Below, in pieces: positions 1 through 35,372 of a DNA stretch of 35,372 nucleotides. Position 1 is the stretch's first letter. Each line of letters starts with the position of its first letter. The notes beneath the pieces were generated by a model. It was not told the origin of the DNA, ran no database searches, and saw nothing but the letters and a program-made list of their open reading frames with translations. The position numbers and the translations under genes were made by a program. Source of the DNA: Bacillota bacterium (GTDB taxonomy: Bacteria; Bacillota; Limnochordia; Darwinibacteriales; DTU012); the NCBI GenBank assembly GCA_012521185.1, contig JAAYMV010000063.1, forward strand, positions 1-35,372, read 5' to 3'.

Positions 1-680
1 CAGTTGCCAATTCAGATGCTTTATTAGTTGTAGATGCTGTTAGCTCTTTAGGGGGCAGTTATTTAGAAACTGATGCTTGGGGAATAGATATAGTATGTAC
101 AGCTTCACAAAAATGTTTATTAACACCACCAGGATTAGCATTTATTAGTGTTTCTGAACGTGCTAAAGAACGGATGAAAGAAATTAAGTCACCACGCTTT
201 TATTTTAATTTATTAACTTATGAAGAGATGTTATTAAAAGGACAGCCGCCTTACACACCAAATCTTTCTAACTTCTTCGCGATTGAAGAAGCCCTTGACT
301 TAATAGAAGCTGAAGGCTTAGATAATATTATTGCTCGCCATTATTTACTTCGTGATATGATCCGAGCAGGTATTCAGGCGTTAGGCTTGAAGTTATTAGT
401 AGAGGAGCGTTGGGCTTCGACTACTGTTACAGCGGTAGTGCCAGAAATAGATAATATTGGTGATTTTCTCAAAAACCTCTACTTTAACTATGGAGTTGAG
501 TTAGCTGGTGGCCAGGGTAAATTAGCTACTACAACATTCCGGATTGGTCACATGGGTTATGCTACACCATTAGATATGTTAACAACATTAGCTGCAATCG
601 AAGCAAGTTTAGGCAAGTTTGGCGTGGCTACTGCTGCGGCAGAACAAGTATGGGTTGAAGCAATGAATAAGAATCGCTAG
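1..680 (+). CDS. Class V (alanine-glyoxylate/serine-pyruvate type) aminotransferase, 5' partial
   Basis: The reading frame is open from base 3 to the stop at 678-680, so the N-terminal part lies left of the window. The visible part holds the family landmarks: the cofactor-binding Asp in DAVSSLGG and the Schiff-base lysine in SQKCLLTPPGLAF (Lys codon 111-113), followed by the small C-terminal domain with FRIGHMGY. This is a PLP enzyme of fold type I that moves an amino group between a small amino acid and a 2-oxo acid such as glyoxylate or pyruvate. Homologues in Bacillota often sit beside serA, but the upstream gene is not visible. Substrate cannot be told from this fragment. The ATG at 174 is internal, since the catalytic lysine is encoded before it. 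A strong Shine-Dalgarno for the next gene overlaps the stop codon, so the two are probably cotranscribed. Confidence 0.9.
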   Translation, partial: VANSDALLVVDAVSSLGGSYLETDAWGIDIVCTASQKCLLTPPGLAFISVSERAKERMKEIKSPRFYFNLLTYEEMLLKGQPPYTPNLSNFFAIEEALDLIEAEGLDNIIARHYLLRDMIRAGIQALGLKLLVEERWASTTVTAVVPEIDNIGDFLKNLYFNYGVELAGGQGKLATTTFRIGHMGYATPLDMLTTLAAIEASLGKFGVATAAAEQVWVEAMNKNR

Positions 681-690
681 GAGGATATCC

Positions 691-1350
691 GTGAAAGCAG
701 TACTTTTTGATTTGGACGGCACTTTGTTGGAGACTAGTTTCGACACTTTGCTACATGAATACTTTAACGGTATTTCATTACATTTTGAGCAATGGATTGC
801 CCCTGAAGTGTTTATCAAACAATTATTAGCTTCCACAGATGTGATGTTGGCTAATGAGGATCTGGAGCGAACAAATATTCAGGTTTTTAGCGAAGACTTT
901 TTCTGCAACACTAATTTGGATCCTAAATTGATTGCCGAATTTGATCGCTATTACCATGAAGAATTTCCTAAACTGTCATATTTGGCCAAAGCAAATCCAA
1001 TAGCTCGAGAAATTGTCGAATTAGCCTTTGCTAAGAACTTAAAGGTAGTAATAGCCACTAATCCATTGTTCCCAGAGATAGCCATAGTGGAGCGGTTGAA
1101 GTGGGCGAACATTGCTGATTTTCCGTATGATTTAATCACTAGTGCCGACAATATGCATGCTTGTAAACCTAACCTACGCTATTTTGAAGAAATCTGTGAG
1201 AAAATTGCAGTTGATCCTAAAGATTGCTTGATGATAGGTGATGATCCTGTAAATGATGGTTCAGCAGAAGAAATAGGGATTGAAACTATTATTTTAGATG
1301 AGGAGCTAACATTAGCTGATATAAAAGAGATGTTAGCTCAAAGGAGTTAA
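691..1350 (+). CDS. HAD-superfamily hydrolase
   Basis: This 219-residue cytoplasmic protein has the four HAD motifs in order: DLDGTLLET near the N-terminus (nucleophile Asp7, acid Asp9), a Thr at the end of the VVIATN strand, the Lys in ACKPNLRYF, and the acidic MIGDDPVNDG motif. An inserted helical cap lies between motifs I and II, as in the phosphoglycolate phosphatase/haloacid dehalogenase subgroup. It is likely a small-molecule phosphatase; the substrate cannot be read from sequence. The start is GTG at 691, with TAGGAGGAT (678-686) as ribosome binding site overlapping the upstream stop. Only five bases separate it from cdaA, and the AAGGAG for cdaA lies inside its last codons, so it is part of the same operon. 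Confidence 0.85.
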   Translation: MKAVLFDLDGTLLETSFDTLLHEYFNGISLHFEQWIAPEVFIKQLLASTDVMLANEDLERTNIQVFSEDFFCNTNLDPKLIAEFDRYYHEEFPKLSYLAKANPIAREIVELAFAKNLKVVIATNPLFPEIAIVERLKWANIADFPYDLITSADNMHACKPNLRYFEEICEKIAVDPKDCLMIGDDPVNDGSAEEIGIETIILDEELTLADIKEMLAQRS

Positions 1351-1355
1351 CATAG

Positions 1356-2132
1356 GTGAGGTTTTCTGTTCTTGATGTAATAGATATTTTTATTGTTGCT
1401 TATGTGCTTTATAAGTTGATGAATGTTATTCGCGGCACCCGTGCTACTACTTTGATTAAAGGTCTGGCAGTTATTTTTGTGGCCAATGTAGTAGCACGGG
1501 CATTGGCATTTCAGACAGTCAGTTGGTTATTGGAAAAAGTGATAACCGCCATTTTCGTAGCTTTGCCAGTAGTTTTTTATCCAGAACTCCGTCGTGCTCT
1601 AGAGCAAATTGGCCGCGGACAATTATTTGCCAAATTTACCCCGTCACCCAAAGATGAGGCGGAGCACTTGATCAACACAGTAGTTCAGACAGCATTAAGC
1701 TTAAGCAGTCGTAGGATAGGTGCTTTAATTGTAATTGAACGAGAAACAGGCTTGCAAGAATACATAGAAACGGGAATTGCACTTGATGCTTTATTAAGCG
1801 AGGAATTATTGACTAATATTTTTGAACCGAATACTTCTTTACATGATGGTGCAGTGATTATTCGGGATGATCGGATTCAAGCAGCTGCCTGTTTTTTCCC
1901 TTTGACTGAAAGCTACGTAGATAGTCAATTAGGAACTAGACATCGGGCGGCGTTAGGACTTTCGGAACAAACAGATGCCTTAGTTGTTGTGGTATCGGAA
2001 GAAACTGGGGCGATTTCTTTAGCAGTGAGCGGTCAGCTACGACGTTACTTAACAGAGAGCAGATTAACGGAACAGTTACAGGCTTATTTAACTAAGCATG
2101 AGCAGCCCTTTTTGTTTAGGAGGGTTAAATAA
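1356..2132 (+). CDS. cdaA: Membrane-bound diadenylate cyclase CdaA (DacA)
   Basis: CdaA joins two ATP molecules into the second messenger cyclic di-AMP, which controls potassium and osmolyte transport and cell-wall homeostasis. The 258-residue protein has three hydrophobic helices in roughly the first 78 residues and then a DAC domain with the two signature motifs DGA (164-166) and RHR (195-197), both needed for ATP binding and catalysis. Length and layout are normal for the family. The start is GTG at 1356 with AAGGAG at 1341-1346. The stop overlaps the ATG of cdaR by one base (TAATG), indicating translational coupling. The order cdaA-cdaR-glmM is the conserved Bacillota arrangement in which the two downstream products bind and tune the cyclase. 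Confidence 0.95.
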   Translation: MRFSVLDVIDIFIVAYVLYKLMNVIRGTRATTLIKGLAVIFVANVVARALAFQTVSWLLEKVITAIFVALPVVFYPELRRALEQIGRGQLFAKFTPSPKDEAEHLINTVVQTALSLSSRRIGALIVIERETGLQEYIETGIALDALLSEELLTNIFEPNTSLHDGAVIIRDDRIQAAACFFPLTESYVDSQLGTRHRAALGLSEQTDALVVVVSEETGAISLAVSGQLRRYLTESRLTEQLQAYLTKHEQPFLFRRVK

Positions 2133-2956
2133 TGAAATGGCAGCAATTTTGGTCGCAGTTCAAAAGATGGTTTAAGCGGATTATTAAAGATGAAGATTTA
2201 TATTTAAGGTTTTTTGCTTTATTCTTAGCAGTTATTCTATGGTTACTAGCTGGCGGGAATATTCGTGTGGCCTCTAACGAGAAAACATTCACTATTCCAG
2301 TTGAAGTACGTAATATACCAGAAGATTTTGCCTTAACTGAAGAACCAGAACCAGTCAAAATCACTTTACGTAGTCGTTCATCTTGGTTGGCAGTTGCTGA
2401 ACGGGATCTGAAAGCTTTTGTAGATGTGAGGAACGCTATTGAAGGTGAGGGGACATATAGTTTAGATGTGAATGTTCCTACAGGAGCTGATTTGGTAAGT
2501 GTTAATCCTAGATGGATTCAGCTAAAGATGGAGAAGATTTTAGAGAAGGATTTTCCTATTTATATTGCAGCTATTGGACTGGAGCCGGATCAGGCATTCG
2601 AAAGTCAATTACCTTATACAGAGGTAGTGCGAGTTCGAGCAGCTCGCAGTATTATAGACCAGATTCATCAAGTAGTAGTTTATGTCGGCCTTGTTCATGG
2701 TGCTAACCGAATTGAAGGAAATTTTCCTGTCCGGGCTGTAGATCAGAAAGGTACGGTAGTTGAAGGTGTCAGTTTTAATCCAGAGGAAATTTTAGTTGTT
2801 TTACAAGCAGTCACCAAAGAAACACCGCCGTCTCACGAAAAACTATTCTGGGAGGAACCCGAAGAATTAAGTGAAGAAGTACCGATAGAGGAACTAATAG
2901 AGGAACCGACTGAAACAGAGGGTATAAAAGGAAATAAGGAAGTAATCATGATCTAG
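2132..2956 (+). CDS. cdaR: YbbR-domain regulator of CdaA (CdaR)
   Basis: The 274-residue protein begins with a basic, aromatic stretch and one transmembrane helix (LRFFALFLAVILWLL, about residues 26-40), followed by YbbR repeats outside the membrane, each with the FTIPVEVRN or FPIYIAA type of beta-strand start. CdaR homologues contact the membrane part of CdaA and modulate c-di-AMP output. The C-terminal roughly 45 residues are strongly acidic (EEPEELSEEVPIEELIEEP) and look disordered; such a tail may reach into the wall, but that is a guess. AGGAGG at 2119-2124 inside the cdaA end serves as ribosome binding site. It is followed 27 bases later by glmM. Confidence 0.9.
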   Translation: MKWQQFWSQFKRWFKRIIKDEDLYLRFFALFLAVILWLLAGGNIRVASNEKTFTIPVEVRNIPEDFALTEEPEPVKITLRSRSSWLAVAERDLKAFVDVRNAIEGEGTYSLDVNVPTGADLVSVNPRWIQLKMEKILEKDFPIYIAAIGLEPDQAFESQLPYTEVVRVRAARSIIDQIHQVVVYVGLVHGANRIEGNFPVRAVDQKGTVVEGVSFNPEEILVVLQAVTKETPPSHEKLFWEEPEELSEEVPIEELIEEPTETEGIKGNKEVIMI

Positions 2957-2983
2957 ATTGCTCAGAGGAGGATTTTGATATTA

Positions 2984-4321
2984 ATGGACAGACTATTTGG
3001 AACCGACGGGGTTAGGGGAGTGGCTAACCAAGATTTAACTCCTGAGTTGGCTTTTGAGTTAGGGCGGGCAGGCGCAACAGTATTAAGTAAAGAGAAAGAA
3101 AGACCCGTAATTGTACTTGGAAAAGATACTCGAATTTCTGGCTCAATGTTGGAAGCTGCAATGGTTGCCGGAATCACTTCTGTAGGCGCAGATGTTATTT
3201 TATTAGGCGTAGTGCCAACGCCTGCTGTTGCTTATTTAACAAGAAAGTTATCAGCTGATGCTGGTGTGATGATTTCTGCTTCGCATAATCCAGTTGAGGA
3301 TAATGGAATTAAGTTTTTTGCTGGCACAGGCTATAAATTATCAGATGAAACAGAAGATGAAATAGAGGCTTTGCTAAACAGTCAAGATTTACGCCGACCA
3401 ATTGGAGGCCAAGTCGGACGAGTTAGCCAGGCCACTGATGCGGTACAGCTTTATAAAGAGTTTTTATTAAGTACAGTGGACATTGATTTAACTGGATTAC
3501 ATATTGCTCTTGATTGTGCTAATGGGGCGGCCTCAGAAGTAGCTCCAGTAGTTTTTGAAGAATTAGGGGCAAAAGTATCTGTGATTAATCACCAGCCTAA
3601 TGGAATTAATATTAATGCGCAGTGCGGCTCTACCTATCCAGAGCAAATTCAAAAGTTAGTTTTAGAGACTGGTGCCGATCTTGGGATTACTTTAGATGGT
3701 GATGCCGATCGGGTTTTAGCTGTTGATGAATTGGGTAACTTAGTTGATGGTGATCATATTTTAGCGATTTGTGGTCTTTATTTATTGGATAATAATAAGT
3801 TGGCTAATAACAGTGTAGCGGCCACTGTTTATAGTAACGGAGGCTTAAAACAGGTTTTAAAAGAGCATGGCGGCTCATTAGTTTTAACAGCAGCCGGTGA
3901 TCGCTATGTTTTAGAGGCTATGTTAGAAAAAGGCCTAGTTTTAGGCGGTGAGCAATCTGGTCATGTGATCTTTTTAGAACATAATACTACAGGTGATGGG
4001 GTTTTAACCGCGTTACAATTATTAGCTGTTTTACAGGCTAAGGGACAAAAATTATCGGAACTAGCTAAGGTTATGCCAGTTTTTCCACAACTGTTGGTTA
4101 ATGTGCCAGTTGCCAATAAAAATGGCTGGGATCAAAATGCACAAATTAAAGCAGCCATAATGGCCGCAGAAGAAAAATTTGGTGAACAGGGCAGAATATT
4201 TGTGCGTGCTTCCGGTACAGAATCATTAATTCGAGTAATGGGTGAACATCCTAATCAAGATTTACTTGCTGATGTAGTAGAGCAAGTGGCGGAAGTGATC
4301 AAGCAAGAACAAGGAGTTTAA
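2984..4321 (+). CDS. glmM: Phosphoglucosamine mutase GlmM
   Basis: GlmM interconverts glucosamine-6-phosphate and glucosamine-1-phosphate, the step feeding UDP-GlcNAc for peptidoglycan. The protein opens with FGTDGVRG, carries the phosphoserine loop ISASHNP (Ser100), the magnesium loop DGDADR (Asp238, 240, 242), the sugar-binding GGEQSGH and the C-terminal phosphate-binding ASGTESLIRVM. Its 445 residues are standard. I place the start at ATG 2984, giving MDRLFGTDGVRG; the TTG at 2975 in the same frame lies only three bases from the AGAGGAGG (2964-2971) and adds residues not seen in the family. GlmM is known in Bacillus and Listeria-type bacteria to bind CdaA and lower c-di-AMP synthesis, matching its place directly after cdaA-cdaR. 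Confidence 0.96.
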   Translation: MDRLFGTDGVRGVANQDLTPELAFELGRAGATVLSKEKERPVIVLGKDTRISGSMLEAAMVAGITSVGADVILLGVVPTPAVAYLTRKLSADAGVMISASHNPVEDNGIKFFAGTGYKLSDETEDEIEALLNSQDLRRPIGGQVGRVSQATDAVQLYKEFLLSTVDIDLTGLHIALDCANGAASEVAPVVFEELGAKVSVINHQPNGININAQCGSTYPEQIQKLVLETGADLGITLDGDADRVLAVDELGNLVDGDHILAICGLYLLDNNKLANNSVAATVYSNGGLKQVLKEHGGSLVLTAAGDRYVLEAMLEKGLVLGGEQSGHVIFLEHNTTGDGVLTALQLLAVLQAKGQKLSELAKVMPVFPQLLVNVPVANKNGWDQNAQIKAAIMAAEEKFGEQGRIFVRASGTESLIRVMGEHPNQDLLADVVEQVAEVIKQEQGV

Positions 4322-4325
4322 GACC

Positions 4326-4706
4326 ATGGTTCAGGTGGTAAAAGGCTGTGGTGTCGATATAATCGAGATTTACCGCATCGCCCAAGCTTTAGAGAAAGAC
4401 CGTTTTAAAGATAAAATATTTACCAAACACGAGCAAAAGATTCTTCAAGGGAAAGCTGCCCAATCCTGGGCAGCTCGCTTTGCTGCTAAAGAGGCAGTGA
4501 TGAAGGCTCTTGGATCGGGATGGCAGCGGGGAGTAAGTTTTAAACAAATTGAGATTGGGAAGGATCAGTGGGCTAAGCCAATCGTTCAACTATTTGATCG
4601 GGCTCAGGAAATTGCAAATGAACGAGGAATCAACGAAATTCATCTAAGCTTATCTCATAATCGGACGACAGCAATCGCGTATGCAATAGCTGTGGGGGAG
4701 GAGTAA
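4326..4706 (+). CDS. acpS: Holo-[acyl-carrier-protein] synthase AcpS
   Basis: AcpS transfers 4'-phosphopantetheine from CoA to a serine of apo-ACP and so activates fatty-acid synthesis. The 126-residue protein has the two magnesium-binding signatures: GVDIIEI (Asp11) and RFAAKEAVMKALG (Glu56), and ends with the HLSLSHNRTTAIAYAI strand typical of the family. A strong AAGGAG at 4311-4316 precedes ATG 4326. Four bases separate it from glmM and one base from the next gene, so these genes are a tight operon. The acpS-nnr-alr order is common in clostridial and bacillar genomes. Confidence 0.94.
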   Translation: MVQVVKGCGVDIIEIYRIAQALEKDRFKDKIFTKHEQKILQGKAAQSWAARFAAKEAVMKALGSGWQRGVSFKQIEIGKDQWAKPIVQLFDRAQEIANERGINEIHLSLSHNRTTAIAYAIAVGEE

Positions 4707-4707
4707 A

Positions 4708-6240
4708 ATGTTTGTTTTAACTGGAGCGGAAATGCAGGCCATAGATGCCAAAGCGATTGAGGAACTTAAAATTCCTAGCTTAGTGTTAATGGAAAATGCT
4801 GGCGTAGCTGTTGTAAACCAGTTAGAACAAGAATATGGCGATCTGACTGATAAGCGGATCATCATTATGGTAGGTAAAGGTAATAATGGTGGCGATGGTT
4901 TAGTTGTTGCCCGCCATTTATTAAACCGTAAAGTTAAAGTGAAGGTTTATATATTGGGCGAAGAAAAAGAGCTTAGTCCTGAGTGTCGGCAAAACTTAGA
5001 AATATTTTTACGGTTGCAAGGTGAAGTTCATCAAATTACTCAGAGATCGTTAGCGAAGTTAAAAGTGACACTGAATTTACAAGATTTGATTATTGATGCT
5101 TTGTATGGTACTGGCTTTTCAGGTCAGCCAAAAGGAATAGCAGCAGAAATTTTTAATTTAGTGAATAACTGTCGGACTCCGGTGGTATCCGTTGATTTAC
5201 CTTCTGGTTTAAATGCTACTACTGGAATGGTTGAAGGAAGTGCTATTCGAGCAGACTTAACAGTGGCCTTAGGCTTTTTAAAAACTGGTTTATTATTATA
5301 CCCAGGACGAGAATATTGTGGTAAAATAAAACTAGTGGACATTGGTATCCCACATAGTCTTGCTAGACACATTAAACGTTATCAGACGACTGAGCGAGTT
5401 TTAGATTTATTACCTAGTCGACCAGCGTGGGGTCATAAGGGAACTTTTGGTCATTGTTTAGTGGTGGCTGGCTGTGCTGCTTACGCAGGTGCAGCTTATC
5501 TAACTGCTATGGCCTTGTTACGTACTGGTGCAGGTCTGGTAACGCTAGCTGTTCCACAGAGTATTGCATCACGATACACTCCAAGTGAAATAATCATCCA
5601 TCCTATTCCAGAATTATCTTCCTCCGGTTATTTTGATACTGCAAGTATCGAACCACTACTTAATTTATTACCTGGCAAAGATGTTTTGATACTTGGTCCA
5701 GGTTTAGGTCGTAGCCCTCAGTTAGAACAAGTAGTTCAGTCTCTCATTAACAATTGGCAAGGCCCCTTATTACTAGATGCCGATGGTATTAATAATCTAA
5801 CTGATCGGACTTGCTTAGCAAATATTCCTGTTTCCATTAAACGTCGGTGGGTATTTACACCTCATCCAGGTGAATTAGCTCGGTTAATTGATTCAGAACC
5901 AGCAGCAATAAATCAAAATCGAATTGAGCTTGCTAGTGAAACAGCTCAACAGTTAGGTGTTAATCTGGTTTTAAAAGGGGCACCTACCGTAATTGCTGGA
6001 AATGGCCGGGTTTATTTAAATAGTACTGGTAATGCAGCTTTAGCTACAGCTGGTACAGGAGATGTTCTTTCTGGAATAATTGGGGCTTTGCTTGGTCAAG
6101 GGATGGATCCATATTTAGCAGCAGTTGCTGGTGTCTATATTCATGGTAAGGCAGCTGACCAAATTTTAAAATCTGGTGTTAGCGGTCGGAGTGTAATTGC
6201 CTCTGACCTTTTACAGGTGTTGCCTCAGATTTTACCTTAG
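4708..6240 (+). CDS. nnr: Bifunctional NAD(P)HX epimerase/ADP-dependent NAD(P)HX dehydratase
   Basis: This repair enzyme rescues hydrated NADH and NADPH. The N-terminal half (about residues 1-215) is a YjeF_N epimerase domain with GKGNNGGDGLVVARHL (57-71) and DLPSGLN; the C-terminal half (about 225-510) is a ribokinase-fold dehydratase with GPGLG, LLDADG, TPHPGE and the nucleotide-binding NAALATAGTGDVLSG. The fused form of 510 residues is the usual bacterial Nnr. ATG 4708 follows GGGGGAGGAG (4694-4703), with the acpS stop one base upstream. It is soluble and presumably housekeeping. Confidence 0.93.
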   Translation: MFVLTGAEMQAIDAKAIEELKIPSLVLMENAGVAVVNQLEQEYGDLTDKRIIIMVGKGNNGGDGLVVARHLLNRKVKVKVYILGEEKELSPECRQNLEIFLRLQGEVHQITQRSLAKLKVTLNLQDLIIDALYGTGFSGQPKGIAAEIFNLVNNCRTPVVSVDLPSGLNATTGMVEGSAIRADLTVALGFLKTGLLLYPGREYCGKIKLVDIGIPHSLARHIKRYQTTERVLDLLPSRPAWGHKGTFGHCLVVAGCAAYAGAAYLTAMALLRTGAGLVTLAVPQSIASRYTPSEIIIHPIPELSSSGYFDTASIEPLLNLLPGKDVLILGPGLGRSPQLEQVVQSLINNWQGPLLLDADGINNLTDRTCLANIPVSIKRRWVFTPHPGELARLIDSEPAAINQNRIELASETAQQLGVNLVLKGAPTVIAGNGRVYLNSTGNAALATAGTGDVLSGIIGALLGQGMDPYLAAVAGVYIHGKAADQILKSGVSGRSVIASDLLQVLPQILP

Positions 6241-6288
6241 AAGACAAGCTATTATAAAGAACATGAACTTTTAATTGGAGTGAAAAGA

Positions 6289-7404
6289 ATGCGAGGCATA
6301 GATCGGCCAACTTGGGCTGAGATAGATTTAAATAATGTAGCTCATAATGTCAGGCAGCTGAAGGCGGCTATTGGTGCTGATTGTCAGTTGTTAGCAGTGG
6401 TTAAGGCTAACGCTTATGGTCATGGTGATATTGAAGTCGCTACAACAGCACTAGCTAACGGTGCTTCTTGGTTAGCGGTTACTATGCCAGAAGAAGGACT
6501 TCGCTTACGCAGAGCTGGTATTGCAGCCCCAATTTTGGTTTTAGGCGGTTTAATTAGCTCACAGTTAGAAACATGTGTCGCCAAGGATTTAGTAATTACT
6601 GTTTCTCAATGGGATATAGCCCAGGCCTTATCTAATATTGCAGTTAGATTGCGAAAAAATGCGAGAGTTCATATAAAGATTGATACTGGTATGGGTAGAA
6701 CTGGATTACCGCCTGAACAAGGTTTGAAGTTCATTCAGCAAGTGCGGAATTTACCTGGTATCGAAGTTCAAGGCATTTTTACTCATTTTGCTACTGCAGA
6801 TGAACCTGAAGGAGAATACGTAAAGTTACAATGGCAAAAGTTTTCCTGGCTATTATTAGAGCTTAAGAAGGCAGGTATTCATATTCCCATTAAACATTGT
6901 GCTAATACAGCGGCAACCATGCTGCTACCAGAAACTCATTTGGATTTAGTCCGCGTTGGTCTTGGTTTATATGGGTTATATCCTAGTCATCACCGGCCTT
7001 TGGAATTAAAACCAGCTTTATCTCTGCATAGCAAAGTAGTAGAAGTAAAGCGGGTTCCGGCTGGTACAGGCGTAAGCTATGGTTATAATTATGTGACTTG
7101 GAGAGAAACAACCATTGCTACCTTGCCGATTGGCTATGCTGATGGAATGTCTCGCCTATTAAGTAATAAAGCCCAGGTTTTAATTAATAGCAAACGTTTC
7201 CCTGTTGTTGGAAAAATAACTATGGATTATTGCATGGTGGATGTAGGTGATTGTGCGGTTCAAGTAGGCGATCGAGTTACTTTGATTGGCAGTCAAGGCG
7301 ATCAAAGTATTACTGTGGATCAGTGGGCAGACTGGTTAAATACGATTAGTTATGAGATTACCTGTATGCTAACGGATCGGGTTCACCGTGTTTATCTGAA
7401 ATAG
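6289..7404 (+). CDS. alr: Alanine racemase
   Basis: Alr makes D-alanine for peptidoglycan from L-alanine with PLP. The N-terminal TIM-barrel carries the PLP lysine in AVVKANAYGHG (Lys39) and the barrel strand motifs VHIKIDTGMGRTG and GIFTHFATAD; the C-terminal beta domain holds the second catalytic tyrosine in GVSYGYNY and the substrate-contacting KITMDYCMVD. I start at ATG 6289 (MRGIDRPTWAEIDL), eight bases after GGAG at 6277-6280; the GTG at 6280 in the same frame overlaps that Shine-Dalgarno and is less likely. The length of 371 residues is normal. The gene lies 48 bases after nnr, in the conserved acpS-nnr-alr order. Confidence 0.95.
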   Translation: MRGIDRPTWAEIDLNNVAHNVRQLKAAIGADCQLLAVVKANAYGHGDIEVATTALANGASWLAVTMPEEGLRLRRAGIAAPILVLGGLISSQLETCVAKDLVITVSQWDIAQALSNIAVRLRKNARVHIKIDTGMGRTGLPPEQGLKFIQQVRNLPGIEVQGIFTHFATADEPEGEYVKLQWQKFSWLLLELKKAGIHIPIKHCANTAATMLLPETHLDLVRVGLGLYGLYPSHHRPLELKPALSLHSKVVEVKRVPAGTGVSYGYNYVTWRETTIATLPIGYADGMSRLLSNKAQVLINSKRFPVVGKITMDYCMVDVGDCAVQVGDRVTLIGSQGDQSITVDQWADWLNTISYEITCMLTDRVHRVYLK

Positions 7405-7428
7405 GGCATTATCACCAATAAGAATAAT

Positions 7429-7446
7429 CACCTATTATAGGAGGTG
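7429..7446 (+). promoter_or_regulatory. Possible hairpin covering the Shine-Dalgarno of the DnaD-like gene
   Basis: CACCT (7429-7433) can pair with AGGTG (7442-7446), or CCTAT (7431-7435) with ATAGG (7437-7441). Both pairings hide part of the AGGAGGTG ribosome binding site that precedes GTG 7457. The stem is short, so a regulatory role is only a suggestion. Confidence 0.3.
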
Positions 7447-7456
7447 TTGTTCAAAA

Positions 7457-7876
7457 GTGGAACATCCAGATATGCACGATGTATTACAATTGTATCAAAT
7501 GCAAATTGGGCCACTTTCTGGGGCTCAACGGGAAAAGTTATATCAAGCATATGATGAAGGTATGTCACCATTTGTAATTGGTTGTGCAATTTTAAGGACT
7601 AGTCAAGAACAAAAGCGTCGAAACTTACAGGGTCAACCTAAAAGAATTTCGTTTAATTATTTATGGGGAATTATTCAAGATTGGTTATTACATGGAATAA
7701 CGACGGAGTCAGCCTTTAGAGCCTATTGGCAGGGCCAACAAGGGAATAGTAGCCACCACGCTAAAGGAGGAAAAACTGGTGCGGTTCAAAGTAGTAGACA
7801 AGTGTTTGGCAAAGACTATCAATATACTCAAAGAACGTCAGCAGTGGAAGGATTCTTCTCCTTCGTGGATGATTAG
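7457..7876 (+). CDS. DnaD-like replication-initiation domain protein
   Basis: The 139-residue protein contains a DnaD/DnaB_2-type helical domain: helices QREKLYQAYDEGMSPFVI and then YLWGIIQDWLLHGITT, whose Tyr-x3-Ile-x3-Trp spacing is the known DNA-binding signature of DnaD C-terminal domains, at about residues 69-77. Such proteins recruit the helicase loader at replication origins or restart sites. The downstream neighbour is a DnaI/DnaC-type loader, which supports this role. It is shorter than full DnaD (about 230 residues) and lacks the N-terminal winged-helix domain, resembling the single-domain forms. The start is GTG 7457 after AGGAGGTG (7439-7446). Its last 98 bases overlap the next gene in another frame. 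Confidence 0.72.
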   Translation: MEHPDMHDVLQLYQMQIGPLSGAQREKLYQAYDEGMSPFVIGCAILRTSQEQKRRNLQGQPKRISFNYLWGIIQDWLLHGITTESAFRAYWQGQQGNSSHHAKGGKTGAVQSSRQVFGKDYQYTQRTSAVEGFFSFVDD

Positions 7877-8633
7877 AAACGGTGTTAGACGTTTCTATCC
7901 TGATTCCTTTGGGTTAAAATGTGAAAAGTGTGGACAAGCATATAACAAAATTTATCGTTTACATCCTTTTCCCATGCCGCCTAGTTTTGGTAAAGGTATG
8001 TGGTTAACAACAGATTGCCAATGTGCTATTAAACAACAACAGGAAATCAGAAGTCGGATTGATCAGATTCGAGTTGATACAATCCCTGGACCGGTTTTAC
8101 CAGCTGCTTTACAAAATCATACTTTTAGCAATTTTCGGGTAGAGAGTTTTAATAAAGATGCTTATACTCGCTGTAAACAATTTAGCACTCATTTTTCTAA
8201 AATTACTGATGGACGAGGACTTGTCTTATGCGGTAAATCTGGGCGTGGTAAAACTCATTTAGCCTGTGCAATTATTAATGATTTAAAAGATAAGAATACA
8301 GTAGCCTTTGCCCATATTCCGACACTGTTAGAGAATATTCGTCAAGGACGTGGCGATTTAGAGCGATTATTGACCGTAGATTTGTTGGTGATGGATGATT
8401 TAGGCAGTGAGCGAGAATCAGATTGGGCTTTAGAAAAACTACTAATTATTGTTGATGGTCGCTTAAATGCTTATAAGCCAACAGTGTTTACCACGAATTT
8501 TAATTTGGAGGAACTGGAAGTACGAGTAGGATCCCGCTTAGCTTCACGGATTTTATATAATTCCTTAGACCTTGTAGTGCAGGGTCCAGATTGGCGAGAA
8601 ATTAAGTTTAAAGAAAAAACTATGCAGAAATAA
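7779..8633 (+). CDS. DnaI/DnaC-type helicase loader ATPase
   Basis: This AAA+ ATPase probably loads the replicative helicase. A helical N-terminus is followed by four cysteines resembling the DnaI zinc module (CEKC at 48-51, CQC at 80-82), then Walker A GKSGRGKT (152-159), Walker B LLVMDD (202-207), sensor I TTN (238-240) and the SRL-containing GSRLASRI with the arginine finger region. I keep the GTG start at 7779 because AAAGGAGG lies at 7763-7770, eight bases upstream; ATG 7869 would remove the overlap with the previous gene but has only a distant GAAGGA. Length 284 is normal. A terminator overlaps the stop. The gene could equally be called dnaC or dnaI; I leave the symbol empty. Confidence 0.83.
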   Translation: MRFKVVDKCLAKTINILKERQQWKDSSPSWMIRNGVRRFYPDSFGLKCEKCGQAYNKIYRLHPFPMPPSFGKGMWLTTDCQCAIKQQQEIRSRIDQIRVDTIPGPVLPAALQNHTFSNFRVESFNKDAYTRCKQFSTHFSKITDGRGLVLCGKSGRGKTHLACAIINDLKDKNTVAFAHIPTLLENIRQGRGDLERLLTVDLLVMDDLGSERESDWALEKLLIIVDGRLNAYKPTVFTTNFNLEELEVRVGSRLASRILYNSLDLVVQGPDWREIKFKEKTMQK

Positions 8634-8650
8634 ATCTGCATAGTTTTTTT
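8614..8650. terminator. Bidirectional rho-independent terminator
   Basis: CTATGCAGA (8620-8628) and TCTGCATAG (8635-8643) form a hairpin with a six-base loop, flanked by A6 on the left and T7 on the right. It can end both the plus-strand loader gene, whose stop lies in the loop, and the minus-strand transporter operon that ends at 8652. Confidence 0.9.
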
Positions 8651-8651
8651 A

Positions 8652-9386
8652 TTACAGTACTTTACTTAAGAACTCTTTTGTACGGGGATGTTGAGGATTA
8701 GTAAATAACTGCGCGGGAGTATTTTCTTCAAGTAAGAGACCCTGATCTAAGAAAAATACCCGATCCCCAACTTCACGAGCAAATCCCATTTCATGGGTAA
8801 CAACTACCATGGTCATGCCTTCTTTAGCTAATTCTTTCATTACATCTAATACATCACCAATCATTTCTGGGTCTAAAGCAGAGGTTGGTTCATCAAATAG
8901 CATTACTTGCGGCTGCATGGCGAGAGCTCGAGCAATAGCCACCCGTTGTTGTTGTCCGCCAGATAATTGTTCTGGATAGCTATCTGCTTTATCTCGTAGA
9001 CCTACTTTATCTAATAAGGTATAGGCTCGTTCAATTGCTTCTGCTTCAGCAAGGCCGCGAACCTTCATTGGTGCAAGGGTAACATTATCGATTACTTTCA
9101 TATGAGGAAATAGGTTAAACCGCTGAAAAACCATACCCATTTCTTGCCGGATCACATTCAAATTTTTATTGGGAATAATTTCTTCACCGTTAAAGAAAAT
9201 TTGACCTGATGTTGGTGTTTCCAAAAAATTTAGACAGCGAAGAAAAGTACTTTTACCACTGCCAGACGGACCAATAACTACAACTACTTCTCCTCGATGG
9301 ATTTCCGTAGAAATTCCTTTTAGTACTTCTAGACTTTTAAACTTTTTATGCAGGTCTTTAACTTGAATAATTGGCATATTACTCAC
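8652..9386 (-). CDS. Polar amino acid ABC transporter ATP-binding protein (GlnQ type)
   Basis: The 244-residue ATPase drives uptake of an amino acid through the adjacent permease. Motifs in order: Walker [10 protein letters not shown] (39-47), Q-loop region [12 protein letters not shown], signature [16 protein letters not shown], Walker [14 protein letters not shown] and the H-loop VVTHEMGFA. Strong similarity to the GlnQ/HisP/ArtM group is plain, but substrate is not readable from the ATPase. The start is either GTG 9386, which overlaps the permease end by eight bases, or ATG 9377 (MPIIQVKDL) with AGGTGAG just upstream; both are plausible. It is the last gene of a three-gene minus-strand operon. 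Confidence 0.93.
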
Positions 9387-10035
9387 CTACCTTTAAACGT
9401 CGCTCTAAGTAGCTAACTAATTGCGAAATTGAAACGGTCATAATTAAAAACATAATTGCTACTACAAAATAGGTTTCGAAAGGACGGAAATTCCGACCAA
9501 TTACGATTTGGGCTTTTCGTACCAGTTCTTCCAAGGCAATGACTGATACTAGGGAAGAGTCTTTTAATAAGGCGATAAACTCATTACCTAACGGTGGAAT
9601 GACCCGTTTAAAGGCTTGAGGCAAAATAATATGCCGCATAGTTTGACGATAAGTCAAGCCAAGGGAAAGGGCAGCCTCAGTTTGACCGATTTCAATGGAT
9701 TGAATACCAGAACGGATAATCTCTGCTACATAAGCGCCACTATTTAAACTAAGGGCGATTACAGCTGCTATATAAGCTGGAATTGGTCTTTGAATTAGTG
9801 GCGGAAATCCGTAATAAATGATAAAAATTTGGACTAACAGTGGAGTACCCCGCATGAAATCAGTATAAGCAATTGCTAAGTATTTAAATGGGCTCTTAGT
9901 TAAACGCAATAAGGCGGTAATAGTACCTAAGATAATTCCAAAGAATACGGCAATTGTAGTTAGCTGAATTGTTAGCCAAGCACCTTGTAATAAGAAAGGT
10001 ACTGAGTTCCAGGCAACTTGCCAATCAAAATCCAT
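9379..10035 (-). CDS. Polar amino acid ABC transporter permease (HisM/GlnP family)
   Basis: The 218-residue membrane protein has about five transmembrane helices (for example [19 protein letters not shown] and a final one in [17 protein letters not shown]) and the cytoplasmic EAA loop ([22 protein letters not shown]) that docks onto the ATPase. The family forms homodimers, consistent with a single permease gene here. The start is ATG 10035 with GAGGAGGAT in the minus-strand bases 10049-10041. The coding region overlaps the ATPase start by a few bases, so the two are translationally coupled. Confidence 0.93.
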
Positions 10036-10057
10036 AATTAATCCTCCTCAAAACGAA

Positions 10058-10088
10058 AAGAGTGCGCCTAAGATAGGACAGCACTCTT
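10058..10088 (-). terminator. Intercistronic hairpin between binding-protein and permease genes
   Basis: AAGAGTGC (10058-10065) and GCACTCTT (10081-10088) are perfect complements around a 15-base loop. Read on the minus strand, the hairpin is followed by TTCGTTTT. It could act as a partial terminator or RNA stabiliser that keeps binding protein in excess over permease, a common arrangement in such operons. Confidence 0.55.
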
Positions 10089-10105
10089 AGTGGTATACTT
10101 CTAGT

Positions 10106-10843
10106 TTAGAACCACTTATCCATAATTTGCTGATAAGTACCATCTGCTCTAATTTGAGCAAGAGCTGCGTTGATTTGCTTTAATAAATCGGTATCCTGTT
10201 TTCTAAGTGCTAGACCAAAAAATTCATTCATGGCAATTGCACCTAAGTGTTTTAATGGCGCATTTGGATTTTTGGCTAGATAAGTTTCAGCAACAGGTAA
10301 GTCAATAATTGAGGCATGGGCAGCGTTCATGGCAACATTTTGTAATGCTTCAGGTGCTGTATTATAGCGAGCGATTCTTGCACCAGCAATTTCTTCGGCA
10401 ACAAAGTCTCCTGTAGTATTTAATTGAACAGCAATTGTTTTGTTCTCTAGATCCTCGAAACCTTTAATAGTATTATTATCTTTTCTAACTACAATAGTTA
10501 AAACGGATTCAAAATATGGGTCGGAGAAGTTAACTACCTTGGCTCTGTCTTCTGTAATAGTCATACCAGCTGCAATTACATCAATATTGCCATTGAGCAG
10601 ACTAGGAATTAATCCATCCCATCCCATGTTATAGAATTGAATTTCATAGCCAATGATGTCTCCAATGGCTTTCATTAGATCGACATCAAAGCCAATAACT
10701 TCGTTTGTTTTTTCATCTACTGTTTCAAATGGAACAAAAGTAGCTTCTGTTCCCACTTTGAGCACAGGTTTAGCAGCAATGCTAGTAGCGGTCATAGTTA
10801 ACATTAAAGAAAGAACTAATAATACAAATGCAGTCTTTTTCAA
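10106..10843 (-). CDS. Amino acid ABC transporter substrate-binding protein
   Basis: The mature protein is an SBP family 3 domain: LKVGTEATFVPFET at its start, IGFDVDLMKAIG, the ligand-contacting DVIAAGMTITEDRAKVVNFSDPYF and a hinge with LENKTIAVQLNTTGD. I start at TTG 10843 (KKTAFVLLVL), seven bases after AAAGGTGG; the TTG at 10861 in the same frame lies before the Shine-Dalgarno. Residues 2-24 form a type I signal peptide (basic start, hydrophobic core, cut near SIAA). No cysteine lipobox is present, which is unusual for a monoderm Gram-positive, where binding proteins are lipid-anchored. The arginine-binding residues cannot be assigned with certainty; ligand is a polar amino acid. Confidence 0.92.
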   Translation of the reverse strand: MKKTAFVLLVLSLMLTMTATSIAAKPVLKVGTEATFVPFETVDEKTNEVIGFDVDLMKAIGDIIGYEIQFYNMGWDGLIPSLLNGNIDVIAAGMTITEDRAKVVNFSDPYFESVLTIVVRKDNNTIKGFEDLENKTIAVQLNTTGDFVAEEIAGARIARYNTAPEALQNVAMNAAHASIIDLPVAETYLAKNPNAPLKHLGAIAMNEFFGLALRKQDTDLLKQINAALAQIRADGTYQQIMDKWF

Positions 10844-10891
10844 GATATTTCCACCTTTCAAGTTCTGGATTATAAGAATTATAATAAGTTA

Positions 10892-10920
10892 ATTGTAGCA
10901 TCTATTGCATTTTTATGCAA
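10892..10920 (-). promoter_or_regulatory. Promoter of the amino acid transporter operon with overlapping palindrome
   Basis: On the minus strand a -35 box TTGCAT (10920-10915) and -10 box TACAAT (10897-10892) are 17 bases apart. The perfect palindrome TTGCAT-N4-ATGCAA (10905-10920) overlaps the -35 box and is placed to act as an operator. Its TGCAT-AAAA-ATGCA core resembles ArgR boxes (TGAAT-W4-ATTCA) with one change per arm, so an arginine-type repressor is possible but unproven. Confidence 0.7.
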
Positions 10921-10944
10921 GGAATAAATTGACTTTTTGTATAT

Positions 10945-12399
10945 TTATACTGTGGTATTTTTATCCGGTAACGGCAAAGTAATAGTAAACAAGGCTCCAG
11001 AATCAGTGTTACAGGCAGAAATAGTTCCCTTATGCCGCAGGACTAGATTTTTGCTAATAGCTAGGCCTAAACCAAAACTTCCTTTTTTACCTTTATAAAA
11101 GCGATTGAATAAGTTCTCAATTTCATGTTCTTCAAAACCAGATCCATCGTCGGCAATTCGAATAACTAGGTGATTATCTTCAACAGCGGCAGAAATCTGA
11201 ACTACTGTATCAGCGTATCTCAGACAATTAGTAATTATATTGGTGAATGCCCTGATTAGCTTGGTTGGGTCAATAACAATAGTTTGATCTTCTGGCAAGT
11301 AATTAACTTCTAAGGTTACTTGCTGGCTGATTGCTGCTCCATAACAACGTTCTACACAAGAAGCTAAAAAGTCATTTACCGAAACATCCTGCATATTAAA
11401 GTTTTCTTCAATAGTATCTAAGCGTGATAGATATAATAATTCCTCGATCAGCTGAGCCATTCTGTGAGATTCTTCTACAATAATATTGGCAGCCACAGTT
11501 GGCTCTACTAGTGAATGTTGAATGCCTTCCGCATAACTTTGCATGGACATTAGTGGGGTTCTAAGCTCATGCGATACATTTTGAAAAAAGGTTTTTTCTG
11601 CTTGGTCATAGCTAGCTAGTTTTTCTGACATTAAGTTAATGCTGCTAACTAATTCTTCTAGTTCTTGGTAAACTGGAAGTTCAATTTTTTCACCAAAATT
11701 TCGTTCCGCAATTCCCCGAATATGTTTTGTTAAAATGGAAAATGGGGTAGTGATTTTTTTGGTTAGTAAGGATGAAATCAGCATGGCGATTAATGATGTA
11801 AAAAGCAAAATTGCAAATAATATTAGATTAATGCTTAATTGAATCTGTTGGATTTTGCCAATAGGTGAAAAAATAATTAGCCAGCCTAAGTTGGTAAGGC
11901 GATTTTCGATTGGTTTGACTAAAGCAATATATTCTTGGCCAGCTACCGAAAAATCAAGGTAGGTTTCACCTGAAAAATCAGTTAGCTTGGTTACCTCAGC
12001 AAGGACTTGAGCAGCAGAAGGAGTAACCTCTTGAAAGAAGTCGTCAGGGAATAAAGCAACCCGATTCATATTGCGATCGATTAAGATGTAATTGGCATTG
12101 AGCAAGGTTAAAGGTTCCCGTAACGAGCGTTCTAACATCAAATAATAACGAATTAATTCTATATCTAGATTTGGTCGGCTGCCTCTAGCATCAGGCAGCA
12201 TCCAAAGCCCAGGTATATTAGGTGCTGGCCTAAATATTTCATATTCAGTTAGAGTGGCTATCCGCTCAAGTTGATCGATCATATCTTGTTTTAAATACCA
12301 GCGAATTGACATATTGAAAATAATGCTAGTTAGAATTATAAGTGCAACTATTACAATCAGGTTGTACCTTAAGACCCTTCCTTTAATTGTTTTTGTCAT
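10945..12399 (-). CDS. Membrane sensor histidine kinase
   Basis: This kinase pairs with the response regulator encoded just upstream. It has a first transmembrane helix at about residues 13-33, an extracytoplasmic sensor region of about 150 residues with no family I recognise, a second helix (LILFAILLFTSLIAMLI), a HAMP linker, and the kinase core: H-box FFQNVSHELRTPLMS with the phosphorylated His, N-box NIITNCLRYA, G1 IADDGSGFE and G2 FGLGLAISKNLV. I choose ATG 12399 (MTKTIKGRVLRYN), overlapping the regulator gene by 17 bases; an ATG at 12432 in the same frame would overlap it by 50 bases and lacks a well-spaced Shine-Dalgarno. The signal is unknown. It faces the VTC-DUF4956-CotH operon, which it probably controls. 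Confidence 0.9.
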   Translation of the reverse strand: MTKTIKGRVLRYNLIVIVALIILTSIIFNMSIRWYLKQDMIDQLERIATLTEYEIFRPAPNIPGLWMLPDARGSRPNLDIELIRYYLMLERSLREPLTLLNANYILIDRNMNRVALFPDDFFQEVTPSAAQVLAEVTKLTDFSGETYLDFSVAGQEYIALVKPIENRLTNLGWLIIFSPIGKIQQIQLSINLILFAILLFTSLIAMLISSLLTKKITTPFSILTKHIRGIAERNFGEKIELPVYQELEELVSSINLMSEKLASYDQAEKTFFQNVSHELRTPLMSMQSYAEGIQHSLVEPTVAANIIVEESHRMAQLIEELLYLSRLDTIEENFNMQDVSVNDFLASCVERCYGAAISQQVTLEVNYLPEDQTIVIDPTKLIRAFTNIITNCLRYADTVVQISAAVEDNHLVIRIADDGSGFEEHEIENLFNRFYKGKKGSFGLGLAISKNLVLRHKGTISACNTDSGALFTITLPLPDKNTTV

Positions 12400-13096
12400 G
12401 ACTTTCAGCCCTATCTTTAATAATGAAACCATAACCCCATACGGTATTAATTAACACATTGGAATTAGCCTCTGCCAGTTTTCTCCGGATCCGCTTAATC
12501 ATATCATCGGTAGCGCGGGTATTAACTTCATTGCTAAAGCCCCAAACTTTATCCAGCAATTCATTGCGGCTAACCGCTTTATGGCGGTTGAGCGCTAAAT
12601 AATACAAAACATCAAATTCCATTTGCGTAAGCCCAATATCTTTCTGATTGATAGTGGCCTGCCTTGTATTTGGACAAAGAACTAGATCTGAGAAAACAAT
12701 TTTAGGGCTGATATTCTCTTGCTTGTCCAGTTCTATGCGGCGAAAAATGCTTTTCACCCTAGCTACTAACTCGGTAGGACTAAAAGGTTTAGTTAGGTAA
12801 TCATCGCTGCCAAGAGTTAAGCCAGTAATCTTATCAAATTCCGTATCTTTAGCGGAAACGAAAATAATAGGGACACTGCTTTGACTACGAACTAGGGAGC
12901 AAATGGCGTAACCGTCCATATCAGGCATCATAATGTCTAAAATTAGTAAGTCGGCTGGTTGAGTCATAAAGGCTTCATATACAGAACGACCATCATAGAA
13001 TGAACGAACTTGATAGCCTTCTTTTTCTAAGAAGGTAGCAATGATATTACATATATTTACTTGATCATCAGCTATATAGATTAGCTTTTTTTTCAT
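12383..13096 (-). CDS. OmpR/PhoB-family response regulator
   Basis: The 237-residue regulator has a receiver domain (acid pair Asp10-Asp11, phosphorylated Asp54 in LLILDIMMPDMDG, conserved Lys in YLTKPFSP) and a C-terminal winged-helix domain ending in VWGYGF. I start at ATG 13096 (MKKKLIYIADD), with GAGGTGAG a few bases upstream; the GTG at 13105 sits inside that Shine-Dalgarno. It is divergent from the polyphosphate polymerase gene, and the shared intergenic region carries 11-bp spaced repeats of the kind OmpR-family dimers bind. A weak -10 candidate TAAAAT for this gene lies at 13121-13116 on the minus strand, so autoregulation is possible. Confidence 0.93.
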   Translation of the reverse strand: MKKKLIYIADDQVNICNIIATFLEKEGYQVRSFYDGRSVYEAFMTQPADLLILDIMMPDMDGYAICSLVRSQSSVPIIFVSAKDTEFDKITGLTLGSDDYLTKPFSPTELVARVKSIFRRIELDKQENISPKIVFSDLVLCPNTRQATINQKDIGLTQMEFDVLYYLALNRHKAVSRNELLDKVWGFSNEVNTRATDDMIKRIRRKLAEANSNVLINTVWGYGFIIKDRAESHDKNN

Positions 13097-13158
13097 CAAG
13101 CTCACCTCACTTGTTATTTTACCTTAGATTCAGAAAAATTAAAGTTTAAAAAGGCCTT

Positions 13159-13218
13159 TGCCACAGTTCTGCCACAGTTTAGCCAAGATCTTTGTTAAAG
13201 TTCTCGGTAAAATATGAT
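13159..13218 (+). promoter_or_regulatory. Tandem 11-bp repeats and probable activated promoter
   Basis: TGCCACAGTT occurs at 13159-13168 and 13170-13179, and a degenerate third copy (AGCCAAGATC) continues the phase: the GCCA core starts at 13160, 13171 and 13182, exactly 11 bases apart. About ten bases further comes a weak -35 (TTTGTT at 13191-13196, or TTGTTA one base on) and a -10 TATGAT (13213-13218). Direct repeats with one-helical-turn spacing just before a poor -35 are the usual layout for an OmpR/PhoB-type activator. The natural candidate is the regulator encoded next door. Confidence 0.65.
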
Positions 13219-13240
13219 TTAGAGAAAGGTGGTGTAAAAA

Positions 13241-13921
13241 CTGAGTAGATATCGTAAGGAATTGAAAATTAAAATTAATTACATTGATAAAATAGCTATT
13301 TCAAGCCGTATATCCAGTGTTTTACAGAGGGATCCTTATACCGGTTCTAAAGGTTATTATATTGTCCGCAGTATTTACTTCGATGACATCAACAACAGTG
13401 CCCTACATGAAAAACTGATGGGCGTGAAAGACCGGGAGAAATATCGGATACGATTATATGATTATTCTACCGCCACTATTCGTTTAGAGAAAAAGGTGAA
13501 AAACAATGGTTTTGGCTACAAAGAAACAGCTTTATTATCTTTAGCAGAATGCCAAGCTTTACTAGCCGGGGAGTATGATTTTTTAAAAACCAGATCAGAA
13601 GCAGTTTGTAGAAGTCTTTATGCTAAAGTTGCAACTGGATTATTTAAACCAAAAACCATCGTTGAGTATCAGCGAGAAGCTTATATCTGGGAGCCAGGAC
13701 GAATCCGGATTACTATTGATAGCTTTCCAAAAACCGGAATGGGCTCGACAGCTTTCTTAGATTTTTCAACAATTCTAGTAAGCACAGGAGAACCAGGATT
13801 TTCAATTTTAGAAATTAAGTACGACCATTATTTACCTAAGCATATTTGTAATCTTGTCCAGTTACAAAATCGGGATATTACTTCAGTCTCTAAGTATGTT
13901 TTATGTAGAAAATATGGTTAA
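13241..13921 (+). CDS. VTC-domain polyphosphate polymerase
   Basis: The protein is a single VTC tunnel domain, the fold that in yeast Vtc4 makes polyphosphate from ATP. Tunnel-lining basic residues are seen in YRKELKIKI, RSIYFDD, KYRIRLYD, LEKKVK and VEYQREAY, and the metal-binding acidic LEIKYD lies near the end. At about 226 residues it matches stand-alone bacterial VTC proteins. The start is unusual: the frame is closed by TAA at 13235-13237, and the first strand SRYRKELKI is only included if translation begins at CTG 13241, which stands six bases after AAAGGTGGTG (13225-13234). TTG 13262 has AAGGA only one base upstream and would cut the first conserved strand. DUF4956 and CotH genes follow, the common bacterial association. 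Confidence 0.85.
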   Translation: MSRYRKELKIKINYIDKIAISSRISSVLQRDPYTGSKGYYIVRSIYFDDINNSALHEKLMGVKDREKYRIRLYDYSTATIRLEKKVKNNGFGYKETALLSLAECQALLAGEYDFLKTRSEAVCRSLYAKVATGLFKPKTIVEYQREAYIWEPGRIRITIDSFPKTGMGSTAFLDFSTILVSTGEPGFSILEIKYDHYLPKHICNLVQLQNRDITSVSKYVLCRKYG

Positions 13922-13940
13922 TTAAAGGGAGGAGCTAAAA

Positions 13941-14636
13941 ATGAATTTCGGCAACACATTAACCTTTTCGGATTTATTTAAAAGTAATGCTGTAAAAACG
14001 TCATTATCTAGCTTTTCGATTACTGATGTAGTTTTAACGCTAGGCATAGCCTTTTTAATTTCATTGTTTATTTATACTGTTTACAAAAAGACTTTTAATG
14101 GCGTGATGTATTCGAAGAACTTTAATATTTCTTTGATCGGAATGACCCTAATCACTACCTTCATTATTATGGGTGTTACCTCTAATTTAGTGCTCTCTTT
14201 AGGTATGGTAGGTGCCCTTAGTATTGTACGTTTTAGAACAGCCATTAAAGATCCCACTGATATAGTTTATTTATTCTGGGCTATTTCAGTTGGTATTGTA
14301 ACCGGTGCTGGCTTATATTTACTTGCTATTTTCGGTTCCTTATTTGTAGGGTTAATGCTGGTATTCTTTAACTGGAGAACTACGACTGAAATCCCTTATT
14401 TGATCGTGGCTAACTGTCAAGACCAAGAGGCGGAAAATCAATTTTTGGCTAATTTGGCAGATGACGTAAAAAATATGCAGATTCGTTCTAAAACAGTACG
14501 AGCAGGTCAAGGTATTGAATTAACTATTGAAGTTCGGTTAAGAAATTCTGATACTAGCTTTGTTAATTATTTAGCTCAACTCCAAGGTGTAGAAAATGTA
14601 GTTTTAGTAAGTTATACGGGTGAATTAGCTGTTTAA
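13941..14636 (+). CDS. DUF4956 membrane protein
   Basis: This 231-residue protein has about four transmembrane helices (near residues 28-47, 62-80, 82-93 and 112-142) around the highly conserved loop MVGALSIVRFRTAIKDPTD, then a soluble C-terminal domain of about 80 residues with a ferredoxin-like alternation of strands and helices. DUF4956 has no proven function; in many bacteria it is encoded between or next to a VTC polyphosphate polymerase and a CotH protein, as here. A role in moving or sensing polyphosphate at the membrane is often supposed and is inference. ATG 13941 follows GGGAGGAG (13928-13935), 20 bases after the polymerase stop. Confidence 0.88.
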   Translation: MNFGNTLTFSDLFKSNAVKTSLSSFSITDVVLTLGIAFLISLFIYTVYKKTFNGVMYSKNFNISLIGMTLITTFIIMGVTSNLVLSLGMVGALSIVRFRTAIKDPTDIVYLFWAISVGIVTGAGLYLLAIFGSLFVGLMLVFFNWRTTTEIPYLIVANCQDQEAENQFLANLADDVKNMQIRSKTVRAGQGIELTIEVRLRNSDTSFVNYLAQLQGVENVVLVSYTGELAV

Positions 14637-14666
14637 GTTAGGCGGGTAGCTGGGGGAGGTGATTTG

Positions 14667-16292
14667 ATGGATAGAAAGTTTATTGGAATGTTTTCTTTAA
14701 TGGTTTTAGCGGGATTAGGTATAATGGGGATTCTGTTTGCAGAAGAATCCCCTTGGCAGCTGGTTTCAGCAAGTAATGCTTATGTGGAGCGTTATTTCCC
14801 ACAAGATCGGGTAATAGACATCTATGTAACCATTGATCCAGATGACTTTGCAGATATGTTGGCGAATCCGCTTGCGGAAGAGTATAAAGTGGCCAGTGTT
14901 GTTGTTGATGGTCAAAAGGTTGATTATGTTGGTATAAGAACCAAGGGAAATTCAAGCTTACGTTCTGTAGCGAGCAGTAGTTCGCAGCGCTATAGCTTTA
15001 AAATAGATTTTAATCAGTACATTAAAGTGCAAAACCTAGACGGTTTAACAAAACTCAATTTAAATAATTCATATAGTGACCCCTCTTTTATGCGAGAGTA
15101 CTTGTCCTATAAAATTTTAAGAGAAATGGGAATCCCTACACCAGCTGTCACATATGCTAACCTGTATATAAATGATCAATTATGGGGTTTGTATTTAGCT
15201 GTTGAAGGTATTGAAGAACCATTTCTTCAACGGTATTTTGGTCGGGACTGGGGTACTTTGTATAAAGGTGAGGGAGGACAGGGCAGTGATTTAGTCTATA
15301 TTGATGATCAGATTGAATCTTATAGCGGTATTAGACGGATGACTACCCTAAAACCAGGTGCCGACGAAAAACTATTGCAAATGATTAAAGCCTTAAATCA
15401 AGGTGAACAGCTAGAACAATACTTGAATATCGATCAAATTCTCCGATATTTTGCGGTAAACACAGTCTTAGTCAATCTGGACAGTTATGTAGGACAATTT
15501 AAGCACAATTACTATCTGTATGAGGAAAATGGGATCTTTACTATTTTGCCTTGGGACTATAACATGTCGTTTGGTGGTTTTGGCATGGGCGGTGCACAGA
15601 GCAGCGTATCACTGCCCATCGACAACCCTGTATCTGGAACTACTTTAGCATCCCGACCACTATTAGGCAAATTACTAGAAGTGCCTCAGTATAAAGAGTT
15701 ATATCATCAATATATTCAGGAAGTAATTGAGGGACCGTTTTCTTTAGAAGAACTGTCACAAGAAATTCAAAGAATTGGCACGATGATTCGACCCTATTTG
15801 GCAAATGACCCGACTAAATTTTATACCATGGAGCAATTTGAAGCAGCAATTAGCAGCAATCCTGTTAGTCAACAAAGTACCTTTAATAATCAAGGGTTCG
15901 CTGGTCGAGGCGGCATTCCGATGATGGGCGGCAATGCTGTTAACTTGATTACCTTTATCAAAGATAGAATTGAAAATCTTACCAAGCAATTAACAGGAGA
16001 ATTATCTACTACTGGAACAAGTTATCAGATGAATCAAAGAATTATGGGAGGCGGTGGTCGTTTTATACCTGAGGGTGGCGGATTTGACGGTGAATTTCCA
16101 CCAGTTTTTCCTGATAGAGCCGAAGGAGCTGCCTTTGGCCGTAGAATGCCAGAACAGAATAGGGAAATTTATCCTGTAGAACAACAATCAGTGTCACTAA
16201 ATGAGCTTTACATTCTCGGTTTTTCAGTATTGCTGCTAGTTATAGTTACAGTTTTATTGCACTTTAAAAAAACAAAACATTCTATTCGATAA
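14667..16292 (+). CDS. CotH-type secreted or membrane-anchored kinase
   Basis: The 541-residue protein starts with a signal peptide or anchor (about 5-25), followed by a CotH kinase domain: FKIDFNQYI, LNLNNSYSDPSFMREYLSYKILREMG, YINDQLWGLYLAVEGIEEPFL and the metal-binding ILPWDYNMSFGG. A Gly/Pro/Phe-rich linker (MGGGGRFIPEGGGF) and a C-terminal transmembrane helix (LYILGFSVLLLVIVTVLLHF) end in a basic tail, so the kinase domain is outside the membrane. Bacillus CotH phosphorylates spore-coat proteins; here linkage to VTC and DUF4956 suggests a general cell-envelope kinase rather than a coat protein. ATG 14667 has a strong GGGGGAGGTGA (14652-14662). A terminator overlaps the stop. Confidence 0.87.
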   Translation: MDRKFIGMFSLMVLAGLGIMGILFAEESPWQLVSASNAYVERYFPQDRVIDIYVTIDPDDFADMLANPLAEEYKVASVVVDGQKVDYVGIRTKGNSSLRSVASSSSQRYSFKIDFNQYIKVQNLDGLTKLNLNNSYSDPSFMREYLSYKILREMGIPTPAVTYANLYINDQLWGLYLAVEGIEEPFLQRYFGRDWGTLYKGEGGQGSDLVYIDDQIESYSGIRRMTTLKPGADEKLLQMIKALNQGEQLEQYLNIDQILRYFAVNTVLVNLDSYVGQFKHNYYLYEENGIFTILPWDYNMSFGGFGMGGAQSSVSLPIDNPVSGTTLASRPLLGKLLEVPQYKELYHQYIQEVIEGPFSLEELSQEIQRIGTMIRPYLANDPTKFYTMEQFEAAISSNPVSQQSTFNNQGFAGRGGIPMMGGNAVNLITFIKDRIENLTKQLTGELSTTGTSYQMNQRIMGGGGRFIPEGGGFDGEFPPVFPDRAEGAAFGRRMPEQNREIYPVEQQSVSLNELYILGFSVLLLVIVTVLLHFKKTKHSIR

Positions 16293-16317
16293 GCGTCCTA
16301 AATGTGGGCGCTTTTTT
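16291..16317 (+). terminator. Rho-independent terminator after cotH
   Basis: AAGCGTCC (16291-16298) pairs with GGGCGCTT (16306-16313), one G-T pair included, around a seven-base loop; Ts run from 16312 to 16317. It separates the VTC-DUF4956-CotH operon from the glycosyltransferase gene. Confidence 0.85.
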
Positions 16318-16376
16318 CACCACTAAGTACAATCCTTCATATTATGTTATGGGAGCTAGAGTCAGGAGTGGTGGAT

Positions 16377-18347
16377 GTGGGATTGACAGTTTTAATTTTA
16401 GTTGATCAATTAAACGTGGGTGGTACTGAAACTCATGTATTATCCTTAGCAAAACACCTAGTAAAAGTAGGCCTTCGAGTAATAATTGGTACTAGAGGCG
16501 GTCCCCTATTAGATTTGTTTCAAGCAGCCGGTTTGGAAATAGCGTATTTGCCTTTTAGAAGCGATGACCCTTTATCAGATGAATATTTAGAGTTACTAAA
16601 CAAGACTCGGGAATTAGTAATAAATGAACAGGTAGATATAATCCATGCTCATTTTATTGCTGGCTTGAAGATTGCTGTGCAAATTAGCCAAGAATTATTG
16701 ATTCCTGCTGTGGCAACAATTCACGGATTATTTTACTCGCCTAGACAACTAAGAGGCTTAATTGAAAGATGTCCTTATGTAATCGCCGTTAGTGAGCCAG
16801 TAGTGGAATGGTTGAATAAAAAAGTTGACTATCCTTTAAGTCGGATTGTGATGATTCCTAATGGGATTGAGACCGATGTTTATACTCCAGTAGTCAGTGA
16901 AAATACTTTTCGGGAAGAATTAGGGTTGAGAGACGATGAGAAATTAATCCTGTTAGTCAGTCGCTTAGAATGGACGAAAACCCGAGTAGTAGAAGTAGCT
17001 ATTAATGCAGCTGTAGAATTAGCTAAAGACTACAATCTCAAATTAGCAATTATTGGTGGTGGAGCCAATTCGTCACTAATTCATGCAGCTGCCTCCTTAG
17101 CCAATCGGGTTACCCAACAAAACTTGGTGACTATTTTCGGATGGCGTTTAAATACAGTGGAATGTTATCAAGCGGCAGATGTGGTTATTGGTACAGCAAG
17201 GGTAGCCTTAGAAGCCATGAGTTGTAAACGGCCAATTATTGCTGCAGGTAATGCTTCTTATTTCGGTATTTTAAAACCTGATAATCTAGGAGCTGCTTGG
17301 CAAGTCTATTTTGGTGATCATAAGTGGTATCAACCAGTTACTGTTTCCCAGTTAGTTGATGATTTAAAAATCTTATTAGATAATCCAAATTCTGCTGAGC
17401 GGATCGCAGCGCAAAACCGAAAATGGGTAGTAGAGAACTTTACCATTACCAAGATTGCTGAGAAGACCAAAGAATTTTATCAAGTAGTTTTAGAAATGGG
17501 TCAGATGGCTGTTGATGCACAAATACCAATTAGTTCCGGTGAAACTAAGACTGCCATTGAAAAGCAAACTAAGGTGGTTCCCAAGAAATCATCTTCCGCT
17601 TTGCTGTTAGCTGAGAAACCTTTAGTTAGTGTAGCAATTCCTGCTTACAACACTGGAAAGTTTCTAAAAGACTGCTTAGACTCAGTAGCTAAGCAAACCT
17701 ATCGACCTTTAGAAATTATCTTAGTCAACGACGGTTCTACAGATAATACTGAAGAAGTGGCGTTAGCCTGGTGGGAGCAATTAGAAAACAAGGATAATTT
17801 AAGCTTTATTTATCAAAAACAGGTAAAAAATACAGGCTATGCCGGGGCTCAAAGTACTGCTTATCATTTAGCATCTGGTGATTATATCGCTAATCAGGAT
17901 TCTGATGATCTTAGCCATCCAAGAAGAATTGAAACGGAATTATTCTTTTTATTAGCTAATCCTAATTATAGTTTAGTGGGCTGTAATTTTAATAGTTTTA
18001 AAGATAGTCTAGATAATCAGTTTCGCAGTTATTTATTGAAGTATGGTTATGAACAAATAATCAACACTTATCATGATGGCGGTCATTGTATTTGTTTTGG
18101 CACTTTATTATTTAATAGACAGGTTTATGATCGAATAGGAGGTCTAACTAACTTCCTCAAAGGTGCTGAAGATTATGAATGGATTACACGCGCAATTAAT
18201 CAAAACTTTTACGTAGACAACTTAAAGCAAGTCCTTTATTATTACAGATCTCATGAAGGCCAAATATCACGTTTGAATCGAGAATTACGGCGCAAGCTGG
18301 AAACAGCTGGCCGCACTAGTTATGTAATCAGGTCGGAAGGTGATTAA
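16377..18347 (+). CDS. Fused GT4-GT2 bifunctional glycosyltransferase
   Basis: Two glycosyltransferases are joined in one 656-residue chain. Residues about 1-385 are a GT-B, GT4-type unit: DQLNVGGTETHVLSLAKHL at the start, HAHFIAG, the acceptor-side IPNGIETDVYTP, and the donor-binding GTARVALEAMSCKRP. After a Ser/Lys-rich linker, residues about 415-650 are a GT-A, GT2-type unit: VSVAIPAYNTGKFLKDCLDSV, LVNDGSTDNTEE, and the nucleotide-binding DSDD. No transmembrane helix is seen, so it is cytoplasmic or peripheral and likely adds two sugars in sequence to an envelope glycan or lipid. I start at GTG 16377, eight bases after CAGGAG; the ATG at 16302 would lie inside the terminator hairpin. Confidence 0.88.
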   Translation: MGLTVLILVDQLNVGGTETHVLSLAKHLVKVGLRVIIGTRGGPLLDLFQAAGLEIAYLPFRSDDPLSDEYLELLNKTRELVINEQVDIIHAHFIAGLKIAVQISQELLIPAVATIHGLFYSPRQLRGLIERCPYVIAVSEPVVEWLNKKVDYPLSRIVMIPNGIETDVYTPVVSENTFREELGLRDDEKLILLVSRLEWTKTRVVEVAINAAVELAKDYNLKLAIIGGGANSSLIHAAASLANRVTQQNLVTIFGWRLNTVECYQAADVVIGTARVALEAMSCKRPIIAAGNASYFGILKPDNLGAAWQVYFGDHKWYQPVTVSQLVDDLKILLDNPNSAERIAAQNRKWVVENFTITKIAEKTKEFYQVVLEMGQMAVDAQIPISSGETKTAIEKQTKVVPKKSSSALLLAEKPLVSVAIPAYNTGKFLKDCLDSVAKQTYRPLEIILVNDGSTDNTEEVALAWWEQLENKDNLSFIYQKQVKNTGYAGAQSTAYHLASGDYIANQDSDDLSHPRRIETELFFLLANPNYSLVGCNFNSFKDSLDNQFRSYLLKYGYEQIINTYHDGGHCICFGTLLFNRQVYDRIGGLTNFLKGAEDYEWITRAINQNFYVDNLKQVLYYYRSHEGQISRLNRELRRKLETAGRTSYVIRSEGD

Positions 18348-19250
18348 ATGGCCAAATATGTTATAGGTGTCGATGGAGGCGCCAGTAAAACTGAATGTTG
18401 TGTTGCAACTTTACAGGGGAATATAGTTGGCTGTGGCAAGGCTGGTAGTGCCAATCCACTGGTTACTAGCTGGCAAGATGCTACTACACAGGTTAGGTTA
18501 GCTGTAATTCAGGGGCTAGAAACAGCTGGTATTTTGCCTAATCAAGTAATAAGTGCTCATTATGGTTTAGGTGGAATTAATCAAGAATCGGTGATAAATA
18601 AATGGCAGCAAGAATTATTCTATTTAACACCAGATGCTAAGTTGAGGGTAGAAAATGATGTGTTCTTACCGCTCTATGCATTAACAAAAAACTGCCAAGG
18701 TGTAGCGGTTGTCAGCGGTAGTGGAGGCAATATCGGCTTAATAGATACTGCGGGTAACCGGATTCATGTAAATGGCAGGGTTAGCTATTCTAGTTCACAA
18801 TTGGGAAAATCAGCTTTAAATATTGTAGTTCGAGAAATTCAACACAAAAACCTTAGTTCGTTTTCCATGAAGCTGTTGGACTTAGCCGGATGTAGCAAAG
18901 AAAAGGAATTTATCGATCAGGCGCGAGTCAATGCCTTAGAAACACAATTTAAACTAGCTCCCTTAGTTAGTGAATTAGCCAAGTTGCAGGAAAAAACAGC
19001 CATCTCTCTGGTTAAGCAGTGGCTTTCTGTAGTAAAAGCGGATTTAATAAAGTTTTTGCAAGCATATAAAGTGAAAGAAATGCCTGTTTGCTTTGGCGGA
19101 AAAACCTTTGCTAGTATAGAGCAATTACTGCGACAGCAGTTAGAAGCAGCTTTAGCTAAGAAGGCAGCTTGTTGGTTAGAAGTAGAGACACATCCACCAG
19201 TACACTCAGCTGTTGCCGCTGCGTTATCACAGATCGATGGGAAAGGATGA
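18348..19250 (+). CDS. BadF/BadG/BcrA/BcrD-type ATPase, N-acetylglucosamine kinase-like
   Basis: The 300-residue protein is an ASKHA-fold kinase. The phosphate-1 loop is VIGVDGGASKTECCVA at the N-terminus; a phosphate-2-like VVSGSGGNIGLI follows near residue 125, and GRVSYSSSQLGKSA lies where N-acetylglucosamine kinases have their glycine-rich sugar contact. The C-terminal half ends with CFGGKTFASIE, the adenosine motif. It probably phosphorylates an amino sugar such as GlcNAc or a muropeptide sugar; the exact substrate is uncertain. The ATG at 18348 directly follows the glycosyltransferase stop, and its own stop overlaps the next ATG (ATGA), so the three genes form a coupled operon. Confidence 0.8.
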   Translation: MAKYVIGVDGGASKTECCVATLQGNIVGCGKAGSANPLVTSWQDATTQVRLAVIQGLETAGILPNQVISAHYGLGGINQESVINKWQQELFYLTPDAKLRVENDVFLPLYALTKNCQGVAVVSGSGGNIGLIDTAGNRIHVNGRVSYSSSQLGKSALNIVVREIQHKNLSSFSMKLLDLAGCSKEKEFIDQARVNALETQFKLAPLVSELAKLQEKTAISLVKQWLSVVKADLIKFLQAYKVKEMPVCFGGKTFASIEQLLRQQLEAALAKKAACWLEVETHPPVHSAVAAALSQIDGKG

Positions 19251-19573
19251 AAAACTTGCTAAATCGAGCAGATTTAAATAAAAGAGGTTATGAATGGTAT
19301 GTGAGGCAGCCTCAAACACTAGCTCTTTCTGAACCGAGCTTAGCTGTGGCTGAATTAGTTGCCAGCCCGAATTATCCGAATATTAGCGGACGAATCTTTT
19401 TTCAAGGATTAACAAATGGGACTGCTATTTTAGGTTTTATTACTGATCGATTTCGTCTTAGGGATGTGATTGGTCGTTCAGTAATTATCCATGAAAATCC
19501 AGATGATTATCGAACTCAGCCCTCAGGTAATTCTGGCAGAAGGATTGCCTGTGGTGTAATTCGTAAGCTTTAG
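19247..19573 (+). CDS. Short Cu/Zn superoxide dismutase-like protein lacking the metal-binding core
   Basis: The 108-residue protein matches the two ends of Cu/Zn-SOD: an N-terminal strand region AVAELVASPNYPNISGRIFFQGL and the C-terminal FITDRFRLRDVIGRSVIIHENPDDYRTQ and SGNSGRRIACGVI, the most conserved SOD tail. The middle of a normal SodC, which carries the HGFHIH copper motif and the zinc loop with its His and Asp ligands, is absent in frame; only the His of SVIIHE remains. It is therefore likely a pseudoenzyme or structural protein. No signal peptide is visible. ATG 19247 overlaps the kinase stop (ATGA); an upstream GTG at 19169 would put 26 extra residues inside the kinase gene and is unlikely. 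Confidence 0.72.
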   Translation: MKNLLNRADLNKRGYEWYVRQPQTLALSEPSLAVAELVASPNYPNISGRIFFQGLTNGTAILGFITDRFRLRDVIGRSVIIHENPDDYRTQPSGNSGRRIACGVIRKL

Positions 19574-19585
19574 CTGTTAATCGTT

Positions 19586-19629
19586 AAAACTCTAGGCTAG
19601 CTTGTAAGATAGTTAGCTTAGAGTTTTTT
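19586..19629 (+). terminator. Rho-independent terminator after the SOD-like gene
   Basis: AAAACTCTAGGCTAGC (19586-19601) pairs with GTTAGCTTAGAGTTTT (19612-19627) with small mismatches around a ten-base loop; a T6 run ends at 19629. Confidence 0.85.
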
Positions 19630-19740
19630 GTTTCTGATAGTTTTAAAGGGAATGATTGATTAGTTAGCGAAACAAGTAGGCAGAATAAGCCTTACCAAGA
19701 ATAGGAAAGCTAATTGAAGGTTAGTAAAGGAGGAATTTTT

Positions 19741-20439
19741 ATGTCGAAGGATCCGAAGTTGCAAAGAATGCAACAAACCGAGGATCAGGAGCTGTTGAAG
19801 CCACCTTTGCCTGGAGCAGAGTTCACTCGTTCTGATACTTGGAGAGTATTACGAATTCAATCAGAAATAGTTTCTGGTTTTGATCACTTGGCTGGAATTA
19901 GCAATGGGGTAGCAGTATTTGGTTCTGCTCGAACACCAGTCGAGCATCCTTATTATCAGTTGGCTTTAAAAACCGGTAGAGAATTAGCCCGGGCTGGACT
20001 AGCTGTTATTACTGGTGGCGGTCCTGGAATAATGCAAGCCGCTAATCAAGGCGCTCGTGAAGAAGGTGGTCTTTCAATTGGCTGTTGTATTGAGTTACCA
20101 TTTGAACAGGAAGCCAATCCGTATTTAGATATCAAAATTGATTTCCATTATTTCTTTGTGCGGAAACTTATGTTAGTCAAATATTCCAGAGCTTTTATTA
20201 TTATGCCTGGTGGTTTTGGTACGATTGATGAATTGTTTGAAGCGTTAACACTAACTCAAACTAAAAAAATGAAGCGTTTCCCAGTAATTTTAATGGGTAA
20301 GAGCTATTGGCAAGGATTAATTGATTGGTTAAGAGATTATATGTTAGAGCAAGAAATGATTAGTCCAGAAGATTTAGAGTTAATGTATATGACAGATAGT
20401 CCGCAGGAAGCAGTAGAAATCATCAAAAAGACGATCTAA
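19741..20439 (+). CDS. LOG-family / TIGR00730 Rossmann-fold protein
   Basis: The 232-residue protein has GVAVFGSART at the first Rossmann strand, VITGGGPGIMQAANQGA, an Arg-Lys pair in FVRKLMLVKYS, and the family signature MPGGFGTIDELFEA. Proteins of this group cleave ribose-5-phosphate from nucleoside monophosphates (cytokinin-activating LOG in plants; nucleotide nucleosidases in bacteria). A 45-residue N-terminal extension of charged residues precedes the domain. ATG 19741 follows AAAGGAGG (19726-19733); a GTG-type start at 19714 would include the Shine-Dalgarno in the coding part and is rejected. It appears to be a single-gene unit between two hairpins. About 110 bases upstream hold no promoter I can defend. 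Confidence 0.87.
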   Translation: MSKDPKLQRMQQTEDQELLKPPLPGAEFTRSDTWRVLRIQSEIVSGFDHLAGISNGVAVFGSARTPVEHPYYQLALKTGRELARAGLAVITGGGPGIMQAANQGAREEGGLSIGCCIELPFEQEANPYLDIKIDFHYFFVRKLMLVKYSRAFIIMPGGFGTIDELFEALTLTQTKKMKRFPVILMGKSYWQGLIDWLRDYMLEQEMISPEDLELMYMTDSPQEAVEIIKKTI

Positions 20440-20470
20440 AGACCTGGGTATCTAAATGATACCTAGGTCT
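20440..20470. terminator. Convergent hairpin between the LOG-type gene and the alarmone synthetase gene
   Basis: AGACCTGGGTATC (20440-20452) pairs with GATACCTAGGTCT (20458-20470) with one mismatch and a five-base loop. Neither side has a long T run, so termination may be weak. The stop of the minus-strand gene lies in the right arm. Confidence 0.6.
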
Positions 20471-21215
20471 TGTCAATTTCTCGAAATAGAATTGCTTGAA
20501 ACTCTTTGGGAATAGGAAAGCGTTTATCATTGATGGTGATTTCATCTAAATCGCCCAGAATTGTTCCATTCGCTTTTAATCTGAGCATTTCATGATGGAT
20601 ATTTTCCATTTTTCGATCTAGTTCGATTACGGAATCTGCTGCCTCTTTAAGTTCCTTTAATAAACGCTCAGGTACTTCGTACTGGTATTTGTAATAGATT
20701 TTATGTTCTAAACTAGCCCAAAAATCCATGGCAATAGTGCGGATTTGTACTTCGGCATAGACATTTTCTACTCGATCAGACATAAATACTGGGATTTGCA
20801 CAATTAGATGCAGACTTTGATAGCCATTTGGTTTAGGATTTTTTATGTAGTCTTTCTTTTCGATGAGAATAATATCTTTTTGTTTAACAAGCATGTCAGC
20901 AACCTTATAGATATCGGAAAGAAACGAGCAGGTAATCCGGATTCCGGCAATATCGAAGATATTTGCTTTAATGGCTGGAATTGAAAGTTCAATACCTTTA
21001 CGCTGAACTTTTCTGAGGATACTTTCTGGAGTTTTTAAGCGGTATTTGACATGTTCGATAGGATTGTATTCGTGAATATACTCAAATTCTTGCTTTAGAA
21101 TGTCAATTTTTGTGTTTAGCTCGTCTAAAGCAAACTTATAAGACATCATGAAACGAGTGAATTCAGTTTTCAAACGCTTTAGCAGCTCCAAATCCACAGT
21201 AGTTTCTAATTCCAT
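20463..21215 (-). CDS. Small alarmone synthetase, RelQ/YjbM type (GTP pyrophosphokinase)
   Basis: This 250-residue cytoplasmic enzyme makes (p)ppGpp from ATP and GTP/GDP. It consists of the synthetase domain alone: VKYRLKTPESILRKVQRKG (nucleotide-binding basic residues), the catalytic DIAGIRITC, the G-loop KNPKPNGYQSLHL with its stacking Tyr, and EVQIRTIAMDFWASLEHKIYYK. C-terminal helices match those used for tetramer formation in RelQ. There is no HD hydrolase, TGS or ACT domain, so it is not a long RelA/SpoT enzyme. ATG 21215 is preceded by GGGAG eight bases away and by a well-formed promoter (21251-21279). Confidence 0.92.
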   Translation of the reverse strand: MELETTVDLELLKRLKTEFTRFMMSYKFALDELNTKIDILKQEFEYIHEYNPIEHVKYRLKTPESILRKVQRKGIELSIPAIKANIFDIAGIRITCSFLSDIYKVADMLVKQKDIILIEKKDYIKNPKPNGYQSLHLIVQIPVFMSDRVENVYAEVQIRTIAMDFWASLEHKIYYKYQYEVPERLLKELKEAADSVIELDRKMENIHHEMLRLKANGTILGDLDEITINDKRFPIPKEFQAILFREIDKT

Positions 21216-21250
21216 TTATCTGACTCCCTTACTATAGAGTTCCTACTACA

Positions 21251-21279
21251 AGTATAATTGATAATTAACTCTCATGCAA
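21251..21279 (-). promoter_or_regulatory. Promoter of the small alarmone synthetase gene
   Basis: On the minus strand the -35 box TTGCAT (21279-21274) and -10 box TATACT (21256-21251) are separated by 17 bases. The predicted start lies about 30 bases before the ATG at 21215, giving a short leader. Confidence 0.7.
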
Positions 21280-21341
21280 TTCTGTTAACAAGGAAGGTTT
21301 TTGCGTATTTGAGTGGAAACTTAACCATGGGAGGGATTATC

Positions 21342-21680
21342 ATGGATAAAGTAGTTTTTTTTGCTTTCGTAGGAGAAGCACTCTGTTTTAACCATGTATT
21401 AATCAATGCCTTAGATATGTATGAACAAGGAATAGAAGTTAAAATAGTTTTAGAAGGACAATCGGTGAAGCTGCTTCAAGAATTTGATGAAAGCAGCAGT
21501 TTAGTTTACAAGCAAGTGCGGGAGGCAAATTTAATTGTCGCAATTTGTAAAGCCTGTTCTGCTAAGCTAGGTGTTTTAGAGTATAATGAAAAGAGCGGTA
21601 TTCCGTTAGTTGGTGATATGAAAGTTCATCCACCGATGGCTCCTTATATTAAAGCAGGCTATAAAATTATTACAATCTAG
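21342..21680 (+). CDS. DsrE-like small cytoplasmic protein
   Basis: The 112-residue protein has the alternating strand-helix pattern of the DsrE/DsrF fold: KVVFFAFVGEALCFNHVLINALDM, VKIVLEGQSVKLL, LIVAICKACSAKLGV and a final IKAGYKIITI. A CxxC pair (Cys69, Cys72) lies where DsrE-like proteins keep a reactive cysteine, and Cys15 is also present. It may handle sulfur or a thiol, but no partner genes of sulfur relay are nearby, so the function is open. I start at ATG 21342 after GGGAGGGAT; the ATG at 21258 adds 28 poorly conserved residues and lacks a Shine-Dalgarno. It is divergent from the alarmone synthetase. Confidence 0.72.
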   Translation: MDKVVFFAFVGEALCFNHVLINALDMYEQGIEVKIVLEGQSVKLLQEFDESSSLVYKQVREANLIVAICKACSAKLGVLEYNEKSGIPLVGDMKVHPPMAPYIKAGYKIITI

Positions 21681-21683
21681 AAT

Positions 21684-21710
21684 AACGCCCTAGAGTAACA
21701 CTAGGGCGTT
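21684..21710 (+). terminator. Hairpin after the DsrE-like gene
   Basis: AACGCCCTAG (21684-21693) pairs perfectly with CTAGGGCGTT (21701-21710) around a seven-base loop. Only three Ts follow the stem (TTTGTGG), so it may be a leaky terminator ahead of the exonuclease gene. Confidence 0.6.
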
Positions 21711-21739
21711 TGTGGAATTTAGAATAATGAGGTGACAGT

Positions 21740-22495
21740 ATGGAACAAATGGGGCCACTAGTGATTGATATAGAAACCAGTGGAAATTTCGAAGACCTGC
21801 CCCAAGCAGTACAAGCATATTTAGTAGAGCGGGAGGAACGTCGCTTAGGCGAAGTTGGTGCCGAACAAGATCCAGAAACTAACGTGATTGAGACTTTGGC
21901 TTTAAACCCAGCGGCAGGAATTGTCGTATCCATTGGATTATGGTTAGTAAATCAACAGCGAGGTTTAGTGCTAGTTAATAATAGTAGTATTACCGATAAC
22001 AAACCTGTCGGTGTTAGTTCGTATCAGGATGTTCCAGTTGTTTATGGTAGTGAAGCAGAAATCTTGCAAGTGTTTTGGAGTAAACTAGTAGAAAAGGCTG
22101 GATTTTGGGGACAGCGCCCAAATTATCCGATAATTACTTTCAATGGTCGAGCTTTTGATGCTCCTTTTTTAATGCTGCGTTCTGCCCTTTATGGCCTGAA
22201 ACCCACTCGTAATTTGATGGGTTATCGTTATAGTTTTCTTAACCATTGTGATTTACAAGAAGTACTAACATTTACTGGTGCCTTAGGGTGGCAGCATCGT
22301 TACAGCTTAGATTTTTGGTGTAATATGTTTGGGATTTCTTCACCAAAACAAGATATGGATGGCTCGCAAGTAGGAGAAGTATGGCGTAAAGGAGATTTAG
22401 AACGGTTAATCGAATATAGTTTAGCTGATATTCAGGCTACAGCAGAACTTTATTTAAAGTTACAACCATTAATTGCAACCTTACAGGAAAATTAA
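21740..22495 (+). CDS. DEDDy-type 3'-5' exonuclease related to PolB exonuclease domains
   Basis: The 251-residue protein has the three exonuclease motifs: Exo I VIDIETSG (Asp10, Glu12), Exo II TFNGRAFDAPFLMLRS, and Exo III YSLADIQAT with the Tyr-x3-Asp spacing of the DEDDy class. It matches the group described as predicted 3'-5' exonucleases related to the PolB proofreading domain, stand-alone and without polymerase domain. Role in DNA or RNA trimming is not decided by sequence. ATG 21740 has GAGGTGA upstream. It sits just after a weak hairpin and may be partly read from the DsrE-like gene. Confidence 0.83.
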   Translation: MEQMGPLVIDIETSGNFEDLPQAVQAYLVEREERRLGEVGAEQDPETNVIETLALNPAAGIVVSIGLWLVNQQRGLVLVNNSSITDNKPVGVSSYQDVPVVYGSEAEILQVFWSKLVEKAGFWGQRPNYPIITFNGRAFDAPFLMLRSALYGLKPTRNLMGYRYSFLNHCDLQEVLTFTGALGWQHRYSLDFWCNMFGISSPKQDMDGSQVGEVWRKGDLERLIEYSLADIQATAELYLKLQPLIATLQEN

Positions 22496-22564
22496 CTAGT
22501 TGTGGCGAACACTCTAAGAACTTAAAAACTGAAGTGTTATTCTGAAACAGGGAGGAAATATAGT

Positions 22565-23872
22565 ATGTCTGCAACACGTGTTTTAATCATGGGTGCCGCC
22601 GGTCGTGATTTTCATAATTTTAATGTTCATTATCGGAATAACCCTAATTACTATGTAGTTGGCTTTACAGCAGCTCAAATTCCGAATATTGACGGTAGAG
22701 TTTATCCAGCAAGTTTAGCTGGGTCAAATTATCCAAATGGTATTCCTATTTATTCGGAAAATGATTTAGTTGAGATTATAAAAAAAGAAAAAGTGCAAGA
22801 AGTAGTTTTTGCATATAGTGATGTTTCCCATGAGGACATTATGCATAAGGCATCTACTGCTTTAGCAGCTGGAGCTGATTTTAGACTTTTAGGCCCAGAA
22901 AACACCATGTTAAAAAGTAAATGTCCGGTAATTTCCATTTGTGCTGCCCGAACAGGAGCAGGCAAAAGCCAAACGACACGCTTTGTGGCTGAATATTTAA
23001 CTAAACATAATAAACGAGTAGTAGTGATTCGTCATCCAATGCCTTATGGTAACTTAGAGGCTCAAAAAGTACAGCGCTTTGCTGTTTTAGAAGATATGGA
23101 TTTACATCAGTGTACCATTGAGGAGCGGGAAGAATATGAACCTCATATTAGCCGGGGTAATGTGCTTTATGCTGGTGTAGATTATCAAAGTATATTAGAG
23201 GAAGCTGAAAAAGAGGCCGATATTATCATCTGGGATGGTGGAAACAATGATATTCCTTTCTATCAGCCAGATTTAGCGATTACTGTTGTCGATCCACATC
23301 GGCCTGGTCATGAATTAAGTTATTATCCAGGTGAAGTAAACTTACGCATGGCAGATGTGATTGTCATTAATAAAGTAGATACAGCTGAGCAAGAGAATGT
23401 GGAAATAGTACGTTCAAATATCCAATCAGCTAATCCAGATGCAGAAGTTATTGAGTGTCGCTCGCCAATATCTGTAACAAATCCAGAACTGTTACAAGGA
23501 AAGCGGGTTCTAGTAGTTGAAGATGGACCAACCTTGACTCATGGCGGAATGGGTTATGGCGCTGGATTTATTGCGGCGGAAGCAGCCGGCGCCATTATTG
23601 TCGATCCGCGGGATGTAGCAGTAGGATCTATTGCCGACACATTTGAAATTTACCCACATATGGGATCAATTTTGCCAGCAATGGGTTATGGCGAACAACA
23701 AATCAAAGAATTGTCGGAAACCATCGAGCGATGTGATGTAGATGTGGTAGTAATTGGTACCCCAATTGATCTACAGCATCTAATTAAAATGTCAAAACCG
23801 GCAGTACGGGTTACTTATGATTTAGCAGATGACAGTGGACGATTAGAAAAAATATTGCAGCGTTTTTGCTAG
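22565..23872 (+). CDS. Cyclic 2,3-diphosphoglycerate synthetase-like P-loop GTPase
   Basis: This 435-residue cytoplasmic protein has an N-terminal Rossmann-like part (RVLIMGAAGRDFHNFN), a P-loop AARTGAGKSQTTR near residue 127, DIIIWDGGNNDIPF as Walker B-like motif, VIVINKVD as a G4-like motif, and a C-terminal part with THGGMGYGAGFIAAE. It matches the family named after the archaeal cyclic 2,3-diphosphoglycerate synthetase. Bacterial members occur widely where that solute is not known, so the enzymatic role is uncertain; the motifs show nucleotide-dependent ligation or metal-chaperone-like GTPase features. ATG 22565 follows GGGAGG. An EamA transporter begins 26 bases downstream, probably in the same transcript. 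Confidence 0.8.
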   Translation: MSATRVLIMGAAGRDFHNFNVHYRNNPNYYVVGFTAAQIPNIDGRVYPASLAGSNYPNGIPIYSENDLVEIIKKEKVQEVVFAYSDVSHEDIMHKASTALAAGADFRLLGPENTMLKSKCPVISICAARTGAGKSQTTRFVAEYLTKHNKRVVVIRHPMPYGNLEAQKVQRFAVLEDMDLHQCTIEEREEYEPHISRGNVLYAGVDYQSILEEAEKEADIIIWDGGNNDIPFYQPDLAITVVDPHRPGHELSYYPGEVNLRMADVIVINKVDTAEQENVEIVRSNIQSANPDAEVIECRSPISVTNPELLQGKRVLVVEDGPTLTHGGMGYGAGFIAAEAAGAIIVDPRDVAVGSIADTFEIYPHMGSILPAMGYGEQQIKELSETIERCDVDVVVIGTPIDLQHLIKMSKPAVRVTYDLADDSGRLEKILQRFC

Positions 23873-23898
23873 AATAAACATAGCAAAGTAGGGAATTT

Positions 23899-24783
23899 AT
23901 GATTTTTTCCTGGTATGTATCAGCTTTATTTACAATTTTCTTCTGGGGTGTAGCTGATCTGTATTACAAAAAAGGTACAGATCCTGATGATCAACTAAGT
24001 CATTTGAAGATCGTTGTGATGGTTGGCTTAGTTATGGGACTTCAAGCTTTTTTTGAATTAGGAAAAGCTAATTGGCAGTTTGATTTGATTAACATTGTTA
24101 AATATTTACCTGTATCCTTCATGTACATTTTATCGATGACCTTAGGTTATGTAGGATTGAGATATTTAGCTGTCTCTATTAATTCGCCAGTCAGCAACAC
24201 TTCTGGTGCCATGGCGGGGATTTTGGCGTTTTTAGTTTTAGGTAAAACTATGAATGGCATGCAGTTAATGGCAGTTATCTTTATAACCTTAGGTTTGATT
24301 GGGATTTCTCTAATCGAGCGTCGTTTAGGGGAGGAAGAGGGAAATGCTCAGCATAAACTAGGGGCTTTAGCATTGATTTTCCCATTGCTTTATGCGGTGG
24401 TCGATGCTTTAGGCACATTTTTAGATGATGTTTATTTAAGTAAATTAATGACTCCAGAAGAAGCTTTGATATCTTATGAGTTAACATTTCTGTTTTGTGG
24501 GATAATAGCTTTTCTGTATATTGTATTTGTGAAAAAGGAACGCTTTAATGTATTACGGGAGCGGGATAAAGGGTTAGCAGCGATTTTTGAAACCGCTGGT
24601 CAGTTCTTTTATGTTTACGCCCTGGATACCAACTCGGTAGTAGTAGCACCGATGATTGCTTCATATAGTATTGTTTCGGTGATTATGGGGAGAATTGTGC
24701 TTAAAGAAAAATTAATTTATCAGCAGTATGTGGCGATCGCCATTGTTATGCTGGGCATCTTTATCTTAGGTTTTTATGAATAA
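23899..24783 (+). CDS. EamA/DMT-family transporter
   Basis: The 294-residue protein is a hydrophobic membrane protein with about nine or ten helices in two repeated halves, the drug/metabolite transporter layout. The first half ends near GLIGISLIERRLGEEEG, a charged cytoplasmic linker, and the second half carries AIFETAGQFFYVYAL and PMIASYSIVSVIMGRIVLKEKL, where the EamA proline/glutamate motif is seen. The substrate is unknown; its position 26 bases behind the GTPase gene suggests cotranscription. ATG 23899 has only a weak GGGAA ahead, so translation may be partly coupled. A strong bidirectional terminator follows. Confidence 0.85.
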   Translation: MIFSWYVSALFTIFFWGVADLYYKKGTDPDDQLSHLKIVVMVGLVMGLQAFFELGKANWQFDLINIVKYLPVSFMYILSMTLGYVGLRYLAVSINSPVSNTSGAMAGILAFLVLGKTMNGMQLMAVIFITLGLIGISLIERRLGEEEGNAQHKLGALALIFPLLYAVVDALGTFLDDVYLSKLMTPEEALISYELTFLFCGIIAFLYIVFVKKERFNVLRERDKGLAAIFETAGQFFYVYALDTNSVVVAPMIASYSIVSVIMGRIVLKEKLIYQQYVAIAIVMLGIFILGFYE

Positions 24784-24786
24784 GTG

Positions 24787-24823
24787 AAACCCGACTCCGC
24801 ATTTCTGGGAGTCGGGTCTTTTA
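24787..24823. terminator. Bidirectional rho-independent terminator
   Basis: ACCCGACTCC (24789-24798) pairs perfectly with GGAGTCGGGT (24808-24817) around a nine-base loop, followed by CTTTT. It serves the plus-strand transporter gene and probably the minus-strand PHP gene ending at 24821. Confidence 0.85.
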
Positions 24824-25594
24824 AAAATCAAATTTTGCAATTTTTAAGTTAAACTGTTTGGCGATTGCTAAACCATCATCTATGTTTGCACCAACATCTT
24901 CTGGTCGGTGTGCATCAGAGTTAACGATCACTTCGATATCATAGTCTTGGGCTAGCTCCCAAAAGGGCAGCCAAGGATACATTGGTCTTGTTCCAGATTT
25001 AGTGTGGATATAAGGTTTGCGCAATCCATAGCCATTGATTTCTAAAGGAATGTTTAGTGTTTCGGCAGCCTGTAGAATTTCACGGGAACAAGCCTCGGTA
25101 TGCTGATCCCATTCTTCATAGGTGATGCCAAATAAATCTGGATGAGCAACAAAAGCAAATAAGCCGCTTTCCATAGATTGAATTAAATAGTTAGTGTAAG
25201 CTTTAAGAGTTTCTTTACATAGAATATCACTATGACTAGCCAGCCATTCACCTTGATATGGGAAAAAATGAGGGCCGAGAATTAGATAATCAAAGTTCCA
25301 TTCACCAAGTAGTTCTTCAAGATAAAAACTATGATATTCAGTAGCATATTCACATTCTGCACCAATTAGAATTGTTAGTTGGGGATATTTTGCTTGTGCT
25401 TGAGCGATAGCATTCACATAATCAGGTAATTCATCGATGGCCATGCGAATTCCTAACCAGCGATTGTCTGGCAAAGGAGTGTGATCGGTGATTCCAAGGA
25501 CAGTAATTCCTTGTTTGATGGCTGCATTCGCATAATTTACTACTTCACCAGTAGCATGTTTGCAGCGATAAGTATGGGTATGATAATTTTTCAC
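24821..25594 (-). CDS. PHP-domain phosphatase, histidinol-phosphatase-like
   Basis: The 257-residue enzyme has the PHP metal motifs in order: YHTHTYRCKHA (His5, His7), GITDHTPLP (Asp37, His38), GAECEY, LGPHFFP, FVAHPDLF and NSDAHRPEDVG, all needed for a trinuclear metal centre. It resembles the HisJ/HisK histidinol-phosphatase group, but no other histidine genes are near, so another phosphate monoester may be the substrate. The start is GTG 25594, with GGAGGT six bases upstream on the minus strand. It is the only gene between two opposing units. Confidence 0.86.
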   Translation of the reverse strand: MKNYHTHTYRCKHATGEVVNYANAAIKQGITVLGITDHTPLPDNRWLGIRMAIDELPDYVNAIAQAQAKYPQLTILIGAECEYATEYHSFYLEELLGEWNFDYLILGPHFFPYQGEWLASHSDILCKETLKAYTNYLIQSMESGLFAFVAHPDLFGITYEEWDQHTEACSREILQAAETLNIPLEINGYGLRKPYIHTKSGTRPMYPWLPFWELAQDYDIEVIVNSDAHRPEDVGANIDDGLAIAKQFNLKIAKFDF

Positions 25595-25627
25595 AAAGTT
25601 ACCTCCATTAATTTAACTTTCTCTTTT

Positions 25628-25656
25628 ACTCTACTACTTTACCTAAAACAAGGCAA
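25628..25656 (-). promoter_or_regulatory. Candidate promoter of the PHP gene
   Basis: On the minus strand TTGCCT (25656-25651) and TAGAGT (25633-25628) are 17 bases apart, each with four of six consensus bases. Location before the GTG at 25594 is fitting. Confidence 0.45.
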
Positions 25657-25694
25657 GTAGTCACCTAAATTGGCTGGAATGAATGGTTTCAATC

Positions 25695-25703
25695 TGGTAG
25701 AAT
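25695..25703 (+). promoter_or_regulatory. Candidate extended -10 promoter of the ABC exporter gene
   Basis: TGGTAGAAT is a TGn-extended -10 box (TAGAAT at 25698-25703). The matching -35 position holds TGGAAT (25675-25680), a poor match, so only the -10 element is marked. Confidence 0.4.
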
Positions 25704-25753
25704 AGTATTGGTTGCAATAATATAGTAATTTTAAATGAAAGGAAATTGGTAAG

Positions 25754-27484
25754 TTGGAAGTATTAAAGAGATTCGTTTCTTATTACAAAACTGAACGTCG
25801 TTTATTTTTCCTAGATATGCTTTGTGCCAGTTTAATAGCTGCTTTGGATCTAGTTTTTCCGATTATTACTCGGATGTTTATGAAGGATTACATTCCTAAT
25901 CAGAATATGCGAGTAGTAGTAATTTGGGTTTTCGCCTTAGTAATTTTATACTTACTGCGCTTGCTATTCCAATATTTTGTTGAATATTACGGTCACGTTG
26001 TAGGCGTAAATATGGAATACCATATGCGCAAAGATCTGTTTACGCACTTGCAAACATTAGACTTTAAATTCTTCGATGATACTAAAGTTGGACATTTAAT
26101 GTCGCGGATTGTTAATGACTTACATGAAGTTACTGAATTAGCACACCATGGTCCAGAGGACTTGTTTATTGCTTCGATTATGCTAGTAGGTTCATTTATC
26201 TATTTAATGACCATTAATGTGCCCTTAACCTTAATTGCCTTTTTCTTTATTCCAGTTATTGCTTGGTTTGCCATTAATAAGCGAGAAGCTATGGAAAAGG
26301 CCTTTACTTTAACACGTAAAAAAGTGGCTGATGTGAATGCAGAAGTAGAAAATAGTTTGTCTGGAATTCGGGTAGCTAAAAGCTTTGTTAATGAAGAATA
26401 CGAACAGGAACGTTTTAATCGAGCTAATGAAGCCTTTAAGTTTTCCCGTTATGGGGCTTTTAAAGCAATGGCTGAGTATTCTTCAGGCTTAGACTTTTTT
26501 ACTAATTTGTTGAATGTAATGGTACTTGGTGCTGGTGCTTGGTTTATGTATAAGGGACATATTGACTTGGCTGATTTGACTGCTTATTTAATGTTTATTA
26601 GTTATTTCTTACAGCCAATCCGCCGGTTAATCAGCTTTACTCAGCAGTATCAACAAGGAATGACTGGCTTTGCGCGTTTTGTGGAGCTGATGGAGGTTGA
26701 GCCATCAATTGTGGATACGCCTGATGCGGTGGAGTTGAAAGCAGTGCAGGGGAATATTGAATTACGGAATGTTTCCTTTCAGTACAACTCTAATAGTGAA
26801 GTATTGAATAATATTAGTTTAGATATTCCAGCTGGCAGTACCGTAGCTTTTGTTGGACCATCTGGTGGTGGAAAAACTACACTATGCCATTTAATTCCGC
26901 GTTTTTATGATGTAACTGAAGGCGAAATCCGCTTAGATGGCATGGATATTCGTCAAATTCAATTAGCATCACTAAGGAGAAATATTGGTTTAGTACAACA
27001 AGATGTGTTTCTGTTTACTGGTACAATTCGGGATAATATCCTGTATGGGCGTCCAGATGCTAGTGAGGAAGAAATGATTGAGGCAGCTAAAAAAGCACAA
27101 ATTCATGATTTTGTCACCTCCTTGCCAGAAGGATATGACACCTATATTGGTGAACGTGGTATTAAGCTGTCTGGTGGGCAAAAGCAAAGGATTTCCATTG
27201 CTCGAGTGTTTCTCAAGAATCCACCAATTTTAATTCTTGATGAAGCTACTTCTGTTTTAGATACGGCTACAGAGATGGAAATTCAAGGAGCTTTAAACGA
27301 GTTGGCTAAAGATCGTACTACTCTAATAATTGCTCATCGGCTTTCCACCATTCGCCATGCAGATAAGATTGTGGTTTTAACAGATGGAGAAATCCGTGAA
27401 GTAGGTACACACGAAGAGTTACTAAATAAAAACGGAATTTATGCTCAGCTCCATGGTGTACAGCTAAAAGCTTCAAATATATAA
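25754..27484 (+). CDS. ABC exporter, fused membrane and ATPase domains (MsbA/LmrA/YfiB type)
   Basis: The 576-residue half-transporter has six transmembrane helices in residues about 15-300 and an ATPase domain with Walker A GPSGGGKTT (near 372), Q-loop VQQDVFLF, signature LSGGQKQRISIARVFL, Walker B ILILDEATSVLD and H-loop IAHRLS. Such proteins work as homo- or heterodimers to export lipids, drugs or peptides; with no partner half-transporter next door, a homodimer is likely. The start is TTG 25754, about ten bases after AAAGGA; an ATG at 25734 runs into a stop after five codons. A hemolysin-III protein follows after 27 bases, probably in the same operon. Confidence 0.92.
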   Translation: MEVLKRFVSYYKTERRLFFLDMLCASLIAALDLVFPIITRMFMKDYIPNQNMRVVVIWVFALVILYLLRLLFQYFVEYYGHVVGVNMEYHMRKDLFTHLQTLDFKFFDDTKVGHLMSRIVNDLHEVTELAHHGPEDLFIASIMLVGSFIYLMTINVPLTLIAFFFIPVIAWFAINKREAMEKAFTLTRKKVADVNAEVENSLSGIRVAKSFVNEEYEQERFNRANEAFKFSRYGAFKAMAEYSSGLDFFTNLLNVMVLGAGAWFMYKGHIDLADLTAYLMFISYFLQPIRRLISFTQQYQQGMTGFARFVELMEVEPSIVDTPDAVELKAVQGNIELRNVSFQYNSNSEVLNNISLDIPAGSTVAFVGPSGGGKTTLCHLIPRFYDVTEGEIRLDGMDIRQIQLASLRRNIGLVQQDVFLFTGTIRDNILYGRPDASEEEMIEAAKKAQIHDFVTSLPEGYDTYIGERGIKLSGGQKQRISIARVFLKNPPILILDEATSVLDTATEMEIQGALNELAKDRTTLIIAHRLSTIRHADKIVVLTDGEIREVGTHEELLNKNGIYAQLHGVQLKASNI

Positions 27485-27511
27485 GTAGATATTGGCTACG
27501 GAGGCGATTAA

Positions 27512-28162
27512 ATGAATAGGAAGTTTTGGAATATGAAAGAACCAGTAAATACTTGGACCCATTTTGTTGTGTTTATTGCTGGGATTTTCGCTCTATTACT
27601 GATGGTGATTAAAGCCTGGGGTGATCCGAGATTAGTATTTACCGTAACAATTTTTGGTCTAAGTATTATTACTTTGTATGGGGCTAGTTCTCTATATCAT
27701 TGGGTGGAAACTACTCCAGAAAGGGAATTGGTGCTTAGGAAAATCGATCATATTTCCATTTATTTCTTAATCGCTGGAACCTATACGCCAGTGCTTAGTC
27801 AATGTTTGGCAGGTTCTTGGAAATGGACTATGCTAGCTGTGATTTGGACTTTGTCCATCATTGGAGCCATCCTAAAGATCTGGTTTATGAAAATCCCTAG
27901 ATATATTTCTACCACACTTTATGTGGGGCTTGGCTGGATGGCTTTAGTACCAATTAGGAAATTGACTGAAGCTTTGCCAACAGCTGGTATGGCTTTGTTG
28001 GTAGCAGGTGGAATAGCTTACACTGTTGGTGGAGTAATCTATGCTACAAAAATCTTTAATTTTGTACCAGGTAAATTTGGTTTCCACGAAGTCTTTCATA
28101 TTTTTGTTGGGTTAGGTACCCTGTTACATTTTCTCTTAATTTATTTATATGTGATTCCTTAG
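27512..28162 (+). CDS. Hemolysin III family (PAQR) membrane protein
   Basis: The 216-residue protein has seven predicted transmembrane helices and the family's metal-binding pattern: SSLYHWVE, a conserved DHISIYFLIAGTYTP, and a late HEVFHIFVGLGTLLHF with the paired histidines. Members resemble adiponectin receptors (ceramidase-like zinc hydrolases); the hemolysin name is historical and no toxin role is implied. The length is normal. ATG 27512 follows GGAGGCG (27501-27507). A UUCG-loop terminator overlaps the stop. Confidence 0.92.
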   Translation: MNRKFWNMKEPVNTWTHFVVFIAGIFALLLMVIKAWGDPRLVFTVTIFGLSIITLYGASSLYHWVETTPERELVLRKIDHISIYFLIAGTYTPVLSQCLAGSWKWTMLAVIWTLSIIGAILKIWFMKIPRYISTTLYVGLGWMALVPIRKLTEALPTAGMALLVAGGIAYTVGGVIYATKIFNFVPGKFGFHEVFHIFVGLGTLLHFLLIYLYVIP

Positions 28163-28185
28163 GCAGAGTTCGCTCTGCCTTTTTT
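28161..28185 (+). terminator. Rho-independent terminator with TTCG loop
   Basis: AGGCAGAG (28161-28168) and CTCTGCCT (28173-28180) pair perfectly around the tetraloop TTCG, followed by T5. Confidence 0.92.
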
Positions 28186-28241
28186 ATGCAGGATTTGAGC
28201 AGGTTAGTTAAGAAGGTAAATGGGAAGGTAGGTGTAGTAAG

Positions 28242-29930
28242 ATGAGAATTATTGGAATTGATGTTGGCGGTACCAATACGGATGCCACATTACTCAGTGA
28301 AGATGGGCAAGTTTTGGCCATGGCTAAGGTGCCGACTAATCATCATGACATTTTTGCGAGTACCAAAACTGCACTAGAGGAGATTTTGCAAGTCCACCAA
28401 GGTTCTCAGCCAGTTAAGCTACAGCTCTCTACTACACTGTCAACTAATGCAATTGTTGAAGGTACTGGACAGGCAACGGCAGTTTTAGCGATTCCCGGAC
28501 CAGGATTGAATTTACAAGATTTCGGCTTTGATTTTCCCCTCTATACTTTGCAAGGGTATATTGATCATCGTGGTCGAATTATCCAAGAAGTAGATGAGCA
28601 AGAAGTAATTAGCGTAGCTAAACAGGCATTAGCTGAGGGAGCTGAAGCCTTAGCAATCGTTGGTAAATTTAGTCAGCGCAATAGCAGATTGGAAAAAAGA
28701 GTCAAGGGAATCATTGAACAAGCAGCCTTACCCTTTGAACAGCTGACATTGGGTCATCAATTATCTGGTAGGTTAAATTTTCCGCGAAGAATAGTAACTG
28801 CTTATTTTAATGCGCGGGTAACTAAGGTACAAACGGATTTTGCTAAAATGATTGAGGAATTACAAGCCAAATATCCTTTGATAGCCCAGGTACAGATTTT
28901 AAAAGCCGATGGGGGTACGATGAGTTTAGCAGAATCTTGCCAGCGACCAGTTGAAACAATTCTATCGGGTCCAGCTGCCAGTATCATGGCTGCTCAAGCT
29001 CTTTCAAGTTATCAGAATACTAACCAAGTAGTAGTGGATATTGGTGGAACTACTACTGATATAGCAATTATTGTTGGCGGAGAATCCTTACAGCAGCGTA
29101 ATGGCGCTGAAATCGGCGGATGGAAAACTTTGGTTCCCGGATTGCTAACCTACTCTTTAGGCTTAGGCGGGGACAGTGAAATTCATCTTTCCGAACATGG
29201 ACTTAAACTAGGACCACGCCGAGCAGGGACACCAGTAGCTTTAGGCGGCAATGCTGTTACACCCACTGATGCAGCGGTGGCTTTAGGACTAACTAGCGTT
29301 GGTCAGCGTAACCTGGCAATTGCAGGTTTGAGTAAGCTAACAAATAGTAAGTATAATACTTGGCAAAAATTAGCAGAAGCTATCGTTGATGCCTTTGTTA
29401 ATCAGTTATGCACAGGAATTAAGGAAGTTTATCAAAGCCTAGAAAATGTTCCGGTTTATACTGTGTCCGAAATCTTAGCTCCACCTGATATTAGACCGCG
29501 AGTTTTGGTCGGCTTAGGTGCTCCAGCATCAGTGTTTATTCCTTTAGTAGGGAAAAAATTAGCTTTGCCTTACGAAGTCTTGCCTTACCATGCTGGTGCT
29601 AATGGGATCGGAGCAGCTGCTTCTCGGGTTACGATCAGTATTACTTTACATGCAGATACTGAGCGAGAATTATTAGTTATTCCGGAGTTAGGCCTAGAAC
29701 AAACGATTCGGCGTAATCTGTTATTTGATTTAAAACAGGCGCGGGAAATAGCTGTGGAGCAGCTAACTAATTATGCTAAACAATTAGGAATTGAAGATTA
29801 CGGTGAGGTTCAAATTGCGGAGGAAGAAGTATTTAATATGGTAAGAGGCTTTCATACTGTTGGTCGAATTTTTCATTTACGGGCTCAGATTCGGCCGAAG
29901 GTTTATCCGGTGGTAGGTGAAAAATCATGA
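28242..29930 (+). CDS. Hydantoinase/oxoprolinase A-like protein
   Basis: The 562-residue protein is an ASKHA-type ATP-dependent amidohydrolase subunit. Its N-terminal domain has IGIDVGGTNTDATLL (phosphate-1 loop) and STTLSTNAIVEG; the Hydantoinase_A core includes ADGGTMSL, ILSGPAASIMAA, VVDIGGTTTDIAII and GLGGDSEI. HyuA-type enzymes hydrolyse cyclic amides such as hydantoins or 5-oxoproline, usually with a HyuB partner. Here no HyuB gene is present, and the next gene, overlapped by ATGA, encodes a deacetylase-family protein instead. The C-terminal end is shorter than in full HyuA. ATG 28242 follows GGAAGGTAGG, a weak Shine-Dalgarno. Confidence 0.88.
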   Translation: MRIIGIDVGGTNTDATLLSEDGQVLAMAKVPTNHHDIFASTKTALEEILQVHQGSQPVKLQLSTTLSTNAIVEGTGQATAVLAIPGPGLNLQDFGFDFPLYTLQGYIDHRGRIIQEVDEQEVISVAKQALAEGAEALAIVGKFSQRNSRLEKRVKGIIEQAALPFEQLTLGHQLSGRLNFPRRIVTAYFNARVTKVQTDFAKMIEELQAKYPLIAQVQILKADGGTMSLAESCQRPVETILSGPAASIMAAQALSSYQNTNQVVVDIGGTTTDIAIIVGGESLQQRNGAEIGGWKTLVPGLLTYSLGLGGDSEIHLSEHGLKLGPRRAGTPVALGGNAVTPTDAAVALGLTSVGQRNLAIAGLSKLTNSKYNTWQKLAEAIVDAFVNQLCTGIKEVYQSLENVPVYTVSEILAPPDIRPRVLVGLGAPASVFIPLVGKKLALPYEVLPYHAGANGIGAAASRVTISITLHADTERELLVIPELGLEQTIRRNLLFDLKQAREIAVEQLTNYAKQLGIEDYGEVQIAEEEVFNMVRGFHTVGRIFHLRAQIRPKVYPVVGEKS

Positions 29931-31258
29931 TTAAAGCTAAGCAGCGTGTCGGATTAATCTTTTTTCCGGCTTTTGATTGGTGTATTACGCCAGATCATCC
30001 TGAAAGACAGGAACGTTTATTGTATACTCGGGATCAGATTCAGGAAGAGGGTTTGCTGGATATTTCTGGAATCGAGGAATATCGGCCTTATTTAGCTGAG
30101 GATCACCAGATTGCCCGCAGTCATATTTGTGTGCCTAGTATTGAAAGAAGGATTACTGAGTCTCATCGAATTGCAGCTGGTGGAACTATTTTAGCTGCTG
30201 ATTTAGTGTTAGACGGTAAGGTAGATCGTTCATTTGCTTTACTGCGTCCTCCAGGACATCATGCTAATCGGATTGTTCATGGCAGTCGTGGTTTTTGTAC
30301 GATTAATAACGAAGCAATTATGGTGGAGCATATTCGTCAACGCAAAGGATCAGATATAAAAATCGCCATTGTGGATACAGATGCACATCATGGAGATGGA
30401 ACCCAGGATATTTTCTATAATGATCCTGGTGTACTTCATATTTCTTTGCATCAGGATGGTAGGACTTTGTATCCAGGCACAGGTTTTGTCGCTGAACGGG
30501 GCGGGCCGGCAGCCTATGGACAAACTATTAACATTCCTTTGCCGCCAGGAACGGGTGATGAAGGAATTCTGTATGTGATGGAAAACTTAGTAATGCCTAT
30601 TTTAGCAGAATGGCAGCCTGATTATATTATTAATGCAGCCGGACAGGATAATCATTATTCAGATCCATTAACTAATATGAACTTCAGTGCTAGAGGTTAT
30701 GCTAGATTAACTGAATTATTAAATCCAGATTTTGTTGTATTAGAAGGCGGCTATTCCATTGAAGGAGCTCTGCCTTATGTAAATGTGGGGATTATCTTAG
30801 CCTTAGCTGGACTAGATTATGCTCATTTGAAGGAACCTGATTGGGATCTAACTCGAGTTCGGCAATCAGCAGCTGTAATGGATTATATTCAGCAGTTAGT
30901 AGTGGAAATGAAAGAATTATGGGATACCAGACAAGAAGTGGATTTGAAACAGGTTTTTGGCCAGAAGCCGTTCTTTACTAGACAGAGAGAAATTTATTAT
31001 GACACAGATGGAATAGCTGAGCAACAAGATGAAAAAATTAAGCTTTGCCAGCAGTGTGCTGGTTGGCGCTGGATCTATTCAACAGCGGTCAGAGCTAGAG
31101 CTATGACAACTAGGATTGCAGCTGTGCTTATACCTTGGCAGGTTTGCCTTGAGTGTGAAAAAGAGGCTCAAACTTATTATCGTAGCTTAGCTAAGAATAG
31201 TGAATTTGATCAAGTCTTTTATCAGGATCCAGAAAAAAATGTTTATTTAAGCAAGTAA
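29927..31258 (+). CDS. Histone-deacetylase-family amidohydrolase with C-terminal CxxC pairs
   Basis: The first about 320 residues are an arginase-fold deacetylase domain: RPPGHHA (catalytic His pair), the zinc ligands in VDTDAHHGDGTQ, a third ligand region AGQDNHYSDPL, and GGYS with the transition-state Tyr. Bacterial members (AcuC, acetylpolyamine and acetoin-type deacetylases) act on small molecules or acetyl-lysine proteins, not histones. A C-terminal extension has two CxxC pairs (Cys374/377 and Cys407/410), suggesting an extra zinc site not found in typical AcuC. ATG 29927 overlaps the hydantoinase stop (ATGA). No terminator follows; the mgtE promoter begins five bases after the stop. Confidence 0.87.
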   Translation: MIKAKQRVGLIFFPAFDWCITPDHPERQERLLYTRDQIQEEGLLDISGIEEYRPYLAEDHQIARSHICVPSIERRITESHRIAAGGTILAADLVLDGKVDRSFALLRPPGHHANRIVHGSRGFCTINNEAIMVEHIRQRKGSDIKIAIVDTDAHHGDGTQDIFYNDPGVLHISLHQDGRTLYPGTGFVAERGGPAAYGQTINIPLPPGTGDEGILYVMENLVMPILAEWQPDYIINAAGQDNHYSDPLTNMNFSARGYARLTELLNPDFVVLEGGYSIEGALPYVNVGIILALAGLDYAHLKEPDWDLTRVRQSAAVMDYIQQLVVEMKELWDTRQEVDLKQVFGQKPFFTRQREIYYDTDGIAEQQDEKIKLCQQCAGWRWIYSTAVRARAMTTRIAAVLIPWQVCLECEKEAQTYYRSLAKNSEFDQVFYQDPEKNVYLSK

Positions 31259-31262
31259 ATAA

Positions 31263-31291
31263 TTGCCATTAAAACCGGGAAATGCTATAGT
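31263..31291 (+). promoter_or_regulatory. mgtE promoter
   Basis: TTGCCA (31263-31268) and TATAGT (31286-31291) are separated by 17 bases, and a TG at 31283-31284 extends the -10 box. The likely start near 31298 gives a leader of about 200 bases before mgtE. Confidence 0.75.
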
Positions 31292-31324
31292 GGAGAAGAG
31301 ACTACGGAAAGGGAGGTAAAATAA

Positions 31325-31426
31325 GTGGACGAAGGCGGGCTTAGTATTAAGACGAACAATTTAGAAGAACATACCATCTTAGTCAGCCTCAGCTCACTAA
31401 TTTTACCAACCTTAGGCTGCAACTAA
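31325..31426 (+). CDS. Putative 33-residue leader peptide upstream of mgtE
   Basis: A GTG at 31325 stands seven bases after GGGAGGT (31312-31318) and opens a frame of 33 codons to TAA at 31424-31426. The peptide starts MDEGGLSIK, has an acidic NNLEEH in the middle and a hydrophobic end (ILVSLSSLILPTLGCN). It has no resemblance I recognise. Its good Shine-Dalgarno, location between promoter and mgtE, and overlap with the long leader hairpin make a regulatory leader peptide more likely than a free-standing protein. Acidic and proline codons are features of magnesium-sensing leader ORFs known in enterobacteria (mgtL, corL), but this one is not a homologue. Expression is unproven. Confidence 0.5.
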   Translation: MDEGGLSIKTNNLEEHTILVSLSSLILPTLGCN

Positions 31427-31463
31427 GATGATGGTTCTTCCAAATGTAATTCTGTTCGTTTTT
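31349..31463 (+). promoter_or_regulatory. Long structured hairpin in the mgtE leader, terminator-like end
   Basis: Four nested helices can be traced: AAGACGAAC (31349-31357) with GTTCGTTTT (31454-31462); ATTTAGAAGAAC (31359-31370) with GTTCTTCCAAAT (31434-31445), one mismatch; CATCTTAGT (31375-31383) with ACTAAGATG (31422-31430); CAGCCT (31384-31389) with AGGCTG (31414-31419). The apical loop is 24 bases. The last arm runs into TTTTT (31459-31463). It could act as an attenuator before mgtE. I do not find the M-box consensus on the plus strand. Confidence 0.65.
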
Positions 31464-31498
31464 ATACTCCGGGATTAATCTAAAAGGAGGATAAAAAC

Positions 31499-32842
31499 AT
31501 GAGAAGAATTGATTTTTCAACCTTAAATCGCTTAGTTGAAGCCAAACAGCTCAAACCCTTGAAAGAGGCACTTGCTGATTTTAATGTGGTGGACTTAGCA
31601 AATTTTATTGAGCAATTAAATCGAGAAAGTGTGGTTTATGCTTTTCGCGCTTTGCCGAAAGACATTGCTGCACAAGTTTTTTCTTATTTATCTTTTGAGA
31701 GTCAGGAGTTTATTGTTCAATCCATTACAGATCAAGAAATCGGCCATATTATTAATGATTTGTTTTCTGATGATGCAGCAGATTTAATTGAAGAACTGCC
31801 AGCTAATGTTGTAAAAAAGGTATTGCGGAATGCCTCGCCAGAGGTGCGAAACACTATTAATCAATTATTACAATACCCTGCTGAATCAGCTGGCAGCATT
31901 ATGACTGCTGAATTTGTTGATTTAAAAAAACACATGACTGTTGGTGAAGCTTTTGCCCGGATTAGACGTACCGCCTTTGAAAAAGAAACTGTTTATACTT
32001 GTTATGTAATTGATGAACATCGTCGGCTTGAGGGAGTTATTTCGGTAAAAAGATTATTGGTAACTCCAGATGATACTATATTAAGCCAAGTGATGGAAAC
32101 TAACATTATTAAAGTAACGACTACTGATGACCAGGAGTTAGTAGCTCATTTATTTGCTAAATATGGGCTTTTATCATTACCCGTAGTTGACCATGAAAAT
32201 CGTTTAGTAGGAATTGTAACTATTGACGACGTAATTGATGTTATTCATGAAGAGGCTACCGAGGACTTTGAACGAATGGCCGCTATGTTGCCTTCGGAGA
32301 AGCCTTATTTAAAGACTAGTGTTTTGTCTTTGGCTAAAAATCGATTTGCTTGGCTATTATTTTTGATGGTATCTGGCATGATCGTTGGTTCAATTTTAGC
32401 AAAGTATGAAGAAGCTTTTGTAGCCATTCCTTTGTTGGTTACTTTTATTCCCATGTTAACTGATACTGGTGGTAACGCCGGTTCTCAAAGTTCAACTCTA
32501 GTTATTCGGGGAATGGCCTTATCGGAGATTAGGGTAGGAGATTTTCTCAAGGTATTTTTTAAGGAATTTCGTGTTAGTTTAATTGTTGGTTTAGGACTTT
32601 CAATTGCAAACTTCATTCGGATAATGATTTCATATAAAGATCCAATGATTGCCTTAACCGTTTCCTTAAGCTTATATTTAACTGTTGTTATTGCTAAAAC
32701 TGTTGGGGGAATTTTACCAATCTTCGCTAAATTGGTGAAAGCTGATCCAGCAATTATGGCGGCACCGATTATTACAACGGTAGTTGATGCTTTATCATTG
32801 ATGCTCTATTTTAGAATAGCAGTTGTTTTATTAAAGCTCTAA
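31499..32842 (+). CDS. mgtE: Magnesium channel MgtE
   Basis: MgtE is a homodimeric magnesium channel gated by intracellular Mg2+. The 447-residue protein has the N-domain with the helical repeats (DDAADLIEELP), two CBS domains (YPAESAGSIMTAEFVDL and VVDHENRLVGIVTIDDVIDVI), the plug helix and five transmembrane helices with the pore motif PMLTDTGGNAGSQSS. All parts that bind regulatory Mg2+ are present, so the protein looks functional. ATG 31499 follows AAAAGGAGG (31482-31490). Its leader of about 200 bases holds a short ORF and a long hairpin, so synthesis may also be controlled at RNA level. A strong terminator overlaps the stop. Confidence 0.95.
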   Translation: MRRIDFSTLNRLVEAKQLKPLKEALADFNVVDLANFIEQLNRESVVYAFRALPKDIAAQVFSYLSFESQEFIVQSITDQEIGHIINDLFSDDAADLIEELPANVVKKVLRNASPEVRNTINQLLQYPAESAGSIMTAEFVDLKKHMTVGEAFARIRRTAFEKETVYTCYVIDEHRRLEGVISVKRLLVTPDDTILSQVMETNIIKVTTTDDQELVAHLFAKYGLLSLPVVDHENRLVGIVTIDDVIDVIHEEATEDFERMAAMLPSEKPYLKTSVLSLAKNRFAWLLFLMVSGMIVGSILAKYEEAFVAIPLLVTFIPMLTDTGGNAGSQSSTLVIRGMALSEIRVGDFLKVFFKEFRVSLIVGLGLSIANFIRIMISYKDPMIALTVSLSLYLTVVIAKTVGGILPIFAKLVKADPAIMAAPIITTVVDALSLMLYFRIAVVLLKL

Positions 32843-32870
32843 AAACACTGGTTAGGACACCAGTGTTTTT
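32841..32870 (+). terminator. Rho-independent terminator after mgtE
   Basis: AAAAACACTGG (32841-32851) pairs perfectly with CCAGTGTTTTT (32860-32870) around an eight-base loop, ending in T5. Confidence 0.92.
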
Positions 32871-32905
32871 ATGTCATAATCTAAACGGACGATTGATGGC
32901 ATTTT

Positions 32906-32934
32906 TTGACAAGGGATCAGTTCTTTGCTAAAAT
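32906..32934 (+). promoter_or_regulatory. Promoter of the aldo/keto reductase gene
   Basis: A perfect -35 TTGACA (32906-32911) and -10 TAAAAT (32929-32934) are 17 bases apart. The start should fall about 40 bases before ATG 32981. Confidence 0.85.
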
Positions 32935-32980
32935 TACCTTATAAATAAGAATAATTATTATATAAGTGAGGTGTTCCACG

Positions 32981-33928
32981 ATGAAATATCGCCGTTTAGG
33001 CCGCTCAGGGCTAAAGGTTAGTGAAATTAGCTTAGGTAGTTGGCTGACATACGGGAAATCTGTTGAAGATAATGTTGCGGAACGAACAATCAAACAAGCT
33101 TATGATTTAGGGATTAATTTTTTTGATACAGCAAATGCTTATGAAAGGGGCGAAGGGGAACGAGTAATGTCTGCCGCATTACGTTCCTATCCGCGTGAAT
33201 CATATGTATTGGCTACCAAAGCCTTTTGGCCAATGGGTCCAGGGCCTAACGATCGTGGTTTGTCACGGAAACACGTTTTTGAGCAAGTTCATGCCAGTTT
33301 AAAACGGATGCAGCTTGATTATGTTGATATTTTTTATTGTCATCGTTATGACCCAGAAACTCCAGTAGATGAAACTTTACGGGTAATTGATGATTTGATT
33401 CGTCAAGGGAAAATTCTATATGCAGGTGTTAGTGAATGGACCGCAGCTCAAATTGAAGAAGCTATTGCAGTTGCTGATGCCAAATTATTAGATCGGATTG
33501 TAGTTAACCAGCCCCGGTATAGTTTGCTTAACCGTGGTATTGAAAAAGAAATTGTCCCAGTGAGTATGAAATATGGTATTGGTCAAGTGGTATTTTCACC
33601 ATTACAGCAAGGTATCTTAACTGGTAAGTATAAAGTTGGGGTAGTGCCGGAAGATAGCCGAGCAGCTAATGAGGAAATTAATCAAGGTGTCCAAGGTTAC
33701 CTAAAAGAGGATGTACTGAAAAGAGTAGAGCAGTTAGGAGAAATTGCTCAATCACTAAATATTAGCACGGCGCAGTTAGCTTTAGCTTGGGTATTACATA
33801 AGCCAGGCATTGCCAGTGCTTTAGTAGGAGCTAGCCGTCCAGAGCAAATCGTGGAAAATGCGAAAGCATCTGAGGTGGAATTAACTCCAGAAATCATGGA
33901 AAAAATCGAAGAATTGTTCCCGAATTAA
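32981..33928 (+). CDS. Aldo/keto reductase, Kv-beta/YghZ-like
   Basis: The 315-residue NADPH-dependent oxidoreductase has a TIM-barrel with the catalytic tetrad Asp49, Tyr54, Lys80 and His121 (in FFDTANAY, VLATKAF and FYCHRYDP) and the cofactor region QPRYSLLNRGIE and GASRPEQIVENAKA. The start MKYRRLGRSGLKVSEISLG is the classical family start, so ATG 32981 is used, preceded by GTGAGGTG; a GTG-type start at 32966 is inside that Shine-Dalgarno. It belongs to the group of potassium-channel beta subunit-like reductases that reduce small aldehydes such as methylglyoxal. The gene has its own promoter and terminator. Confidence 0.92.
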   Translation: MKYRRLGRSGLKVSEISLGSWLTYGKSVEDNVAERTIKQAYDLGINFFDTANAYERGEGERVMSAALRSYPRESYVLATKAFWPMGPGPNDRGLSRKHVFEQVHASLKRMQLDYVDIFYCHRYDPETPVDETLRVIDDLIRQGKILYAGVSEWTAAQIEEAIAVADAKLLDRIVVNQPRYSLLNRGIEKEIVPVSMKYGIGQVVFSPLQQGILTGKYKVGVVPEDSRAANEEINQGVQGYLKEDVLKRVEQLGEIAQSLNISTAQLALAWVLHKPGIASALVGASRPEQIVENAKASEVELTPEIMEKIEELFPN

Positions 33929-33934
33929 TATAAT

Positions 33935-33962
33935 AAGGAGGACTTTAGTGAGTCCTCCTTTT
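33935..33962. terminator. Convergent terminator after the aldo/keto reductase gene
   Basis: AAGGAGGACT (33935-33944) and AGTCCTCCTT (33951-33960) pair perfectly around TTAGTG, followed by TT. The stop of the minus-strand membrane protein gene lies in the loop, so the hairpin probably serves both directions. Confidence 0.8.
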
Positions 33963-34391
33963 CCTATGTTCGAACCAAGAGATTATTGTTGCCAGTAGCC
34001 AGCCATAAATAATAGCAGTAATTCCATTGGCAAGAATAGTTGGAATGTCTTTTTGGTTTAATGGTTCGGTTTGAAAGAGTACAGAGGTAGAATTGGTGGT
34101 AAACCAAACGATTAATCCCCAGAGTCCCCCTTTAAATTTAAAGTATTGCCGATCTGCTACTACTCGAATAAATACTAGTCCAACAAATCCGGAAAAGAGC
34201 AGGTGGCCAAATTGGCCTACTACTTTGGCAAAGAAACTTGGATCAATATGGCCAATTAAATAGACTAAAGCCCAGTCTGCATATAAAAGATTAGAAATAT
34301 TTAAGCTGACTAAAATGATATTAATGACGCTCATGACCGTTCCAGCTAGAATCCCAGCAATAAAACCACGCAGTGTTCGATCAGCAAGCAC
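33945..34391 (-). CDS. Small integral membrane protein of unknown function
   Basis: I do not recognise the family with certainty. The 148-residue protein has four likely transmembrane helices: FIAGILAGTVMSVINIILVSL, LLFSGFVGLVFIRVV after a QFGH motif, GLWGLIVWFTTNSTSVLF, and GITAIIYGWLLATIISWF, ending in a basic tail (EHRKRRTH) likely in the cytoplasm. The layout resembles YqhR-type or other small Bacillota membrane proteins. The start is GTG 34391 with AAAGGA about ten bases upstream on the minus strand. It lies 64 bases downstream of the M42 peptidase gene, so they may be cotranscribed. Confidence 0.7.
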   Translation of the reverse strand: MLADRTLRGFIAGILAGTVMSVINIILVSLNISNLLYADWALVYLIGHIDPSFFAKVVGQFGHLLFSGFVGLVFIRVVADRQYFKFKGGLWGLIVWFTTNSTSVLFQTEPLNQKDIPTILANGITAIIYGWLLATIISWFEHRKRRTH

Positions 34392-34455
34392 AAAAACCAG
34401 TCCTTTGTTTTTCTTTTACAGTTTTTGTTGCTAGGATGCTAGTTATGCTAGTATT

Positions 34456-35372
34456 TTAATCCATTTCACTCATTAAATAGTAATAGGTCAGTTTGGCTGT
34501 GTTAATTAGTGAATCAACATGAGTCCGTTCAAAGGCATGGGAAGCATCAATACCTGGACCAATTAATCCATGAATTAGATCATGACCGGCAGAAAGAGCC
34601 GCACTGGCATCAGAACCATAGTATGGGTAAATGTCTATTTGGTAATTAATTTCATGTTCTTCGGCTAGTTCAACTAATCTTTGACGCAACCTATAATTAT
34701 ATGGGCCAGATGAATCTTTGGCACAAATTGAAACACTATACTCATCACTAGTTTGCCCGTCCCCAACAGCCCCCATGTCTACGGCTAGATATTCAACAAC
34801 TTCTGGTGGAATGTTAGAATTGCCGCCATAACCTACTTCTTCGTTATTGGAAATTAAGAAGTGGGTGGTATAAGGCAGGGTAACATTATGTTCTTTAATT
34901 TCTCGCAATAAATAGAGTAAAATACCGACACTTGCTTTGTCATCCAAATGACGTGATTTGATAAAACCGCTAGGAGTAATTTTTACGCGGGGATCGAAAG
35001 CTACAAAATCCCCCACATTAATACCGAGTTTTTTCACATCTGCGGCGTCTTTAACTTTTTCATCTAAGCGCACTTCTATATTATCTTCATTACGCTCTGC
35101 TGTTGCGGCATCTTTATAAACATGAACTGATGTTTGTCGCATTAAAATAGTACCAGTAACAATTTTACCGTTGTCGGTAAAGATATGGCAATATTCGCCT
35201 TCCAGGTGGTTCCAGCGGGAACCACCGATCAGACTTAATTTTAAGCGACCATTACTCTTAATTTCCTTAACCATCGCTCCTAATGTATCAACGTGAGCGG
35301 TTAGCATCCGTTGTTTGCTGGTATCAGCTCCTGGTATAGTGGCAATTAAAGCCCCTTTATTATTTCTTTTAC
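34456..35372 (-). CDS. M42-family metallo-aminopeptidase, N-terminal end missing at window edge
   Basis: The frame is open to the right edge (on the minus strand from base 35370), and the codons before the internal ATG 35307 read GALIATIPGADTSKQRM, a normal M42 sequence, so the gene continues outside. Metal ligands and catalytic residues are seen: His and Asp in LTAHVDTLGAMV, RHLDDKAS (bridging Asp), NNEEVGYGG (catalytic Glu and ligand), AVDMG and a C-terminal HAFERTH. These peptidases form dodecameric particles that trim peptides from the N-terminus; some were named endoglucanases in error. Missing here are the first 30-50 residues. Confidence 0.92.
   Translation of the reverse strand, partial: KRNNKGALIATIPGADTSKQRMLTAHVDTLGAMVKEIKSNGRLKLSLIGGSRWNHLEGEYCHIFTDNGKIVTGTILMRQTSVHVYKDAATAERNEDNIEVRLDEKVKDAADVKKLGINVGDFVAFDPRVKITPSGFIKSRHLDDKASVGILLYLLREIKEHNVTLPYTTHFLISNNEEVGYGGNSNIPPEVVEYLAVDMGAVGDGQTSDEYSVSICAKDSSGPYNYRLRQRLVELAEEHEINYQIDIYPYYGSDASAALSAGHDLIHGLIGPGIDASHAFERTHVDSLINTAKLTYYYLMSEMD

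Follow-up and report, generated by a model that had tools for sequence, protein, structure and literature searches.

A probable leader-peptide attenuator of the magnesium transporter gene mgtE in Bacillota, and acidic upstream ORFs before mgtE across the phylum

In enterobacteria, mgtA and mgtB are controlled by ribosome-destabilising leader peptides, and a related upstream ORF (uORF) is present at corA. To our knowledge, Mg2+ sensing by such peptides has so far been described only for E. coli and its relatives. In Bacillota, mgtE is controlled by the M-box (ykoK leader, RF00380), an RNA aptamer. The destabilising motif of MgtL, the leader peptide of mgtA in E. coli and Salmonella, is EPDP at residues 2-5 and leads to ribosome drop-off (PMC11282234). 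In Salmonella mgtQ, which lies between mgtC and mgtB, the acidic codons Asp2 and Glu5 destabilise the ribosome, and a 2:3 stem then releases the mgtB ribosome-binding site (PMC8092293). CorL of corA likewise is a uORF in the leader of a Mg2+ transporter gene, and its translation is inverse to transporter expression; it differs from the locus described here in being Rho-dependent and enterobacterial and in having fewer acidic residues (PMC11552253). The mgtE motif of Thioalkalivibrio is also a structured mgtE leader that includes the Shine-Dalgarno (SD) sequence, but it is set apart by its description as a riboswitch candidate of one proteobacterial genus (PMC11109978).

The window analysed here is a stretch of 35,372 nt from a Bacillota genome; the features of the leader and mgtE given below are located on its plus strand. 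It contains mgtE (31499-32842), encoding a magnesium transporter of 447 amino acids (TIGR00400, 476 bits; PF01769, PF03448; MgtE, MgtE_N and CBS domains). The region 31263-31498 consists of a promoter and a leader of about 200 nt up to the mgtE start. The promoter boxes TTGCCA (31263-31268) and TATAGT (31286-31291) are separated by a 17-nt spacer, agree with the consensus at 10 of 12 positions and are found at the same position in relatives. The SD sequence of mgtE, GGAGG, is located at 31486-31490. Both the promoter and a structured leader of this length had been proposed in a sequence-only reading of this DNA, and both were confirmed. No CorA was found in the window's own genome. Directly upstream of the promoter, a histone-deacetylase-family protein is encoded (29927-31258), which has two CxxC pairs in a C-terminal extension.

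Nowhere in the window did a match to an Rfam family attain the gathering score. An M-box (covariance-model score >44 bits taken as a match) was found neither in the window, at gathering score or at E<=10, nor in the whole genome, in line with the earlier statement that the leader is not a recognisable M-box. An M-box or another Rfam family was therefore rejected as the identity of the leader. Like the M-box, the leader would control mgtE in Bacillota, but the aptamer itself is absent. A mobile or repeated element was also rejected, as the genome contains no second copy.

The leader contains a long hairpin (31343-31468) with a minimum free energy of -42.3 kcal/mol, and none of 200 dinucleotide-shuffled versions reached this stability (z = -7.9). 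Its basal stem, P2, pairs 31343-31358 with 31453-31468, and folding places three apical helices above it (31359-70/31434-45, 31375-83/31422-30 and 31384-92/31411-19). The long hairpin of four nested helices read earlier from the sequence was thus recovered. Comparable leaders before mgtE comprised 15 sequences, namely that of the window and 14 others, all belonging to a single family within the window's order. In all 15, the hairpin bounded by P2 was more stable than expected (z -3.7 to -8.6). In their alignment, 94.7% of P2 cells were paired, compared to 36-51% in slid controls. Covariation in related mgtE leaders had been named in the sequence-only reading as a check, and it is present in P2: both partners have changed in 7 of its 15 pairs, and no shuffle out of 500 did as well.

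Within the leader we identified a uORF of 33 codons (GTG...TAA, 31325-31426) encoding the peptide MDEGGLSIKTNNLEEHTILVSLSSLILPTLGCN, with the N-terminus MDEGGLSIKTNNLEEH. The GTG start is located eight bases after an SD sequence, AGGGAGG (31310-31316). Acidic residues cluster at residues 2-3 and 15-16 (D2, E3, E15, E16), and the first 18 codons are acid-rich. The uORF is present and open in 15/15 leaders, has 31-42 codons and ends 31-90 nt before mgtE; indels near its start are multiples of three. Over the first 31 codons there were 0 stops in the uORF frame, while the two alternative frames contained 20 and 38, and D/E made up 55 of 255 residues at positions 2-18 versus 16 of 244 in the rest of the peptide, counts that are not independent because the 15 sequences are related. 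At least two acidic residues were found in codons 2-18 of every leader. The uORF is presumably translated. Neither this uORF nor the competing helices P1 and P3 appeared in the sequence-only reading.

Helix P1 pairs 31309-31344 with 31378-31413 and covers the SD sequence and start codon of the uORF. P1 complementarity was found in 15/15 leaders (mean z -2.6), with a partner sequence that differs in many; covariation of P1 is not shown by the alignment of the 15 leaders. Pairing of the uORF SD sequence was also seen in 38 loci outside the close group (mean z -2.3). Helix P3 pairs 31458-31470 (GTTTTTATACTCC) with 31486-31498 (GGAGGATAAAAAC) and closes the mgtE SD sequence. In P3, 96% of the cells of the 15 leaders were paired; the helix is nearly invariant and for this reason gives no covariation test. 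The RNAalifold consensus retained P2 and reduced P3 to CUCC:GGAG. P1 crosses P2, and P2 and P3 share a strand, so that only P1 and P3 are compatible. In a folding model of the growing transcript, P1 formed first and was replaced by P2 only after about position 31460.

The leader is missing in five close relatives (L060, L062, L068, L055 and L053). There, the start of mgtE takes the place of the uORF start downstream of the same promoter, most clearly in L060, L062 and L068, and the bases between SD sequence and start codon differ from the P3 sequence in all five. In a further locus, L054, the leader, which is on the reverse strand and some 100-200 nt ahead of mgtE, looks decayed, with an indistinct uORF start and an altered P3 strand.

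The effect of translation on the leader was modelled by masking a ribosome footprint at successive uORF codons and refolding the RNA. With the ribosome at codons 2-4, P2 had a probability of 0.63-1.0 in 15/15 leaders, and it was lost at codon 12 in most. In the window, P2 reached 0.91-0.95 at codons 1-4, fell to <=0.01 at codons 6-20 and returned with the ribosome at codons 24-28; in a longer window fragment it reached only about 0.5-0.6. With the ribosome at the uORF stop codon, P1 and P3 formed. The mgtE SD sequence was only partly freed with the ribosome at codons 2-4, a small opening because the 4-bp CUCC:GGAG pairing persisted. These folding models suggest that uORF translation may set alternative structures of the leader.

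Taken as a whole, the leader is very likely a control element of the attenuator type. We favour, with some reservation, an attenuator of mgtE that works through a leader peptide like MgtL or MgtQ. As in these systems, an SD-supported short ORF directly precedes a Mg2+ transporter gene, and acidic (and Pro) residues are found near the N-terminus, with D/E at residue 2 absent in 5 of the 15 close leaders (MTG-, MVPD-, MAS-). MgtL further shares the alternative leader RNA structures, and its EPDP at residues 2-5 compares with MDADP, METDP and MDPDP at Bacillota loci. It differs in that its target is a P-type ATPase gene, on which it acts through Rho-dependent termination, whereas the window has an MgtE gene, belongs to another phylum and carries a 3' platform that covers the transporter SD sequence. 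The likeness to mgtQ lies in an acidic, translation-aborting uORF with a strong SD sequence, and in the switching scheme: a ribosome sitting on region 1 allows the 2:3 stem to sequester the anti-RBS, so that the transporter RBS becomes accessible (PMC8092293), as proposed here for P1, P2 and P3. However, mgtQ has 8 codons inside an operon, and the 33-codon uORF of the window lies in a 5' leader that has a long hairpin and a promoter of its own. The likeness is one of layout. The peptides are too short to compare, and we assume convergence with enterobacterial mgtL/mgtQ and not common descent.

According to this model, a ribosome would initiate on the uORF and, at low Mg2+, drop off in the acidic stretch by intrinsic destabilisation, as on E. 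coli MgtL. Ribosomes would then be present only at the uORF start, where they would block P1 and leave the downstream RNA free to fold P2. P2 would take up the strand GTTTTTATAC, otherwise the partner of the mgtE SD sequence, and mgtE would be translated. At high Mg2+, ribosomes would traverse the uORF and break the 5' arm of P2, P1 would re-form behind them, and P3 would close the mgtE SD sequence and turn mgtE off. The assignment to the MgtL/MgtQ type is based on anatomy and sequence; we infer the Mg2+-dependent drop-off, which is its defining biochemical feature, as well as the Mg2+ response and the direction of switching. The claim of a new Mg2+-responsive attenuator class in the sequence-only reading can be kept as far as an attenuator-type, non-M-box and covarying leader is concerned. 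The evidence speaks for a switch with a translated leader peptide rather than for a class made of RNA only.

To see how widespread such uORFs are, 92 Bacillota mgtE loci were surveyed and SD-supported uORFs were scored for D/E at residue 2. An acidic second residue was found in 51 of 137 uORFs before mgtE (37%) versus 33 of 606 control ORFs (5%; Fisher 1.4e-20), and in 40 of 96 uORFs without the close group. Since the criterion had been chosen after looking, 60 fresh loci were taken. Here, 40 of 107 uORFs and 37 of the 60 loci had an acidic residue 2 (p = 1.5e-17 against the same control ORFs and 9.7e-5 when the reverse strand of these regions served as the control, values that overstate independence because some loci come from related genomes). 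Recurring N-termini were MDADPGSS, MDGDPGSR, METDPGRS, MDPDPSRN and MDPLPR. The cultured isolate Gemmiger sp. An120 (L029) also has an acidic leader peptide at mgtE, MDPSGKPRSRR. Upstream of CorA, which served as a specificity control, 5 of 32 uORFs had an acidic second residue, a number too small to judge specificity. Acidic-start uORFs before corA were seen in L126 (-209, MDGGPSREGYW), L128 (-248, MDDRIGLWGDMD) and L136 (-287, MDADRQETNQ), positions being relative to the CorA match. At seven loci (L082, L083, L074, L093, L094, L097 and L107), an M-box above the Rfam gathering score is followed by a uORF with an acidic N-terminus before mgtE; tandem sensing of Mg2+ by RNA and ribosome is possible there. 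We found no report of uORFs of this kind before mgtE in Bacillota in the open-access literature.

The leader could instead act on transcription, with P2 as intrinsic terminator and P1 as antiterminator, so that full translation of the uORF prevents termination. A T5 tract after the core of the P2 stem and the mutual exclusion of P1 and P2, with P1 forming first, fit this explanation. The hairpin had been described as running into T5, and both were found; the tract does not follow the stem, though, as it is paired within the extended basal stem, where AGTAT/ATACT pairs lie beyond it. Two-sided changes occur in 4 of the 5 P2 pairs 3' of the U-tract, and P2 therefore matters in transcripts that extend beyond it; a terminator would have no use for these outer pairs. 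P3 accounts for the U-tract as well. A terminator scan found no intrinsic terminator, and a simple terminator with a GC-rich hairpin and an unpaired U-tract was rejected on these grounds. Between uORF and mgtE, an intrinsic terminator was present at only 1 of 55 acidic-uORF loci, so that other platforms, Rho included, are conceivable at those loci. Moreover, if drop-off is caused by low Mg2+, the importer would in this scheme be on at high Mg2+. We consider transcription attenuation unlikely. The evidence points to control at the mgtE ribosome-binding site rather than by a terminator hairpin, with an output that would be translational rather than transcriptional.

A leader-peptide attenuator might also respond to another signal, such as amino-acid starvation, tRNA charging, EF-P or the general state of translation. 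The same anatomy would serve, Ser codons are frequent, and Salmonella mgtM and mgtP respond to ATP and charged tRNA-Pro (PMC8092293). Against this, what the loci share across the phylum is the acidic N-terminus, a feature known to be destabilising, upstream of a Mg2+ transporter gene, and such a signal appears rather improbable. Still less probable is a ribosome-independent riboswitch, in which Mg2+ itself changes the RNA fold and the ORF has no role. The strong structure and the precedent of the M-box at mgtE would suit it, but the ORF is conserved with coding constraint in 15/15 leaders, and acidic uORFs precede mgtE phylum-wide in RNA that is otherwise unrelated. Furthermore, the hairpin interior has no conserved aptamer-like core. 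The leader is not an aptamer and probably not a terminator. A role of the uORF product as a functional small protein with MgtE as its target is hardly credible despite the small regulatory peptides of the Salmonella mgtCBRU operon, as the C-terminal halves of the peptides vary within the close group and overlap RNA helices.

It appears reasonably likely that MgtE is governed throughout the phylum Bacillota by Mg2+ sensing through ribosome-destabilising leader peptides, which arose independently of enterobacterial MgtL and sometimes lie behind an M-box, and that the window represents a three-helix translational version. About half of the Bacillota mgtE loci sampled have an acidic leader peptide upstream of the gene, and these peptides offer many natural variants for asking which nascent sequences destabilise ribosomes. 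If this is true, mgtE genes without an M-box would be explained, and where a uORF is stacked behind an M-box, a single gene would have two Mg2+ sensors, the RNA and the ribosome. Mg2+ sensing by the ribosome itself would then be a widespread bacterial strategy.
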